From NCBI RefSeq assembly GCF_000374045.1, contig NZ_KB893317.1:1-64000 (forward strand): DNA of 64,000 bases, written 5' to 3'. A program made the position numbers and the translations under genes. Shown in pieces: positions 1 to 64,000 of the stretch. Origin of the DNA: Segetibacter koreensis DSM 18137 (GTDB taxonomy: Bacteria > Bacteroidota > Bacteroidia > Chitinophagales > Chitinophagaceae). The first letter of the stretch is position 1. Each line of letters begins with the position of its first letter. The notes below the pieces were generated by a model. It was not told the origin of the DNA. It ran no database searches and saw only the letters and a list, made by a program, of their open reading frames with translations.

Positions 1-174
1 TAAGGCAACATGAGTAATGTCTTGTTGCTGTAGCCATGCCTTTAAAGACAAAAGTTCAACTGTAGTAGCACCAAAAGTCTTGATTTGTCGCTCAACCCCT
101 TGACGCATAATACAGGCTGTAACAGAGGCCTGATGCACATCAAGCCCGCAAGCTTTGATAACATCGCTTCTCAT
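1..174 (-). CDS. IS110-family transposase, N-terminal part (cut by window edge)
   Basis: The reading frame starts at the ATG complementary to 172-174 and runs off the window's left edge after 58 codons. The N-terminus contains GLDVHQASVTACIM, the hallmark of the RuvC-like DEDD domain of IS110 transposases; the Asp at residue 12 would be the first catalytic acid. IS110 enzymes are recombinases that use a seek-and-join mechanism guided by a bridge RNA from the element's own non-coding end. Here the transposase reads away from a structured non-coding stretch (about 230-355), which is the arrangement of the IS110 subgroup, in which the RNA precedes the gene. Whether the gene is complete cannot be judged because most of it lies outside the window. 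Confidence 0.85.
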   Translation of the reverse strand, partial: MRSDVIKACGLDVHQASVTACIMRQGVERQIKTFGATTVELLSLKAWLQQQDITHVAL

Positions 175-229
175 AATAATAAACTTTTAAATAAAATTAA
201 AATGATTATAAACAGCCTCACAATTTTCA

Positions 230-355
230 TTCAGTAAAGTGAGCGCCGCTCATGGATATTTCATCGGCATCGACCACGACTTCGGAGTAAGGGCGGCTGA
301 CGCGGTTGTGATACAACCGTACATCTGGCCGATTGCCGGTACGTGGCAATCTTCT
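230..355 (-). ncRNA. Candidate IS110 bridge RNA (structured 5' non-coding end)
   Basis: Upstream of the transposase start is a GC-richer stretch in AT-rich surroundings with successive stem-loops. They are GCCGC at 245-249 with GCGGC at 293-297, a perfect 7-bp stem 303-309/313-319 (CGGTTGT / ACAACCG), and a perfect 7-bp stem 331-337/345-351 (GATTGCC / GGCAATC). No convincing protein is encoded there. In IS621 and relatives a bridge RNA of this kind is transcribed with the transposase from the left end and carries target- and donor-binding loops. The RNA limits given here are estimates, and the loops have not been matched to any target. Confidence 0.55.
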
Positions 356-521
356 AGTTTTAGCTCTATCTTTCTTCGATTCGCATTACTCAGTCTCTAT
401 TTTATTTATGACTCGATAAAGTCTGTTCTGTTTTTAAATTAGTAACGTAGGCGCAGGAAGTCAGAAACTGACAGAACATAGCATTTTCCACCTTTTCTTT
501 GGACTTTTCAAGTTTTCATTT

Positions 522-899
522 TCAATTATTGAAGTCTTTGAAATTTTTATATAGTTGCTTTTCAACTTTTTATTTCTTGCACAGGGATAATGTATACCAT
601 CTGAAATTTTGTCCAGTTTTATCATGGTCTGAATACAGTTTAATCTGTTCATATTTTTCATAAAATCACCGCTTTTTCGAGCAAACACAAAGGGCCTAAA
701 ACAACTTAATTTGCCTCAACGTCGAGAGAATTTTTTGCATTATAATGAAAGAAAGGATGTCAAAAAATCCTTCAAGAACCATAGCTTCCTTTGCTGCAAT
801 ATTGAATGATCTGATGTCTTTCGGAATACTACTAACTGCTTTGCTGTATTAGTTGCTAATTGATAACCTCCCGCATCATTTTTAATATTTCTTACCATT
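522..899 (-). pseudogene. Decayed Toprim-domain primase/mobilisation protein
   Basis: Read on the minus strand, three blocks typical of the Toprim proteins of Bacteroidota mobile elements survive in different frames. They are KNDAGGYQL near 860-886, VLEGFFDILSFIIMQK near 730-780 (the EGFxDxLS Toprim block), and QIKLYSDHDKTGQNF near 600-640 (the DxDxxG-type metal-binding block, seen as DHDKTG). These are followed by LYKNFKDFNN and a stop at 522-524, where relatives usually continue with Trp. Stops and frameshifts separate the blocks, so no intact product is possible. The remnant abuts the IS110 end, which suggests that an older mobilisable element was interrupted by, or decayed next to, the insertion sequence. 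Family assignment rests on remembered motifs, not a search. Confidence 0.6.
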
Positions 900-1134
900 C
901 AATTTAGACCGTGTTTTTTTAAAATGTACTTTCGCAAGTCTCCTGGAAATTCGTCACCCGTTGAAGGTTCAAGGGCGAACGATGAAAGATTTTTTTATAA
1001 AAATTGAAATCTGTTTTACCTGTTTTCGTTAGTTCTTTTAGGGTTAATTTAGACTGGCGGGTGAAAGAAAAAAGCACGTTTAATTCTGCAGAAAATCTCC
1101 TGCGTAGCTGTTGAAATACGGGATAGAGAATTAA

Positions 1135-1245
1135 TCAAAATTTCAACTTTTCTAATCCCATAGTCATACCCAGCCATTCACCTTCCCATTGCTTTAAATG
1201 AGGGGTTTTTTCACTAGCAAGGGGGATAAATACCGGTAGCCCACA
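1135..1245 (-). pseudogene. Short protein-like remnant, family unknown
   Basis: One minus-strand frame reads a protein-like stretch with several Trp and Gly residues (HLKQWEGEWLGMTMGLEKLKF) ending at a TGA at 1135-1137. An upstream piece with coding-like composition sits in another frame. No start codon or intact frame is present and I do not recognise the family. Treat it as possible debris of the same decayed element as the Toprim remnant. The rest of 900-1600 shows no supportable gene. Confidence 0.25.
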
Positions 1246-1612
1246 ACTCTAATCTTTGATAAAGAATAACGGAACTTTCAAACGTTATCTACTGTATTAA
1301 CTGCCCCAAACGGTCTGATGAATTTCCCTGTTGTCTCTTGTTCTTCGCAATGTATTTTCTAATTATTGGATACATCCCTATATCGCTATTCCTGATCCTG
1401 AATTTTATTGCATAATTCGGTTGTAAATAACCAAATCAGAAAGCGCTGTTTCCCTAACCTATCCTATTCACATGGAAACGCGAAATGGTTAAACTGTTTA
1501 GTAATAAATATTAGGAGAAGCGGATAAAATTCACTTCGTATAGTTACTCTTTCTCTTTGTCCAACGACCTTTTTAACATCGGGCTCTTTCCACCAATTTT
1601 ACACAGTATGCG

Positions 1613-2522
1613 ATGCCACAGGTGGAAATACTTATTTCGTGTGACAAGCAGTCTTATCGCAGGTCCAAACGATGGGGAAGCAGTTTGCAGCCGCATCAAC
1701 GTTGGGCTACCGGGCTGTTGTTCGATAACTGCACTTTGCTCGAAGGCGGTATGGACTTTTTAAACCGCGGCGTTGCAGGCTCGGGAGATGGATGGACAAT
1801 GGGTTGGGGTGTTGCCCCCAACATTGCTAAAACTTACATCATTCAAAATCCTCCCGGCGCAGCTAACTGGGCAATTGGTAATATTGGTTCGCGACTAAAA
1901 ACTGCACGACTATTCGATTCCGCTCCCATATTAGAAGAAGGTTATTTCGATTCGCATGGTACGCCGGTTGCTCCTCAAAAAGCTCTACCTCGCACAGTTG
2001 CACGAACGTTTAGGTCAGCCCGCTTTAAATAATATTGGCTATGCTTCAAATACCGCAAGCATGTTTACAAATAAGTCATTAAAACCTTTGCCTCCGTTGC
2101 CTAAAGATACAGACCCCGTGATGGGAGAAAACCTTGCATTGCACCGACCAGTTTCAGCAAGCAACACCCGCGGAAACACAACCCAGTTTATACCCGAACG
2201 CGCATTAGATGGAAACCCTAAAACTTATTGGGCTACCAACGATAAAGTAACCACTGCAACCTTCGAACTCGACATGGAAAACCCTGTTGATGTTAACGCC
2301 GTAGAGCTCGCAGAGGTGATGGAACTCGGTCCACGCATACAAGCCTATAAAGTAGAAGGCCAGGTAAACAGCGACTGGAAACTATTATCTCAAGGCACAA
2401 CCGTAGGTGCTCGTAAGGTTGACAAATTTCCAACAGAAACCGTGTGGAAAGTAAAGATTACCATTACCAAAGCAAGTGGATACGTAGCCTTGAAAAAGGT
2501 CGGGCTGTATTTGCAGAAGTAA
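1613..2522 (+). pseudogene. 3' remnant of secreted beta-helix protein with F5/8 type C domain
   Basis: The first frame (to 2032) carries QPHQRWATGLLFDNC and FLNRGVAGSGDGWTMGWGV, motifs typical of secreted pectate-lyase-like right-handed beta-helix proteins. The second frame (to 2522) carries LYLAQLHERLG, a linker rich in Pro and Lys, and a roughly 130-residue F5/8 type C (discoidin-like) domain with ALDGNPKTYWATND, like the C-terminal modules of GH29 fucosidases. The two frames join at an A5 run (1977-1981): losing one A would fuse PVAPQK directly to LYLAQL. No signal peptide or N-terminal half is present, so the gene is truncated as well as frameshifted. It points toward the CBASS operon and was probably a polysaccharide-acting enzyme of a sugar-use locus. 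Confidence 0.7.
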
Positions 2523-2555
2523 TTTTTGGGGACCAGCAGTAGTTTTTTATGGCGA

Positions 2556-2579
2556 CATCGTTGTGTCACTCACTTGTAC
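2556..2579 (-). repeat. Dispersed intergenic repeat, copy left of the CBASS operon
   Basis: On the minus strand this reads GTACA followed by the core AGTGAGTGACACAACGATG. The plus-strand copy at 6887-6909 differs by a single base, so the two lie in inverted orientation on either side of the CBASS operon. It belongs to the same family as the intergenic copies at 7089-7118, 19049 and 47432. The rest of 2523-2709 shows no gene. Confidence 0.65.
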
Positions 2580-2709
2580 TGATGGTAGCCCCTGCAGCGA
2601 ATACCTTTCGAGTAGCTTCTTGTAACTACCACTATTCGAATATGTTAATCTGGCAGAGAGGCTGTTGGCAGCATACTTTTTGTGTTATAAAACCCTTAAA
2701 ATTAGTAAT

Positions 2710-3657
2710 ATGTCGGAATATCGAAACAGACATCTTGATTGTGTTTTAAAGTCCCATAATATTGAGAACAATGAGGATTTGATGACCGCTTATCGTAATA
2801 AAAGAGGTAAGGTGCGGGAAGATTTAAAAAAGAAGTTTGAAGGCGAGATATATCAGATTCTCCATTCCGGCTCTTACAAGAAATTTACTGCCGTAAATAT
2901 TAAATTCGATATGGATCTTGTAGTTCCCTTTTCAAAAGATGAAGCCGATGCTCTAGAGAAGATCTATAATGATTTGTATAAATACTACGATACGGAATAC
3001 AGAAAAAAAGACACGTCGCTATTAGAAGTAAAAGCGCAAAAGGTAGCTATAGGACTAACTTTTTTTGTGGATGGAAAACTACTCGATCTGGATATAGTTC
3101 CAGGAAGAGAAATAAATGATTATGAAAAAGATGGGGATCTTAATTTGTTTGTGAACGACAGGCGCAACGGGAACAGTAAGGCTACGACACTTAAGACTAA
3201 TATTGAAAAACAGATTGATAATATTAGGAATAACTCTGTAGCACGAGAAACAATAAAGCTTTTTAAAATTTGGAAGCGCCGCAATAATGGACAAATAAAA
3301 TCTTTTGTTATAGAGCTTATTGTAATTAAAGCACTTGAAGGATATGCAGGTGCATCGGATAGATGGTCAAAATTAAAGCATGTGCTTACCTACATTAGAG
3401 ACAACATTAAGACTGTCCGTTTAGTTGATCCGGGAAACACTAATAATATTGTAAGCGACTCCCTTGAAGATTTTCAAAAAAACTCCATTTCTGAAACCAG
3501 CAAGTGGATGTTGGAAGACTTGGAGAAAAATGAGAAATCTATTGAACGGTATTTTCCTGTAAATACTGAATACCCCTGTAAGGAAGAAAATAAAAGCGCG
3601 TATATTATTGGCGCCAGCAAAAAACCTGATCAATTAAACGACGAAGACTTTGGATAA
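2710..3657 (+). CDS. CBASS CD-NTase (cGAS/DncV-like nucleotidyltransferase)
   Basis: This 315-residue protein should synthesise a cyclic di- or oligonucleotide alarm signal on phage infection. The nucleotidyltransferase core is visible: GS at 54-55 (HSGSYKKFTAVN), the metal-binding pair D67 and D69 (FDMDLVV), and a third Asp at about 128 (LLDLDIVPG). A helical C-terminal half includes IKLFKIWKRRN and VRLVDPGNTNN, common in CBASS cyclases. I chose the ATG at 2710 because the 15 residues upstream of it look non-coding. The protein ends in DEDFG; a C-terminal Gly is what a Cap2 enzyme would activate and conjugate. The stop overlaps the next gene by 8 bases. The clade and the nucleotide product cannot be assigned by eye. 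Confidence 0.9.
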   Translation: MSEYRNRHLDCVLKSHNIENNEDLMTAYRNKRGKVREDLKKKFEGEIYQILHSGSYKKFTAVNIKFDMDLVVPFSKDEADALEKIYNDLYKYYDTEYRKKDTSLLEVKAQKVAIGLTFFVDGKLLDLDIVPGREINDYEKDGDLNLFVNDRRNGNSKATTLKTNIEKQIDNIRNNSVARETIKLFKIWKRRNNGQIKSFVIELIVIKALEGYAGASDRWSKLKHVLTYIRDNIKTVRLVDPGNTNNIVSDSLEDFQKNSISETSKWMLEDLEKNEKSIERYFPVNTEYPCKEENKSAYIIGASKKPDQLNDEDFG

Positions 3658-5278
3658 TGATGATCTGCTTTTAATCAACCAGATTTTGCAGGCAACCTCG
3701 TGGATTAAGGTAACGAAAGAGGTTGCCAGACTAGAGTCGGGTGTAGGTGTTGCGGAGTTTCATATCCCAACTTCAAAAGAAACGCTAATTGTTAATGTGT
3801 TAATCTCGCCGGACTTTCCCTTGCAAGGGTTAATGTTTGTATGTACAAATATTTCAGGTTATAATCACCAGATGCATAACGGCAATCTTTGTCTAGTTGC
3901 AGCCCCAGCCGCAACAATTGCAGATAGATTGACACTAGAATTAGAAAAGCTTCAAAGATGGGTGGAAAAATATTACATTAATGAAGAATCCGATGAACAC
4001 TATGAATACCTGACATTTAATAACCCTCAGCCAATTCCCTTTATTTTCGACGAGGATAGATTTAAGTCGCCCATCGTTCGTGATTATGGAAGTTTTACCT
4101 ATGGTATACTCCAAGAGTATCAAAACAATGGGACCACTTCTGCATCCTACATTGTTCGAAATCTCGGCAATAGAGAAAGCAGGTGGTCGGAAAGTTTTAA
4201 AAAGAATGCTATCAAAGGTACATATGCAGGACTGTGGGTTAAATTAAACCAGCCACCCGTTATTTCGAGACGGCAAACAATAGAGGAATGGGTCGACCTC
4301 CTCAACTTATTCAATGCCTCGCAGATGACCGCCCTTTATGAAGCCTCTCTCAATTTTAAAAAAATTTCTGCTTTTAGTGATGGTTTTATTCTGGCGGTTG
4401 GTTATGATGTTCCGATAAATAATGATACCGAGGTTCATTGGGAGACTATATACGTAAAATATGAAAGCTTTCCCGTTGAAGTAATAAATCAAAAATTTCA
4501 TCTACGCCTGGGCGCCGAGAAGACGATTCAGTGGTGTCAAACCTCAAATGCTAGCTACGAGAGAATGTTTGGAAGGGGGAAGCTTGGAAAACAACTGACA
4601 GACAAAAAAATACTCATAATTGGAGTGGGAGCTATTGGAAGTTGTTTCTTTAAAGCTCTTATTCGGGGTGGCTGTCGAAATATTACAATAAGTGACGGAG
4701 ACCTTGTTGAACCGGGAAATGTTTGCCGTGCGGCACTTGACTTTACAAACTGCTACGCTTCAAAAGTATTCCACTTGTACAAACAGGGTATCGAAATCTC
4801 TCCCTTCACTGAAATAGAAATGTTGAACAATATTGAGCCAGTTCGTAAAGAGCATAAACTTTACCAAGAATTAAAAGCCAAATTAAGCAATTACGATTTT
4901 ATTTTTGATTGCAGTACGGACAAATATCTTTCGATAATGTTGGATGAGATGGGAATTCCTGGACAAATTATTAATCTTTCAATCACGGACGAAGCAAAAG
5001 ATTTAGCTGTAGTCACGGGGTATGGTAATATTCATTTGATAAAAAATGCATTATTTAATAGGATTTCAACAGGTAAGACCGAACAGTTCTTCGTAGGCAC
5101 CGGATGCTGGAGCCCGACTTTTAGAGCATCCTTTGTCGATATAAACACATTATTAATGCTTGCTTTAGCTGAAATGAACAATCGATTTAAAAAAGATATA
5201 CCGATAAATAGCTTTTTTGTGAAGAAATCACAAGTAGAAAGCCATCCTGCTACTTACTCAATTGACTATAATGTATAG
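3650..5278 (+). CDS. cap2: Cap2-like E2-E1 fusion (type II CBASS ubiquitin-like transferase)
   Basis: This 542-residue protein has an N-terminal E2-like domain, with a candidate catalytic Cys at 81 in HNGNLCLV. A linker follows, then a ThiF/E1 adenylation domain with GVGAIG at 325-330, the acidic strand ISDGDLVEPGNVCRAAL, and a candidate E1 Cys at 486 in GTGCWSPTF. Cap2 enzymes form a thioester with the CD-NTase C-terminus and attach it to targets, priming the cyclase. The only upstream in-frame start that keeps the E2 domain is the TTG at 3650, inside the end of the cyclase gene, which points to translational coupling. The next in-frame ATG (residue 62) would delete half of the E2 domain. 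It overlaps Cap3 by 8 bases. Confidence 0.9.
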   Translation: MDNDDLLLINQILQATSWIKVTKEVARLESGVGVAEFHIPTSKETLIVNVLISPDFPLQGLMFVCTNISGYNHQMHNGNLCLVAAPAATIADRLTLELEKLQRWVEKYYINEESDEHYEYLTFNNPQPIPFIFDEDRFKSPIVRDYGSFTYGILQEYQNNGTTSASYIVRNLGNRESRWSESFKKNAIKGTYAGLWVKLNQPPVISRRQTIEEWVDLLNLFNASQMTALYEASLNFKKISAFSDGFILAVGYDVPINNDTEVHWETIYVKYESFPVEVINQKFHLRLGAEKTIQWCQTSNASYERMFGRGKLGKQLTDKKILIIGVGAIGSCFFKALIRGGCRNITISDGDLVEPGNVCRAALDFTNCYASKVFHLYKQGIEISPFTEIEMLNNIEPVRKEHKLYQELKAKLSNYDFIFDCSTDKYLSIMLDEMGIPGQIINLSITDEAKDLAVVTGYGNIHLIKNALFNRISTGKTEQFFVGTGCWSPTFRASFVDINTLLMLALAEMNNRFKKDIPINSFFVKKSQVESHPATYSIDYNV

Positions 5279-5747
5279 AAGATACATTAATAGCGACGGC
5301 TTGGTCATAATGCTGCCCTACCAAATATTTGAAGAAATAAAAGTACAGGTAGCGAAATTTTATCCGGTTGAATGCGGTGGAATATTTGTCGGCAAACTAT
5401 TAGATAACAACTCCGTACTGATTGTTGAAATTATGATGCCAGAAAAGTTTAAAAGTAATCGGTTCTGGTTTTACCGTATATCTGCTTTTCTAAACAATTG
5501 GCTATCCAACGTTTTCAAAAGAAATAATGGAGAGGTAATGTATTTAGGGGAATGGCACTCTCATTGTGACGCCCCTCCTTATCCCAGCAAAAAAGACTTA
5601 GGTTCGATGATCAGAATTGCTCAAAGCGAAAATGTAAGGATACAAACACCATTGATGCTTATAGTAGCCTACGACGGAAAGAATTATAACGAGCAGTTTT
5701 ATATATTATTTGAAAACAAATTAATCCAGTATGCCAAACAAGATTGA
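5271..5747 (+). CDS. cap3: Cap3-like JAMM isopeptidase of type II CBASS
   Basis: This 158-residue JAB/Mov34 metallopeptidase has a complete JAMM motif: E34 in VECGGIF, then H96-S-H98, seven residues, S106-K-K-D109, fitting HxHx7SxxD exactly. In type II CBASS, Cap3 cleaves the CD-NTase conjugates formed by Cap2 and so holds the system in check. The ATG at 5271 is preferred over a TTG three codons upstream; it lies inside the last codons of cap2. Its own end overlaps the next gene by 17 bases, so all four genes appear to form one translationally coupled operon. Confidence 0.9.
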   Translation: MYRRYINSDGLVIMLPYQIFEEIKVQVAKFYPVECGGIFVGKLLDNNSVLIVEIMMPEKFKSNRFWFYRISAFLNNWLSNVFKRNNGEVMYLGEWHSHCDAPPYPSKKDLGSMIRIAQSENVRIQTPLMLIVAYDGKNYNEQFYILFENKLIQYAKQD

Positions 5748-6558
5748 ACTAAAACAACTATTTAATGGATTGCAGAAACAAATGTCCGCACAACTTAATA
5801 CTAACAGAGAATTTATTGAACATCCCGGTTCAAAGGGTGATTCGTTAGAAAACGCTTGGATCGAATGGTTGAGAAAATATTTGCCAAATAGATATTCAGT
5901 TGATAAAGCCATTGTAATAGATCACGAGGGTAGCATTAGCCACCAAATGGACATCGTGATATATGATAATTGGTTTACTCCATTCATTTTTTCTCAAAAC
6001 GGTTTTTATTATATACCCGCTGAAGGAGTATATGCTGTATTTGAAGTTAAGCCAGACATACAAGGTAATGTAGATAAACAAAACTATATCGAATATGCAG
6101 GGGATAAAATTGAAAGTGTTAGGGTATTAAAACGGGAAGCAGCAAGTTTTATAAACGGAGGAAAAAAATTTGATGCGCGGCCATTAACGAAAATTGTAGG
6201 AGGCATTTTAACTAGCACAAATTCTTTTTCACATAAAAACAATAACACTCTGGTGGGTCATATTCAATCTTTGCAAAACTTAAAAACTATCGACTTGGGT
6301 TGCATTGCAGATTACGGAAGTTTTTATGTTGACTATAAGCCAAATGAAGAAATCGAAAAGGTTGGGCAAGATGCTTACTTAGAGTTCTACCAAAAGAGGA
6401 AATTTAGTTCTGTTGAGTTTAGCAAACCGGAACATTCTATGGTCACATTTTTTATGCAGTTGACAAGATATCTACAACAGGCAATAGGAACAATTCCTGC
6501 AATCAATTTGAACGCGTACTTAAAAAGTATAGGTGAAGAAGTTGATGAACAAATTTAA
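5731..6558 (+). CDS. DUF6602 protein with PD-(D/E)xK-like core, probable CBASS effector
   Basis: This 275-residue cytosolic protein has no signal peptide or membrane segment. The N-terminal half matches my memory of DUF6602: GDSLENAWIEWLRKYLP, then SHQMDIVIYDN, then EGVYAVFEVKP. Read as a restriction-endonuclease fold, the acids would be E40, D74 and E105 with K107, in the order E...D...ExK. It is the last gene of the CBASS operon, in the place of an effector, and no phospholipase, STING, SAVED or pore-forming protein is encoded nearby. Its size and single-domain build recall NucC, which both binds the cyclic nucleotide and cuts DNA, but this comparison is inference. A palindromic terminator follows. 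Confidence 0.75.
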   Translation: MPNKIELKQLFNGLQKQMSAQLNTNREFIEHPGSKGDSLENAWIEWLRKYLPNRYSVDKAIVIDHEGSISHQMDIVIYDNWFTPFIFSQNGFYYIPAEGVYAVFEVKPDIQGNVDKQNYIEYAGDKIESVRVLKREAASFINGGKKFDARPLTKIVGGILTSTNSFSHKNNNTLVGHIQSLQNLKTIDLGCIADYGSFYVDYKPNEEIEKVGQDAYLEFYQKRKFSSVEFSKPEHSMVTFFMQLTRYLQQAIGTIPAINLNAYLKSIGEEVDEQI

Positions 6559-6577
6559 AAAATTGCTTTTGTCACAA

Positions 6578-6615
6578 AACTTCGATAGCTATTGCTGTCG
6601 TTAGCTATCGAAGTT
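6578..6615. terminator. Palindromic terminator between convergent genes
   Basis: A perfect 14-bp inverted repeat (AACTTCGATAGCTA at 6578-6591 and its complement at 6602-6615) surrounds a 10-base loop. It lies 20 bases after the CBASS operon stop and 21 bases before the end of the convergent coiled-coil gene. There is no long T-run on either strand, but position and symmetry suit a bidirectional terminator. Confidence 0.65.
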
Positions 6616-6636
6616 CTATCATTTTGTCGCGAAGCC

Positions 6637-6816
6637 TTAGGTGGAAGAAAGATTTTCGATCTTCCTCTCTAGATCAGATACTTTTTGAGTTAACAAGTCC
6701 GAAATTCGTGCCAGTTCGCTTTGCAAGTGTCCTGTTCTGTCTTTTAAAAGGGCCACAGACCTTTCCAATTGATGTACATTTTCCTTAAGTTTTTCCACTT
6801 CAGTTTGATCCGCCAT
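6637..6816 (-). CDS. Small coiled-coil protein, function unknown
   Basis: This is a 59-residue protein, MADQTEVEKLKENVHQ onward. From residue 6 to the end it follows a heptad pattern of Leu, Val and Ile (KLKENVHQLERSVALLKDR, then LARISDLLTQKVSDLERKI). There is no signal peptide. The ATG at 6816 is chosen over an upstream in-frame ATG at 6867 because a TATATTTG promoter box (6834-6841) lies between them. It converges on the CBASS operon. The composition suggests a short oligomerising helix, and nothing in the sequence shows a partner. It could be a small structural protein or a regulator of the neighbouring system; neither can be decided here. Confidence 0.55.
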   Translation of the reverse strand: MADQTEVEKLKENVHQLERSVALLKDRTGHLQSELARISDLLTQKVSDLERKIENLSST

Positions 6817-6833
6817 TTCTGTTATTTTTAATG

Positions 6834-6841
6834 CAAATATA
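6834..6841 (-). promoter_or_regulatory. Bacteroidota -7 box for the coiled-coil gene
   Basis: The minus strand reads TATATTTG, matching TAnnTTTG, 17 bases before the ATG at 6816. No exact TTTG is found at the usual upstream spacing; a TTG occurs 23 bases upstream. Confidence 0.5.
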
Positions 6842-6864
6842 AAAAAATCCTTCCCTGCTGTACG

Positions 6865-7171
6865 CAATGACGAAGCATAGGCGGACGTACAGTGAGTGAC
6901 ACAACGATGATGAGTAATGTTACTTATGCTGGTAACATAAACAACACTTCGACAAGCTTAGTGTGATAAACGGGTACAGGTCAGTGTTACAAAGAAAAAC
7001 AAATGTCATTGCGAGGAGGAACGAAGCAATCTGCTTAAAGAAAGTAGATTGCTTCGTTCCTCCTCACAATGACGAAGGATAGGCGAACGTACAAGTGCTC
7101 TTCCACAACGATGATGAGTAATGTTACTTATGCTGGTAACATAAACACTTCGACAGGCTCAGTGTGACAAG
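6865..7171 (+). repeat. Direct repeat pair of about 105 bases
   Basis: Two diverged copies (about 6865-6971 and 7067-7171) share CAATGACGAAG, a GGCG-ACGTAC segment, the 42 bases at 6901-6942 (identical at 7106-7147), and then CACTTCGACA-GCT-AGTGTGA. Between the copies lies a long palindrome listed separately. The 42-base identity against a more variable start suggests recent local duplication or conversion. Confidence 0.75.
7005..7073. repeat. Long inverted repeat (28-bp arms)
   Basis: Arms 7005-7032 and 7046-7073 are complementary over 28 positions with one mismatch, separated by 13 bases. The core GAGGAGGAACGAAGCAATCT is a palindromic intergenic repeat that I have seen in many bacterial genomes. 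It would form a strong hairpin in RNA or DNA. It is noncoding. Confidence 0.8.
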
Positions 7172-7345
7172 TAACAGGCTCAGTGTGACAAACAAGCGAG
7201 CTCAGTGTGACACATAATAAAATCAGAGTGACAAATAACAGGCAAGTAACAAGCATGTCAGGCTGAGCTTGATGAAGCCTTGATGAACAGCGTTAGTATG
7301 ATGAGCAACACTTCGACAAGCTCGGTTTCGACAGGCTCAATCTGA
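7148..7345 (+). repeat. Cluster of short CTTCGACAGGCTCAGTGTGA repeats
   Basis: Variants of CTTCGACAGGCTCAGTGTGA occur as full or partial copies starting near 7147, 7174, 7199 and 7310-7340, some reduced to GCTCAGTGTGACA. The tract has no reading frame and looks like the product of repeated slippage or local duplication. It ends just before the GH95 remnant. Confidence 0.6.
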
Positions 7346-7355
7346 CATTGTATTG

Positions 7356-7990
7356 TTATACCGGCACTATTGTATAGGTCTTTCCTTTCTGGGTTTTAAA
7401 ATCAATTACGTAGCCTTTGTCGGTGTTAATCTGCTGCAACTTTGCGCTTGGATTTTTTATGTAAGCGGATTTGCCGTAAGCGGTATTTAATGGATTGGGA
7501 TTGTCGCCGGTTGCAGGGGTAGATTTAGTTTCAACCACTTTGACGGGACCAGTTGCTCGTAAACGACAGTTGCCACCTAAAGCAGCATATATCTTGCTTT
7601 GAACAAGCCTGCCATCTTTCCAGTTAATATCAATTGTAAAATTGCCTCTTGCCTTAATGCCTTTTATAGAACCTGTTTGCCAAGCAGCAGGCAACGCTGG
7701 TAGCAATGAAATTTGTCCGTCGTGACTTTGCAAAAGCATTTCGGTAATGCCGGCTGTTGCACCAAAGTTTCCATCAATTTGAAAAGGCGGATGTGCATCA
7801 AAAAGGTTGGGATAAGTGCCACTACCGCCCATCACCTCACGCTTTTCGTTAGGGTCGATATAGGTGAAAGCTGAACTTAGAATTTTATAAGCATGTTCAC
7901 CATCGTGCAACCGTGCCCACCAGTTTATCTTCCACGCCATAGACCAACCAGTACTAACATCGCCACGATGACTGAGCAATTGTTTTGCGA
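7356..7990 (-). pseudogene. 3' remnant of GH95 alpha-L-fucosidase
   Basis: About 210 residues match the C-terminal part of GH95 alpha-1,2-L-fucosidases: RGDVSTGWSMAWKINWWARL, GGTYPNLFDAHPPFQIDGN with GATAGITEML, then LPALPAAWQTGSIKGIKARG. The family's usual length is about 750-800 residues, so the signal peptide and most of the catalytic barrel are missing. The frame stays open to an ATG at 8066, but the first 25 or so residues do not look like GH95 and probably come from foreign sequence joined at about 7990. Together with the beta-helix/F5/8 remnant at 1613-2522, it suggests a former fucose-related sugar-use locus now broken by the island. Confidence 0.8.
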
Positions 7991-8117
7991 AGGAGTTATT
8001 CCTGTCTATATTTTGAACAGGAAATATATAAAAGCACGAAGTAAATTTGAAGTCGCTTCGGCCCAATCCTAAAGGTATTAGGCATGATTTATCACAAAAT
8101 CTTAAAGTGAGCGAGTT

Positions 8118-8357
8118 ATGATGAAGTATAGTGACAAAGCAGTAATGAAGGCTGTTGCAATATGTTACAAACCGTACCTAAAACCGGAAGAAGCTATGAT
8201 TTATTGTAACCTTGGCCGCACTCAGCTTGCGAAGAAATGTGAGGAATATGGCATATTTAAAAATAACAACGGATATTATAAAAAAGAAGACCTTGATCTT
8301 ATATTATCAGCCGCTCCTACAAAATACGATGACGCTGCGAAGAAGCTTAAACTATAA
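8118..8357 (+). CDS. Small helix-turn-helix protein, excisionase-like
   Basis: This 79-residue protein has a central segment, YLKPEEAMIYCNLGRTQLAK then NGYYKKEDLDLIL, that fits the winged-helix form of small excisionase and MerR-type DNA-binding proteins (HTH_17-like): a helix, the recognition helix, and a short wing with Tyr-Tyr-Lys before the last helix. It ends tail to tail with the integrase gene, overlapping it by 6 bases. Position and size suit a recombination directionality factor or element regulator. A start three bases later (second Met) is equally possible. The family is inferred from pattern only. Confidence 0.65.
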   Translation: MMKYSDKAVMKAVAICYKPYLKPEEAMIYCNLGRTQLAKKCEEYGIFKNNNGYYKKEDLDLILSAAPTKYDDAAKKLKL

Positions 8358-9401
8358 AGTAGGAAGCTTCTTAATAGCTTCTTTAGCACTATCCTGCAAG
8401 TACCTTTTATAAGTTTGTTGAACATATTTTGTTGTCGTATGACCAAGCATACCTGCAACGGTTGCCAGATCAATACCTTTTTGTTGAAGTAAAACAGAAA
8501 AACTGTGGCGAGCACAGTGCCAGGTAATGTGCTTGTCCAGTTTAGCATCCAATGCCCATTTACCCAAAACTTTGTTTGCACCGTCCTGAGTCGGCAAATG
8601 AAAAACGAAACCTTCTTTTCTTTCACCCGCTATTTGTAAGGCTATTTCATGTAACGGTACTTCAAGCCGTACACCCGTTTTAACTTGTACGAGTACAATA
8701 GAATGTTCCTTAACATTTTCCCACTTTAAAGGCTTGACGTCTGCCCATCGCAATCCTGTATACAGAGAAAAAACAAAGCCTTTTTTTACTTCGTAATTGG
8801 TGCATGGGGTGTTCATCAATCTAATATAATCGTCTTCTGTGAGGATCTCTTTTAGGTGTTTGTTTTTATTTGACTTGGCAACTACATCTTCTGATGGATT
8901 GATTCTGAAATATCCATCTTTTTTTGCAGCTTTTAACACGCGTTTAAAGCGCATAAAGTAGTTAGCGGGAGTTTCCCCATTATATTTTATTAGCAAATAG
9001 TTTCGAAATCCTTCGCACAAATTTTCGGTAATATCAATGGCAGAAATAAAATCTTTCTTAAGAAAGTTCTTGAACGCCGTAAGGCTCGTTTCTAAATGTC
9101 GGTTTCCAGCCTTTCGGTTCGCCTTGATATAATCAGAATAGTAATCCAGGAAGTTTGCTTTGAGTTTATGCTGCGGAACGTATGAAGAATTTATTGATTG
9201 CTGGTCGAGCACCATCTGCGACCTCTTCGTATCCAGAATTATAAGCGCTTCTTTATTATGGTTTTTCTCTACCTGATTCCTTGGCTTTATCCAACTAAAA
9301 ATTCCAGTAGCTTTCCGTTGCCCGGTGGACTTACCCCATTCTAAATAGTACCAAAGCTTTTTATTGTCTCTCGACGGCTTGGACGAAATATTTATATTCA
9401 T
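8352..9401 (-). CDS. Tyrosine recombinase (integrase)
   Basis: This 349-residue site-specific recombinase has an Arm/SAM-like N-terminal part (DYYSDYIKANRKAGNRHLETS) and an intact catalytic domain. The domain holds Arg in YTGLRWADV, Lys in VQVKTG, HxxR in HCARHSFSVLLQQ, His in LGHTT and the nucleophile Tyr in QQTYKRYL. The ATG at 9401 is chosen because the longer frame would run back through the tRNA gene. The gene sits 154 bases from the 3' end of tRNA-Leu(CAG), a classic attB position, so it probably integrates at that tRNA. It resembles recombinases of Bacteroidota integrative elements rather than XerC or XerD. Confidence 0.9.
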   Translation of the reverse strand: MNINISSKPSRDNKKLWYYLEWGKSTGQRKATGIFSWIKPRNQVEKNHNKEALIILDTKRSQMVLDQQSINSSYVPQHKLKANFLDYYSDYIKANRKAGNRHLETSLTAFKNFLKKDFISAIDITENLCEGFRNYLLIKYNGETPANYFMRFKRVLKAAKKDGYFRINPSEDVVAKSNKNKHLKEILTEDDYIRLMNTPCTNYEVKKGFVFSLYTGLRWADVKPLKWENVKEHSIVLVQVKTGVRLEVPLHEIALQIAGERKEGFVFHLPTQDGANKVLGKWALDAKLDKHITWHCARHSFSVLLQQKGIDLATVAGMLGHTTTKYVQQTYKRYLQDSAKEAIKKLPTL

Positions 9402-9405
9402 ATTA

Positions 9406-9413
9406 CAAATATA
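9406..9413 (-). promoter_or_regulatory. -7 box immediately before the integrase start
   Basis: The minus strand reads TATATTTG ending only four bases before the ATG at 9401. If used, transcription would begin close to or at the start codon and give a nearly leaderless message. No TTTG occurs at the standard distance, so strength is doubtful. Confidence 0.4.
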
Positions 9414-9503
9414 AAAAAGTGTTCGCCAACCTGTTCGCCGTTTGTTCGCCATAATAGGAGGTAGAAAGCGAAAAAAAGCGGTAAAAAATGACGAACGGGA
9501 AAC

Positions 9504-9548
9504 AAAAAACCCTTGTAAATCAATGATATTCAAAGAAGTACAAGGGTT
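9504..9548 (-). terminator. Intrinsic terminator of tRNA-Leu
   Basis: On the minus strand a 10-bp stem (AACCCTTGTA / TACAAGGGTT, 9539-9548 with 9508-9517) is followed by six T residues. It begins seven bases after the tRNA 3' end and precedes the integrase gene. Confidence 0.75.
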
Positions 9549-9554
9549 ATCAAG

Positions 9555-9638
9555 TGCCCAAGACTGGATTCGAACCAGCACATCCTTTCGAACGCTGCGA
9601 CCTGAACACAGTGCGTCTACCAATTTCGCCACTTGGGC
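9555..9638 (-). tRNA. tRNA-Leu (anticodon CAG)
   Basis: The minus strand gives an 84-nt class II tRNA. The acceptor arm GCCCAAG pairs with CTTGGGC plus discriminator A; the D arm holds AATTGGTAGAC; the anticodon stem CTGTG/CGCAG has the loop TTCAGGT (anticodon CAG). A variable arm is present, and the T arm reads CTGGTTCGAATCCAG. CCA is not encoded. The 3' end faces the integrase and is the likely attachment site. No second copy of the 3' end is visible to the left inside the window. Confidence 0.95.
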
Positions 9639-9668
9639 AGTCTTTTTATTCTAAAACTGCAGAAGCTG

Positions 9669-9699
9669 CAAATATAGAAAAAGATATAGCAAACTCAAA
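9669..9699 (-). promoter_or_regulatory. Consensus Bacteroidota promoter of tRNA-Leu
   Basis: The minus strand has TTTG (9699-9696), exactly 19 bases, then TATATTTG (9676-9669). This fits the primary sigma consensus TTTG-N19-TAnnTTTG. The tRNA 5' end lies 31 bases beyond the box. Confidence 0.8.
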
Positions 9700-9833
9700 T
9701 AACCTTTGATGCAAGACCTTCTATGTCTTAGGTATCTCGCCTGCCACACAAATAATGGCACTGCCCCATGGCAATATTATTGCATCTTACATTTCAAAAT
9801 TATTGCTTTTAATTAATTTTTAATCATACTAAT

Positions 9834-10151
9834 ATGGAACTAAGTAAAGACCAGTTTCCTGTTGTTGTTCAGGCTTTCGAAATTACTGACAATAAAGAGT
9901 TTTTTGTGGCTGAACAAGTGGTTAACAGCCAGGCAGAAGTGGAAACCTTTTCAACCCGCTACTCAGGTAAAGTGATTAAAGCAAGAGCATTAAATTCAAC
10001 AGAAGTTAACCAAAACAGAACTGTATATTCAAAACAGCGAAAAACCCCGATCGGTACTATTTTGCTGATAATACTTATTATTATTATTGTTTTAATAGCT
10101 ATTGGTTATTATACAGGTTGGATACAAAAAACGTTTGGAATAGGTATGTAA
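9834..10151 (+). CDS. Small protein with C-terminal membrane anchor
   Basis: This 105-residue protein is soluble for residues 1-70 (MELSKDQFPVVVQAFEITDN onward, no recognised domain), then has one strongly hydrophobic helix at about 73-93 (TILLIILIIIIVLIAIGYY) and a short tail, GWIQKTFGIGM. With no N-terminal signal it is probably inserted tail-first or as a single-pass inner-membrane protein. It stands alone between tRNA-Leu and smc. I do not recognise a function. Confidence 0.6.
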   Translation: MELSKDQFPVVVQAFEITDNKEFFVAEQVVNSQAEVETFSTRYSGKVIKARALNSTEVNQNRTVYSKQRKTPIGTILLIILIIIIVLIAIGYYTGWIQKTFGIGM

Positions 10152-10553
10152 TTAGTTTATATAAAGTGCGATGAGTGTAAAAAAATTATGTTCTTTTCAC
10201 TTGATCATTATTTATAAAACGTACTAATTGAAATATATTCTTATCTTATCCCAATATTAATGCATCTGCATTTATAAATATTCTTGCCTAATTTTGTTTC
10301 TATAAGTCATGGTTGCTGTAAAGTCAGAACCTGCTTCTTAAAAATAATGTATCTAAGGAGGGCTAAAAAGATTAGTTTATAATTTTTTTAGTATAAAAGG
10401 ACAACTATTCATCTTAAAGAGAAATGTAAAATTCAGGAGCAACTGTAGAAATATTAAGTTCAGCCTTTCTATCCACAACCTTTTCACACTCTTTTTTTCA
10501 TATTTCGATTCCCAAGGCATTTGAACTAAGTTCGCAGTTATAAATTGTGTGAA
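10152..10553. other. Noncoding stretch before smc
   Basis: About 400 AT-rich bases without a supportable frame. No clear TAnnTTTG box or strong hairpin was found. It must contain the smc promoter. Confidence 0.5.
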
Positions 10554-13500
10554 GTGAGATTAAAGTCATTAGAAATCAAGGGGTTTAAGAGTTTTGCCGA
10601 TAAAACGGTGGTGAACTTTGACGAGGGTATTACCGGAATCATTGGACCGAACGGTTGCGGCAAGAGCAATATTATTGACAGTATCAGGTGGGTTATTGGC
10701 GAGCAAAAGATTAGTGCGTTGCGAAGCGAAAACCTTGAGGCGTTGGTTTTTAACGGCAGCCGAACACGTAGTGCAAGCGGTCTTGCTGAGGTAAGCCTGA
10801 CTTTTGAGAATACAAAAAACCTTCTGCCAACAGAATTCAGCACCGTAACTGTAACTCGTAAATTTTATAAAAATGGCGACAGTGAGTATCGCTTGAACGA
10901 TGTTAGTTGTCGTATGAAAGATATTCATAACCTTTTTATGGATACGGGTGTAAGTACCGACAGTTATGCTATTATAGAATTGGGGATGGTCGACGATATC
11001 ATTCGTGATAAGGAAAACAGCCGCCGGCGTATGCTAGAGCAGGCGGCCGGTATTACCATTTACAAAACCCGTAAAAAAGAGGCGAAGGCAAAATTGGATG
11101 CCACCGAGGGAGACCTTAATCGTATAGAGGATTTATTGTTTGAAATCAATAATCAGTTAAAAACTCTTGAGAACCAGGCGAAAAAGGCGGAGAAGTACTA
11201 CGAGATAAAGAAGGATTATAAAGAGATCTCTGTCGAGTTGGCAAAGGCTTCGCTGGAAGGTTTTAATGATACTTACCGGGAACTAAACGAACAACAGGAA
11301 ACTGAGACAGACAAAAAAATACGTCTTGAGGCAGAGATTGCTACTGAAGAAGCAGTAATTGAACAGGAAAAAGTAGGTTTTATTGAGAAAGAAAGAGCGT
11401 TGCAAAGTTTGCAGCACGAGTTTAACGACCTGGTGCAGAAGCTCAGAACGCATGAAAATGAAAAGAAACTTGCGACGCAAAAGCTGCAATACCTTAAGGA
11501 AAAGGAAAGCAGTATTAAAGCGTTTCTTGAAAGAGCGCAAGGTCAGTTAATTGGTATTGATGAATCAATTGAGTTTACTGTACAACAGTTAAGTGACGAG
11601 GAAGGAAAGCTCGGTAACCTTCAGCAGCAGTTGGATGAGATGAAAATGGATGTAGCGGTTAAACGCCAGGTGTTTGATGACAAACGTGTCACGATCGACC
11701 AGTTGCGCCGACAATACCAGGAGATTCAACGGAAACAGTTTGATGCAGAAAAGAAAGTGGCGGTTGCTGATGCATCTATTCAAAACCTTCAAAGGGGGTT
11801 GACGCAATTGAATGATGAAAGGCAACAGCGTGAAGGCCAGTTGAAACAATTGGAAGAACAACGCATTGATAAAGAGCATGAATTGGAGGATAAGAGGGTA
11901 GATCTCCGCCAATTGCAGGAGCAGCATGAAGCTACAAAGCAGCAGATCCTTGAGACACAGCAAAAGATGGAAGGGTTACGTAACAAACTTGCTGAGGAAA
12001 ACCGCAAGCTGGATGCAAAACGCAACGAACACGCTTTACTGAAGAGTTTGATTGACAAAATGGAAGGCTACCCGGAGAGTGTAAAGTTTCTGCACAAAAA
12101 CCCAAAATGGAATCATACCTCGCCTATTCTGTCGGATATTATCTACGTAAAAGAAGAATATCGTGCGGCAGTTGAAAATGTTCTTGAGCCTTATCTTAAT
12201 TATTACGTAGTAAATGACCTCGAAGAAGGTATGCAGGCCGTTTATCTTTTAGATGCGAATCAAAAAGGCAAAGCAAATTTCTTTTTGTTAGATAGCGTTA
12301 ATAATTATAAAAAAGTCGAAGAGCATCAACCTGCAAATACTATACGTGCGCTTGACCTCATTGAGGTAGAAGATAAATATAAGCACCTTGCTGAATACCT
12401 TTTGTGCAATGTTTACATTGCCGAAGGAGAAGACGCATTGCAGGACAGCAACGGCAGTATCGTTCTTGAAAAGCACGGCAAGTTTGTAAAAGGAAAGTTT
12501 TCATTAAGCGGTGGAAGTGTAGGCTTGTTTGAAGGAAAGAAAATAGGTCGTGCTAAAAACCTGGAAAAATTACATGAACAAATAGTTGCACAGGAAGCGG
12601 TTGTTAATGGTTTAAAAGCTGATATACAGGCCCGGCACAATGAAGTGATTGTTTACAACGACCAGTTAAAAGAGAATGTTATCAAACAAACTCAACAGGA
12701 AATAAACAACCTTACTAACCAATTGTTTGCATTGCAGAATAAGATTGAAAATTTTAATGCGATGCAAAACAGTAGTAAGAAAAAGCTGGATGAACTGGAA
12801 GAAAACCTTGAGGTTAACCAGGATTCCATTGCTGATGTGAGAGAGCAACTTACTAACCTGAATGAGCAGTTGCAGAGTTCTGCCAATGACATGAAGCTGC
12901 AAGAACAGGATTATAAGCTAGCCGAACAGGATTATAGCGAAGTGAACAGGCAGTTCAATGAAAGCAATCTTCAGTTTACCCGTCAGCAAAGTAAAATATC
13001 TGCTTTAAAAACAGAGCTCCAATTCAAGCGCAACCAGTTAAATGATTTAAACCAGCAAATTGGGAATAATGAGATTCAATTAAAAGAGGCAACAAACAAC
13101 ATAGCTGAAAATGAAGCAACATTAAATGATAATGATGAATTTCTTGTCAATTTAATGAGAATGAAAGATGATGAAGAGAAAAAGCTGAATGAGGCAGACC
13201 AGGCTTATTACAACCTGCGGAATGCGCTCGGTGGTAAGGAAAGTGAGTTACGTCATAAAGTAAAAAGCAAGGAAATAATTGACCATATTCTTACCGAAAT
13301 AAAAGACAAGCTCAACGAATTAAAGCTTCAGCTTGCTGGTATGAAGGAAAGGCTGAACGTAGAGTTTAAGATAAACCTCGATCAAATTATTGATCAGCCT
13401 CGTTCGACCGAAACCCCTGTTCCTGATTTGGAGGCTGCCTCGGAGAGAATGAAGAAGAGGCTTGAAAATATGGGAGAGGTGAACCCGACGGCCATTGAAG

Positions 13501-14111
13501 CCTTCCAGGAAATGAAGAAACGGTATGACTTTATCGTCGAGCAGAAGAACGACCTTGTGAATGCAAAAGACAGCTTATTACAGACAATCCAGGAAGTAGA
13601 AACTACAGCCAACCAAAAGTTTTTAGATACATTTAACCAGGTAAGGGAGAATTTTCAGAAGGTATTCAAATCGCTGTTTACAGAAGAAGATCAGGGTGAT
13701 TTGATTCTTGTTGACCCATCTAATATTGCTGAAAGTGGCATTGATATTATTGCAAAACCCAAAGGCAAACGGCCAAGCAGCATTGGTCAGTTGAGTGGGG
13801 GAGAAAAGACTTTAACGGCAACCGCGCTGTTGTTTTCTATCTACCTGATTAAACCTGCTCCTTTTTGTATCCTCGATGAAGTAGATGCGCCATTGGATGA
13901 TGCAAATGTGGGCAAGTTCACTAAAATGATACAGCAGTTTAGTGAGAACTCACAGTTCATTATTGTCACTCATAATAAACAGACAATGAGTACGGTAGAT
14001 GTAATTTACGGTGTGACTATGCAGGAGCCGGGCGTAAGTAAGCTGGTACCCGTTGATTTTAGGGGATTGGTAGATACGCCTGCCTCTACAAAAAAGGTTA
14101 CGGTAGGATAA
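10554..14111 (+). CDS. smc: Chromosome segregation protein SMC
   Basis: This 1185-residue condensin ATPase, a dimer that loops and organises DNA with ScpA and ScpB, has all expected parts. Walker A GPNGCGKS is at 31-38, a long coiled coil runs from about 170 to 500, the hinge spans about 505-665 (GYPESVKFLHKNPKW onward), and a second coiled coil runs to about 1000. The signature LSGGEKTL is near 1080 and Walker B FCILDEVDAP near 1104. I chose the GTG at 10554 because it gives the family N-terminus MRLKSLEIKGFKSFADKT; a TTG nine bases upstream adds three residues not usual for SMC. The scp genes are not adjacent. Confidence 0.95.
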   Translation: MRLKSLEIKGFKSFADKTVVNFDEGITGIIGPNGCGKSNIIDSIRWVIGEQKISALRSENLEALVFNGSRTRSASGLAEVSLTFENTKNLLPTEFSTVTVTRKFYKNGDSEYRLNDVSCRMKDIHNLFMDTGVSTDSYAIIELGMVDDIIRDKENSRRRMLEQAAGITIYKTRKKEAKAKLDATEGDLNRIEDLLFEINNQLKTLENQAKKAEKYYEIKKDYKEISVELAKASLEGFNDTYRELNEQQETETDKKIRLEAEIATEEAVIEQEKVGFIEKERALQSLQHEFNDLVQKLRTHENEKKLATQKLQYLKEKESSIKAFLERAQGQLIGIDESIEFTVQQLSDEEGKLGNLQQQLDEMKMDVAVKRQVFDDKRVTIDQLRRQYQEIQRKQFDAEKKVAVADASIQNLQRGLTQLNDERQQREGQLKQLEEQRIDKEHELEDKRVDLRQLQEQHEATKQQILETQQKMEGLRNKLAEENRKLDAKRNEHALLKSLIDKMEGYPESVKFLHKNPKWNHTSPILSDIIYVKEEYRAAVENVLEPYLNYYVVNDLEEGMQAVYLLDANQKGKANFFLLDSVNNYKKVEEHQPANTIRALDLIEVEDKYKHLAEYLLCNVYIAEGEDALQDSNGSIVLEKHGKFVKGKFSLSGGSVGLFEGKKIGRAKNLEKLHEQIVAQEAVVNGLKADIQARHNEVIVYNDQLKENVIKQTQQEINNLTNQLFALQNKIENFNAMQNSSKKKLDELEENLEVNQDSIADVREQLTNLNEQLQSSANDMKLQEQDYKLAEQDYSEVNRQFNESNLQFTRQQSKISALKTELQFKRNQLNDLNQQIGNNEIQLKEATNNIAENEATLNDNDEFLVNLMRMKDDEEKKLNEADQAYYNLRNALGGKESELRHKVKSKEIIDHILTEIKDKLNELKLQLAGMKERLNVEFKINLDQIIDQPRSTETPVPDLEAASERMKKRLENMGEVNPTAIEAFQEMKKRYDFIVEQKNDLVNAKDSLLQTIQEVETTANQKFLDTFNQVRENFQKVFKSLFTEEDQGDLILVDPSNIAESGIDIIAKPKGKRPSSIGQLSGGEKTLTATALLFSIYLIKPAPFCILDEVDAPLDDANVGKFTKMIQQFSENSQFIIVTHNKQTMSTVDVIYGVTMQEPGVSKLVPVDFRGLVDTPASTKKVTVG

Positions 14112-14153
14112 TAAAAAGCAGCTGGTTGGGTAATATTGTCAAACGCTGGGTGA

Positions 14154-15023
14154 ATGATAGAAAATTATAGTAAAAAAATTGACTTGATAGAATGCCCACG
14201 TGATGCAATGCAGGGCTGGAAATCTTTTATTCCAACTAAAAAAAAGGTTCAATATTTAACCAGCTTGTTAAAGGTTGGGTTTCATACGCTTGATTGTGGC
14301 AGTTTTGTATCTCCAAAAGCAATTCCTCAAATGGCTGATACAAAGGAAGTAATAAGCCAATTGTCTTTAGAAGGCATAAAAACAAAATTGCTTGTAATTG
14401 TTGCTAATCTTCGTGGCGCCCAGGAAGCGGTTACATATGATAATATAACTTACCTCGGTTTCCCTTTTTCTATCTCCCCAACCTTTCAATTACGAAATGC
14501 AAACAGCACGATTGAAGAAAGTGTACAAAGAGTAGATGACATACAAAACCTTTGCTTTAAAAATAATAAGCAGTTGGTTGTTTACCTCAGCATGGGCTTC
14601 GGCAATCCCTACGGGGATGAGTACAATGATGAAATATTATTGTATTGGGCTGATGAAATGGTAAAAAGAGATATTGGGATTATATCACTTGCGGATACGG
14701 TAGGAGTGGCAACTCCCGGCCAGATTGATTTTGCATTAAATACATTAATACCAACATATCCACAAGCTACATTTGGAGTGCACCTGCATTCAACCACTGC
14801 TAACTGGTTACAAAAACTGGAAGCTGCTGTAGCCGCAGGATGTAAAAGATTTGATGGCGCTCTAAGAGGTATTGGCGGTTGCCCTATGGCCTCTGACGAC
14901 CTTGTCGGAAATATGAATACAGAATGGATGATTGATTATTTTAAAAATTACAATTTACTTCCTTCCATCAATGAAGAAGCTATGCATGAATCTTTGAGAT
15001 TAGCGGAAGAAATATTTGTATAA
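14154..15023 (+). CDS. Hydroxymethylglutaryl-CoA lyase-like protein
   Basis: This 289-residue TIM-barrel enzyme of the HMGL-like family splits HMG-CoA to acetoacetate and acetyl-CoA in leucine breakdown. The N-terminal metal- and substrate-binding motif reads ECPRDAMQGW (the general form is EVGPRDGLQ); Arg and Asp are kept. Further motifs are SLADTVGVATP, the metal ligands in GVHLHST, and the signature DGALRGIGGCPMA with the catalytic-loop Cys. I recall the ECPRDAMQG form in other Bacteroidota enzymes, so it is probably a lineage variant. It starts 42 bases after smc and may be co-transcribed. A relative acting on another acyl-CoA cannot be excluded. Confidence 0.85.
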   Translation: MIENYSKKIDLIECPRDAMQGWKSFIPTKKKVQYLTSLLKVGFHTLDCGSFVSPKAIPQMADTKEVISQLSLEGIKTKLLVIVANLRGAQEAVTYDNITYLGFPFSISPTFQLRNANSTIEESVQRVDDIQNLCFKNNKQLVVYLSMGFGNPYGDEYNDEILLYWADEMVKRDIGIISLADTVGVATPGQIDFALNTLIPTYPQATFGVHLHSTTANWLQKLEAAVAAGCKRFDGALRGIGGCPMASDDLVGNMNTEWMIDYFKNYNLLPSINEEAMHESLRLAEEIFV

Positions 15024-15083
15024 TAAACTGCGCTTTTGTCGCTTTATTTCTTCGCTATAATAAAAATAAAAATTTGCATTATA

Positions 15084-15116
15084 AATGTTTAAAAGCTATT
15101 TCAGCTTTTAAACATT
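15084..15116. terminator. Hairpin after the HMG-CoA lyase gene
   Basis: A perfect 14-bp inverted repeat (AATGTTTAAAAGCT at 15084-15097 with 15103-15116) has a 5-base loop. There is no T-run after it, so its terminator activity is uncertain. It separates the lyase gene from the amidohydrolase promoter. Confidence 0.5.
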
Positions 15117-15156
15117 ACCGACCTCCTTTACACAGGTATCAAAACCTTCCCCTGCC

Positions 15157-15164
15157 TATCTTTG
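15157..15164 (+). promoter_or_regulatory. -7 box of the amidohydrolase gene
   Basis: TATCTTTG matches TAnnTTTG and lies 52 bases before the ATG at 15217. No perfect -33 TTTG is seen. Confidence 0.45.
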
Positions 15165-15216
15165 GGCAGCGTGTCCTGCATTTTTTTTTAAAATTTTAAC
15201 CTCTTTAATGTTATTT

Positions 15217-16512
15217 ATGAGAAGATTTTTATTTGCTATTCTGGCCTTTCTTACAATAAACAATTTTACAGTCGCCCAAGGCAAACTAAAAGCGATAAAG
15301 GCAGGTAAAGTAATAGATGTTGTTAATGGAACAGTTCTTACAAACCAGGTAATCTTAATTGACAGCAACATGATCACCGACATAGGTTCTGCGTTATCTA
15401 TACCTGCCAATGCTGAAGTTATTGACCTCAGTAACGCAGTTGTATTGCCTGGTCTTATCGATTGTCACACACATCTTACCAGTCAGCCGAGTGGAGATTA
15501 TTATGGCGATATTTTTCGCAAATCACCTATTGATATTGCTGTTACTGCACACATTTACGCAAAGCGTACTCTTGAGGCAGGTTTTACCAGTTGCCGTGAT
15601 GTAGGAGCACCGGCTTTTGTAGATGTTGCATTAAGAAATGCTATTAACAACGGCGAAGTAGAAGGTCCTCATATGGAAGTTGCCACACTGTTTATTGGTT
15701 CTACAGGGAGCCATGGAGATTTAAATGGTTTTTCGCCATTTCTCGATTGGCAAATGCCAAAGCAAATGAGTGGTGTTGCTAATGGTGTAGATGAACTAAG
15801 AAAACAGGTAAGGTACAATATAAAATATGGCGCAGATGTGATTAAGTTTGGAGCGAGCGCAGGCGTTTTGTCTGAAGAAGAAAGTGTAGGCGGGCCGCAG
15901 TTTTCGCAGGAGGAGATGAATGCAATAGTTAGTGAAGCCAAAATGTGGGGAAGAAAAGCCTGTGCTCATGCTCATGGAGCTGAGGCTATTAAAATGGCTG
16001 TAAAGGCGGGTGTCGCATCTATTGAACATGGTAGTCTTGTTGATGATGAAGGCATTAAATTAATGAAGCAAAATGGTACATACCTCGTTTCCGATATTTA
16101 TGATGACGATTATATTTTAAGTGAATATTCCAAACTCGGCTATCCCGAAAAAATAATTAATAAAGAAAAAATGGTAGGAAAACTGCAAAGGGAAAACTTT
16201 GAAAAGGCGGTAAAAGCAGGAGTGAAAATAGCATTCGGAACAGATGCGGGCGTATACCCGCATGGCTGGAATGCGAAACAATTTTTTTATATGGTAAAAT
16301 TTGGTTTAACTCCTATGCAAGCTATCCAGTCATCAACAATCAATGCGGCCGACTTGCTCGGTTGGAAAGAAAAAGCAGGATCAATAACTAAAGGTAAATG
16401 GGCTGATTTGATAGCTGTTGAAAACAATCCTTTAAATGACATAACGGTTTTAGAACATGTAAAGTTTGTTATGAAAGATGGAACAGTTTACAAGAATGAA
16501 TTAAAACATTGA
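15217..16512 (+). CDS. Secreted metal-dependent amidohydrolase
   Basis: This 431-residue protein begins with a signal peptide (MRRFLFAILAFLTINNFTVAQ), so it should act in the periplasm. Next come the small beta-sandwich entry (AGKVIDVVNGTVL) and the amidohydrolase barrel. Metal ligands show in GLIDCHTHL, a likely carbamylated Lys in GADVIKFGASAG, His in ACAHAHG and SIEHGS, and the catalytic Asp in FGTDAG. The ending KGKWADLIAVENNPL is typical of imidazolonepropionase- and Xaa-Pro dipeptidase-like members. Likely substrates are cyclic amides or dipeptides; the exact one cannot be read. The ATG at 15208, three codons earlier, is a less likely start. Confidence 0.85.
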   Translation: MRRFLFAILAFLTINNFTVAQGKLKAIKAGKVIDVVNGTVLTNQVILIDSNMITDIGSALSIPANAEVIDLSNAVVLPGLIDCHTHLTSQPSGDYYGDIFRKSPIDIAVTAHIYAKRTLEAGFTSCRDVGAPAFVDVALRNAINNGEVEGPHMEVATLFIGSTGSHGDLNGFSPFLDWQMPKQMSGVANGVDELRKQVRYNIKYGADVIKFGASAGVLSEEESVGGPQFSQEEMNAIVSEAKMWGRKACAHAHGAEAIKMAVKAGVASIEHGSLVDDEGIKLMKQNGTYLVSDIYDDDYILSEYSKLGYPEKIINKEKMVGKLQRENFEKAVKAGVKIAFGTDAGVYPHGWNAKQFFYMVKFGLTPMQAIQSSTINAADLLGWKEKAGSITKGKWADLIAVENNPLNDITVLEHVKFVMKDGTVYKNELKH

Positions 16513-16678
16513 AAAACAAAATAACTATTAGAGGCTGACGAAAGAAACTCAGATAAACTCCAACAGTACAATTGATTTTACAGTAAATAATAAAAATATA
16601 CACATTGCTTTTAAACAATTAAAAATATATAGAAAAAAAGTTAAATTTGATAATTGTTAATCTTTTAAATTGTTTATT

Positions 16679-16888
16679 ATGCAAATAGTAAAGGTTATTG
16701 AAATCATTTCAATTTCAGATAAAGGAATTGAAGATGCAATACACAATGCGGTAACGCAAACTTCTAAGACCATCCATAATATAGACTCTGTTTATGTTAA
16801 GGAGATAAAAGCACATGTAAAAGATGGAAAAGTCACTACGTTTGGAGTTGATTGCCAGATTTCTTTTAGGGTCGATTCGACACAATAA
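16679..16888 (+). CDS. Dodecin (flavin-binding storage protein)
   Basis: This 69-residue protein has the dodecin pattern: VKVIEIISISDKGIEDAI, HNAVTQTSKTIHNIDSVYVK, then HVKDGKVTTFGVDCQISFRV. Dodecins form hollow 12-mers that bind flavins or CoA and buffer free flavin. The Trp that stacks on flavin in the halophilic form (about residue 36) is replaced here by Ser in NIDSVYV. The start is the ATG at 16679; a TTG three codons upstream is disregarded. It is a single-gene unit, followed by its own terminator. Confidence 0.85.
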   Translation: MQIVKVIEIISISDKGIEDAIHNAVTQTSKTIHNIDSVYVKEIKAHVKDGKVTTFGVDCQISFRVDSTQ

Positions 16889-16909
16889 GTTATTCCGTGT
16901 ATTCCCTTC

Positions 16910-16946
16910 AAAGCTGTTGTAATCAAAAAATTGCAACAGCTTTTTT
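16910..16946 (+). terminator. Rho-independent terminator of the dodecin gene
   Basis: A stem of AAAGCTGTTG (16910-16919) with CAACAGCTTT (16934-16943) runs into six T residues at 16941-16946. Confidence 0.85.
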
Positions 16947-17014
16947 ACTATGGAATGTATTATTTACGGTAATCTTTCGACGGTCTCATCTTCTGAAAAT
17001 TTCAGTTAATGCCT

Positions 17015-17022
17015 TAGGTTTG
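17015..17022 (+). promoter_or_regulatory. -7 box just before the HD-domain gene
   Basis: TAGGTTTG matches TAnnTTTG and ends five bases before the ATG at 17028, which would give a very short or absent leader. Confidence 0.4.
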
Positions 17023-17027
17023 TAACC

Positions 17028-17630
17028 ATGAATTTACAACTAAATCGAATTTCTTTTGGTAATCCGGCTGACAATGGAAATGTTTTAACCCCGCAGGAAG
17101 CGGAAGCGTTATTGAACAAATGGGTTTTGAACGACCGTTTGAAATTGCACATGAAGCAGGTGGGTTTTCTTATGAAATGCTGGGCAAAAGAAAAAGAGCA
17201 GTTGAGTGAAGATGATCAATGGAGATGGGAACTGGCAGGCTTGCTGCATGATGCAGACTGGGATCAATGGCCCGAAGAGCATTGCAGAAAAATAATAGAA
17301 GAACTGGAAACAAGACAGGTAGATCCTGAAATTATAAGGGCAATAGCATCGCATGGGCCGGCACATTTTGGAGTACAGCCTGAAACTAAAATGGATAAAA
17401 TGTTGTATGCCTTTGATGAGTTAAGCGGCCTGATACATGCCTACTCTCTTATGCGCCCAAATGGATATGAAGGAATGGATGTAAAAGGTGTAAAAAAACG
17501 TGTAAAGGAAAAAGCTTTTGCAGCCAGCGTATCAAGAGATGAAATAAATGACGCATTGAACCGCGCAGCAATATCAATGGATGAGCTGATAAATTTTATT
17601 GTAAAACGGCAGGGAAATGTTTCCGTATGA
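17028..17630 (+). CDS. HD-domain phosphohydrolase-like protein
   Basis: This is a 200-residue soluble protein. HD-type residues are visible: His in LKLHMKQVGFLMKCWA, the HD pair in LAGLLHDADWDQWPEEH, a further His in AIASHGPAHFG, and Asp in YAFDELSGLIHAYS. The family removes phosphate from nucleotides or other small molecules with a metal ion. The C-terminal helix pair (VKKRVKEKAFAASVSRDEI) is common in Bacteroidota members of this type. It ends 13 bases before the convergent sensor kinase gene, leaving almost no room for a terminator. Confidence 0.75.
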   Translation: MNLQLNRISFGNPADNGNVLTPQEAEALLNKWVLNDRLKLHMKQVGFLMKCWAKEKEQLSEDDQWRWELAGLLHDADWDQWPEEHCRKIIEELETRQVDPEIIRAIASHGPAHFGVQPETKMDKMLYAFDELSGLIHAYSLMRPNGYEGMDVKGVKKRVKEKAFAASVSRDEINDALNRAAISMDELINFIVKRQGNVSV

Positions 17631-17643
17631 TAGAGAAAAACTG

Positions 17644-18903
17644 CTATTTCTTTTGAATATTAAACTGATGAAGGCCGTTTTCTACAGAATAAGTAATGGA
17701 TAAGTTGTGCGTGTCACATATTCTTTTAACTATAGCAAGCCCAAGACCATTTGAGGTGTCTGCACTATTTTTTGATTTATTAAAGCGTTTAAATAATTGC
17801 TGCGAATCTATAGGCGGCAGATTACTTGTATTGCTGATTTGATATCTATTATTATGTACTGAAATTATAATTTTTCCTCCAGAGTAATTATACTTAACAG
17901 CATTTCCTAGTAGGTTACTTATCAGGGAGTCTGCAAGAAATGGATGCAGGTTTAATATAAAGTCTTTCTCAAAATTTGTTTTTGTTATAATTTGTTTGTC
18001 TTTAATAAGCTCGTCAAATAATTTCAGATATTTTTTTGTAATGTCCGTCAGGTTGTTCGTTTCATTTGTTTCATACTGGTTGTTCTCAATTTTGGCCAAT
18101 AACAGCAATGACTGGTTTAATTTGCTTAAACGACTCAAGGCCATGCTAGCATCCATGATAGATTGTACCTGGTTGTCGGTGAGGTTGCTGTCCTGCAGCA
18201 GTAACTCCATTTTGCTTTGCACGACTGCAAGAGGAGTTTGCATTTCGTGGGCAGCATTTTCGGTAAACTCTTTCATATTTACGTAGTCATTATGAATTTT
18301 TGTAGTCATTGAATTAAGAGATGCATTTAATTCATTAAATTCTTCGATTGCCGTTTTTTCAAATCGTATCGCTTCCATCTTTTGCAGTTCTGCATTTCTT
18401 ATTTTTTCAAGAGAATTTCTAAAGGGTTTCCAAAGCCTTGTACTTATAAACCAGTTGAAAAGTATAGTTGTAGCAAACAGCCCTATGAATACAAAGAACA
18501 TTATTCGTGTAATATTTACTTCAAGTGCGGATTTTTGCTCCTGCGATTTGCGAATGATTATTTGGTAAGGAACGCCGTTTACGGGAACTATGTGTGATAA
18601 TTGCCGAAAAGGAATTTTATTATTGGCTTTTGTATCATAAATGTCCTGTATCGTAGGGTATGTAGCAACGGGGGCATTTACAGGGTAAATTAACAGTTCA
18701 GGAGTTCTTAAAATAAAGGTTGTACCGTTATCAGATTCATTTTGCAGGTATCTTATCCATTGCACTTCTTCAGCTACCAGTTCCTCATCCATTCTGTGAT
18801 CTAGTTCTTTGCTAAATTGCATGAATAAATAAATTCCTGCCACTACAAGCAGGGGAACCATTGCGATTAAAAAATATAATGTGGTTTTTGTAAGCAGCTT
18901 CAT
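17644..18903 (-). CDS. Sensor histidine kinase, two-component
   Basis: This 419-residue inner-membrane kinase has TM1 at about 8-28, a short periplasmic sensor region at 30-130, TM2 at about 133-153, and a HAMP-like linker. The phospho-acceptor H219 lies in NAAHEMQTPLAVV, the N-box has N333 in SNLLGNAVKYN, and the G-box is NGLGLAIVKRI near 384-394. The two-helix dimerisation domain and ATPase domain are complete. Its partner is the OmpR-type regulator 203 bases upstream on the same strand. The periplasmic part is small and gives no clue to the signal. A QseC/BaeS-like assignment would be guesswork. Confidence 0.85.
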   Translation of the reverse strand: MKLLTKTTLYFLIAMVPLLVVAGIYLFMQFSKELDHRMDEELVAEEVQWIRYLQNESDNGTTFILRTPELLIYPVNAPVATYPTIQDIYDTKANNKIPFRQLSHIVPVNGVPYQIIIRKSQEQKSALEVNITRIMFFVFIGLFATTILFNWFISTRLWKPFRNSLEKIRNAELQKMEAIRFEKTAIEEFNELNASLNSMTTKIHNDYVNMKEFTENAAHEMQTPLAVVQSKMELLLQDSNLTDNQVQSIMDASMALSRLSKLNQSLLLLAKIENNQYETNETNNLTDITKKYLKLFDELIKDKQIITKTNFEKDFILNLHPFLADSLISNLLGNAVKYNYSGGKIIISVHNNRYQISNTSNLPPIDSQQLFKRFNKSKNSADTSNGLGLAIVKRICDTHNLSITYSVENGLHQFNIQKK

Positions 18904-19048
18904 AATCCGTTTTTTATCTGACCTGCGATTTTTACTTTTTTTTTAATAGCTTGTATAAATAGGATTTTATGTTTTAGGTTAATTGATAATAAGGAAATGA
19001 AAGTGTTTTTTAATTTTTTGAATTATTCATGTTCCGGCTAATTATAAT

Positions 19049-19069
19049 GTACAAGAGTGCGACGCAACG
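19049..19069 (+). repeat. Dispersed intergenic repeat copy
   Basis: GT followed by ACAAGAGTGCGACGCAACG, identical over 21 bases to 47432-47452. It lies in the gap between the response regulator and kinase genes, an unusual place for a repeat inside a probable operon. Confidence 0.65.
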
Positions 19070-19106
19070 GAAGTTTAATAGAATTGCAAATGCCGGGTAC
19101 ACAAAA

Positions 19107-19784
19107 TTAAATATCGGTAAATCGGTATCCTGTTCCATATACTGTTTTAATATAGTCTTCGCACCCTGCATCTATTAATTTTTTTCTCAGGTTTTTTATG
19201 TGTGTATAAATAAAATCATAATTGCTGACCTGTTCATACTCGTCGCCCCATATATGCTCTGCGATGGCCGCTTTTGTAAGTACCCTGCGCTGGTTCGCAA
19301 TAAAATATTCAAGCAATTGATATTCTTTATCAGTTAGTTCAACCGTTTTTTCGTTAACAGTAACCCGCAAAGCTTCAGGATCAAGTCTTATTTCATTGAA
19401 TAATATCGTCTTGCTGCCACCAAAATTCCTGCGCCTTATAATAGCATTGATGCGGGCATTTAGCTCTGATAAATGAAACGGTTTTGTGAGATAATCGTCT
19501 GAACCTAATTCAAGCCCCTTTAGTTTATCTTCTAAGGCATTTTTTGCAGAAATAATAATGATACCTGCCTTAGATTCTATTTTCTTTAATTGTTTTACAA
19601 TGTCTAAACCGCTTCCATAGGGTAAGCCGATATCGACCACTACGCAATCGTAATTATAATTATATACTTTTTCCATTCCTGTCACAAAATCGCCTACCAC
19701 TTCACAAACAAATCCCTGGTGCTCCAGGTATTTTTTTATAGACTGCTGTAATCCTGACTCGTCTTCTATTATTAAAACTTTCAT
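19107..19784 (-). CDS. OmpR/PhoB-family response regulator
   Basis: This is a 225-residue transcription factor. The receiver domain has acidic E7 and D8, phospho-acceptor D51 in VVVDIGLPYGSG and K101 in TKPFHLSEL. The winged-helix effector domain contains LTDKEYQLLEYFIANQRRVL, WGDEYEQVSNYDFIYTHIKN, and GYRFTD at the end. I chose the ATG at 19784, which gives MKVLIIEDE as usual; the open frame runs 27 codons further without homology. It is upstream of, and probably co-transcribed with, the sensor kinase. Nearby targets could include the secreted protein gene that precedes it on the same strand, but no operator was recognised. Confidence 0.9.
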   Translation of the reverse strand: MKVLIIEDESGLQQSIKKYLEHQGFVCEVVGDFVTGMEKVYNYNYDCVVVDIGLPYGSGLDIVKQLKKIESKAGIIIISAKNALEDKLKGLELGSDDYLTKPFHLSELNARINAIIRRRNFGGSKTILFNEIRLDPEALRVTVNEKTVELTDKEYQLLEYFIANQRRVLTKAAIAEHIWGDEYEQVSNYDFIYTHIKNLRKKLIDAGCEDYIKTVYGTGYRFTDI

Positions 19785-19882
19785 TTCTATAAAATTAATA
19801 AAAGCAGCGTTTTGTTTGATTGAATTGGTAAACAATATTGAAATAATGAGAGCATGTTTATGCAATCAGTATTTTATAAAAC

Positions 19883-19910
19883 AAAAAAGCTGCTACAAGT
19901 GTAACAGCTT
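19883..19910 (-). terminator. Terminator of the T9SS beta-helix gene
   Basis: On the minus strand a 10-bp stem with one G-U pair (AAGCTGTTAC with GTAGCAGCTT, loop of four) is followed by six T residues. Confidence 0.75.
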
Positions 19911-19937
19911 TTAAAGAACCCGTTGTAAAGTTTACAA

Positions 19938-22900
19938 TTAATTCTTCACAAATTTCTTGCTAATCATTATGTTATCGCTTACTATACTTACGATGTACAT
20001 ACCTGCACTTAAAGAAGTCACATCTGCTTCAATAGTTTTACCTGATAAAGCCACCGGCATTTTTTTAATTAAAATTCCTGAAAGGTTTGTTATAGACAAT
20101 TGTGCTTGTTGATTATTTAACTGTAATCCATCGACGTTTATTTGTATTTTGTTGATGGCAGGGTTTGGAAATACTTTTACGTTATATACTGCATTTTCAA
20201 CTTTACCTGCAAGTGCGCTTCTTAAATTAAGAGAATGCTCGTTGTTAGTGAGTTGTGTTGTATCAGCAAGACTGCGGCTCGCAGTTTGTGCTTCTACTAG
20301 TATGGTGGCACTGGCAGATTTGGTAGCCGTACCTTTATCATCTATAGCTACAGCAGTTATTGTATAATTTCCTGCTCTTACATTTTTCCAGTCCCAGCTA
20401 TAAGGAGCGTTTAATTCTGTATGCAATAAAGTGGTGCCATTATAAAACTGAACTTTTGTTATTTTTCCATCCGCATCGCTAGCGTTAGCGCTTATATTAA
20501 CCGTTGCTGCTGCTTTATAATACGTTGCATTTACCTTAGGGCTTGTAATAGTTACGTTGGGAGCTACATTGCCTGCTACAACTGATACTGTTACAGTTTT
20601 AGAGATGGTTACATTGCCATTGTTATCTGTGGCTTTAGCGGTAAGAGTATGAGTTCCTGCAGGTACATTGTTCCAGGAGTAAGTATAAGGTATGTAGAAC
20701 TCGGTATGAAGTAAAGCTGAGCCATCATAAAATTCAACTTTTGTTATTTTTCCATCTGCATCGCTTGCATTAGCACTGATATTGATTGTTGATAAAGCTT
20801 TATAACCCGTATTTATAGTAGGACTTGTAATGCTAACAGCGGGTGCTGCATTTTGAAGAGTTTTTTGCTCCTGGCCATCTTTTATTAAAACTGCAGATTG
20901 GTAAGGTTGCAGTTGGATACTGTTTGAATATTTATTGTTTTTTACGTCTACATAATTGCCATCTAAACTTACTGTTTTTATTACTTGGCTTGGGTTAAAT
21001 ACAAACCTTATTGAGTCATCAGGATTGGTGGCAGTTGCTTCCGCTTCGTATAGTTGTATGTTATCAAGATAATAGGTGCTTTGCGCGTCAACAAATAAGA
21101 CTACAGAACCGCTTGCCTCATTTTGTGATGGCGTGAATAACATTTCATTTTCACTTCTTGTTGTAGTTACCGGTTGAGATTCTGCAGATGTAATAGGTTT
21201 ATATTGAGAACTTCTTAAGTACGCACTGATGCTCATACGAGAAGAACCTTTTATACTGTATTTTAAGATATACTTTTTGTCAGAAGAAAGGGCTCCTATA
21301 CCTATCACAATAGAAGAACTTTTGGCTGAAGGAACGACCTTAACATAACCACCGTCTAGAACACCTGAATTTGCCCATGATGTTGTACAATTGTTGCCCC
21401 AAAGCTTAACGTCTTTACTGGAATTAAAACTTCCAAACGCGTACTTATTTGAGCCTACAATGCCATTAATTTTAAATGAGGTTATTTGTTTAGCGCTGGT
21501 TTTTGACTGAGGATCTAAATTGTATTGTAGTTTCCATCCTTCCAGATCACGTTTTACCTGGTGTTCTTGTGCAGAGTTTAGATAGATTGTATTTAAAAGT
21601 ACATTTCTATCGTCAATTGGTCTTGCATAGTAATTACTATCTAGTCTTCCTATATTATTTATATCACTGTTATCAAACTTACTTGCAATAACAGAAACCG
21701 GCTGTGTTATAGTCTTTGAAAAGAATATATTGTTAGTAATTGTATTGTTTCTGAAGCCGCCGGAGATATTGTGCTGCATATGAAGCTGTCCGTGCCCATT
21801 ATTAAATAAAGTGTTGTTTTTTACAATAACATCCCTTGCATTATTAAGAAAAAGTCCCTTATTGGAATTAGCAATAGTATTACCGGCAATTTCCACTCCA
21901 TTTACCAACCCATCCATATAAATACCCTCGGCGGAAGAATTGGTTGTATTTGTGCCCGCAGCTGCTCCTATGCCATTCAATATTATGTTACCTGTTACTT
22001 TTCTTCCATAATTTGTAACATCAGAGTTATTATAGGTATAAATTCCGCCTCCATCATCTTTTACAAAACAAAAGTTATCGATATAGTTATTCTTAACTAT
22101 GCAAGAATCGCCACCCATTTGTATGCCAATGAAACCGGAATTAATAACCTGGTTATATTCTGCGATTGAGCTTTTATTAACCCTGATGCCTGCACCCTGT
22201 CCCTCGCCGCTTTGACCCATACCCGGTACAGCATATGAGTTCCTTATAATATTATTTCTAATTATAGCATAAGTGTTGGAAGTACCCACTGATATGCCAT
22301 TGTTATAAGAATTTGAAACAGCACAGTTTTCAATCGTGAAATATGCATGATTTGAAACCTTAACACCATCTATTCCTGAAAATTGAACGTCACAGTTTTT
22401 AACAGTTAAATTTCTTCCCTTGTTAAAGCTGATTGCACTATTGTTTACTCCTTTTAAAGTTAAATTGTCAAACACAACATAACTTTTATTTAAGGCAGAT
22501 ATAGCGTAGTCGAGAGCGCTAGCTGTAACTCTGAAAGATGAAGGAGATTTTTCTCCAAAATAAACACTTACTTTTTTAGCGGCTTTGTCATAATACCACT
22601 CACCAAGCTGATCGAGGGTTTTAATACTGTTTTGAATAAAATAACCGAAGTTATTGTTAGGTTCTGAAATACCTGAATAATATAGAGTGTTTCCTGAGTG
22701 AGATGTAATTTTAGACCTGTTGAGTAACCAATGCGCAGGACGTGTCACCAACTCAGCGCTTGTCCAGTTTGGAGAAGACGATAGTTGATTATCGGTTATA
22801 GATGTTTTGCCTGAATGAGATTCAAGGGTTAAATAACCGGTATTAGGATAACGGCCCATTGGCTGTTGCTCATCATTTAGGAGTAAAATCCCAAGATTTG

Positions 22901-23276
22901 AACCTAAAGAGGTATTGTAGCTTTCGTAAATACCATGACCGACAGAAACCCAATTAGTCAGGGTAGTTAAGCCAGTTATAACCGGTTTGTCACCGGTACC
23001 ATAAGCACCAATAACAATTGGTGAGCTTGCAGTTCCTGATTTATTTACAGTAATTGACCCGTAAAAGGTTTCACCGCGCTTTAATAATACAGCATCACCT
23101 GGTTGAAGGCTGCTGAAATAACTATTTAGTCTGCCTATTGTCTTCCATGGAGTGGAAGGATTTTGCGCCTGTGCTGCAGTTCTGGAATCATCACCGGAAA
23201 CTGTCGAAAAATAATAATTAGTTGCCCATGCAGAGTGTAAGAAGAAGACAAATAATAATGTAAAAAGGTTTTTCAT
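19938..23276 (-). CDS. Giant secreted right-handed beta-helix protein with T9SS signal
   Basis: This 1112-residue protein starts with a signal peptide (MKNLFTLLFVFFLHSAWA); the ATG at 23276 is preferred because the 11 codons upstream are not signal-like. Residues of about 25-600 form a pectate-lyase-like beta-helix with many repeated N-x-I turns (VKNCDVQFSGIDGVKVSNHA, NNIIRNSYAVPGM). A jelly-roll-like stretch follows. Then come two near-identical Ig-like repeats sharing NISANASDADGKITKV, and a C-terminal type IX sorting domain (VKVFPNPAINKIQI to the end, SKKFVKN). It should cross the outer membrane by T9SS and stay on the cell surface or be released. It probably binds or cleaves a polysaccharide; catalytic residues are not obvious. 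Confidence 0.85.
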   Translation of the reverse strand: MKNLFTLLFVFFLHSAWATNYYFSTVSGDDSRTAAQAQNPSTPWKTIGRLNSYFSSLQPGDAVLLKRGETFYGSITVNKSGTASSPIVIGAYGTGDKPVITGLTTLTNWVSVGHGIYESYNTSLGSNLGILLLNDEQQPMGRYPNTGYLTLESHSGKTSITDNQLSSSPNWTSAELVTRPAHWLLNRSKITSHSGNTLYYSGISEPNNNFGYFIQNSIKTLDQLGEWYYDKAAKKVSVYFGEKSPSSFRVTASALDYAISALNKSYVVFDNLTLKGVNNSAISFNKGRNLTVKNCDVQFSGIDGVKVSNHAYFTIENCAVSNSYNNGISVGTSNTYAIIRNNIIRNSYAVPGMGQSGEGQGAGIRVNKSSIAEYNQVINSGFIGIQMGGDSCIVKNNYIDNFCFVKDDGGGIYTYNNSDVTNYGRKVTGNIILNGIGAAAGTNTTNSSAEGIYMDGLVNGVEIAGNTIANSNKGLFLNNARDVIVKNNTLFNNGHGQLHMQHNISGGFRNNTITNNIFFSKTITQPVSVIASKFDNSDINNIGRLDSNYYARPIDDRNVLLNTIYLNSAQEHQVKRDLEGWKLQYNLDPQSKTSAKQITSFKINGIVGSNKYAFGSFNSSKDVKLWGNNCTTSWANSGVLDGGYVKVVPSAKSSSIVIGIGALSSDKKYILKYSIKGSSRMSISAYLRSSQYKPITSAESQPVTTTRSENEMLFTPSQNEASGSVVLFVDAQSTYYLDNIQLYEAEATATNPDDSIRFVFNPSQVIKTVSLDGNYVDVKNNKYSNSIQLQPYQSAVLIKDGQEQKTLQNAAPAVSITSPTINTGYKALSTINISANASDADGKITKVEFYDGSALLHTEFYIPYTYSWNNVPAGTHTLTAKATDNNGNVTISKTVTVSVVAGNVAPNVTITSPKVNATYYKAAATVNISANASDADGKITKVQFYNGTTLLHTELNAPYSWDWKNVRAGNYTITAVAIDDKGTATKSASATILVEAQTASRSLADTTQLTNNEHSLNLRSALAGKVENAVYNVKVFPNPAINKIQINVDGLQLNNQQAQLSITNLSGILIKKMPVALSGKTIEADVTSLSAGMYIVSIVSDNIMISKKFVKN

Positions 23277-23556
23277 AAAATCTGAATTGGATATATTACT
23301 AAAGATCAAATATTGGATTACAGTGATATAAGCGTTTTAAGAAATAGATTATTGTAGCAAGAATCCAATGATGACCAATTCAGCTATTCAATTGTCTTTA
23401 GCGGACAAAGACCCTTTTTACATTCTTTTTTTGTTATAATTATTAATATGTTATATGGGTATCTGGTTAATTTATATTTATTTAGTTAATAGGAGTAGCT
23501 AAGTACGTAGTATGAAAAAAAAATTAAGTTCTTGTATTGGTAGAATGTATAAACAC

Positions 23557-23584
23557 AAAAAACCCCGCCTAGACCAGGCGGGGT
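23557..23584 (-). terminator. Rho-independent terminator of the DegP/HtrA gene
   Basis: The stem CCCCGCCT (23563-23570) with AGGCGGGG (23576-23583) has a 5-base loop; on the minus strand it is followed by six T residues. It is the strongest terminator in the window. The rest of 23277-23636 holds no gene. Confidence 0.9.
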
Positions 23585-23636
23585 GAAACTAAAACGACAA
23601 CACTAAAACTATCACTCACACTATCATTGCCACAAC

Positions 23637-25145
23637 TTATTGCAAATCGTTTAAAGCATATTGATATTCTGTTTGAGGCTGGTTAGGATAAACTCCAGTT
23701 ATTATTGCACTGTTTCCTGCGTTTTTTATTGCATCTTTCAGTTCATCTACTGTGTTTACTTTTGTATTATTTACTTTGGTTATAATAAAACCTTCTTTAA
23801 TTCTTGTCTGGTCGGTTAAAATTCCCTGGCCTAATGTTTTGACTACAACACCTGATTGTAAATGTAATTGCTCAGCTTTGTCTTTATCAAGGTTTTGGAA
23901 AGTGGCTCCTAGCTGCTCAATTACCTGTTCTTTTACACTTGCATAAGCGCCTGAAGTACCTTTTAGAGCAACAGTAGCTGTTTTTTCAGTTCCGTTATGC
24001 TGGTAAGTAATATTGATTTTATCACCAGGATGAAGGGCGGCAACTTTTTCTACCATTTCAGTGCCTGTACTTACTTCAGCACCGTTTACCTTAGTTATAA
24101 AATCACCTTTCTGTACTCCGGCTTCCTCAGCAGCGCTGCCTTTTGCTACATCCATCACAAACACACCATCACCATCTTTTACGTTATTCTTTTTCTTATC
24201 TTCTTCACTCATTTGATCGCTGCCAAACATTACCCCCAGGTAGGCTCTTTTGGTGCTGCCGTATTTCATGATATCATTCACGACTTTTTTTACAAGATTA
24301 GAAGGTATAGCATATGAATAGCCTGCGTATGAGCCGGTAGGGGACGCAATAGCACTGTTAATGCCAATTACTTCACCATTTGTATTTACTAAAGCACCGC
24401 CGCTGTTTCCAGGGTTTACAGCAGCATCTGTCTGAATAAAAGACTCAACAGGTGAACTGCTTTGACGGCTGTTTATACCAAGACTTCTTGATTTTGCACT
24501 AACAATACCTGATGTTACTGTAGTCTCAAGGTTTAAAGGATAACCTATTGCTAATACCCATTGGCCGAGATGTACGTCGTCTGAGTTGGCAAATGAAAGA
24601 TAGGGAAGATTATTAGCTTCAATTTTTATTACTGCTAAGTCACTGCTCGGATCCTTACCTATTACTTTTGCTTTATAATCTTTTTTGTTATTTAAGGTAA
24701 CTACTAATTCATCAGCTCCGTCAACTACGTGGTTATTGGTTACTATATAGCCATCTGCACTTATGGTAACTCCTGAACCTGAAGCTCTCTGCTCGGGAGA
24801 TAGACGATTGCCACCTCTTCCTCCAAACATATCACCAAAGCCATCTCCAAAAAAGTCTTTAAAGGGATTATCCTGTTGCATATCCGGATCTGCAGAAACC
24901 TGTTTAGATTTGGTAAGCGTTTTAATATGTACTACGGCCGGAGCCGCTTTAGTGGCTGCTTTTTCAAAATCTACCATTGGGCCGCTTACTGCATTTTCAT
25001 CATAACTTGTATTTTTAAAAATGGAGGATGAGGGAATGGCAGAACCGACTTGTTGATGTTGCATATACTCGCCATATCCCCATATACTACCCATGGCAGT
25101 GCCTGCACTTACTAACATTACTGTTGCCAATTGTTTTAATTTCAT
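23637..25145 (-). CDS. Periplasmic serine protease DegP/DegQ/HtrA
   Basis: This 502-residue envelope protease and chaperone degrades misfolded proteins. An N-terminal membrane or signal segment (residues 5-25) precedes a trypsin-like domain with triad H139 (TNNHVVDGAD), D169 (SSDLAVIKI) and S248 (NPGNSGGALV). Two PDZ domains follow (first about 290-395 with GVFVMDVAKGSAAEEAGVQ; second about 410-500). A Gly/Phe-rich loop (FFGDGFGDMFGGRGGN, about 98-113) is the usual flexible LA loop region. It is monocistronic, with its own terminator. It could be named degP, degQ or mucD; the sequence alone does not decide. Confidence 0.92.
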   Translation of the reverse strand: MKLKQLATVMLVSAGTAMGSIWGYGEYMQHQQVGSAIPSSSIFKNTSYDENAVSGPMVDFEKAATKAAPAVVHIKTLTKSKQVSADPDMQQDNPFKDFFGDGFGDMFGGRGGNRLSPEQRASGSGVTISADGYIVTNNHVVDGADELVVTLNNKKDYKAKVIGKDPSSDLAVIKIEANNLPYLSFANSDDVHLGQWVLAIGYPLNLETTVTSGIVSAKSRSLGINSRQSSSPVESFIQTDAAVNPGNSGGALVNTNGEVIGINSAIASPTGSYAGYSYAIPSNLVKKVVNDIMKYGSTKRAYLGVMFGSDQMSEEDKKKNNVKDGDGVFVMDVAKGSAAEEAGVQKGDFITKVNGAEVSTGTEMVEKVAALHPGDKINITYQHNGTEKTATVALKGTSGAYASVKEQVIEQLGATFQNLDKDKAEQLHLQSGVVVKTLGQGILTDQTRIKEGFIITKVNNTKVNTVDELKDAIKNAGNSAIITGVYPNQPQTEYQYALNDLQ

Positions 25146-25715
25146 GACTTTCTAAAATTGAGTTTAATAATTTTTTATTACAATACAACTTTACGACCCG
25201 CTTTTGAGGGGAATCTGTAGAAAAGTGTAAAGTCGTTGTTAAACAGGGGAATTTTATAGTGAAGGGTATTTTTCTACAATCAATTTGAGCCTTTCTACTA
25301 TTTGGTTTAATTACTACTACTTTATAGAGACGGAGTTAGTAAAAGAATATTAAGAATTTGTAAGAATGATTTAAACAAATTATGATAAACAAGTAAAACA
25401 TGCAATGAGAAAATATTTTATTTGATCAAGAATATCGTGTATGACATCAAGAAATAAAAAATTAAAAAAGCAAGAAAAAATAGTATTTTACATTGTAATT
25501 TTTCTTAATAATGAAAAGGCAAAATAATTATGTTTAATTATTGTAAGGCTTTTAGGTCACACAACAACTGTCATTACTTCTGTAAGCTTATCCACTGTTT
25601 TTTTAATCCCTGCTGTTTGTTTAGTTTTTGAGTGGGCATTATTTGGGAAATAATAATCTTAAAGTTATCTAATACATTATATTATCATTCTTTATTATCC
25701 AAATTAAATATACAA
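25146..25715. other. Noncoding stretch between divergent htrA and MBOAT genes
   Basis: About 570 AT-rich bases hold both promoters. The MBOAT reading frame is open from 25632, but codons before the ATG at 25716 encode a stretch without family resemblance. No convincing TAnnTTTG box or stem-loop was found. Confidence 0.45.
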
Positions 25716-27194
25716 ATGCTGTTTAATTCGTTTGAGTTCCTGATTTTTTTTCCAATAGTAACAATCTTGTACTTTCTATTACCCCATAAATTCCGCTGGG
25801 CACTGTTACTATTTGCCAGCTGTGTATTTTATATGTTTTTCAAACCTATTTACATTCTTATATTATTTTTTACTATCGGAATCGATTATGCTGCAGGTTT
25901 ACTAATTGAAAACAGTAAATCTCAGAAACAAAGAAAGTTGTACTTATTATTGAGCTTAATAGCTAATGTAGGCGTTTTAGTTTTTTTTAAATATTTCAAC
26001 TTTTTCAATGATAGCCTTAGTTCTCTTAGTGAGCTTTTTGGGTATAAGAATCCTATTCCTTACCTCACGATTCTACTGCCCATTGGCCTTTCTTTTCATA
26101 CTTTTCAAGCAATGAGTTACACTATTGAAGTTTACAGGGGGCACCAAAAAGCTGAGCATCATCTTGGTATTTATGCCCTGTATGTAATGTTTTATCCTCA
26201 ACTAGTAGCTGGACCAATTGAAAGACCTCAAAATGTATTGCATCAGTTTCATGAAAAACATTATTTTAATTATCAAATGGCATCAGATGGACTTAAATTA
26301 ATGGCGTGGGGATTATTTAAAAAAGTAGTAATTGCCGATAGATTAATGCTGGCGGTAGACTCCGTCTATAATAATCCTACTCAATATCATGGTTTGCCAT
26401 TAATAATAGCCACTGTATTTTTCGCTTTCCAGATATATTGTGATTTTTCAGGTTATTCTGATATAGCCATTGGCTCAGCAAAAGTAATGGGTTTCAACTT
26501 GATGAAGAATTTCAAACAGCCGTACTTTGCCAAAAGTGTTAAGGAGTTTTGGGGCCGTTGGCATATCTCCTTATCTACTTGGTTCCGGGATTACCTTTAT
26601 ATTCCATTGGGTGGAAACCGAGTTGGTAAATGGCATTGGTATTATAATATTTTCATTGTATTTTTAATAAGCGGACTTTGGCACGGTGCTAATTGGACTT
26701 TCATTATATGGGGCTGCCTTCATGGTTTTTACCAAGTATTCGGGCAAACTACTGAAACCTGCCGTAACATCTTAGTTAGGCGAATTGGATTAACTAGGTT
26801 TCCCGTTTTTTATTTGTTAGTACAAATTGGAACAACATTCGGATTGGTCACTTTTGCCTGGATTTTCTTTAGGGCCAATTCTATAACAGATGCTTTTTAC
26901 ATTAGTAGTCATATGTTTACTGGATTATTTGATGGCCTGAGCCCTGTTAAAAATAATGCTTTTGTTCGTACTAACCCTCTTTTGCTGGGCCAAAGCCTTC
27001 CAATGATTTCTCTTGCGTTTGTTTTACTTTCCTTGCTAGTACTTTTAGAGTATTTGCAAAATGAGGTAAGCTTTTTAATTCGGATTAAACAATATTCTTT
27101 TCCTGTTCGAATTGCCATATATAATTTAGTAATAATATCTATTTTGCTTTTAGGAAGCTTTGCAAAAGTAAAATTTATATATTTTCAGTTTTGA
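25716..27194 (+). CDS. MBOAT O-acyltransferase (AlgI-like)
   Basis: This 492-residue integral membrane protein has about ten hydrophobic segments. Family motifs are LLPIGLSFHTFQAMSY, the block FWGRWHISLSTWFRDYLYIP and the catalytic His at 323 in SGLWHGANWTFIIWG. AlgI-type proteins take an acyl group, usually acetyl, from a cytosolic donor and pass it across the membrane for transfer to exopolysaccharide or cell-wall polymer. The next gene starts after one base and encodes an SGNH protein, the usual periplasmic partner. No alginate or teichoic acid genes are near, so the acylated polymer is unknown. Confidence 0.9.
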   Translation: MLFNSFEFLIFFPIVTILYFLLPHKFRWALLLFASCVFYMFFKPIYILILFFTIGIDYAAGLLIENSKSQKQRKLYLLLSLIANVGVLVFFKYFNFFNDSLSSLSELFGYKNPIPYLTILLPIGLSFHTFQAMSYTIEVYRGHQKAEHHLGIYALYVMFYPQLVAGPIERPQNVLHQFHEKHYFNYQMASDGLKLMAWGLFKKVVIADRLMLAVDSVYNNPTQYHGLPLIIATVFFAFQIYCDFSGYSDIAIGSAKVMGFNLMKNFKQPYFAKSVKEFWGRWHISLSTWFRDYLYIPLGGNRVGKWHWYYNIFIVFLISGLWHGANWTFIIWGCLHGFYQVFGQTTETCRNILVRRIGLTRFPVFYLLVQIGTTFGLVTFAWIFFRANSITDAFYISSHMFTGLFDGLSPVKNNAFVRTNPLLLGQSLPMISLAFVLLSLLVLLEYLQNEVSFLIRIKQYSFPVRIAIYNLVIISILLLGSFAKVKFIYFQF

Positions 27195-27195
27195 C

Positions 27196-28185
27196 ATGAA
27201 AAAATTAATAAAGACAATTCTTATTTTATTATTTACAAGTATAATTAGCTATGCTGCTGTAATTTGCATTGCCCTTGCCTTACATATAAATGGCTGGTTT
27301 CCAGACAACAAAATTTTATCGGGGGAAGGATTTACTCTTTTAAAAACACGGGAAATAAAAAAATATTCTAGTATTGACGTCCTCTTCTTAGGCTCTTCTC
27401 ATGTTTATCGCGGAGTTGATACAAGGCTTTTTGAAAGAAGTGGTATTAAGGCTTTTAATTTTGGAACTTCTTCACAAAGTCCATATAATTCTTATTTCTT
27501 ATTAAAGGAATATATGTCAGTTGTCAAACCTAAGTATGTTGTATTAGATTTATTTTGGGGTGTAAGTTATGGAGATGGCACAGAGTCTACAATTGATCTT
27601 ATATCTAATCACGAATTAACATCTACTATAATTAAAATGGCAGTAAGAACACATAACATGGTAACAATTCGCAACTTAGTCGCCGTCTCTTTATCCCGCT
27701 TATTCAAGCCATTAAAAACAATTGAAGTAAAACAAGAAAGTCTTCATGCTGACATTTATAACCTAGGGGGCTTTGTTGCCTCAGGATATAATGATACAGA
27801 AAAGTACAAACAGGAGTTTGGACATGTAAATTCTAAAATACAACCACCGGCACATATTCAATTAGAATATATAAATAAAATTATTGCTTTATGTAAAGCA
27901 AGTAACGCAAAACTTATGTTTATATTAGTTCCGGTTACAAAGGAGTTTAAGAATAAATTGAATAATTATAAGGAATACACAAATGCAATTTCTGATATTG
28001 CTAATAAAAACAACATTGTTTTTATCGACTATAATGAAAACAGAAAGCTTTCACTTTCTTGGACTAATGATTATACAGATTTTCATCATTTGAATACTGA
28101 TGGAGCTCAAAAGTTTACTAAACTGCTTCTAAATGATTTTAATGCTTTTCTGTATGAAAAGCAGGATACTATCGCCTCACATTAA
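27196..28185 (+). CDS. Membrane-anchored SGNH-fold protein, AlgJ/DltD-like partner
   Basis: This 329-residue protein has an N-terminal membrane anchor (residues 5-29) and a periplasmic SGNH-like domain. Block I is LFLGSSHVYRG (candidate nucleophile S67 or S68) and the last block is DYTDFHHLNTDGAQKF, with D295 and His 297 or 298. Partners of MBOAT enzymes of this type complete the transfer of the acyl group to the polymer. It starts immediately after the MBOAT gene, so the two are surely co-transcribed. Overall identity to any named member is too low to give a symbol. Confidence 0.75.
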   Translation: MKKLIKTILILLFTSIISYAAVICIALALHINGWFPDNKILSGEGFTLLKTREIKKYSSIDVLFLGSSHVYRGVDTRLFERSGIKAFNFGTSSQSPYNSYFLLKEYMSVVKPKYVVLDLFWGVSYGDGTESTIDLISNHELTSTIIKMAVRTHNMVTIRNLVAVSLSRLFKPLKTIEVKQESLHADIYNLGGFVASGYNDTEKYKQEFGHVNSKIQPPAHIQLEYINKIIALCKASNAKLMFILVPVTKEFKNKLNNYKEYTNAISDIANKNNIVFIDYNENRKLSLSWTNDYTDFHHLNTDGAQKFTKLLLNDFNAFLYEKQDTIASH

Positions 28186-28407
28186 AATAAGTTAATGGCT
28201 CTGAAGACAGGGGTAACTGTTGAATTTCAGGCGTATCTGGTTTTGCGTAAAGTTATTTGGCTTGAAAAACCATTTATTGTTTAGAGACACCTAATGCATT
28301 TAAATTTTTATGCCCTGCTTCTTTCATCATAGCACGCCACAATTTTGTTTCCAACATCGTTAGCATATATATTCAGGAATTGGAAAGCACTGATTATGAT
28401 TAAAAAA

Positions 28408-28461
28408 AATTGTGTAACCGAAAGGTTTCTTATATATTTGTAACCGATCAGTTACACAATT
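28408..28461 (+). promoter_or_regulatory. Promoter with palindromic operator of the arsR-like gene
   Basis: A perfect 11-bp inverted repeat (AATTGTGTAAC at 28408-28418 with 28451-28461) frames the -7 box TATATTTG (28433-28440); a TTG at 28410-28412 lies 20 bases upstream as the -33 element. In addition TGTAACCGA occurs twice as a direct repeat (28413-28421 and 28439-28447), 26 bases apart. The layout, upstream of a repressor gene, strongly suggests autoregulation. Confidence 0.7.
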
Positions 28462-28470
28462 TTTTTACAA

Positions 28471-28821
28471 ATGCGGAGAGATGTATTTCAGGCGATCGCC
28501 GACCCTACAAGAAGAGAAATCTTGAGTATGATTGCAAATCAATCATTAAATCTGAATGCTGTAGCAGAAAAATTTGAAATCAGCAGGCCAGCTATTTCAA
28601 AACATATAAAAATACTTTCCGAATGCGGGCTAATAGTTATTAAACAAAAAGGCAGAGAACGATATTGTGAAGCAAAACTTCAAAAATTGAATGAAGTGTC
28701 TGCGTGGGTTGAACAATACAAAGTTTTCTGGACAAAGAAATTAGACGCTCTTGAAAGTTTTTTAGCTAAAGAAACTGCTTCAGCAAACAAACGCAAACCT
28801 ATAAAAACATCAAAAAAATAA
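28471..28821 (+). CDS. ArsR-family transcriptional regulator
   Basis: This 116-residue winged-helix regulator begins MRRDVFQAIADPTRREIL, the classic ArsR N-terminus, with the recognition helix in FEISRPAISKHIKIL and the wing in LIVIKQKGRERYCEA. No metal-binding Cys pair (ELCVCDL type) is present, so it belongs to the non-metal branch commonly paired with AHSA1/SRPBCC proteins. That is what follows at 28995. The Lys-rich C-terminus is unstructured. A palindrome and direct repeats in its own promoter suggest that it represses itself and probably the next gene. Confidence 0.9.
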   Translation: MRRDVFQAIADPTRREILSMIANQSLNLNAVAEKFEISRPAISKHIKILSECGLIVIKQKGRERYCEAKLQKLNEVSAWVEQYKVFWTKKLDALESFLAKETASANKRKPIKTSKK

Positions 28822-28994
28822 TTGAACAGGTTGATAAAGATCTTTTTAAAACAAACTGTCTGTGTACTACTTTTAAGAGAGACTTTAATTTAATTATTAA
28901 AAAGGTAAATAAGAATCTCAAAACAAGGAAACTGGAAAATAGCTGAAACTATGTTTATACCTATAAATGATCTTCAACATAAAAATGTATAAAA

Positions 28995-29441
28995 ATGAAA
29001 AATGAACCATTTGTTATCGAACGTACTTTCAATGCATCCATTGAAAATGTCTGGAAAGCCATTACAGACAGAGATCAGATGAAGCAGTGGTATTTTGATA
29101 TTTCAGAATTTAAGCCCGAAGTTGGTTTTGAGTTCGAGTTTGAAGGAGGAAGTGAAAATAGGCGCTACCTGCATAAATGCACGATAACGGAAGTTGTAGC
29201 GGGTAAAAAGCTGAGCCACAGCTGGCAATATGAGGGTTACGAGGGAAAGTCGTTTGTAACGTTTGAACTATTTCCGGAAGGCGACAAAACGAGACTAAAG
29301 CTTACTCACGAAGGCCTGGAAACGTTCCCAGGAGACAACAAGGATTTTGCAAAAGAAAGTTTTGTTGCAGGATGGACATATATCATCGGCGAGTCGTTGA
29401 AAAAATATCTGGAAAAAACCAGCATTAAGGAATCTGTTTAA
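28995..29441 (+). CDS. SRPBCC/AHSA1-like protein
   Basis: This is a 148-residue START-like helix-grip protein. Family marks are VIERTFNASIENVWKAITD, MKQWYFDISEFKPEVGFEFE, LSHSWQYEGYEGKSFVTFEL and LKLTHEGLE, with a final amphipathic helix. Such proteins bind small hydrophobic ligands or act as Hsp90 co-chaperone-like domains; the substrate is unknown. It lies 173 bases after the ArsR gene. This gene pair, with the regulator first, is very common in bacteria and often forms one regulatory unit. Confidence 0.85.
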   Translation: MKNEPFVIERTFNASIENVWKAITDRDQMKQWYFDISEFKPEVGFEFEFEGGSENRRYLHKCTITEVVAGKKLSHSWQYEGYEGKSFVTFELFPEGDKTRLKLTHEGLETFPGDNKDFAKESFVAGWTYIIGESLKKYLEKTSIKESV

Positions 29442-29647
29442 AATAACCCGGATCTAATTGCAAAAATGAAGGTAACAGGTGTTTTGGATTCTTAGAGTTT
29501 AACGCAATAAACGTTTTTGCTTGATGCCGCTTTACAAGCGATGCTACTTCTACAACCAGATAATATATCTATAAGTTTCCGAGGTAGGGTTAGAACTTTC
29601 TGTCCTTGCAGTATAATTGGGGTAGCAATGGCACAATCAACTTCTGG

Positions 29648-29968
29648 TTAGTTAAGTTCACATTGTTGGTGAATACCTGCTTTTAGACGCTTTAAGATAG
29701 AATCTCTTTTTTCAAAGAATATAACAATGTCATTAAAATCAGGAACCAATACCTCGCCTTCATTTTGTTGTAATGTTTCTCGGCCTGCTACTACATCAAA
29801 AATGTGTGTAAACATAGCCGACTTTGCCTTATATCCTAGCGGCTCCTTAGTGTTTGAATAAACAAGATAATTCATATCATATATTATCGTGTTCAGTTCG
29901 TATTTTTTGTCTTTTGCACCAATGAATCTCTTAGCCATTTCATTGGCAATGCTTGTAATAGTTGCCAT
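29648..29968 (-). CDS. Hypothetical protein of 106 residues
   Basis: It starts at the ATG at 29968 (MATITSIANEMAKRFIGAKD) and ends KRLKAGIHQQCELN. It is soluble, with mixed helix and strand and no signal peptide or recognisable motif. Codon use looks native and the frame is clean. Its neighbours, an AHSA1 protein and an S9 peptidase, lie on the opposite strand and give no clue. The upstream AT-rich gap is its probable promoter region. Confidence 0.5.
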   Translation of the reverse strand: MATITSIANEMAKRFIGAKDKKYELNTIIYDMNYLVYSNTKEPLGYKAKSAMFTHIFDVVAGRETLQQNEGEVLVPDFNDIVIFFEKRDSILKRLKAGIHQQCELN

Positions 29969-30185
29969 TTTATTGATTTATGAGGGTTAAAAAGTGTATT
30001 GAGGCTAAGCAATTCATAATAAATATAACCTATTTTTTCCGTTTTTACAATTATTGCCGTCTTTTTCTTACATGTGATTATTAATAATTTATTATCCATA
30101 AGTCTATAACTATAACTGATTTTCTTAGATTATATTGTTTAGGCAGAAGAATTTTTTCCCTTATTTTTACGAGGTTATATTACTT

Positions 30186-32201
30186 ATGAAAAGAACTTCA
30201 TTCCTATTTAGCCTTTTGGTGATTTTGTCATCTAATTCGTTTTCCCAGGCAACCAGGCGCCATTTAGTTCCGGGAGATGTTTATCGAATACAAACCCTCA
30301 GTGATGCTAACATTTCACCTGATGGCCAGTGGATTGCTTATACAGTCAGCTCCATTGATTCAGCTAAGGACAAGCGGAACACAGATATCTGGATGGTTAG
30401 TCTGGATGGTAAACAAACAGTTCAACTAACCAGCAGCCCCGATAATGAAAGTAACCCGCGGTGGAGCCCGGATGGAAAATACATTTCTTTTACTGCAGCG
30501 AGACCTTCAGGTGGTTCACAGGTATGGTTACTTGACAGGCGCGGAGGTGAAGGCGTTCAATTGACTAATGCAAAGGGTGATTTAAATAGCTACAGCTGGA
30601 GCCCTGACGGCAAAAAGCTTGCGTTGGTAATGAAAGATCCAAAGGATACATCTAAAACAAAACCTCCTGAGCCATATATAATAAATAAGTTCCGCTTTAA
30701 ACAGGACATAACCGGTTATCAATCTGATACCAGCAGAACGCATTTGTACTTGTTTGATGTAGCTTCAAAAAAAATAACACAACAACTCACTAGTGGTATT
30801 TATAGTGAGACTGACCCTACCTGGAGCCCTGATGGAACCAAAATATCTTTCGTGAGCAACCGTACAGAAGATCCTGATAGAAATGAAAATACTGATATCT
30901 GGATAATGGATATAACGAAGGGGGCAGTCGCTAAAAAGCTCACTACCTGGAACGGAGGCGACTCTGATCCGCAATGGAGTCCTGACGGTAAAACAATAGC
31001 TTATGTCAGAACTACCTCTGATGCCACTTTTGAAATGTACGATCAAACCTCTCTTTATATCATAAATGCTAATGGAGGTGAACCTAAGCCAGTAACTTTG
31101 ACGTTAGACCGCCCGGTTACTAATCCAAGATGGTCAAGGGACGGAAAAAGTATTGCGTTTTTGGTTGCTGATAACATGCAACGATATGTGTCATCTTACG
31201 ATGTGGCTAAAGGAACCTTGAAAACAATTGCACGCGGAGACAGAAGCTTCAGTTCTATTGAGGCAGCGCCGAAAGGCAATTGGGTAGCTTTTATGTCTGA
31301 ACCTCAATTACCTTCGGAGTTATTTGCAATTGAAGGCTCAAACGTTAGGAGACTTACTACTGAGCAAAATGAATTTATAGACTCTATAGCACTGGCGACA
31401 GTCGAAAAATTTACTTCAAAAAGTAAAGATGGAACATTGGTATCGGGTCTTATTTATTATCCTCCCGGCATGTCAAAAGAAAAGATGCCTTTAATTTTTT
31501 ATATTCATGGCGGACCTGCAGCTCAAGACGAATTCACTTTTGATTTAACAAGGCAAATGTTTGCAGCACACGGTTACGCCGTAGCTGCAGTCAATTACCG
31601 GGGAAGCCTTGGGCGCGGTATCGAATTTTCAAGGACCATATCTGGCAACTGGGGAAATAAAGAAGTGATGGATATACTCGGCGCAGCAGATTATCTTGTT
31701 GCCAAAGGAGTCGCAGACTCTGCGAGAATGGGCATTTCAGGTTGGAGTTACGGCGGCATATTAACTGATTATACCATAGCCTCAGATACACGCTTTAAAG
31801 TTGCCAGCAGCGGCGCAGGGGTAGCAGCTCCGCTATCTTTATATGGTGTTGATCAATACATTAACCAGTATGTAAATGAAATCGGCTTGCCATGGAAAGA
31901 CAATAATATTGAGAAATATCTGAAGTTATCTTATCCTTTTTTGCACGCGGACAGGATAAAAACACCGACGCAATTTATGGTGGGTGAAAAAGATTTTAAT
32001 GTACCTGCGGTTGGCAGTGAGCAAATGTACCAGGCGTTGCGCTCTCTTGATATTCCAACAGAGTTATTAATTTATCCAGGTCAGTATCATGGCTTTACTC
32101 AACCAAGTTTTATAAAAGACCGCTTTGAAAGATATTTTGCCTGGTTTGATAAATATCTTAAACCTCTTAATAAAGGAAATACAACCGTTTCAAACAATTA
32201 A
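30186..32201 (+). CDS. S9-family peptidase (acylaminoacyl/dipeptidyl peptidase type)
   Basis: This 671-residue exported peptidase has a signal peptide at residues 1-20 (MKRTSFLFSLLVILSSNSFS). A WD40-like beta-propeller follows, built of PD40 repeats with the recurring SPDGKxIxF pattern (WSPDGKYISFTAA, WSPDGTKISFVSN). The alpha/beta-hydrolase domain from about residue 420 has triad S521 (GISGWSYGG), D603 (GEKDFNVP) and H635 (GQYHGF), with an oxyanion loop at FYIHGGPAAQDEF. The propeller restricts entry to short peptides. The ATG at 30186 is chosen because it opens the signal peptide. It ends at a bidirectional terminator. Confidence 0.92.
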   Translation: MKRTSFLFSLLVILSSNSFSQATRRHLVPGDVYRIQTLSDANISPDGQWIAYTVSSIDSAKDKRNTDIWMVSLDGKQTVQLTSSPDNESNPRWSPDGKYISFTAARPSGGSQVWLLDRRGGEGVQLTNAKGDLNSYSWSPDGKKLALVMKDPKDTSKTKPPEPYIINKFRFKQDITGYQSDTSRTHLYLFDVASKKITQQLTSGIYSETDPTWSPDGTKISFVSNRTEDPDRNENTDIWIMDITKGAVAKKLTTWNGGDSDPQWSPDGKTIAYVRTTSDATFEMYDQTSLYIINANGGEPKPVTLTLDRPVTNPRWSRDGKSIAFLVADNMQRYVSSYDVAKGTLKTIARGDRSFSSIEAAPKGNWVAFMSEPQLPSELFAIEGSNVRRLTTEQNEFIDSIALATVEKFTSKSKDGTLVSGLIYYPPGMSKEKMPLIFYIHGGPAAQDEFTFDLTRQMFAAHGYAVAAVNYRGSLGRGIEFSRTISGNWGNKEVMDILGAADYLVAKGVADSARMGISGWSYGGILTDYTIASDTRFKVASSGAGVAAPLSLYGVDQYINQYVNEIGLPWKDNNIEKYLKLSYPFLHADRIKTPTQFMVGEKDFNVPAVGSEQMYQALRSLDIPTELLIYPGQYHGFTQPSFIKDRFERYFAWFDKYLKPLNKGNTTVSNN

Positions 32202-32214
32202 TAAAAAAATTATC

Positions 32215-32257
32215 ACTTTTTCTGCATTTTGAAATTAATTTAAGATGCAGAAAAAGT
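32215..32257. terminator. Bidirectional terminator
   Basis: A perfect 13-bp inverted repeat (ACTTTTTCTGCAT at 32215-32227 with 32245-32257) lies between the convergent S9 peptidase and sensor kinase genes. On the minus strand it is followed by TGATAA and then seven T residues. Confidence 0.75.
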
Positions 32258-32306
32258 TTGTTGTTTTGCCGTACTGTATAATGTGTACCGGGTCACTTAC
32301 TTGTTC

Positions 32307-34742
32307 TTATAAGGTTATTAAAAACGTAGTTCCTTTATCAACTTCACTTTGTACTTCTATCGAGCCGCCCAGAGCTGTTATTTGAGATTTAATTAAAAAA
32401 AGGCCTAATCCCTTTCCTTCAGCAGAGTTGTGAAAGCGTTGATACATTCCGAAAAGTTTATTCATATGCCTTTTCTCTATGCCTGAGCCATTGTCTGAAA
32501 AAGTAAGTAATGTTCTGTCTCTTAAGGTTTTTTCTGTTGTTATTTCAATATGTAATTTGCGGTCTGGTGAGCGGTATTTGAAGGAATTGGTAAGCAGGTT
32601 TTGAATAATGCTTTCTAAATAATATTTGTTTGACTTTACGACAGACACGTTTAATCGTAAGCTAATTTCAGGTTTTATTTTTTCGATGTCATCGTGCAGA
32701 TCATTTTCTACTTTTTTAATCACTTTATTTATATCCACATCCTGCAATTCAACATTTTTATTTTTTATAACCAAAACCTGCGAAAGGTGATCGATCGTTT
32801 CTTTTAACTGTGAAGTGGAAGTTCTGATCATCTCAATTAATTGCTTGTTATAATCGTCGAGAGTTGAGTAGTGCATCACATCTAAAATGCCGAGTAAGTT
32901 GGCGAGAGGTGCACGAAAGTTATGAGATGTTATAAACGAAAACTGCTGCAGATCTTCAATATTTTTCTTAAAAACAGTCACGTCTTGCATAGCACCCACC
33001 ATTCTGTAGGGCTTGTTATTTTTATCACGAAGTAAGAGGCCTTTGTCTAACACATTTGCATAAGTGTTGTCGGCCTTTATATACCTGAACTCCTCAGACC
33101 ACCTGGTTTCACTTTCGCTGTTTATAACCTGGTAAAGGTGTTTCACTACCTTTTCTTTATCATCAGGATGAATATTATTGATCCATGAATCTATGTCAGG
33201 CTTCACGTTACTCAACTGGTAACCAAATAAGGTTTCAAAGCCTTCTCCCCACATCAGTCTTCCCGAATGTAGGTCCCAATCCCACATAGCATCTGCTGTT
33301 GCCTTGCCTGCAAGCTTAAACCACTCAATGCTTTCCAATTCAAGATTTGCTTTCTTTAAGTCTGTTTCAAGTTTTTTTCTTTCAGTGATATCAAAAACTG
33401 TAGATCGGCTATATTGAAAATTTTGGTTCTCATCCAACACCGCGGAAGAATTAATGATAACAAAAAGTTTTGTCTTGTCCTTTCTGACAAAAGTTAATTC
33501 TTTATCCTTTAAGATGCCATTTAGTTTAAAAAGCGGAAAATTTCTTTCAAAATTATCAATGCTATCTTCTGTAAGAATGCTTTTAAATGATTTGCCCATT
33601 AATTCTTCCTTTGTATAGCCTAACCAATCTAGAGTCGTTTTATTAATATTTACAAAGTTTCCGTCTAAATTTAAAGAATAGTAACCGCAGGGCGCATTGT
33701 CGTATAAGTCGTGTATTAAGTCGGCCTGTTTCTTTAATTCTGTAATGTTGGTTGATATGCCACAAAGTGCATAAACTTTGTTGTCAGTATGATATAAAGG
33801 AGACTTTATAGATATGTAATATTGCTTTTTGCCATCAAATTCTCCTTTCTCCTCGACTTCTACTGTTCGTTGCTGAGCAAATACCATGTCGTCCGTTTCC
33901 TGGAATGCTTTAGCTATCTCATTTGGAAAAAGTTCAAAATTAGTTTTCCCAATTATATCATCTTTACCCAGCCCTACAAGCCTTTCAAAGCTTTTATTTA
34001 CAAGTGCAAATTTTCCTTTCAGATCTTTAACATATATAAGAGAAGTTGTGTTATCAATTATTGATTGAAGTAGTTGCTTACTTTCTAGGAGTAAATCCTG
34101 TGCTTCTTTTCTGTCTTTTAAGTTGAAAAAAATTAAAACTGATGATAAAAGGATTGCTATAGTAATGGCAAGCAGTTGTAACCTAAAAGTTTTACTAAAG
34201 GCTGTAATATTTTTATTATAGGCATCTTTTCTTATTTTCAACAAGCCCTTTTCTTCCGTTTGTATTTGCTCTACTAACGATCGTATCTGCTCCATCGTAT
34301 TCAAATCAAACCCTTTTGCTATTAAGCTTTCAGCAACCTCCATTCCGGCTTCTCTTCTTTTTTTTATTACTAATTCTGAAAATCCGATTTTTTCTTTTAA
34401 GAGGTAAAATAATTGAATGACGCGTATCCTCTGTGGCGGGTTATCTTTTATTAGTTTTTTTAGCGTTTCATGTTTAAGCAGTATCGTTTTTTTAGCTTCG
34501 TAAAAGGGAAGTACAAATTGTTTCTTGTTTGTAAGCACAAAAGATTGCATGCTCGTTTCTATATACTGGCTAAGAGCCAATATTTCCTCCGAGGTAAGCA
34601 GAACTTGTTGGGTATGCTCAATTGCTTCAACCGTTTCCGTGTATTTGAGACTGTTTCTATAGGATGCATCGGCTAGAAGAATAACACTAACGCAAATCAA
34701 AAAAAAACCGATTATGATATTATTTAAAAAAGAAATCCTCAT
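32307..34742 (-). CDS. CHASE3-PAS sensor histidine kinase
   Basis: This 811-residue membrane kinase has two TM helices (about 8-26 and 190-207) flanking an all-helical CHASE3-like periplasmic domain (TSEEILALSQYIETSMQSFV). Three cytoplasmic PAS domains follow (starting near IDNTTSLIYVKD, YDNAPCGYYSLNLDG and ATADAMWDWDLHSGR, the last of PAS_3 type with a PAC motif). The dimerisation helix carries the His in FITSHNFRAPLANLLG, and the ATPase domain has NLLTNSFKYRSP and GKGLGLFLIKSQ. No receiver domain or adjacent regulator is present, so it is an orphan kinase. PAS cofactors cannot be inferred. Confidence 0.88.
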   Translation of the reverse strand: MRISFLNNIIIGFFLICVSVILLADASYRNSLKYTETVEAIEHTQQVLLTSEEILALSQYIETSMQSFVLTNKKQFVLPFYEAKKTILLKHETLKKLIKDNPPQRIRVIQLFYLLKEKIGFSELVIKKRREAGMEVAESLIAKGFDLNTMEQIRSLVEQIQTEEKGLLKIRKDAYNKNITAFSKTFRLQLLAITIAILLSSVLIFFNLKDRKEAQDLLLESKQLLQSIIDNTTSLIYVKDLKGKFALVNKSFERLVGLGKDDIIGKTNFELFPNEIAKAFQETDDMVFAQQRTVEVEEKGEFDGKKQYYISIKSPLYHTDNKVYALCGISTNITELKKQADLIHDLYDNAPCGYYSLNLDGNFVNINKTTLDWLGYTKEELMGKSFKSILTEDSIDNFERNFPLFKLNGILKDKELTFVRKDKTKLFVIINSSAVLDENQNFQYSRSTVFDITERKKLETDLKKANLELESIEWFKLAGKATADAMWDWDLHSGRLMWGEGFETLFGYQLSNVKPDIDSWINNIHPDDKEKVVKHLYQVINSESETRWSEEFRYIKADNTYANVLDKGLLLRDKNNKPYRMVGAMQDVTVFKKNIEDLQQFSFITSHNFRAPLANLLGILDVMHYSTLDDYNKQLIEMIRTSTSQLKETIDHLSQVLVIKNKNVELQDVDINKVIKKVENDLHDDIEKIKPEISLRLNVSVVKSNKYYLESIIQNLLTNSFKYRSPDRKLHIEITTEKTLRDRTLLTFSDNGSGIEKRHMNKLFGMYQRFHNSAEGKGLGLFLIKSQITALGGSIEVQSEVDKGTTFLITL

Positions 34743-35170
34743 AGAACCGTTTATGGGAAAAAGCTTTTACTGAAAGAAATGCTCATTATTACACTAATAT
34801 AACAAGAAAACGTGCAAATATTAATTTCTAAATAATACCTGTACTTCGATTGTGGGAAGTAAAATAAATAAGATGCGGGTTTACAAAATGAAAGCTACTT
34901 TTTAGGTGCAAGACAGACAAAGAAAAAATTGCCGTAAAAAGAATGAGAGTCCTTTGAAAGTAAACTGGATTCACCAATCTTTTTTGCCTAATTTAACTAT
35001 TAATTAATAAAAAAAATCACAAACAGAATATATTCAAATAATAAAATTAGCAAAATAGTTTGATTTTCAGTTGGTTAAGTTCAATCACTCATATAGTTGT
35101 TTTCCGTAAATTTTCAGTTTCAAACCCCTATCTTTGCCGCTCTAAAAAAAATTTGTAAACCCTTACTAGT
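34743..35170. other. Noncoding stretch between divergent kinase and secDF genes
   Basis: AT-rich, with no gene seen. It holds TATCTTTG at 35129-35136 (a TAnnTTTG box) 34 bases before the secDF start, the likely secDF promoter. A matching -33 TTTG is not evident. Confidence 0.5.
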
Positions 35171-38100
35171 ATGCAACTGAAAGGTTTGGTGAAGATTTTT
35201 GCTATTGCATTAATCCTGATTTGCTTGTACCAGCTTAGTTTTACATGGTTTGTCCGCGGCCATGAAAAAAACATGGAAGAAAGAGCGGAAAAATGGCTAA
35301 AAGCTAATTTTCAAACACCGGAGCAAAAATATCCCGGCAACAAAGATCTGCAGGCGTTATATACTGATACGCTTGGCAACCTTAAAAGATCACGTGTACA
35401 AAGATTGCTTGACAGTACTAAAAATGATAAAATTTTTTTAGGCTTAGCTAGTTATCAGTATGCGAAAAACCAGGAATTGACCTATGGCCTCGATCTGCAG
35501 GGCGGTATGAACGTGACTATGGAAGTTGGGCTTGACGGTCTGATAAAATCTTTATCAGGTTACAATCGGGACGTTAACTTCAATAAGGCACTTGCTTCGG
35601 CTAATCAAAGGAAGGCAAATAGTGGCGCAGATTATATTACTTTGTTTTCTGAAGAATATAAAAAGCTTAATCCCAGCGGAAACCTTGCTTCTATTTTTGC
35701 GGCCGCAAGTAATCGTCGTATAACTTATCAAAGCAGCGATGCGCAGGTACTAGACTATATACGCAGTGAGGCTAAAGGTGCAGTTAAGAATACTTTCAAT
35801 ATCCTTCGTACGCGTATTGACAAGTTTGGGGTTACTCAATCCAATATTAATCTTGATGAAAATAAAGGAATTATAACAGTTGAATTACCAGGTGTTACCG
35901 ACCCGGAGAGAGTTCGGAAATATTTGCAGTCAACAGCAAATCTGCAATTTTTTGAAGTTTATAATCTTGGTGAAATTTATGCATCTTACCAGGCTGCTGA
36001 AAAATCTTTGGCAGCTTATTTAAATGGTACCCCGGTAAAAGACTCTCTTTCTAATAAAAGTGATTCTGCGGCAAATAAACAAGACACTGCTGCTGTAGCC
36101 AAAGCTGCTGGCGCAGATACTAGTAAAACGGCTACTATAAGTTCTTTTGACAGCAAAACTGCTAAAACTCCTACTGCCACTGCCGCAACTGTAAAAAATG
36201 AGAATCCTATCAGTTCTATTATGCAGCTTATTCAGCCGCAGCAAGGTAAAGACGGTCAAATGCAGTTTCCTGCAGCAATAGGTTATATCCAGACAAAAGA
36301 TACCAGCACTTTTAGTAATTACATGCAGATGGACGTTGTTAAAAGCAAGTTTCCATCCAACCTTGTTTTTATGTTTGGTAAGCCGGAGTCTGAAGATCCG
36401 AAAGCGTCAGGTATACTGCCCGTGTATGCTGTAAAAACTGTTGAAGGTAACGGCACGATGGCAAAGCTTGAGGGTGAGCATGTGAGTGACTCGCGCCAGG
36501 ACTACGATGAAAGAGGGCGGGTGGCTATTAAGATGACTATGGATAAGGTGGGTGAAAGAATCTGGGCAAAGATGACCGGAGACAATATAGGAAAGCCTAT
36601 AGCCATTGTTATGGATAATATTGTGTATAGTGCACCTTTTGTAAACGGCGTTATTCCTAACGGAAGTTCAGAGATTACCGGAAGCTTTTCGCTTACAGAA
36701 GCCCAGGATTTAGCAGATATTCTTAAGAGTGGTAAATTACCGGCACCCGCAAGAATTGTACAGGAGCAGGTAGTTGGACCTACATTAGGCCAGGATGCTG
36801 TTCATGGTGGTACAATGGCTTTTGCTGTGGCATTTATTATCATTTTCGCCCTCATGCTTATTTACTTCAATACGGCAGGTTGGGTTGCTAATATTGCATT
36901 GATTTTAAACCTTTTATTTACCATTGGTATTTTAGCCGCACTCGGAGCTTCATTAACTGCTGCCGGTATTGCCGGTCTTGTATTGACAATTGGTTTAGCT
37001 GTAGATACCAATGTAATTATTTTCGAAAGAATAAAAGAAGAACTGTCAAGGGGTAAAAACTACCAGTTAGCGGTGAATGATGGTTACAAGCGCTCTTATG
37101 CACCTGTCTTAGATGCGCACGTTACAACCATGCTTACCGCACTTATCCTTTTTTATTTTGGTCTGGGCCCGGTTTTGGGTTTTGCCACTACTCAAATTCT
37201 TGGTATTCTTTTGTCGTTGTTTTGTGGTATTCTTATATCGAGATTGATTTCTGACTGGTACACTAAGAAAAACCGGCACTTTGAATATTTCACCGGTATC
37301 AGCCGCAAAATATTTAAACACGCAGCCTTCAAGTTTATTGAATACCGCAAGATCGCTTATGGTATTTCTGTAGTTGTATTGTTGCTCGGCATAGGTTCAT
37401 TCTTTCATGGTTTTGATGAAGGAGTTGAGTTTAGTGGTGGAAGAAGCTACACTGTTAAATTTGACAAGCCTGTCAAACACGACGACATTATGAACTCATT
37501 AAAACAGGAATATGGTGAATATCCTGTTGTAAAAAGTATAGGCTCAAACAGTCAATGGAATATTACTACTTCTTATAAGATCAAAGAAACAGGTAATAAC
37601 ATTGATTCACTGGTAGAATTTAAATTATTTAATGGTTTAAAAAGTTATCTGCCGCAGGGGCTGAGTTATAGAGAGTTTGACACGCGCTTCAAACAAAGTT
37701 CTCAAACGGTTTTACCAACCATTTCAGATGATTTGAAAACAGGTGCTAAGACTGCGACTATTGTTTCTTTGTTAGCTATTTGTTTGTATATATTCATTCG
37801 TTTCCGCGATTGGAGATACTCCCTGGGAACGATAGTGGCTTTGTTACATGACGTATTTGTAACTCTTGCTGTTTTTAGCTTCTTAAAAGGCGTTGTTCCC
37901 TTTCCGTTGGAAATAGATCAGCACTTTATCGCAGCTATTCTAACGGTAATTGGTTTCTCAATGAATGATACGGTAATTGTTTTTGACCGTATTCGTGAAG
38001 ACAGCCGCCAGATGAAGAATACCGATAAAGGAACCATTATTAATAAGGCGATTAATGAAACATTAAGCCGTACAATCATGACTTCTCTGACGGTGTTCCT

Positions 38101-38308
38101 TACTATTCTGTCTTTATTTATATTTGGAGGAGAAGTAACACGTGGATTTGCATTTGCTATGCTGATTGGTGTTGTTACGGGTACCTACTCATCTATCTTT
38201 GTTGCCGCACCCATTCTCATGGATTTTGTAAAAGACAGACCGTTGGGTAAAGCTGATTCAATTGAAGCAAAAACATCAGCATCACCTGCAAGAGCGAGAG
38301 CATTGTAG
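35171..38308 (+). CDS. secDF: SecDF protein-export fusion
   Basis: This 1045-residue fused SecD-SecF is the membrane motor that uses the proton gradient to pull exported proteins through SecYEG. The SecD half has TM1 at about 6-27, the periplasmic P1 region with YGLDLQGGMNVTMEVG, and a TM bundle with GLAVDTNVIIFERIKEEL. The SecF half has FHGFDEGVEFSGGRSYTV, then IGFSMNDTVIVFDRIRED. The fusion is normal in Bacteroidota. A low-complexity Ala/Ser/Thr/Lys insert sits at about residues 286-343 inside P1 and is probably a flexible loop. It is a single gene followed by a strong terminator. Confidence 0.95.
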   Translation: MQLKGLVKIFAIALILICLYQLSFTWFVRGHEKNMEERAEKWLKANFQTPEQKYPGNKDLQALYTDTLGNLKRSRVQRLLDSTKNDKIFLGLASYQYAKNQELTYGLDLQGGMNVTMEVGLDGLIKSLSGYNRDVNFNKALASANQRKANSGADYITLFSEEYKKLNPSGNLASIFAAASNRRITYQSSDAQVLDYIRSEAKGAVKNTFNILRTRIDKFGVTQSNINLDENKGIITVELPGVTDPERVRKYLQSTANLQFFEVYNLGEIYASYQAAEKSLAAYLNGTPVKDSLSNKSDSAANKQDTAAVAKAAGADTSKTATISSFDSKTAKTPTATAATVKNENPISSIMQLIQPQQGKDGQMQFPAAIGYIQTKDTSTFSNYMQMDVVKSKFPSNLVFMFGKPESEDPKASGILPVYAVKTVEGNGTMAKLEGEHVSDSRQDYDERGRVAIKMTMDKVGERIWAKMTGDNIGKPIAIVMDNIVYSAPFVNGVIPNGSSEITGSFSLTEAQDLADILKSGKLPAPARIVQEQVVGPTLGQDAVHGGTMAFAVAFIIIFALMLIYFNTAGWVANIALILNLLFTIGILAALGASLTAAGIAGLVLTIGLAVDTNVIIFERIKEELSRGKNYQLAVNDGYKRSYAPVLDAHVTTMLTALILFYFGLGPVLGFATTQILGILLSLFCGILISRLISDWYTKKNRHFEYFTGISRKIFKHAAFKFIEYRKIAYGISVVVLLLGIGSFFHGFDEGVEFSGGRSYTVKFDKPVKHDDIMNSLKQEYGEYPVVKSIGSNSQWNITTSYKIKETGNNIDSLVEFKLFNGLKSYLPQGLSYREFDTRFKQSSQTVLPTISDDLKTGAKTATIVSLLAICLYIFIRFRDWRYSLGTIVALLHDVFVTLAVFSFLKGVVPFPLEIDQHFIAAILTVIGFSMNDTVIVFDRIREDSRQMKNTDKGTIINKAINETLSRTIMTSLTVFLTILSLFIFGGEVTRGFAFAMLIGVVTGTYSSIFVAAPILMDFVKDRPLGKADSIEAKTSASPARARAL

Positions 38309-38330
38309 AGTTTTGTTGGAATATATTAAA

Positions 38331-38361
38331 ACGGCCGCATGAACTCATGCGGCCGTTTTTT
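38331..38361 (+). terminator. Rho-independent terminator of secDF
   Basis: The stem ACGGCCGCAT (38331-38340) with ATGCGGCCGT (38347-38356) has a 6-base loop and six T residues (38356-38361). Confidence 0.9.
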
Positions 38362-38495
38362 GTTCTGGTTCATCTTGTTGACAATATTATTCTTTCCTCG
38401 TTAGTATTTCTTTTGGTAAAGTAAATACTAATCGTTTCGGACAAAAATGAGTTTTTTTAAGAATTAACAAAATTAGATTTGTGTAAGATGCATCT

Positions 38496-38894
38496 TTGCA
38501 GAAGCAAAAACTTTTGAATAAACTGTATTCATATATCGCCCATTCTTTTACTTTTTTAGTAGCCTTGCAGATACTAAATATGGGCCTTTTTGTACAGGAT
38601 TTTGACACCCTGAACTCTTCGTCTACTATATCAGATCAGAATGTTATAAACACAGTTGTAGAGTATGTGTCTGAAGTCATGCTTAACAAGGTAAATGCTG
38701 TGCCTGAAAATAATAACAAGGCTAATAAAGATTTGCAGGTTCACAAACATTTTACGGTTAAACTAATTGAGCTTCGAAAACCTTTTATAGCAGTACCTCA
38801 CCTGAAATTTAGTTCTAAAATTCATTATCCTCTTACCGAAAGCTACTATTACCAGTTTTGTAAAGAGATTAATCCACCACCACCCAAAGCTTAG
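38496..38894 (+). CDS. Small membrane protein leading the metal-efflux operon
   Basis: This protein has about 132 residues. A hydrophobic stretch (residues 12-31, YIAHSFTFLVALQILNMGLF) looks like a signal anchor. It is followed by a soluble part with NTVVEYVSEVMLNKVNAVPE and a Pro-rich end, INPPPPKA. No ATG opens the frame: TTG at 38496 or 38514 are the candidates, and a later Met (29) would remove the membrane segment. Small unrelated-looking membrane proteins of this size often precede czc/cus genes in Bacteroidota and are thought to act in metal handling, but no His/Cys cluster is visible here. Confidence 0.55.
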   Translation: MQKQKLLNKLYSYIAHSFTFLVALQILNMGLFVQDFDTLNSSSTISDQNVINTVVEYVSEVMLNKVNAVPENNNKANKDLQVHKHFTVKLIELRKPFIAVPHLKFSSKIHYPLTESYYYQFCKEINPPPPKA

Positions 38895-38985
38895 CCTTCC
38901 TATAATCACACTATTAATTCAGATAGTGTTGCTTTGCGCTAGTTAATTTATTTCTATTCTTTTTCTCAGAACTTAAAACAAATTC

Positions 38986-40296
38986 ATGTTTAAGCTTACT
39001 ACATGTAAGCCTGCTGTGTTACGCGGGTTTATGGCTATAGGCTGTGCATTTTTTTTATTTGGTAGTATCTCTGCACAAGTAACTGCTCAGGATACATTAT
39101 CATATACTCTTGCCCAGGCCGAACAACAATTTTTACAAAAGAATCTTACTTTACTTGCAGGTCACTACAATGTAAATGCAAATAGGGCTTTAATTGACCA
39201 GGCCAAGGTTTGGGATAACCCGGTTTTAATTACAGATCAGAATATATACGCCGACGGAAAAAGTTTTTTTAGTCATGGTAAAGATTTGTCTGGCGAATCA
39301 AGAGGACAAATTTTTATACAGGTACAACAACTTATAAGAACCGCCGGGAAAAGAGCCAGACAAATAGACCTTGCTGTAACAACATCGGAAATGAGCGAAC
39401 TGCAGTTGCAGGATGTTTTACGTAACCTGAAATACCAGCTGCGGTCAGATTATTATACAATTTCACAGTTGTTTTCCGTGCAACAGATTTACAACCAGGA
39501 GTTGGAGGAAATGAAACATTTGGTAACAGGTATGGAAGCGCAGTTGAAAGCCGGAAATATTGCGCAAAGAGAATATTTACGTGTGCAGGCGCTCGTTATC
39601 TCTTTGCAACAGGATATTACAGAGAATAACCGCAACTTAAGTAATAGTGAGGCGGAATTAAAGACGCTTTTACAGGTTACCGGAAATACATTTATCAAGC
39701 CTGCCGATTCGCTTGCATTTCCCACCTTTACAACACCGTCACTAGATACACTTGTAGCGGCAGCAAAGTCTAACAATGCGGCCTACCTTTTACAACAAAA
39801 ACTGGTTTTATACCAACAACAAAATCTGCAATATCAAAAAGCGTTGAAATCTCCTGATATAACTGTTGGCCCTGAGTATGACAAGGCAAGTAACTACGCA
39901 CCTAACTATGTTGGTCTCACCTTATCTCTTCCCTTGCCTGTTTTTAATAAAAACAAGGGAAATATAAAGGCGGCAGAGTTTTCAATTCAACAGCAACAAG
40001 TATCAGCACAGCAACTTGAAACGGAGCTGAGCAACAACATTATAAATGCATACAGTAAATTAACCTTTACTCAACAGCAGAATAATAGTACACAAAACGA
40101 TTTTTATAACAGCTATCAGAAAATGTTTACAAACATGATGCTGAGCTACAGGCAACGCCAGCTTAGTCTTCTGGAATTTATAGACTTTTTTGATACTTAT
40201 AAAGAAGCAAACATAAGATTGCGTCAACAGCAACTAAACCTGCAACTGGCGAAAGAAGAATTGAATTTCCAGGCAGGAACTGACATTTTAAAATAA
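38986..40296 (+). CDS. CzcC/TolC-family outer-membrane efflux protein
   Basis: This 436-residue protein has a signal peptide (to about residue 32), then two OEP repeats of long helices rich in Gln (TYTLAQ-like LSYTLAQAEQQFLQKNLTLL, IQQQQVSAQQLETELSNNII) and the beta-barrel strands typical of TolC-like proteins (VGLTLSLPLPVFNKNKGNI, the conserved pore-strand region). It is the outer-membrane duct for the fusion protein and RND pump encoded next. The spacing to the next gene is 27 bases, so one operon is likely. Confidence 0.85.
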   Translation: MFKLTTCKPAVLRGFMAIGCAFFLFGSISAQVTAQDTLSYTLAQAEQQFLQKNLTLLAGHYNVNANRALIDQAKVWDNPVLITDQNIYADGKSFFSHGKDLSGESRGQIFIQVQQLIRTAGKRARQIDLAVTTSEMSELQLQDVLRNLKYQLRSDYYTISQLFSVQQIYNQELEEMKHLVTGMEAQLKAGNIAQREYLRVQALVISLQQDITENNRNLSNSEAELKTLLQVTGNTFIKPADSLAFPTFTTPSLDTLVAAAKSNNAAYLLQQKLVLYQQQNLQYQKALKSPDITVGPEYDKASNYAPNYVGLTLSLPLPVFNKNKGNIKAAEFSIQQQQVSAQQLETELSNNIINAYSKLTFTQQQNNSTQNDFYNSYQKMFTNMMLSYRQRQLSLLEFIDFFDTYKEANIRLRQQQLNLQLAKEELNFQAGTDILK

Positions 40297-40323
40297 TTAA
40301 ACATTCAATAAATTTTTAAATAA

Positions 40324-41427
40324 ATGAGACTTAGATATCTTTTTTTATTTGTTATCGCCACGGGCAGTTTAATTGCTTCCTGTAAAAGGAAAGAAACTGC
40401 TAATGAAGGGCCGAAAAGATTTTGTATCAGCGATACAATGGCAAAAATGATAACAATAGACAGTGCAACACTGAATAATATCACCAATGAAATCACCTTG
40501 AGCGGCGAAGTAAGTTTCGATGAAAATAAAGTCGTTAAAATTTTTCCGCGTAGCAGCGGGCAGGTTACAGAATGTAAGGTTTCTTTTGGTGACAGGGTGC
40601 AACAAGGGCAGGTGCTTGCAGTTATAAGAAGCGCTGATGTTGCCGGCAGCTATAGTGACTTAAGCTCTACCCAGGCTGATATAGCCATTGCAAAAAGGCA
40701 AATGGATAATGAAGAAAGCCTTTTTAAAAACGGTATTGCAAGTGAGAGGGAATACACGGAAGCTAAAGAAAATTATCAGAAAGCTTTGAATGCGAGATCA
40801 AAAATTCAATCGATGTTAAATATAAATGGTGGTAGTAAAACAAGTGCCGGCGGTACTTATGTTCTTACCTCTCCCATTAGCGGCTACATTGTAGAGAAAA
40901 AAGTAAATACCGGAAGTTTTATACGCCCCGATATGGGCGACAACCTTTTTACTATCAGTGACCTTAAAGATGTTTGGGTGCTTGCTAATGTTTTTGAAGC
41001 AGACATTCCTAAAGTGAAAGAAGGATACCCGGTAAAAGTGACAACACTTGCTTATCCTGATAAAGTTTTTAACGGGCATGTAGATAAAGTGAGTGAAGTA
41101 CTTGACCCCGAAAACAAGGCTTTAAAAGTGCGGGTTAAACTTGAAAATGCAGGTTTACTATTAAAGCCCGAAATGTTTACAAGAGTAATTGTAACAAACC
41201 AGGAAAGCAATAAAGCAACATGCATTCCGTCATCTGCAGTAGTAGAAGAAAGCGGAAAAACTTATGTAATTGTTTATAACGGCCCGTGTGATCTGAAGGT
41301 GCAGGAAATAGACGTAATGAAAGAAGTGGGTGATAAAACATTTATCAATGCAGGTGTAACTCCCGGTCAGAGACTTATTGGTAGAAATGCACTGCTGCTT
41401 TATGATCAGTTTACTGACAATGAGTAG
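40324..41427 (+). CDS. CzcB/CusB-family periplasmic adaptor (lipoprotein)
   Basis: This 367-residue membrane-fusion protein is likely a lipoprotein: LIASC with Cys at 20. It has the barrel-sandwich halves (EITLSGEVSFDENKVVKI with VEKKVNTGSFIRPDMGD), a helical hairpin (about 105-155, STQADIAIAKRQMDNEESLF), a beta-barrel (GYPVKVTTLAYPDKVFNGHV) and a membrane-proximal domain. It links the inner-membrane pump to the outer-membrane duct. No Met-rich or His-rich N-terminal metal motif is obvious, so the transported ion (Co/Zn/Cd or Cu/Ag) is not fixed. Confidence 0.9.
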   Translation: MRLRYLFLFVIATGSLIASCKRKETANEGPKRFCISDTMAKMITIDSATLNNITNEITLSGEVSFDENKVVKIFPRSSGQVTECKVSFGDRVQQGQVLAVIRSADVAGSYSDLSSTQADIAIAKRQMDNEESLFKNGIASEREYTEAKENYQKALNARSKIQSMLNINGGSKTSAGGTYVLTSPISGYIVEKKVNTGSFIRPDMGDNLFTISDLKDVWVLANVFEADIPKVKEGYPVKVTTLAYPDKVFNGHVDKVSEVLDPENKALKVRVKLENAGLLLKPEMFTRVIVTNQESNKATCIPSSAVVEESGKTYVIVYNGPCDLKVQEIDVMKEVGDKTFINAGVTPGQRLIGRNALLLYDQFTDNE

Positions 41428-41513
41428 CAGTTAGTTTTATCGGACCAATTCCTGATCTTTTAAATAAGAAGCTGCCTTAAATTTTTAATATGCGTTTGTC
41501 CTAAAGCTAAAAG

Positions 41514-41669
41514 ATGCAGAATGATATGCAGATGAACGAAATGCGACGCAATGATGATGCAGGCAGAACAAAAGCTGGTATCGAAAAAATTAAACTGCTT
41601 ACAGTTAAAACGGCTGAAAAATTAACTTATGAATTACTGTGTAACATTTGGCAAGAGATATTACGATGA
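41514..41669 (+). CDS. Possible 51-residue protein inside the efflux operon
   Basis: In the 350-base gap 41428-41777 one clean frame begins ATG at 41514 and ends TGA at 41667-41669. The product is Met-rich at the start (MQNDMQMNEMRRNDDAG), then helical (KAGIEKIKLLTVKTAEKLTY). The first part coincides with sequence resembling the dispersed GCGACGCAA repeat, so the frame may be accidental. Otherwise the gap shows no gene or hairpin. The Met-rich N-terminus would fit a copper- or silver-binding peptide, but this is speculation. Confidence 0.25.
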   Translation: MQNDMQMNEMRRNDDAGRTKAGIEKIKLLTVKTAEKLTYELLCNIWQEILR

Positions 41670-41777
41670 ATATCGGAAGCGTTGCTTGTCTGAAAACAGT
41701 TTTACTCATTTGTGAACGGAATTCTCTTTTTAAACTAATAAAACTTCGCAAACAATCAAAAGTTAGCGAACACAGAT

Positions 41778-44700
41778 ATGAATAAACTCATTAAAAGCAT
41801 CATACATTTTTCACTAAGGCACCGCTACCTCGTTTTCTTTCTTACAGCCGTGCTTGCAGTTATCGGTTTTGTAAGTTATCAAAATACACCTATTGAGACC
41901 TTTCCCGATGTAACGAATACACAGATCATTATTATAGCACAATGGCCCGGAAGAAGTGCCGAAGAAGTGGAAAAATTTATATCAATACCACTTGAAACAG
42001 TGCTTAACAGCGTACAAAAAAAATCTAATCTTCGCAGTACATCTGCTTTTGGACTTTGTTATATCCGTATCATTTTCGATGATGATGTGGACGATGCATT
42101 TGCCCGGCAACAGGTATTAAGCCGGCTGGGAAGTGCTGATCTACCTGAAGGAATAAAACCGGAAGTGCAGCCACCATACGGTCCAACGGGCGAGATTTAC
42201 CGGTATACATTAAAAAGCAAATCAAAAGACATCCGTGAACTAAGCACCATTCAGCAATGGGTGCTCGACCGGCAGTTCAAGTCTGTGCCGGGTGTGGCTG
42301 ATGTAAACAGTTTCGGCGGTGAAGAAAAAAGCTTTGAAATAAGTGCAAATCCTGAGAACCTGGTTAAATATGGGCTTACATCACTAGACGTGTACAATGC
42401 TGTGGCAAAAAGTAACGTAAACGTTGGGGGCGATGTAATAGAAAAAAATGGACAGGCTTATGTGGTAAGAGGAATTGGTCTTTTGAATAACATAGATGAT
42501 ATTAAAGACATTATTGTTACGAAAGTGAATGGGGTGCCTATACTGGTAAAAAATGTAGGCGAAGTCATTGAGACCGGAAAACCACGACTTGGAAAGGTCT
42601 CGAGAGATAATCAGGAAGATGTTGTCGAGGGAATTATTGTAATGCGAAAAGGTGAAAATCCCAGTGAGGTGCTTCAAAAGATAAGAGACAAAGTAAAAGA
42701 CCTGAATGAAAACATTTTACCACGGGATGTAAAAATAGACACGTTCTATGACCGTACCAATCTCATGGATTTTGCCCAGGAAACAGTGATACACAATTTG
42801 ATTGAGGGGATAGTGTTGGTGACGGTTATAGTGTTTTTATTTATGGCGGACTGGCGTACCACTTTAACTGTTAGTATTATTATTCCCCTATCCCTGCTGT
42901 TTGCATTTATGTGTATGCGCCTTAAGGGCATGACAGCTAACCTGCTGAGCATGGGGGCAGTTGACTTTGGTATTATCATAGATGGTGCCGTGGTAATGGT
43001 AGAAGGACTTTTTGTTGCCTTAGATGAGAGGGCAAGAGAGGTCGGAATGGAAAGGTTTAATAAGCTTGCTAAGCTAGGTCTGTTTAAACAGGTGGGAAGC
43101 GAAATGGGTAAAGCCATTTTCTTTTCCAAAATCATCATTTTAACCTGTCTTATTCCCATTTTTGCTTTTCAGAAGGTGGAAGGAAAGATGTTTTCTCCTC
43201 TTGCCTATACATTAGGTTTTGCCCTGCTGGGAGCATTAATTTTCACGCTTACTTTAGTACCCGCATTATCAAGTATCTTACTGAGAAAGAACGTAAGGGA
43301 AAAGCATAACCCTATAGTGCTTTTCTTTGAAAAGGGCATTGCCAAAATGTTCAGAAAAACATACAAGTATCCAAAAACCAGTTTGTTGATTGCAGTGTTG
43401 GTAATGGTATTAACGTTCTTTTCTGCAAAGTTTTTGGGCACGGAGTTTTTACCCGAGCTTGATGAAGGAGCTTTATGGGTTGAAAGTGAATTGCCAATGA
43501 GTGCCAGTTTGCCCCAGGCAGTAGAGATTTCAAATAAAATGATTGCAATTATTCGAAAATTCCCCGAGGTAAAGCAAACGCTGTCTCAAATGGGCAGAAC
43601 AAACGATGGTACAGACCCTAAAGGGTTTTTCAACGTGCAGATACAGGTAGATCTGAAACCAAGAGACCAATGGAGAAAAGGTGTTAAGGAAGAAGCGTTG
43701 ATTGACAGTATGAATGCACAGCTTGTAAAAATTCCCGGAGTTACTTACAATTACTCTCAACCTATTCGTGATAATGTGGAGGAAGCTGTAGCCGGCGTAA
43801 ATGCTGCTATGGCGGTTAAAATATTTGGGCCTGATTTTAATACGCTTGATAGTCTTGCGGATGCTGTAAAAAAAGCACTGACAGGTGTAAGAGGTATCGA
43901 AGACCTGGGAGTGTTGCGCAACCTTGGACAACCGGAATTCCGTATAGAGCTTGATCAGCAAAAAATGGCGTTGTATGGCATAAACACAGCAGATGCGCAA
44001 GCGGTTATTGAAATGGCAGTTGGTGGCAAGGCTGCGACTCAACTATACCAGGGGGAGAGAAGATTTGATGTGAGAATCCGGTATAGAAAAGATTTTAGGG
44101 ACACAAGAGAGAAAATTGAAGGCTTGATGGTTCCGACACAGGATGGAAGTAAAATTCCAATAAGTGAAATTGCAACCGTTAAAACTTTGACAGGCCCCGC
44201 CTTTATTTATCGTGATAACAATATGCGCCACATTGCAGTTAAGTTTTCTGTGCGGGAAAGAGACCTGGGAAGCACAATTGCAGAAGCGCAGCAAAAAGTG
44301 CAGCAAATGGTGAAACTGCCAAAAGGCTACTCAACGACCTGGAATGGAGAATTTGAAAACCAGACCAGGGCAACTAATACTTTGTCTCATGTGGTACCGC
44401 TTTGCCTGTTGGCGATATTTCTGATCTTATTTATCACCTACGGCAATGTAAAAGATGCTATTCTTACCATTCTTAATGTGCCTTTTGCACTAATTGGTGG
44501 CATTCTTGCACTTCATCTGACTGGTATTAATTTCAGTATAAGTGCCGGTATTGGTTTTATTGCCTTATTTGGGGTTTGTATTCAAAATGGGGTAATATTA
44601 ATCAGTGTTTTCAGAAAAAATCTTGAAGAGCACCAGCCGTTGCGCAAAGCTATTTTTAATGGCGTTGTATCAAGAGTACGCCCGGTTGTCATGACAGCGC

Positions 44701-44912
44701 TTATGGCGGCTATTGGTCTTATGCCTGCTGCTGTAAGTACCGGTATAGGAAGTGAAACCCAAAAACCACTTGCCGTGGTAGTAATAGGCGGATTGGTAAC
44801 CTCAACAATTCTCACCCTGCTGATACTTCCGATTATTTATTCACTGGTTCACCAGTTTATTCATAAAAGGGAAAACAGGAAGTTATTGCAAAAAATGGGC
44901 GCAGTAAATTAG
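41778..44912 (+). CDS. Heavy-metal RND efflux pump (CzcA/CusA family)
   Basis: This 1044-residue inner-membrane antiporter of the HME-RND family has twelve TM helices and two large periplasmic loops. Marks are IETFPDVTNTQIIIIAQWPG at the N-terminus, the proton-relay TM4 motif GAVDFGIIIDGAVVMVEG (near 393-410), the TM5-6 loop, ELDEGALWVESELPMSASLP, and the end LLILPIIYSLVHQ. It exports divalent or monovalent heavy metals with the adaptor and duct encoded upstream. The gap of 350 bases before it is large for an operon, yet the terminator lies only after this gene. Confidence 0.93.
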   Translation: MNKLIKSIIHFSLRHRYLVFFLTAVLAVIGFVSYQNTPIETFPDVTNTQIIIIAQWPGRSAEEVEKFISIPLETVLNSVQKKSNLRSTSAFGLCYIRIIFDDDVDDAFARQQVLSRLGSADLPEGIKPEVQPPYGPTGEIYRYTLKSKSKDIRELSTIQQWVLDRQFKSVPGVADVNSFGGEEKSFEISANPENLVKYGLTSLDVYNAVAKSNVNVGGDVIEKNGQAYVVRGIGLLNNIDDIKDIIVTKVNGVPILVKNVGEVIETGKPRLGKVSRDNQEDVVEGIIVMRKGENPSEVLQKIRDKVKDLNENILPRDVKIDTFYDRTNLMDFAQETVIHNLIEGIVLVTVIVFLFMADWRTTLTVSIIIPLSLLFAFMCMRLKGMTANLLSMGAVDFGIIIDGAVVMVEGLFVALDERAREVGMERFNKLAKLGLFKQVGSEMGKAIFFSKIIILTCLIPIFAFQKVEGKMFSPLAYTLGFALLGALIFTLTLVPALSSILLRKNVREKHNPIVLFFEKGIAKMFRKTYKYPKTSLLIAVLVMVLTFFSAKFLGTEFLPELDEGALWVESELPMSASLPQAVEISNKMIAIIRKFPEVKQTLSQMGRTNDGTDPKGFFNVQIQVDLKPRDQWRKGVKEEALIDSMNAQLVKIPGVTYNYSQPIRDNVEEAVAGVNAAMAVKIFGPDFNTLDSLADAVKKALTGVRGIEDLGVLRNLGQPEFRIELDQQKMALYGINTADAQAVIEMAVGGKAATQLYQGERRFDVRIRYRKDFRDTREKIEGLMVPTQDGSKIPISEIATVKTLTGPAFIYRDNNMRHIAVKFSVRERDLGSTIAEAQQKVQQMVKLPKGYSTTWNGEFENQTRATNTLSHVVPLCLLAIFLILFITYGNVKDAILTILNVPFALIGGILALHLTGINFSISAGIGFIALFGVCIQNGVILISVFRKNLEEHQPLRKAIFNGVVSRVRPVVMTALMAAIGLMPAAVSTGIGSETQKPLAVVVIGGLVTSTILTLLILPIIYSLVHQFIHKRENRKLLQKMGAVN

Positions 44913-44932
44913 ATACTCGACTTTAACTGTAC

Positions 44933-44967
44933 AAACCTGCCATATTTTATATTTGGCAGGTTTTTTT
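44933..44967 (+). terminator. Rho-independent terminator of the metal-efflux operon
   Basis: The stem AACCTGCCA (44934-44942) with TGGCAGGTT (44954-44962) is followed by T residues to 44967. Confidence 0.85.
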
Positions 44968-45170
44968 GTTATTAGAGAGTAAGAATTTAATTGTATGATT
45001 GTTGAGAAGGTTTCTTCCATCCGTCATCGTTGTTACGCCTTAACTGTTTCACATATTTTTCTTTAAAAAATCAGCTACAATAAGCATCATAACGTATGTT
45101 CATTTTTTAAAAAGACACCGTAAAAACTTCTTAACTCTATGGTTCAAAAATTACTTTGCATATTTGCATC

Positions 45171-46295
45171 ATGAGTAAAGTGGTTATTATTGGTCCTGCT
45201 CATCCGCTTCGCGGAGGTTTAGCATCATTTGATGAAAGGCTTGCAAGACAATTTAAACAGGAAGGAAATGAAGTAATGATTTATACTTTTTCATTGCAAT
45301 ATCCATCATTTTTATTTCCCGGAACTACTCAGTATTCAACAGAGCCTGCACCAAAAGACATTGATATAAAAGTTCGGATTAACTCTATAAATCCTTTAAA
45401 CTGGTTAATAGTTGGAAATGAACTAAAAAGCCTGAGACCAGACATACTCGTTGTTCGTTATTGGCTTCCCTTTATGGGGCCTTGCCTCGGAACTATTTCA
45501 AGGATAGCAAAACAAAACCGACACACCAAAGTGATTTGTATTGCTGATAATATAAAACCCCATGAAAAAAGATTGGGAGATACTGCTTTTACCAGGTATT
45601 TTATAGGGGCTGTTGATGCATTTATAACTATGAGTCAAAAAGTGATGACAGACTTGAAAAGCATGACAGCAAAACCTGCACAACAAGTCGTACATCCACT
45701 GTACGACAATTTTGGGGAACCAGTATCCAAGGCGGAAGCAAGGAAACAACTGGGTTTGCCGGAAAATGAAAAAATCATACTTTTTTTTGGCTTTATCAGA
45801 AAATATAAAGGTCTGGATTTGCTGCTGCAGGCAATGGCATCTCCTTCCATTAAACAATCGGGAATAAAATTATTGATAGCGGGAGAATTTTATGATGACC
45901 GAAAACCATACGATGAGTTGATTGCTAAAAACAATATTTTATCACAACTTATTCTAAAAACTGATTTTATTCCTGATAGTATTGTGCGATATTATTTAAG
46001 TGCTGCCGATTTTGTTATTCAGCCTTATCGCAATGCCACTCAAAGCGGAGTAACCCCGCTTGCTTATCATTTTGAAAAACCTATGCTAGTCACTAATGTT
46101 GGAGGACTGCCCGACCTTGTTCCTGAGGGGAAAGTGGGTTTAATATGCGAACCCACTCCAGATTCAATCGCTTTTAACATTCTTAAGTTGTACGAATTAG
46201 GTGAAACCTACTTTTTACCACAACTTCGCGAAGAAAAAAAGAAGTATAGCTGGCATAATTTGACAGGTTGTATAAAGGAGTTGTCTTTAACCTAA
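45171..46295 (+). CDS. GT-B glycosyltransferase (family 4-like)
   Basis: This is a 374-residue cytosolic GT-B enzyme. The N-terminal Gly-rich loop is VVIIGPAHPLRGGLASFDE; the C-terminal nucleotide-sugar domain has KIILFFGFIRKYKGLDLLL and, near the end, ATQSGVTPLAYHFEKP, then VTNVGGLPDLVPEGKVGL. The ATG at 45171 is preferred to one five codons upstream. It is followed 15 bases later by a heptose kinase gene, so it probably uses GDP-D-glycero-D-manno-heptose or a related sugar to build a surface glycan. Donor and acceptor are inferred from context only. Confidence 0.85.
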   Translation: MSKVVIIGPAHPLRGGLASFDERLARQFKQEGNEVMIYTFSLQYPSFLFPGTTQYSTEPAPKDIDIKVRINSINPLNWLIVGNELKSLRPDILVVRYWLPFMGPCLGTISRIAKQNRHTKVICIADNIKPHEKRLGDTAFTRYFIGAVDAFITMSQKVMTDLKSMTAKPAQQVVHPLYDNFGEPVSKAEARKQLGLPENEKIILFFGFIRKYKGLDLLLQAMASPSIKQSGIKLLIAGEFYDDRKPYDELIAKNNILSQLILKTDFIPDSIVRYYLSAADFVIQPYRNATQSGVTPLAYHFEKPMLVTNVGGLPDLVPEGKVGLICEPTPDSIAFNILKLYELGETYFLPQLREEKKKYSWHNLTGCIKELSLT

Positions 46296-46310
46296 TTCTA
46301 TTGTAAAATA

Positions 46311-47333
46311 ATGATTTATCGCAGCAGAGCACCTTTAAGAATTGGTCTTGCCGGCGGAGGCACAGATGTTAGTCCGTACAGTGATTTGTATGGAGGCGCT
46401 ATTTTAAATGCAACCATTTCTTTATTTGCTAATGCAAGCATAGAGCCAATTGAAGAGAACGCTATCATAGTGCAGGCGCTTGACAGGCATGAAGAACAAA
46501 GATTTGAGTGGAACAATGAGTTGCCGATAAATGGAAAACTTGATTTGCTCAAAGGGGTTTACAACCGCATTCAGCGCGATTATGGTGTGCCGCTTACCGG
46601 TTTTAGATTATCAACTTATGTAGATGCACCCGCGGGCAGCGGGCTTGGTACTTCTTCTACTTTGGTCGTTGCTGTTATTGGTGCTTTTTATGAAATGCTT
46701 CGCCTGCCTTTGGGTGAGTACGATATTGCTCATTACGCTTATGATATTGAAAGGAGTGATTTACAATTAGCCGGGGGTAAGCAGGATCAGTATGCGGCAA
46801 CTTTTGGCGGTGTAAATTTTATGGAGTTTTACGAAGGTGACCGGGTTATTGTAAATCCATTACGTATAAGACAGCAATATTTAAACGAACTTGAAAATAA
46901 TCTCGTGTTATATTTTACATCTACCAGTCGTGAAAGTGCGGAAATAATAAAAGAGCAGGTAAAAAATGTAAACCAGAAAAATGAGAGATCAATTGAGGCG
47001 ATGCACCAGTTAAAAGAGCAGGCAAAAATGATGAAGGAAGCGTTGCTGAAAGGACGATTACACGAATTTGGTGAAATACTTGATTTTGGCTTTGAGCAAA
47101 AAAGGAGAATGGCAGCAAACATAAGCAACAGCAGCATTGAAGAGATATATTATGCTGCTAAAAAAGCAGGGGCAACAGGCGGAAAAATAAGTGGTGCAGG
47201 TGGTGGTGGATTTATGATATTTTACTGTCCCGGCAACTGTCGCTATAAAGTAATTGAGACCCTTGAAAAATTTGGCGGACAAACCAGGCCCTACCAATTT
47301 ACAAAAAGCGGGTTAAATACATGGACGATTTAA
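46311..47333 (+). CDS. hddA: D-glycero-D-manno-heptose-7-phosphate kinase (HddA-like, GHMP)
   Basis: This 340-residue GHMP kinase begins MIYRSRAPLRIGLAGGGTDV, the N-terminus typical of HddA and fucokinase-like proteins. The ATP loop is DAPAGSGLGTSSTLVV, the motif DLQLAGGKQDQYAATFGGVN follows, and the C-terminal motif is GGKISGAGGGGFMIF. HddA phosphorylates heptose-7-phosphate at C1, giving the 1,7-bisphosphate. The isomerase (GmhA) and nucleotidyltransferase (HddC) of the same route follow. A fucose or N-acyl sugar kinase is a less likely alternative, given the neighbours. Confidence 0.85.
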   Translation: MIYRSRAPLRIGLAGGGTDVSPYSDLYGGAILNATISLFANASIEPIEENAIIVQALDRHEEQRFEWNNELPINGKLDLLKGVYNRIQRDYGVPLTGFRLSTYVDAPAGSGLGTSSTLVVAVIGAFYEMLRLPLGEYDIAHYAYDIERSDLQLAGGKQDQYAATFGGVNFMEFYEGDRVIVNPLRIRQQYLNELENNLVLYFTSTSRESAEIIKEQVKNVNQKNERSIEAMHQLKEQAKMMKEALLKGRLHEFGEILDFGFEQKRRMAANISNSSIEEIYYAAKKAGATGGKISGAGGGGFMIFYCPGNCRYKVIETLEKFGGQTRPYQFTKSGLNTWTI

Positions 47334-47431
47334 TCGCTTTCAAAAATGTAATAAGTATTCTTTGTTTTCCTCTTATACCCTATCTGGTAGATAAAGCATC
47401 TTTTTATTTCTTGTTGAATAAAAATACTTTT

Positions 47432-47452
47432 GTACAAGAGTGCGACGCAACG
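47432..47452 (+). repeat. Dispersed intergenic repeat copy
   Basis: Identical over 21 bases to 19049-19069 (GT plus ACAAGAGTGCGACGCAACG), continuing ATGACGAATAACGA. It sits in the 184-base gap between the heptose kinase and isomerase genes. Confidence 0.65.
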
Positions 47453-47517
47453 ATGACGAATAACGATAGAATGCTGACCCATTAAAAAATATCAACACAT
47501 AAAGAGTACCTGCAATA

Positions 47518-48090
47518 ATGAACAATATAAAAGAAATAATAAAAAAATCTATAGAAGTAAAGGAACAAATACTGGCCGATGAAAGTTTTCTTTTGAAAGT
47601 GCAACAAGCTGTAGAGGTAGTAACTGAAGCCTTTAAAAATGGTAACAAGGTTTTATTTTGCGGAAACGGTGGCAGCGCAGCAGATGCACAACACCTGGCC
47701 GCAGAGTTTTCAGGAAGGTTTTATAAAGACAGAACTGCATTGCCTGCTGATGCCTTGCATTGCAATACTTCTTACCTGACTGCTGTTGCAAACGACTATA
47801 GTTACGATGTTATTTACTCAAGAATTATTGAAGGGATGGGCCATAAAGGTGATGTTCTTTTTGGCCTAAGCACTTCGGGCAATTCAGCAAATATTGTTAA
47901 GGCTTTTGAAACTGCCAAAAGCAAAGGAATGCTAACAATTGGTTTTACCGGGGCGACTGGCGGCATCATGAAAGAATCGAGTGATATATTATTAAATGTT
48001 CCTTCTTTTGATACACCAAGAATACAGGAAAGTCATATAATGCTTGGTCATATTATTTGCCAGTTTGTAGAAGAAAATCTTTTTCCATAA
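47518..48090 (+). CDS. gmhA: Sedoheptulose-7-phosphate isomerase (GmhA, SIS domain)
   Basis: This 190-residue SIS-fold enzyme has the GmhA block FCGNGGSAADAQHLAAEFSG, then LFGLSTSGNSANIVKAF, GMLTIGFTGATGG and the C-terminal RIQESHIMLGHIICQFVE with the catalytic His. It converts sedoheptulose-7-phosphate to D-glycero-D-manno-heptose-7-phosphate, the first step of the heptose route. DiaA is a close non-enzymatic relative, but the pathway neighbours favour GmhA. It starts 27 bases before hddC. Confidence 0.88.
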   Translation: MNNIKEIIKKSIEVKEQILADESFLLKVQQAVEVVTEAFKNGNKVLFCGNGGSAADAQHLAAEFSGRFYKDRTALPADALHCNTSYLTAVANDYSYDVIYSRIIEGMGHKGDVLFGLSTSGNSANIVKAFETAKSKGMLTIGFTGATGGIMKESSDILLNVPSFDTPRIQESHIMLGHIICQFVEENLFP

Positions 48091-48117
48091 AACTATAATT
48101 TTTTGTAACTTTCTAAC

Positions 48118-48834
48118 ATGGTTATTAAAGAAGCGATCATTCTTGCCGGAGGGCTGGGAACCAGGCTACGTTCCGCGGTGCCTGACTTGCCAAAGTGTAT
48201 GGCACCGATAAATGAGAAACCTTTTTTAACCTATGTAATCAATCATTTAAAAACTGAAGGAATTACTCATTTCATTTTTGCATTGGGTTATAAAAGTGAA
48301 GTGGTTGAAGCTTATCTGGAGAAGGATTTTCCAACATTATTATTTAAAACCTCAGTTGAAGAGGAACCTTTAGGCACAGGGGGAGCTGTAAAAAAGGCAC
48401 TGGCCCTTGCCAAAGAAAACTCTGTTATAATTGCAAATGGCGACACTCTTTACAATATAGATGCAGAGTTATTAGCCAGTATTCATTCATTAAGCGGTGC
48501 TTGTTGCACACTTAGTTTGAAACCGATGAAAAACTTTGACCGTTATGGTGTTGTTGAGATTGATGAATGTAGCTTAATAAAGAGTTTTAAAGAAAAGCAA
48601 TTTTACGAAAGCGGTCTGATAAACGGTGGTGTTTATGCAATTCACCGACATAAATTTCTTGAAGAAAATTTGCCGGAAAAGTTTTCATTTGAAAAAGATT
48701 ATTTGGAAGTATTTTATAAAAAAAGAAGGATGTTTGGGGTGGTACAAGATGAATATTTTATTGACATAGGGGTGCCTGAAGACTATGAAAGAGCCCAAAG
48801 AGAGTTGAAATACAGCCCCCAAACGTGGAGCTAG
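48118..48834 (+). CDS. hddC: Heptose-1-phosphate nucleotidyltransferase (HddC-like)
   Basis: This 238-residue sugar-nucleotide transferase has the N-terminal loop ILAGGLGTRLRSAVPDLPKC, then EEPLGTGGAVKKAL, the metal-binding IANGDTLYN, and LINGGVYAIHR. The ending is FIDIGVPEDYERAQREL. With HddA and GmhA it should make GDP-D-glycero-alpha-D-manno-heptose, a donor for S-layer or capsule heptose. The phosphatase GmhB, needed to remove the C7 phosphate, is not in the cluster. Other NTP-sugar products cannot be excluded from sequence alone. Confidence 0.82.
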   Translation: MVIKEAIILAGGLGTRLRSAVPDLPKCMAPINEKPFLTYVINHLKTEGITHFIFALGYKSEVVEAYLEKDFPTLLFKTSVEEEPLGTGGAVKKALALAKENSVIIANGDTLYNIDAELLASIHSLSGACCTLSLKPMKNFDRYGVVEIDECSLIKSFKEKQFYESGLINGGVYAIHRHKFLEENLPEKFSFEKDYLEVFYKKRRMFGVVQDEYFIDIGVPEDYERAQRELKYSPQTWS

Positions 48835-48970
48835 AAAAACAAAAAATAATTTTTAATTACATAGGAAGATAACCTTATCATTTTCAAATCGAATTTCCTT
48901 TCTAAAATTTTCTGTTGTTTTAGCCACAAAAAGATAACCAAAGAAAAAAGGTGTTATACGAGTTGATGGT

Positions 48971-50038
48971 TTAAAGGTTTACATTATTGTCAATAACCCT
49001 GTTTACATCAGTTGCATCAAATGTGAGTTCAACGTCTGTTTCAGGATAAGAAACACAGGTAAGAATTAAACCGTTTTCCAGGTCTTTAGGGGTAAGCACA
49101 TCATTTATAGTCATCCTGACCCTACCGGTTGTACATATAGAGGTACACGAACTGCATCTTCCGCCTCGGCAGCTGTATGGAAGGTGGATATTGTGTTTCA
49201 ATGCCACCTCCAGTATGTTATGCGGATATGCAACTTTTATATGGTATTTTTTATTATGATAATTAATTGTGACATTATGCGGATTTGTATCAGTCATGAA
49301 AGGTGGGGGAGGAGCTGTTGCGAAAAAGTTTTCTCTTCTGATTGTATCCTGGCTATAGCCCATAACTTTTAATGTAAACAGCGCCATGCGCATAAATGCT
49401 TCCGGCCCACAGAGATAAAAACGAACAGAATTCGTATGAACAGTTTGTAGTAATATTCTTTCAAGCAAATTATTATTTAAACGCTGTGAAGGCCTGGTGT
49501 GGTCAATTGGATGACTGAAAATTTCTTTTATTAAAAAACGGCCACTAAACTTCTTTTGAAGCAATAATAATTCCTCCCGAAAAATACTTTCTTCCTCATT
49601 ATGATTTTGATATATCAGTAAAACATTGGTATCAGAAAATTGATATAAAAGATGTTTAATTAAAGAAAACACAGGTGTAATACCACTTCCTGCAGAAACA
49701 AAAACAGCTAATTCACTTTCGGGAACATCAATAGTAAACCTTCCGGTTGGTGGCAGGCTTGTAATAACGTCATCAATGTGCAAATGGTCTAAGAGGTAAC
49801 GGCTGAGTTCACCATTTTCTATTCTTTTTATAGTGAAATATATTTGGGTATCAACACCGGGCGCTGAACTTATAGAATATGAACGACGAACTTCTTTGCC
49901 ATGAAGGTTTACAAGTAATGTAAAAAATTGACCCCCTTTGTATTCGATCTTCTTACCGTTTACTTCCTCTATAAAATATGATTTACTGCTACTGGTTTCC
50001 GTTCTTATATTTTTTATCCTTAATTGTAAATGTTCCAT
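48971..50038 (-). CDS. Ferredoxin-NADP reductase with C-terminal 2Fe-2S domain (PaaE-like)
   Basis: This 355-residue flavoprotein reductase has an FAD domain (GGQFFTLLVN, then RRSYSISSAPG), an NAD(P) domain (FVSAGSGITPVFSLIKHLL, YLCGPEAFM) and a plant-type 2Fe-2S domain near residues 285-345, with Cys in PYSCRGGRCSSCTS and the fourth in ILTCVSYP. It passes electrons from NAD(P)H to an oxygenase or similar partner; PaaE of phenylacetate breakdown is the best-known relative, but no paa genes are here. I took the ATG at 50038; one six codons upstream is possible. The partner is unknown. Confidence 0.88.
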   Translation of the reverse strand: MEHLQLRIKNIRTETSSSKSYFIEEVNGKKIEYKGGQFFTLLVNLHGKEVRRSYSISSAPGVDTQIYFTIKRIENGELSRYLLDHLHIDDVITSLPPTGRFTIDVPESELAVFVSAGSGITPVFSLIKHLLYQFSDTNVLLIYQNHNEEESIFREELLLLQKKFSGRFLIKEIFSHPIDHTRPSQRLNNNLLERILLQTVHTNSVRFYLCGPEAFMRMALFTLKVMGYSQDTIRRENFFATAPPPPFMTDTNPHNVTINYHNKKYHIKVAYPHNILEVALKHNIHLPYSCRGGRCSSCTSICTTGRVRMTINDVLTPKDLENGLILTCVSYPETDVELTFDATDVNRVIDNNVNL

Positions 50039-50129
50039 CGATTTTTCTTCTATCAAAGAAGTTGCTTTAAATTTTCAAAAAACTTTTGTAAATGATCACT
50101 ACCGCCTTTTGCACTTGTATTTTAGTCAG

Positions 50130-50624
50130 TTAAAACAGTGTTTGTACACCATTTGCAATTTTATTTTCATGTTCGAGCAACCATTTTTTTCTCCATAATC
50201 CTCCCGCATAACCTACCAGTTGCCCGTTAGAACCTATAACCCGGTGGCATGGAACAATAATACAAATGTTATTTTTACCATTGCTCGATGCTGCCGCACG
50301 TATGCAATTCGGGTCTCCCAAACGTTTGGCAAGCATCATATAACTAATCGTTTTGCCAAAATTAATATTCAGTAATTCGCTCCATACCTTTGTTTGAAAA
50401 TCTGTGCCTTTTTGATAAATCGGAATATCAAATGATCGCCTTTTACCGTTAAAGTATTCAATCAGTTCTTCAACACATTCGTTTAACAAAGGGTTATTGC
50501 CGGAAGGTTGTACATACTCATTCTGGCTATCTATAAAAGACACCTGGTTTATGTACTGCAGAGTTCCACCAATTTTCAGCGTTCCGATGGGAGATTTGTA
50601 ATATGTATAATTTACCTCGTTCAT
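50130..50624 (-). CDS. ogt: Methylated-DNA-protein-cysteine methyltransferase
   Basis: This 164-residue DNA repair protein transfers the alkyl group of O6-methylguanine to its own Cys126 in IVPCHRVIGSNG. The helix-turn-helix is in YMMLAKRLGDPNCIRAAASSN. The C-terminal GYAGGLWRKKWLLEHE is standard. There is no Ada N-terminal domain. The stop of the upstream CsaA gene is one base from its start, so they are co-transcribed. Confidence 0.93.
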   Translation of the reverse strand: MNEVNYTYYKSPIGTLKIGGTLQYINQVSFIDSQNEYVQPSGNNPLLNECVEELIEYFNGKRRSFDIPIYQKGTDFQTKVWSELLNINFGKTISYMMLAKRLGDPNCIRAAASSNGKNNICIIVPCHRVIGSNGQLVGYAGGLWRKKWLLEHENKIANGVQTLF

Positions 50625-50625
50625 G

Positions 50626-50955
50626 TTAGCCTATTGTAAGACCGTTAGACACTTTTCTTTCAGGCTGCAATAAAATTACATCACCATTTTCATCGTATAT
50701 ACCCAGTACAAGGCATTCGCTAAAAAAACCTGCAATTTGTTTTGGCGGAAAATTTACTACGGCAATTACCTGTTGACCTATTAATTGCTCTTTGGTATAA
50801 TGTTTTGTAATTTGCGCAGAAGATTGCTTGATACCTGATTCGCCAAAATCAATTTTAAGTTTATAAGCAGGTTTTCTTGCTTTTGGGAATTCATCAATTT
50901 CAACAATTGTTCCTGTTTGGATGTTTATTTTTTCAAAGTCTTCCCAGGAAATCAT
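50626..50955 (-). CDS. csaA: CsaA-like tRNA-binding domain protein
   Basis: This 109-residue OB-fold protein has the EMAP-II/CsaA pattern: [58 protein letters not shown] and the end [17 protein letters not shown]. CsaA dimers bind tRNA and have been described as a chaperone-like export factor. The start at 50955 ([10 protein letters not shown]) is preferred to one six codons upstream. It shares a 36-base divergent intergenic region with the OsmC gene and precedes ogt in one unit. Confidence 0.9.
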
Positions 50956-50991
50956 AAAAATATTTATTTTCAAAATTAAACAACAAAAAGT

Positions 50992-51402
50992 ATGAAACGT
51001 CAGGCAACTGCAGTTTGGAATGGTTCCGGAAAAGAAGGAAACGGAACACTAAGCACACAAAGTACGGTTTTAAACAACAGCCAGTACTCGTATAAATCGC
51101 GTTTTGAAGAAGGCATTGGCACAAATCCTGAAGAGTTGATGGCAGCGGCACATGCAGGCTGTTTTACCATGAAGCTGAGTTTTGTTTTAGGTGCAGCGGG
51201 TTACACCCCAGACAGAATAGAGACAAATTGTATTATCACTTTAGAAAATGGTGCTATCACAACTTCTCATTTACAGGTAACGGCAACCGTGCCTGGTATC
51301 ACCAAAGAGGATTTTGACAAGGCCGCACAGGAAGCAAAAACAGACTGCCCTGTTAGTAAAGCATTTAATTTAGAGATCAGCCTTGAGGCTAACCTTGAAT
51401 AA
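50992..51402 (+). CDS. OsmC/Ohr-family peroxiredoxin
   Basis: This 136-residue OsmC-type thiol peroxidase has Cys57 in [13 protein letters not shown] and Cys119 in [10 protein letters not shown], the two catalytic Cys of the family, plus [12 protein letters not shown]. It reduces organic hydroperoxides in the cytosol. It is divergent from csaA with only 36 bases between starts, so the two promoters must overlap. Its own terminator follows. Confidence 0.9.
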
Positions 51403-51442
51403 GTAATTGGCGCTGACAAAAGATAGTTGTCATTATTGATAT

Positions 51443-51476
51443 AGCTGTTGATAATAAATTTATCAACAGCTTTTTT
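51443..51476 (+). terminator. Rho-independent terminator of the OsmC gene
   Basis: A perfect 11-bp stem (AGCTGTTGATA at 51443-51453 with 51461-51471) is followed by six T residues. Confidence 0.9.
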
Positions 51477-51678
51477 ATGGCAGAAAGTTTAAATTGTTTT
51501 TTTGTTAGGAATTAAATAACAATATTTATGTAAAGCGTTTGATAAATAACCTTGAGGCATCTAATGTCCGTATGTTATTTTGATAAGTCCGAAAGCAACT
51601 GAAATAATTGGAAGGAGTACAGCGAAATATTTTGTAATTTTCGATTTGTGTGTTTATAAAAACAAATTGAAGGTTAGC

Positions 51679-54120
51679 ATGATAAAAAAACACTGCCTCT
51701 TTTTCCTGTTTTCCTTTTTATTTCCTGTAATAATTTTTGCCCAGCATACAGGTACCCATATATCAACTCCTGATAATATTGTTTCCGGTGTAGAGCCGCA
51801 GCCTTTGCTCGCCCAGGCAGTTCGACTAAATGAAGCTTTGTCTTTTATAGGAAGTTCTTTATCGTCTGAGGATCAAAAAAAATTGATAGCGTTGCAACAC
51901 GAGCGTCTTACTCCTGAAATCGTAAATGCCGTTCAAAACATTCTCGATCCGTATTGCCTGGCAATCATAGATATCAATCCTGAAACCCGGGTAAAAGTTT
52001 TGAGAGGGTCTGCAAAAGCAAAATTGGCTCAAAATGGTTGGGTTAGCTTTTTAGTAAAGGTGAATAACGAAGCAGGTGTTACTGCACCACTTCAGGTAGA
52101 AAGTCCTAATGCAGCTGCGCCTTTGCATGTATCCACTTTTGAACCTCATGTAAAGGAGAAGAACATTCTTACACCGGGGCAGGTCGCCAATCAGTTTTTA
52201 GAAATGCAGCTATACCGTAACCGTCCGTTGCTGCCAAATCTTTCAGGTTTAAAACTTGAGTATGCGGTATTGCAGATCTACAGCAAAGATGCAGGACAGC
52301 GTGAAGCGCAAATAGGTTTTAATATCGGGCAAGGCACACAGGATATTGGCTTTCGCAATACGATAAATATTTTGTTCAATATACTTCCTTCGGTTAATGT
52401 AATTTTTCACGTAAAAGATGAGGATGGTTCCCCGGCAATGGCTTCATTTCTTATTACCGATGGTATAGAACGGATCCTCGATGATAGTATTAACACTTTA
52501 GCCAAAGCTGATTTTCGCTTAACTGCTGCTCAGCTTGAATACAGGCTTAACGGTTCGACTAAGGGTTACAAAGTTCCCGCTAAACTGACAGGCATTTACC
52601 CACTGCCATCAAGACGTGTGGCTGCTTACGATGAATATCCTGATTTTTTCTTTCAACCGCAGGTCTACAGATCTGATGGAGAGTATGTGCAGCTTCCATC
52701 GGGCAAATACAATGTTACTTTTACCAAGGGACCCGAATATATTCCACAGACGGTGCAGATGACTATCCCTTCGGGTGTACATTCTTTTGGTGTAACATTT
52801 AAATTAAAAAGGTGGGTGAATATGGCGAAACTGGGTTGGTTTAGCGCCGACCATCATGTGCATGCTGCGGGTTGCAGTCACTACGAGAGCCCCGAAGAAG
52901 GCGTAAAGCCAAAAGATATGTGGCGACAAGCCATGGGCGAAGACTTAAATGTAGCAGCTGTGCTGGCATGGGGACCAAGCTGGTATCATCAAAAAACTTT
53001 TTTTACCGGGCACGACGACCCTCTTTCTACTTCTACAAACATTATGCGTAACGATGTTGAAGTTTCGGGTTTTCCTTCTTCCCATGCAGGACATATTGTG
53101 CTTTTAAGGCTTAAGGAAGATGATTATCCTGGAACTACAAAAATTGAAGAGTGGCCTAGCTGGACGTTGCCTGTTTTAACCTGGGCTAAGTCTCAAAATG
53201 CTGTTGTTGGTTATGCCCATTCAGGCTGGGGACTTGAGCCGACACAATCAACCAAAGATCTGCCAAATTATATACCGCCAAAAATGGATGGCATAGGAGC
53301 AAATGAATATGTTGTTACTGTAACCCAAAATGTTGTTGACTTTTATAGTGCTGGTGATACGCCCGCTCCATGGGAACTGAATATGTGGTATCATTCCCTT
53401 AATTGTGGTTTTACGACAAGGCTAAGTGGGGAAACAGATTTTCCATGCATTTTTGATGAGCGTGTAGGGCTGGCGCGAAGTTATTTTAAGACTGACAATA
53501 ATCTTAATTATGACGGCTATGTAGCCGCCCTCAAAAAAGGCAGGTGTTATGTTTCGGATGGAAGTTCGCATATTATTGATTTTTCTGTAAACGGAGTAGA
53601 AGCAGGTACAAATGACAGCAGAGTCTCTTTAAATGGTAAAGAAACAGTAAAGATCACTGCTAAAGTTGCTGCTAATCTTTCGGAGCAACAAGACCAGGCT
53701 GGTGCAGCTATTGCGCAAAGGGCATTGACTGAACAGCCTTACTGGAATCTTGAGAGGGCGAGAATTGGAACGACACGAAAGGTTCGTGTAGAGCTTATTG
53801 TAAATGGTGAACCGGTAGATACCACAGAAATTGCCGCAGATGGAAACTGGAAAGACGTGAGCTTTACATACCCGGTTAGTAATTCAAGTTGGATGGCACT
53901 TAGGATTTATCCAAGTTCACATACCAATCCTGTTTTCGTTATTGTTAACGATAAGCCTGTTCATGTTCGTAAAAGTGCAGAATGGTGCCGGCAAGCAGTG
54001 GACCAGTGTTGGAAAATGAAGCAATCCAACATTAGGCAGGAAGAGCATGCTGCTGCAGAAGCCACTTACAATAAGGCGCGGAATATGTATGATAAAATCA
54101 TTGAGGAATCTTTACATTAA
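51679..54120 (+). CDS. Secreted CehA/McbA-type metallohydrolase
   Basis: This 813-residue exported protein has a signal peptide (MIKKHCLFFLFSFLFPVIIF). An uncharacterised N-terminal half with Ig-like segments is followed from about residue 380 by a PHP-like metallohydrolase domain: GWFSADHHVHAAGCSHYESP (metal-binding HHxH), HVVLLRL-like HIVLLRLKEDD, VGYAHSGWGLEPTQ and SGETDFPC. CehA/McbA enzymes hydrolyse carbamate or amide bonds; the true substrate here is unknown. The ATG at 51679 is chosen because it opens the signal peptide. Confidence 0.8.
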   Translation: MIKKHCLFFLFSFLFPVIIFAQHTGTHISTPDNIVSGVEPQPLLAQAVRLNEALSFIGSSLSSEDQKKLIALQHERLTPEIVNAVQNILDPYCLAIIDINPETRVKVLRGSAKAKLAQNGWVSFLVKVNNEAGVTAPLQVESPNAAAPLHVSTFEPHVKEKNILTPGQVANQFLEMQLYRNRPLLPNLSGLKLEYAVLQIYSKDAGQREAQIGFNIGQGTQDIGFRNTINILFNILPSVNVIFHVKDEDGSPAMASFLITDGIERILDDSINTLAKADFRLTAAQLEYRLNGSTKGYKVPAKLTGIYPLPSRRVAAYDEYPDFFFQPQVYRSDGEYVQLPSGKYNVTFTKGPEYIPQTVQMTIPSGVHSFGVTFKLKRWVNMAKLGWFSADHHVHAAGCSHYESPEEGVKPKDMWRQAMGEDLNVAAVLAWGPSWYHQKTFFTGHDDPLSTSTNIMRNDVEVSGFPSSHAGHIVLLRLKEDDYPGTTKIEEWPSWTLPVLTWAKSQNAVVGYAHSGWGLEPTQSTKDLPNYIPPKMDGIGANEYVVTVTQNVVDFYSAGDTPAPWELNMWYHSLNCGFTTRLSGETDFPCIFDERVGLARSYFKTDNNLNYDGYVAALKKGRCYVSDGSSHIIDFSVNGVEAGTNDSRVSLNGKETVKITAKVAANLSEQQDQAGAAIAQRALTEQPYWNLERARIGTTRKVRVELIVNGEPVDTTEIAADGNWKDVSFTYPVSNSSWMALRIYPSSHTNPVFVIVNDKPVHVRKSAEWCRQAVDQCWKMKQSNIRQEEHAAAEATYNKARNMYDKIIEESLH

Positions 54121-54167
54121 TAATGTTAGCTACTGAAAAGCTACCGCAATAAAAGTTTTAAATTTTT

Positions 54168-55103
54168 CTAAGAATAACTATTTCCCTTTAAATCAAGTTC
54201 TTTATTTTTCAGTACTTCCGCAAGGTTTTCTCCTCCCTTGATACCAAAATCAAGTGTACGAATTGGATATGGTATGCTGATATCATTTTCGTCAAATGCT
54301 TTTTTTATAAGCATAATAGTTTCGCTGCGGGCCTGTAAGAAAACAGGTTGTTCGGTTGAGTTAATCCAGATTTGCAGGATAAAGTTGATGGAACTGTCGG
54401 CAAAAGATTCGTAAAACAAACGTGGTGGTTCATTGGGGTCCAGAACACTTATTTTTTTTACTGCCTGCATGGCAACTTGTTTTACCTTTTCCAGGTCATC
54501 CCCATATGAAACACCAACTGAAAGTTCAAATCGTCTTACGCCGGAACGGGTATAATTCTCAAGACTGTTTTGAAAAATATCTTTATTAGGAACAATCACC
54601 ATTTGCCCTGAAAAAGTCTGAATTATGGTATCTCTCATGTTTATAGTTATTACCTTACCCATTATTTCCTGAGACTTTACCAGGTCACCTATGCTTAATG
54701 GCCTGCGGATAGATAATAATATACCCGCCATAAAATTGGCTGCAATATCCTGGAAGGCAAAAGCCAGGGCTATACCAGCTATACCGGCTCCTGCCAGTAA
54801 GGAAGTGACCGCTTTGCCAAGATGCAGAACACTTAGCGCTACGAATAAAGTAATGCCTATTGCTACCAGGTAAACAAAAGAAGAAAACAGGTTGGTCAGG
54901 GTATCATGCTGGGTAAATCGATGAAACAATCTTGCAGATAGTTTTCTAACAAGCTTTGCAACATAAATCCCAAGCACCAAAACCAGCGAGGCTATAACAA
55001 TGTTAGGTAGCAATCTTATAAACTCACGTAGCCAGAATAATAATTTTGATTGAATAAGGAGATAAGCTTTTTCTAAATCCATTGGTAAAGGTTGTGCGGT
55101 CAA
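54168..55103 (-). CDS. Small-conductance mechanosensitive channel (MscS family)
   Basis: This 311-residue channel has three TM helices (about 30-52, 72-92, 95-125), with the pore helix LLAGAGIAGIALAFAFQDIAAN. The beta domain with FSGQMVIVPNKDIFQNSLENYT and the C-terminal alpha/beta domain follow. It releases solutes on osmotic downshock. Relative to E. coli MscS the Gly/Ala packing pattern of TM3 is kept. The start at 55103 or a Met seven codons later is undecided. It is convergent with the metallohydrolase gene, with 47 bases between. Confidence 0.9.
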   Translation of the reverse strand: MTAQPLPMDLEKAYLLIQSKLLFWLREFIRLLPNIVIASLVLVLGIYVAKLVRKLSARLFHRFTQHDTLTNLFSSFVYLVAIGITLFVALSVLHLGKAVTSLLAGAGIAGIALAFAFQDIAANFMAGILLSIRRPLSIGDLVKSQEIMGKVITINMRDTIIQTFSGQMVIVPNKDIFQNSLENYTRSGVRRFELSVGVSYGDDLEKVKQVAMQAVKKISVLDPNEPPRLFYESFADSSINFILQIWINSTEQPVFLQARSETIMLIKKAFDENDISIPYPIRTLDFGIKGGENLAEVLKNKELDLKGNSYS

Positions 55104-55268
55104 AAGTCAAAATAATTATGGAAAAAGAACAGCTAACGACTGTTAAATGTTTAGAATTTCATTTATATATATAATTATTACGCCTGGCCATCGTGGATCA
55201 TAAAAAATCAATTCTCTATAAGCTTCTTTTGCTTTAATGCATCATGCAAACTTCCGTACATTTAGACC

Positions 55269-56180
55269 ATGAAATTATACTTTATTCTACTGGTGTCATT
55301 GCTGATTATGTCTTCCCGGCTTCACGCCCAAATGATTATGGATTTATATACTCATATTCCCAATTCGAAGCCTTGTACAGAAAAGGAAACATACACAAAA
55401 GGTTCTGGTATCGGTCGGGTCGATCATGTTACACGACCTACATTACAAGTATTTTTACCCCAGGTTCCAAATAAAGCTGCAAGCAGTATTATTATTTGTC
55501 CCGGTGGTGGTTATTCTGTCCTCGCTATAGATCATGAAGGAATTGAAATAGCGAAAACATTTAATGCCATGGGTATTGCAGCATTTGTACTAAAGTATAG
55601 GATTCCCGATTCGTCTTGTATGGTAAATAAAGAAAATGTACCATTGATGGATGCGCAACAGGCCTTAAAAATAGTAAGAGAAAATGCTGCTAAATGGAAA
55701 ATTGATACATCAAAAATAGGTGTTATCGGCTTTTCTGCCGGCGGGCATTTAGCTTCCTCGTTAGCAACTCATTTTAACGAAGATGTACTTAGCAATCCTA
55801 ATCATACATCTCTTCGTCCTGATTTTGCTGTGCTGCTTTACCCGGTTATAAGTTTTAAAGACAGCATTACTCACAAAGGTTCAAAAGATAATCTTATCGG
55901 TAAAAATCCTTCACCTGCTTTGATGCATCGTTTTTCTAACGAAGAACAGGTCACATCTCAAACCCCTCCTTCATTTTTAGTACATGCTGCTGATGATGAT
56001 GTTGTTCCGGTTGCAAATAGCATCTCTTTTGTTGAAGCACTCGTTAGAAATAAAGTACCTGCCGAACTGCACCTTTATCAAAACGGAGGTCATGGTTTTG
56101 GATTGCATAATAAAACAACGACAGATGAATGGATAGAAAGATTGAAAAACTGGCTAACAAAAAATAACTTTTTACAATAG
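55269..56180 (+). CDS. Secreted alpha/beta-hydrolase esterase (acetylxylan-esterase-like)
   Basis: This 303-residue protein has a signal peptide (MKLYFILLVSLLIMSSRLHA) and an alpha/beta-hydrolase domain. The oxyanion motif is IIICPGGGYSVLA, the nucleophile lies in VIGFSAGGHLASS, the acid in VHAADDDVVPVAN and the His in GGHGFGLHN. Proteins of this kind remove acetyl groups from xylan or other glycans. It stands alone, with an AT-rich gap on both sides. Confidence 0.85.
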   Translation: MKLYFILLVSLLIMSSRLHAQMIMDLYTHIPNSKPCTEKETYTKGSGIGRVDHVTRPTLQVFLPQVPNKAASSIIICPGGGYSVLAIDHEGIEIAKTFNAMGIAAFVLKYRIPDSSCMVNKENVPLMDAQQALKIVRENAAKWKIDTSKIGVIGFSAGGHLASSLATHFNEDVLSNPNHTSLRPDFAVLLYPVISFKDSITHKGSKDNLIGKNPSPALMHRFSNEEQVTSQTPPSFLVHAADDDVVPVANSISFVEALVRNKVPAELHLYQNGGHGFGLHNKTTTDEWIERLKNWLTKNNFLQ

Positions 56181-56568
56181 TCCTGATAATTGAAGCAACT
56201 GCTTTTTGTTTCAGATACTTTTTTTCCAAAAAATTGTTATTAAACTTTTTGCTCGTTTGAATTTTTAGGAGCAACGCGAATATGTGTAATGAGAGGTACT
56301 AAAAAGGAAATGGAGGACCGGGGATAAAGTTGCCTGAGGCTTTTTGATTAGACTGTACAAATAATGCTGATAACAAAAAAAAGTGCTTAAAAGATAATTA
56401 CAAACCAACCATTCTTAAACCTGCCCGTCATAATATTATATCAGTTATAGCTGTAACTTCAGGTAATTATACTTTTTGCGATTTATGATCTTATTAAAAA
56501 GAGGCAGAAGAATTTTACCACTATTATTATTTGTTATATTTCGTTTAAAAGAAATTGGTTGATTATTG
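56181..56568. other. Noncoding stretch
   Basis: About 390 AT-rich bases before the Omp85-like gene. No credible frame, clear promoter box or strong hairpin was seen. Confidence 0.4.
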
Positions 56569-58422
56569 ATGAAAAAAAAGTTTTTCCATATAATCTTTTC
56601 TTGTTTTTGCTTCTTAATATTTCTTCAGCAGGTACATGGACAGGAAGGTCATCTCAAAAAGAAAAACCATTTTTTTAATAATATATTTAAAAAAATAAAA
56701 AGCTCCATTACCGTTTCCCAGCCAGACAGTACAATAAAGGCTACAATTTTAAATACAAAAAGTGTAATTCCTTTTAGTGAATACGAGGGTAAAGTAATAC
56801 GTAACATAACCACACAGGAACTGGGATTTGAAAAAGTTTTTACCGATACCTCTAAACCAATAAATTATTATGGTACGCGTATATTAAACGCCTTACATAC
56901 CGATACCTATGACTGGGTTATTCGCGACAATCTCTTCATAAAAAAAGGAACGATTTTAAATCCTTATGTACTTTCTGACAATGAAAGATATATTCGGTCA
57001 TTAGAGTTTATACAGGACGCACGCATTGTAGTAAAACCGATAAGCGGAAATCCTGATTCTGTTGATATTGTTGTAATAACAAAAGATTTATTTAGCATAA
57101 CCGGTTCATTAGATATTAGCGGGGCTGACCGACAAAAGTTGACAGCAGCGGAAAGTAATCTTGCGGGAGCCGGTCAGAAAATACAGGTGACCACTTTGCG
57201 TGACACCAGAAGGCAACCAACATTCGGTTATGATTTTCTGTATTCAAAAAATAGCGTCCTCCATAGTTTTATAACCGCAACCTTAGGTCAGAGCCGCATA
57301 AATAGTGCGCGGACGGGACGTGATAATGTTAGGACAGCTTATTTGCTGCTAAGTCGTCCACTGTTTTCACCTTATTCAAGGTTTGCAGGCGGATTGGAAT
57401 TGCGATTAAATAAATCAGAAAATTTATATCGCGAAAGCGACAGCCTGTTTCGGAATTACAAAAATGAATCTTTTGATGTTTGGGCTGGTTATAATATAGG
57501 ATTGAAAAAGCTTTTAGAAGATAATAAAAGCCGGAACAGAACTTTTGTTGCTATTCGCTATATCAGAAATAATTTTTTAGAGAAACCAATTCAATTCAGC
57601 AAAGGATATAATACCCTCTTTAATAACATTAATGCTGTACTTGGTGAAGTCACTTTTTTTAAACAGGAATTTTATAAGACAAATTACATTTATAATTTTG
57701 GAACTACAGAAGATGTACCGTATGGGTATAACGTGGCATTAACCACAGGATGGTATAAACAGCTCGATTTGGCCCGACCATATTTTGGGGTAAATGCGAA
57801 CCGGTATGTAGCTTCAGAAAGAGGAAAGTTTACCCAATACTATTTGCGTAGCGGTGTGTTTTTTAACCAGGGCAGGCTCGAAGATGCAAGCGTGCTTGCT
57901 GGTGGAAGTTTGTATAGCAAGTTGTATTTGTTTCGCCATTTTAAAATGCGCCAGTACCTTCAATACAGTTATACAAGGCTTTTTAACCGCGTAATTTATG
58001 ATCCTGTCCAAATCAATAATCCACTGGGCTTAAGAAATTTCAGAGCAGATACTTTGCGAGGCTCACAACGAGTTAGCTTGTATGCTGAAAGTTTATTCTT
58101 TGCCAAGTTAAAACTGTTTGGTTTTCAACTGGCCCCATTTGGGTTTGCTGCGGGTACGTTGCTTACAGGTCAGGACAACAATTTTAAGAGGTCAGATATT
58201 TATACAGGGCTTGGCGGTGGATTAAGAACCCGTAATGTAAACCTGATATTTGCAACCGCAGAGGTTAAATTAATCTATTTCCCGCGAAAAGCACAGAATA
58301 TGAACGCTTTTCAGATTTCGTTTAATGGCAATATCCGTTTCCGCTATAATAGCAACTACGTAAGGCCTCCCGATATCATTCAGTTAAATACGGTTGATGT
58401 AAATAACTTTTATCAGAATTAA
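56569..58422 (+). CDS. Outer-membrane Omp85/BamA-like barrel protein
   Basis: This 617-residue protein has a signal peptide (residues 1-25), one POTRA-like module at about 75-170 (GKVIRNITTQELGFEK, then DNERYIRSLEFIQDARIVVK and DSVDIVVITKDLF), and a C-terminal barrel of alternating strands to the end (GNIRFRYNSNYV). BamA has five POTRA modules; this has one, so it is a shorter Bacteroidota relative whose role (insertion, secretion or lipid transport) is unknown. The start is the ATG at 56569, right after a TTG codon. It is a single gene, convergent with the TonB receptor gene. Confidence 0.75.
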   Translation: MKKKFFHIIFSCFCFLIFLQQVHGQEGHLKKKNHFFNNIFKKIKSSITVSQPDSTIKATILNTKSVIPFSEYEGKVIRNITTQELGFEKVFTDTSKPINYYGTRILNALHTDTYDWVIRDNLFIKKGTILNPYVLSDNERYIRSLEFIQDARIVVKPISGNPDSVDIVVITKDLFSITGSLDISGADRQKLTAAESNLAGAGQKIQVTTLRDTRRQPTFGYDFLYSKNSVLHSFITATLGQSRINSARTGRDNVRTAYLLLSRPLFSPYSRFAGGLELRLNKSENLYRESDSLFRNYKNESFDVWAGYNIGLKKLLEDNKSRNRTFVAIRYIRNNFLEKPIQFSKGYNTLFNNINAVLGEVTFFKQEFYKTNYIYNFGTTEDVPYGYNVALTTGWYKQLDLARPYFGVNANRYVASERGKFTQYYLRSGVFFNQGRLEDASVLAGGSLYSKLYLFRHFKMRQYLQYSYTRLFNRVIYDPVQINNPLGLRNFRADTLRGSQRVSLYAESLFFAKLKLFGFQLAPFGFAAGTLLTGQDNNFKRSDIYTGLGGGLRTRNVNLIFATAEVKLIYFPRKAQNMNAFQISFNGNIRFRYNSNYVRPPDIIQLNTVDVNNFYQN

Positions 58423-58516
58423 TTGGTTTCAATTAATGGAAAAGGCAAGTTTTTTTTGCGATAATATCTGCTTAAAAAGTTGTATTAAATACAGGGTGCG
58501 CTCGCCACGTAGTTAC

Positions 58517-60439
58517 CTACAACATAACTTTAAGCCCAGCCATCACCCATCTTCTAGGCATTACTGTTCCCAGTAAATCACTGTATTGTTTATCAAATAC
58601 ATTATCAGCAGAGGCAAAAATGCTCAACTTATTCTTGTATACGTATGCCTGCAACTGTGCATTAAGCAGAAAATAATCTTTCGAAAGAAATGCATTTATA
58701 GGAGTTGAAGACTGGATATTTCGTTGCTTATACAACCCGTTTACACTTACAGAAAACCAATGTATGGTATACTGAAGATTGAAGTTGGTAAGAAATTTTG
58801 CATGTGATGAAACATAAAAGGAAGGGGTAGCATTATCGCTTTTGCTATCTATCCATGTTAAGCCAAACGTTGCCCACAACTGTTGCTTATTGTCAAATTG
58901 TTTTGTGTATTGTATGTCTGTCTCAATACCCGTAGAGTTTACTCTTGCTATGTTTTTTGCCAAAGCATACGTTCCTGTCGGTGATAGATTAGTTTTCCTG
59001 GGCATTTCATTAAAAGGGGTAGGAACGTAATCTATCAGGTGTGTAAAGTTTTGACGGAAAATAGTTGCTGCAATTTTCATATTTTTTATACCAAAAAAAT
59101 CTGCACCAGCTTCATAACTAAATGAGCGTTCTGACGCCAGATCAGGATTTCCTATGCTTCCACTTGCAACAAAGGTCTTGTTGTAATTATTAAAACGCTC
59201 GGTAAAATCGGCATCTCGTATCGTTTTACCGGCGCTTCCGCGCAATTGCCAATAGGGTAGCTTGTATGATAAATTCAGTTGTGGAATCATCTGCCAGCCG
59301 CTTCTTTCATTCCATTCAAAGCGCATAGCCGGATTGACATTAAAATGTTCTCCAATTCTCTGACCCACTATCAAAAAAGCACCTGCCTGGTTAAGCGTAT
59401 GATTTCCGCGATCATTAGATTGCATCTTTTTATTTACCCATTGAGCACCGGTGGTAAGTGTTGTCTTAGCACCCGCTTCCCAATTATACACCGCCAGCCC
59501 CTGCATTAAATTGCTCTTATTTGAATTTGCACCAGCCGCACTATTAAATTTATATGTGTCGTTTGTAGTTTTATAGCCGATATCGAGTGAGAAATTATGA
59601 TGGAGCTTTGCATAATTTAGCTGTAGCTGATTCCAAAAAGCCGCTACTTTTTCATGGGCGGTATCAGATTTAAAAGTTGTATAAAAATTTTGTGCAGCAA
59701 AGTCACGCTTGTCATAAGCAGATCTAAATGAAATATTCCAGTATTTATTGATAAATTGATTTATAGAAGCAGAAGCCGAAGTATTGTGAAAAAAACCTTT
59801 TGTTCCGCGTTGTTGCTGGCCTGTCGCATTGTTAGATAATACCCCCCCTGCAATTGCTGTGTTTTTATTCTGGTAAAATCCGCCCACCTGTCCATTTAAC
59901 AAACCGTACTGTCCGGCAGCCCCCTGGGCAGTTAGCTGGCTTGTTTTCTGCTCTCTTTTTGCTGCAAAAGTTTTAGTGATTATATGAATAACCCCTCCCA
60001 CTGCCTCTGAGCCGTAAATGGCAGAAGAAGCGCCTTTTAAAATTTCTATTCTTTCAATCTCTGCGGGAGCAATAGGAATGTAACTGTTGAAATGGCCTGT
60101 GTTTGGATCATTTATGCGAATTCCATCTATTATTACCAATACCTGTTGAAAAGTGCCACCACGTAAAACTATATCACTTTGCGCACCCATTGGTCCACGC
60201 ATTTGCACCTCTAAACCTGGTAAATATCTTAATAGTTCATCCAATGAATTTACCGGCAGTTTTGAAAATTGCTCTCCTTTAATTACCAACATATTACGCC
60301 CTGTGGCAGAGGATGAAACGGGTTGTAATGAAGCCGTAATGGTAACAGGATCAAGTTCTACCTGTTGCGCATGTATTGCAGGGTGAATAATAAGGAAATA
60401 TAAAAAAGTACATAAAGTTATTTTCTTATTTGTTTTCAT
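58517..60439 (-). CDS. TonB-dependent outer-membrane receptor (BtuB/CirA type)
   Basis: This 640-residue receptor has a signal peptide (to AIHAQQ), then a TonB-box-like LDPVTITAS and the plug domain with LDELLRYLPGLEVQMRGPMG, VVIDGIRIND-like VIIDGIRIND and IEILKGASSAIYGSEAVGGV. A 22-strand barrel ends GTVMPRRWVMAGLKVML. There is no carboxypeptidase-like extension and no SusD partner, so it probably takes up a cofactor, metal chelate or siderophore rather than glycans. The upstream region shows no cobalamin riboswitch features. Confidence 0.9.
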   Translation of the reverse strand: MKTNKKITLCTFLYFLIIHPAIHAQQVELDPVTITASLQPVSSSATGRNMLVIKGEQFSKLPVNSLDELLRYLPGLEVQMRGPMGAQSDIVLRGGTFQQVLVIIDGIRINDPNTGHFNSYIPIAPAEIERIEILKGASSAIYGSEAVGGVIHIITKTFAAKREQKTSQLTAQGAAGQYGLLNGQVGGFYQNKNTAIAGGVLSNNATGQQQRGTKGFFHNTSASASINQFINKYWNISFRSAYDKRDFAAQNFYTTFKSDTAHEKVAAFWNQLQLNYAKLHHNFSLDIGYKTTNDTYKFNSAAGANSNKSNLMQGLAVYNWEAGAKTTLTTGAQWVNKKMQSNDRGNHTLNQAGAFLIVGQRIGEHFNVNPAMRFEWNERSGWQMIPQLNLSYKLPYWQLRGSAGKTIRDADFTERFNNYNKTFVASGSIGNPDLASERSFSYEAGADFFGIKNMKIAATIFRQNFTHLIDYVPTPFNEMPRKTNLSPTGTYALAKNIARVNSTGIETDIQYTKQFDNKQQLWATFGLTWIDSKSDNATPSFYVSSHAKFLTNFNLQYTIHWFSVSVNGLYKQRNIQSSTPINAFLSKDYFLLNAQLQAYVYKNKLSIFASADNVFDKQYSDLLGTVMPRRWVMAGLKVML

Positions 60440-60656
60440 AATAATATTTGAAATCCAGAACTATTATAAGAAATGAAAAATTCAGTTTTAATAGTCCCAA
60501 TCATTAATTAAACGCAATGATTAAAATTCTTAATCATTTTTTTTGTATGGTCAATCTGTTATAAAAGTTTGTAGCGATAAGTAGTTCGCCCAAGGGCAAA
60601 GATGAGGAAAGAACAGTTATGAATTTTAAGAATACATAAAAAATATGCGGCTTTAT

Positions 60657-61217
60657 TTAATCAGAAAAATCTGTTGTTTGCTCTTCTGCAATTGTGTAAT
60701 GTAGTTGAACAAGACCTTTTTCAAATGTTTTTGAATTAATCAATTGTAGTCTTTTCTCTGGCCGGCCCTGTTTAAATAATGGAATGCCTTCACCAAGAAA
60801 AATAGGAATTATTGAAATGATAAATTCATCAATAAGATTTTGTTTCATCATTTCATGTACTACTTCTGCTCCTCCGTCTATAAATATATTTTTTCCTGCT
60901 TCTTGTTTTAAAGACAAAACCAGGTTTGTAATATTGCCTGTATAGAAAGTAATGTTTCCCGACGGCGGTTTTGCAGTGCGTGTTATAACAAAGGTTTTTT
61001 TATCAGAATGAGGAAAAGGAATACCCAAAGTCAATACTTTATCATAAGTCTTTCGACCTAAAATCACTGTATCAATCGTTTTAATAAAATCTCCGTAACC
61101 ATAATCCTGTCCTTTCTGTTCAACAATTGATAAGAAACTAATGTCATCATTTCTCTTTGCAATAAAGCCCTCTAAGCTCATTGCTATGTATAGCACAACT
61201 TTTCTGCCTGTTGCCAT
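60657..61217 (-). CDS. RibD/DHFR-like NADPH reductase
   Basis: This 186-residue protein of the dihydrofolate-reductase-like family (RibD C-terminal type) begins KVVLYIAMSLEGFIAKRNDD. It carries TVILGRKTYDKVL, FVITRTAKPPSGNI, NIFIDGGAEVVHEMMKQ and IIPIFLGEGIPLF. These are NADPH-binding reductases whose substrate is often unknown (YwjB/YyaP group). It stands alone between the TonB receptor and GMC genes, on the same strand. Confidence 0.88.
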   Translation of the reverse strand: MATGRKVVLYIAMSLEGFIAKRNDDISFLSIVEQKGQDYGYGDFIKTIDTVILGRKTYDKVLTLGIPFPHSDKKTFVITRTAKPPSGNITFYTGNITNLVLSLKQEAGKNIFIDGGAEVVHEMMKQNLIDEFIISIIPIFLGEGIPLFKQGRPEKRLQLINSKTFEKGLVQLHYTIAEEQTTDFSD

Positions 61218-61283
61218 AGTAGTTGCAATATTTTAATAAACCTCGTAAAAGTTGCTTTATCAGTTACGTCTTAAGTCGTTCTT

Positions 61284-62993
61284 CTACAAGTTTCCTTTCT
61301 TCATTTCACCCACCGCGTAATCCACAGCTCTTGCCGCAAAAGCCATATAAGTTAAAGATGGATTTTGAGTTGATGTTGAGTTCATGCAACCCCCATCAGT
61401 AACAAAAACATTTGTGCAGGCATGTAGCTGGTTCCATTTATTCAGCATAGAGGTTTTCGGATCTTTACCCATACGAATGCCACCCATTTCATGTATATCC
61501 AGCCCCGGCGCCTGTTTGGAATCTGTTGTTTTTATGTCGGTGAATCCTGCTTTGGTATACATTTCAGTAAATTGTTCAAAAAAGTCCTGTTTCATCTTTG
61601 CGTCATTATCATCATAACTGATGTTGATATTTAGCAAGGGAATACCCCATTCATCTTTTTTACTGCTGTTTAAACTAACCGTGTTTGTTTCTTTCGGAAT
61701 GGTTTCACCCATCATATGCGATCCAACGTACCATGGTCCCCATTCTTTATGCAACAAGTTCTTTTTCAATTCCTCACCAAACCCATCAGTATTTGTGTTA
61801 AATGACCTTCCGGAATTAAATCCTGCTGCATATCCACGAAGAAAGCCTGTTTCCTGTTTAAACACATTTCTAAACCTTGGAAAATAAGCGCTCGTTGGTC
61901 TTCTTCCATCGGTTGTGGTGTCTTTAAAAGCATCATATTGAGCAGAAATTCTTGCACTGTAGTTATGAAAAGCGACATATTTACCTAAAATACCACTATC
62001 GTTGCCAAGTCCGTTGGGAAAACGATGTGAAATGGAGTTTAAAAGAACCAGGTTAGAATTTAAAGCACCAGCATTTAAGAATATAACTTTTGCATAATAA
62101 TCGATTGTTTCTTTTGTTTTAGAATCTATAACCCTTACGCCTGTTGCTTTTCCTGCTTTCTCATCATAAATAATAGAATGTACTACAGAAAATGGCCTTA
62201 ACGTCATATTTCCTGTTTTTTGCGCCCACGGAATCGTAGTGGAGTTAGCGCTGAAATACCCGCCGAAAGGACAACCACGCTGACATAAGTTTCTGTTTTG
62301 ACATTGTGCTCTCCCTTGCTGCAGATGTACTGGCTGAGGTTCAGTAAGATGAGCGCAACGGGCATATATAACATGCCGGTCGTTATAGTTTTTTGATATA
62401 AAGTCTTTAAAGTAATTTTCTACACAAGATAATTCCAAAGGGGGCAAAAATTCTCCGTCAGGAAGATTTGGTAAACCATCTTTGTTGCCAGATATTCCTG
62501 CAAACTTTTCGACATAGCTGTACCATGGCGCAATATCTTTATAACGGATGGGCCAGTCAACAGCAAAACCATCTCTTGCAGGGCCTTCAAAATCAAAGTC
62601 GCTCCAGCGTTGCGTTTGCCTTGCCCAGAGCAAGGACTTGCCTCCAACCTGGTAACCTCTTATCCAGTCAAAAGGCTTTTCCTGCACATAAGGATGTTCG
62701 TTGTCTTTAACGACAAAATGCATGGCATCTTCCTTAAATATATAACAGCGGGTTGCAATAGGGTTGGCCTCCTGAATGTCAACAGGAAGCTGGTTTCGAT
62801 GCTCAAATTCCCATGGGTTCATATTGGTGGTAGGATAATCAACAAGATGTTTTACATCTCTGCCACGTTCTAATACAAGTGTCTTAAGACCTTTTTCTGT
62901 CAGTTCTTTTGCAGCCCATCCACCGCTCATACCGGCGCCGATAACTATAGCGTCGAAGGTGCGATTCTTAATCGAGTTATTATTATTACCCAT
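61284..62993 (-). CDS. GMC-family FAD oxidoreductase (sugar dehydrogenase large subunit)
   Basis: This 569-residue flavoenzyme has an N-terminal FAD loop VIGAGMSGGWAAKELTEKG, then VGGKSLLWARQTQRW. A Cys-rich segment (CQNRNLCQRGCPFGG, about residues 230-245) resembles the Fe-S-binding region of FAD-dependent glucose dehydrogenases. The C-terminal part has DIHEMGGIRMGKDP and FVTDGGCMNSTSTQNPSL with the active-site His and Asn region. It oxidises a sugar or polyol. No secretion signal is present, but the small subunit encoded 4 bases upstream carries one and probably carries it across. No cytochrome c subunit is encoded here. Confidence 0.88.
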   Translation of the reverse strand: MGNNNNSIKNRTFDAIVIGAGMSGGWAAKELTEKGLKTLVLERGRDVKHLVDYPTTNMNPWEFEHRNQLPVDIQEANPIATRCYIFKEDAMHFVVKDNEHPYVQEKPFDWIRGYQVGGKSLLWARQTQRWSDFDFEGPARDGFAVDWPIRYKDIAPWYSYVEKFAGISGNKDGLPNLPDGEFLPPLELSCVENYFKDFISKNYNDRHVIYARCAHLTEPQPVHLQQGRAQCQNRNLCQRGCPFGGYFSANSTTIPWAQKTGNMTLRPFSVVHSIIYDEKAGKATGVRVIDSKTKETIDYYAKVIFLNAGALNSNLVLLNSISHRFPNGLGNDSGILGKYVAFHNYSARISAQYDAFKDTTTDGRRPTSAYFPRFRNVFKQETGFLRGYAAGFNSGRSFNTNTDGFGEELKKNLLHKEWGPWYVGSHMMGETIPKETNTVSLNSSKKDEWGIPLLNINISYDDNDAKMKQDFFEQFTEMYTKAGFTDIKTTDSKQAPGLDIHEMGGIRMGKDPKTSMLNKWNQLHACTNVFVTDGGCMNSTSTQNPSLTYMAFAARAVDYAVGEMKKGNL

Positions 62994-62997
62994 GTAT

Positions 62998-63555
62998 CTA
63001 AATTGAAGCTCCTTTTTGATTTAATGAGGTTACCGGAACACAGCCATGAAACTTTCCCGGAACAAGTTTATATACCTGCACATTTGTGAGGTAATATTTG
63101 GAAGTCATATATCCCTGCACGGTAAGCTTTTTCATTATATTAAAAAAAGCTGAAACGTCTTCTGAAACTTCTTTGCTGTTTATATTATTTCTTATCAGTT
63201 CTTCTCTTTGCAATACATTACAATCGACAAAAGATTTATCAAATTTCTTTTGCGAGATCTTTTCAAATTCTTTCATCCCTTTCAAAAACTGTTGTTGCTG
63301 CTCTTTTGTATAACAGTCATCGAGCATCTTTAATACGAAAAGGTGAGTATAAGTATCTTTTGCCCCGGGAGTATCGGTTACAGGAATGATTGTTTCACTA
63401 ACCTCCGTTATCAGCTTCTCATCGCTGCCATCTATCGACAGGTGTTTGTAAACTATGGCCGGCCTGCTTTTTTCCTGCATGCACGAGGGTACAATGGCCG
63501 CGCCTACAGAAATCATTAAGCAATGTTTGATGGCATTACGTCTCGTTATGTTCAT
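62998..63555 (-). CDS. Gluconate 2-dehydrogenase subunit 3-like protein
   Basis: This 185-residue small subunit has an N-terminus MNITRRNAIKHCLMISVGAA with a twin Arg and a lipobox-like VPSC (Cys25), so export by Tat and lipid anchoring are plausible. Domain marks are LITEVSETIIPVTDTPGAKD, VLKMLDDCYTKEQQQQFLKG and GYMTSKYYLTNVQVYKLVPG. In related enzymes it guides and stabilises the GMC subunit, which follows after 4 bases. The pair is therefore a typical two-gene dehydrogenase unit. Confidence 0.88.
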   Translation of the reverse strand: MNITRRNAIKHCLMISVGAAIVPSCMQEKSRPAIVYKHLSIDGSDEKLITEVSETIIPVTDTPGAKDTYTHLFVLKMLDDCYTKEQQQQFLKGMKEFEKISQKKFDKSFVDCNVLQREELIRNNINSKEVSEDVSAFFNIMKKLTVQGYMTSKYYLTNVQVYKLVPGKFHGCVPVTSLNQKGASI

Positions 63556-63659
63556 AGTATTATTGACTGGAAACTACTTGCTCCACTTCATTTTATTTTT
63601 ACAATAATAATGATAAATATTATTTAGGCTGTTTAAGTAGAAATAATATCAAAAATTAT

Positions 63660-63941
63660 TTAGAAAGTATATACTTTTTTGAAAGCTCCAAAGCCTACTG
63701 TCTTATACTCGTTTTTAAATTTATATTGAATCCTTTTTAGGAAAATCCAGTCATTTACTCTAACTGATTGACTGGTAATATCCATAAACTGGTTAAAATA
63801 CATAGGAAGTTTTTCGTCAGGGACACGATCGCCCCATACTGCTCTTACTCCGGCTATAATACAGGTTTTATCATCTGGCTTACTTGAATAAGCCGCGAAA
63901 AGACCAAAAGCAATTACTATTGCAATAATTATTTTTCTCAT
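63660..63941 (-). CDS. Small exported protein of unknown function
   Basis: This is a 93-residue protein with an N-terminal hydrophobic segment (MRKIIIAIVIAFGLFAAYSS), followed by one Cys at 27 (DDKTCIIAGVRAVWG). The mature part (KLPMYFNQFMDITSQSVRVN, then IQYKFKNEYKTVGFGAFKKV) would be about 70 residues and basic at the end. No family was recognised. Its 5' end is near the window edge, and it could be a lone gene. Confidence 0.55.
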   Translation of the reverse strand: MRKIIIAIVIAFGLFAAYSSKPDDKTCIIAGVRAVWGDRVPDEKLPMYFNQFMDITSQSVRVNDWIFLKRIQYKFKNEYKTVGFGAFKKVYTF

Positions 63942-64000
63942 TGGTATCTATAAAAACAAATATCTGATATTTATTGCTTGCTGTTGTAGTTTTTAATCAA

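What the first reader, a model, noticed from the sequence alone, without database searches (positions are those of the whole stretch)
1..480. IS110 element with a candidate bridge RNA preceding the transposase
A minus-strand IS110 transposase start is preceded by a non-coding stretch with several perfect stems (303-319, 331-351) and a longer-range pairing (245-249 with 293-297). This matches the layout of bridge-RNA elements in which the RNA defines both the donor and the target.
Basis: partly seen in the sequence, partly recalled or inferred. Interest (0 to 1): 0.6.

Follow-up and report, generated by a model that had tools for sequence, protein, structure and literature searches.

The report
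Jumping gene with misplaced guide RNA
The stretch is the left tip of a bacterial jumping gene that probably uses a guide RNA to choose where it lands, but the hairpins first noticed belong to neighbouring DNA (probably a DNA-transfer start site), while the likely guide RNA sits at the other end of the element, outside the window.

Summary
The hairpins exist, but they are not this IS's bridge RNA. Five assembled left ends share sequence up to window 263 and then diverge, so the IS ends at about 259-262. Stems 303-319 and 331-351 lie in the flank, in a region conserved upstream of mobC genes that looks like an oriT.

The element is still an IS110-family, probably RNA-guided IS. Its complete copy (contig C21) has about 85 nt of left non-coding DNA and about 245 nt after the transposase gene. 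That right end encodes a structured RNA. In 84 relative loci a covariance model of it gave 25 hits with E <= 0.01, all beside IS110 transposases and on their strand. Its target guide matches the left flank at 58 of 64 non-core positions (16 elements; 31.0 expected) and its donor guide the right end at 58 of 60 (15 elements; 30.5 expected); 0 of 20,000 shuffles reached either. Right-hand guides could not be shown.

Relatives carry the same RNA 5' or 3' of the transposase; one change on the tree suffices. IS1111-type inverted repeats were not found.

Side result: the C21 transposase changes frame at nine As; 12 of 15 loci with such runs break there, and the code beyond stays constrained, suggesting programmed slippage.

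The parts
1..174 (-). N-terminal 58 codons of the IS110 transposase (DEDD domain), cut by the contig end
175..258 (-). Left-end non-coding DNA of the IS, too short for the bridge RNA found at the other end
240..252 (.). Small hairpin TGAGCG-C-CGCTCA inside the left end
   Evidence: read
259..262 (-). Core GAAA shared by target, left end and right end
   Evidence: uninterrupted integrase homologues of the C31/C13 insertion
263..266 (-). Left-target bases (CGAT) next to the core; 3 of 4 match the guide CGGT carried by six right-end contigs
276..289 (-). ACTCCGAAGTCGT stretch; CTC-x3-A-x-TCG is invariant in 10 aligned regions; possible nic region (inference)
295..330 (-). Imperfect outer stem (295-302 with 323-330) of the putative oriT
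303..319 (-).
   Evidence: 100% of cells paired in 10 sequences, 2 of 7 pairs with changes on both sides
331..351 (-).
276..1239 (-). Remnant of a mobilization region, 68% identical to the primase-to-mobC stretch on C24

Best explanation
Window 1-262 is the left end of a multi-copy IS110-family insertion sequence. Its bridge/seek-type RNA is encoded in about 245 nt of non-coding DNA 3' of the transposase gene (complete copy on contig C21; RNA at L010:5725-5841). One loop of the RNA carries a guide equal to the left target up to and including the GAAA core; a second loop carries a guide equal to the right end (left donor) up to the same core. The transposase-RNA complex would join the circular element (right end CGGAA-GAAA-TATCC left end) to targets of the form RT-GAAA-AGAAAA. 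Shown: boundaries, flanks, RNA conservation and covariation, left-guide matches. Inferred: transcription, protein binding, circle, catalysis, right guides, the C4-C68 pairing, oriT function.
For: Five left ends with one edge and five flanks; seven right ends all reading CGGAAGAAA-AGAAAA before they diverge; integrase halves on C31 and C13 and uninterrupted homologues that fix the core. RNA: 94.5% of cells paired against 77.8% in shuffles, 9 pairs with changes on both sides, slid controls 24-47% paired, in 7 sequences; 0.797 against 0.225 covariation score in 54 distinct rows, an alignment fitted to the model. Model R1 in 84 loci: 62 matches up to E 10, all on the transposase strand; 25 with E <= 0.01, all beside an IS110 transposase (12 downstream, 13 upstream; 5 are seeds). 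Guides: LTG-LT 58/64 and LDG-LD 58/60 non-core matches against 31.0 and 30.5 in shuffles, 0 of 20,000 as high. The C21 copy has a guide (CAGTGAAA) that differs from the six other right ends (CGGTGAAA) and a left flank that reads CAGTGAAA. NF033542 'IS110 family RNA-guided transposase' 5.7e-67; IS621 in the PDB 1.1e-9.
Against: Right guides not shown: RTG complementarity reached by 307 of 5,000 shuffles (longest run) and 566 of 5,000 (best register); no RDG match was found by eye. One crossed control is not fully flat: LDG-LT over 8 positions is reached by 513 of 20,000 shuffles and over the first five by 535; on non-core positions alone by 2,109. LTG-LT in the four 5'-type elements alone is not significant (1,658 of 20,000). 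L057's target guide matches its flank at only 2 of 4 non-core positions. Anchors were chosen partly by eye. The four other G000 left flanks match the common guide at 7 of 8, but which RNA those copies carry is known only for C31/C13. No expression data; most G000 copies lack an assembled interior.
Confidence: 0.88

Rival explanations
1. One reading: the bridge RNA of this IS is encoded in 180-470, upstream of the transposase, and includes the stems 303-319 and 331-351.
For: The stems exist; related IS110 elements do carry the RNA upstream (13 of 25 hits with E <= 0.01).
Against: The IS ends at 259-262; the stems recur at mobC genes; no covariance match there; a well-supported RNA is at the other end.
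Confidence: 0.02
2. The right-end RNA is a conserved structured 3' leader, terminator or processing signal without guide function, and target choice is by protein alone.
For: No expression or binding data; right guides not shown.
Against: Left-guide matches follow the flank and the right end element by element and include cores other than GAAA (CAAA, TAAA); one-base concordant change in the C21 copy.
Confidence: 0.05
3. The flank hairpins are not an oriT but a regulatory or terminator structure of the mobC operon.
For: They lie directly upstream of mobC; no nicking data; covariation is modest: further pair types reached by 64 of 500 shuffles, pairs with changes on both sides by 10 of 500.
Against: Two nested or adjacent inverted repeats plus an invariant CTC-x3-A-x-TCG stretch next to MobC/NikA-like and MobA/VirD2-like genes is the usual make-up of an oriT (recalled knowledge).
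Confidence: 0.25
4. The C21 copy and the relatives with broken transposase frames are merely decaying pseudogenes with a mutable A-run.
For: A-runs mutate easily; L127 has two further breaks, L070's run differs in length between its two copies, the C21 copy has an N; draft assemblies; L118 shows no continuing frame.
Against: Breaks at this codon occur only with runs of 8-10 As (12 of 15 against 0 of 61), and the code after the break is constrained in pairs broken in both members.
Confidence: 0.4

Closest known systems
IS621 (IS110 group) bridge RNA system (PMC11208160: section 12 and passages read; PDB 8wt6)
   Same: Same transposase superfamily; RNA with two loops whose guides match target and donor around a shared core; donor expected to be the joined right and left ends.
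   Different: [quoted passage not shown] Here the RNA is in the right end and the left (bottom-strand) guides lie on the 3' side of both loops; core GAAA (CAAA or TAAA in some relatives) instead of CT.
IS1111 family seekRNA elements such as ISEc11 (PMC11187229: abstract and passages read)
   Same: Long non-coding region downstream of the transposase gene; bottom-strand match on the 3' side.
   Different: No long subterminal inverted repeats found: best inverted match 9 nt with one mismatch, 65 of 500 shuffles as good. Close transposase relatives carry the RNA upstream.
IS110-type elements with a downstream non-coding region, mentioned in PMC11187229 (passages)
   Same: IS110-type without long repeats, downstream non-coding region.
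   Different: Could not be compared by sequence; the passages seen give no guides or structure for that group.
A9-run insertion sequences with proposed transcriptional slippage (PMC1088944, passages)
   Same: A run of 8-10 As joins two overlapping frames of a transposase.
   Different: The passages name hosts, not IS110; 'IS110' does not occur in that text.

Membership tests
IS110 family (broad) | DEDD (RuvC-like) N-terminal domain plus Transposase_20 domain | tested here: met
   C21 copy: PF01548 1.1e-27, PF02371 3.7e-13; NF033542 226 bits, cut-off 140
IS110 family (broad) | Non-coding end encoding an RNA whose left guides match target and donor | tested here: met
IS110 family (broad) | Right guides complementary to the top strand of target and donor | tested here: inconclusive
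   for RTG; RDG only looked at by eye, no match
IS110 group as in IS621 | Bridge RNA in the left end, before the transposase gene | tested here: not met
   left non-coding about 85 nt, right about 245 nt, RNA in the right end
IS1111 group | Long non-coding RNA region downstream of the transposase gene | tested here: met
IS1111 group | Subterminal inverted repeats of 7-17 bp | tested here: not met
   (9 nt with one mismatch, off the expected place, 65 of 500 shuffles as good)
bridge/seekRNA system | RNA expressed and bound by the transposase | not testable with these tools
   needs RNA sequencing
oriT of a MobC/relaxase module | Conserved inverted repeats next to mobC and relaxase genes | tested here: met
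oriT of a MobC/relaxase module | Nicking by the relaxase and transfer | not testable with these tools
   needs an assay

The most novel reading that the evidence does not exclude
This IS belongs to a lineage in which one and the same bridge RNA sits at either end of the element, with its left guides in the same strands (one relocation on the transposase tree suffices), and in which transposase output is gated by programmed slippage or frameshifting on a run of about nine As that cuts the DEDD part off from most of the Transposase_20 domain. A recoded IS110 transposase did not turn up in searches as far as they were followed (one of the four papers was opened; only two), so it may be the first.
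Probability: 0.45. Interest if true: 0.65.

Novelty: new variant of a known kind. Interest (0 to 1): 0.5.

Why it matters
It corrects where the guide RNA is and gives a covariance model and anchors (core-NNNN-CATG at the left end; TTTTC-NNNN-core at the right end) for reading targets and donors of a lineage of probable RNA-guided recombinases. Relatives that differ in which end carries the same RNA make the proposed move of the bridge RNA between IS110 and IS1111 elements (PMC11208160, section 12) directly testable: in the circular form it may only mean that the donor site lies on the other side of the RNA. If the A-run recoding is real, it adds a layer of control to a family used for genome engineering. 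The mis-call also shows that oriT hairpins in a flank can pass for bridge RNA when the element edge is not fixed.

Tried and rejected
Rejected: a bridge RNA at 180-470. Rejected: a right end at L010 5898, an artefact of the query end; seven flanks moved it to about 5970. Rejected: a TG core; uninterrupted integrase homologues point to GAAA. Tried without result: Rfam at gathering thresholds (only a tRNA); RTG complementarity (inconclusive); R1 in 395 genomes of the phylum, stricter filters, matched 2 (G000 and one other); transposase search in 59 relatives matched 7, mostly weakly. I did not pair the remaining left and right ends of G000 beyond C21, C31-C13 and, by gene content, C4-C68. The first tree (55 rows) held two badly framed rows, L178 and L127; it was rebuilt with 29 rows, L178 reframed and L127 and the rows without a clear RNA left out.

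Rows dropped before counts: guide test, 11 of the 25 elements for LTG-LT and 12 of 25 for LDG-LD, because an anchor was missing or unclear (two G000 copies were added to each); some of these may be true mismatches. A-run table: 76 of 85 loci, leaving out L075, L085-L090, L097 (near-copies or second loci) and L127. oriT alignment: 9 of the 10 mobC loci with a BLAST match (L169 left out) plus the window; L167, found by motif, was not included; the other 9 of 20 mobC loci had no match. Papers: PMC11208160 (section 12 and passages), PMC11187229, PMC3196728, PMC1088944 and PMC5009743 (passages; the last held in part) were read; all others were seen only in search listings.

Full report
OBSERVATION. 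Minus-strand codons 174-1 are the first 58 residues of an IS110 transposase. The stems 303-319 and 331-351 are real 7-bp perfect hairpins; the 245-249/293-297 complement is 5 bp.

WHERE THE ELEMENT ENDS. Parts of window 1-263 recur on C31 (1-263), C21 (1-263), C27 (21-263) and C26 (81-263) at 97-100% identity; each match stops at 263, with unrelated flanks beyond. Seven right ends (C21, C44, C68, C13, C9, C35, C17) share sequence to CGGAAGAAAAGAAAA and then diverge. C31 and C13 carry the two halves of one integrase gene. Uninterrupted homologues read KDR-VK-RK-I..., for instance GACCGGGTGAAAAGAAAGATT in L140. So the target is ...RT-GAAA-AGAAAA..., the left product RT-GAAA-TATCC and the right product CGGAA-GAAA-AGAAAA; GAAA is the shared core (window 259-262). 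From 263 rightwards the window is flank.

WHAT THE HAIRPINS ARE. Window 276-1239 is about 68% identical to a stretch on C24, and 276-996 to one on C21. On C24 this stretch holds a primase-like gene (Toprim_2, CHC2 zinc finger), then the hairpin region; after it come a MobC_2/NikA-like gene and a MobA/VirD2-like relaxase. Of 20 mobC loci, 10 have a BLAST match to the hairpin region. Nine of them and the window (3 regions of G000, 7 from 6 other genomes) were aligned: 92.6% of cells pair against 88.4% in shuffles, 4 pairs are changed on both sides against 1.5 (10 of 500 shuffles as high), further pair types are not exceptional (64 of 500), and slid controls pair at 23-50%. The 331-351 stem is conserved as 6 bp; its innermost pair is absent in the 7 relatives with letters there. 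A CTC-x3-A-x-TCG stretch is invariant in all 10 rows. I read this as an oriT (inference). C68, one of the right-end contigs, carries a mobC match with six stops just beyond the IS, so C4 and C68 are probably the two sides of one insertion.

THE LIKELY RNA. In the complete copy on C21 the transposase gene spans L010 4504-5720, with a frame change (below). Left non-coding is about 85 nt, right about 245 nt. Downstream of their genes, L055, L059, L110, L113 and L115 share with ours a two-domain RNA: a GGTC...GAC stem with an inner hairpin, then a second stem that encloses a conserved TAAG-AC strand, a hairpin and a strand ending in GAAA. In the seven-sequence alignment 94.5% of cells pair against 77.8% in shuffles, 9 pairs are changed on both sides, and slid controls pair at 24-47%. 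Model R1 was searched in 84 loci: the best 80 of 191 relatives, three viral loci and L178. It gave 62 matches up to E 10, all on the transposase strand. Of the 25 with E <= 0.01 all lie beside an IS110 transposase, 12 downstream and 13 upstream; five are seeds; extra hits in L061 and L070 belong to second transposases there. On the 54 distinct rows 97.3% of cells pair (shuffles 68.5%) and the covariation score is 0.797 (0.225), but that alignment is fitted to the model.

GUIDES. The eight bases before C/T-TG on the 3' side of the first loop equal the left flank counted from the anchor core-NNNN-CATG, and the eight bases after the second hairpin equal the right end after TTTTC. Examples: L055 ATATGAAA/ATATGAAA and AGATGAAA/AGATGAAA; L059 AACAGAAA/AACAGAAA; L062 AGAATAAA/AGAATAAA (core TAAA); L064 GGACCAAA/GGACCAAA (core CAAA). 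With 14 of 25 elements plus two G000 copies, LTG-LT matches at 58 of 64 non-core positions (shuffles 31.0); with 13 of 25 plus two, LDG-LD at 58 of 60 (30.5); 0 of 20,000 shuffles as high in both. Crossed pairs: LTG-LD 26/48 (23.4; 3,924 of 20,000), LDG-LT 32/64 (28.3; 2,109), the latter rising to 513 of 20,000 over all 8 positions, so that control is not fully flat. By type, LTG-LT in the four 5' elements alone is not significant (1,658 of 20,000) while LDG-LD in seven is (7 of 20,000). The C21 copy differs from six other right ends by one guide base (CAGTGAAA against CGGTGAAA) and its left flank reads CAGTGAAA; the other four left flanks match CGGTGAAA at 7 of 8 (read). Anchors were partly picked by eye. 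Right guides could not be shown.

RELOCATION. On a tree of 29 transposases, 11 with the RNA 3' and 18 with it 5' need one change (support 84/71, not strong; 81% of 200 bootstrap trees; shuffled labels need about 9). Seven of the 18 5' labels rest on weak hits (E 0.014-0.16: L067, L114, L129, L100, L084, L128, first element of L061). The direction is not determined. PMC11208160 (section 12) proposed such a move between IS110 and IS1111, and PMC11187229 notes IS110-type elements with a downstream region, so switching of ends as such is not new. What I did not find in the passages read is an alignable RNA on both sides of the switch with its left guides in the same strands.

SIDE RESULT. The C21 transposase changes frame at GGT-A9-G, after ...NNESAGKKK. 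In the 76 loci the longest A-run at this site is 8 or more in 15. Twelve of these break there (L010, L056, L070, L095, L100, L111, L112, L118, L124, L125, L136, L178; L111 and L112 are two copies in one genome; for L118 no continuing frame was seen), and three read through in frame (L055, L092, L115). None of the other 61 breaks at this site; L131 and L064 break elsewhere, L067 is cut by its contig end. Where the frames are clear, nine shifts are -1 and two (first L070 element, L136) are +1. In pairs broken in both members the code after the break is as constrained as before: L124-L125 pN/pS 0.061 after, 0.080 before, pS 0.57; L095-L111 0.147 and 0.197; in distant pairs, where synonymous change is near saturation, the ratios are 0.29-0.49 after and 0.34-0.43 before. 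This fits programmed slippage or frameshifting; repeated recent loss in a mutable run and draft-assembly errors are not excluded. The review PMC5009743 (held part) names IS1, IS3, IS5 and IS630, and 'IS110' does not occur there or in PMC1088944, which does report A9 runs in 27 IS elements of other hosts. One search found no paper with all its terms; one search listed one paper with all three terms (PMC9569102, not opened); one search listed four, of which PMC3196728 was opened (its two IS110 elements are tabled with one ORF).

VERDICT. Right family, wrong RNA and wrong place. The element is a new variant of a known kind. On rechecking I lowered two odds slightly (best explanation 0.88, novel case 0.45), because one crossed control is not flat, anchors were not blind and L118 lacks a visible second frame.

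Noticed in passing
L010:5380-5421 (G000 contig C21); also L056, L070, L095, L100, L111, L112, L118, L124, L125, L136, L178: IS110 transposase frame breaks at a run of 8-10 As at the same codon; the code beyond stays constrained in pairs broken in both members: candidate programmed slippage or frameshifting.
   Followed up: partly
window 2665-6558: Four-gene CBASS-like defence operon: nucleotide cyclase, E1-E2, JAB, NucC-type endonuclease (PADLOC E 3.8e-80, 2.5e-176, 9e-39, 1.4e-92), close to the decayed mobilization region.
   Followed up: partly
G000:C24:72858, C27:33747, C4:149808 and G007:C158:247 (mobC matches): Four mobC homologues each carry exactly one in-frame TAG inside the match.
   Followed up: no
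L178:40-200 and L054 upstream of 2426: Further left-end-like units upstream of the element with the same core context, as if left by earlier insertions.
   Followed up: no
L061 and L070: Two IS110 transposases in one locus; in L061 one has a weak upstream RNA match and the other a strong downstream one.
   Followed up: partly
G000:C46:295514-295832: Diverged copy of the same IS with much of the transposase gene missing.
   Followed up: no
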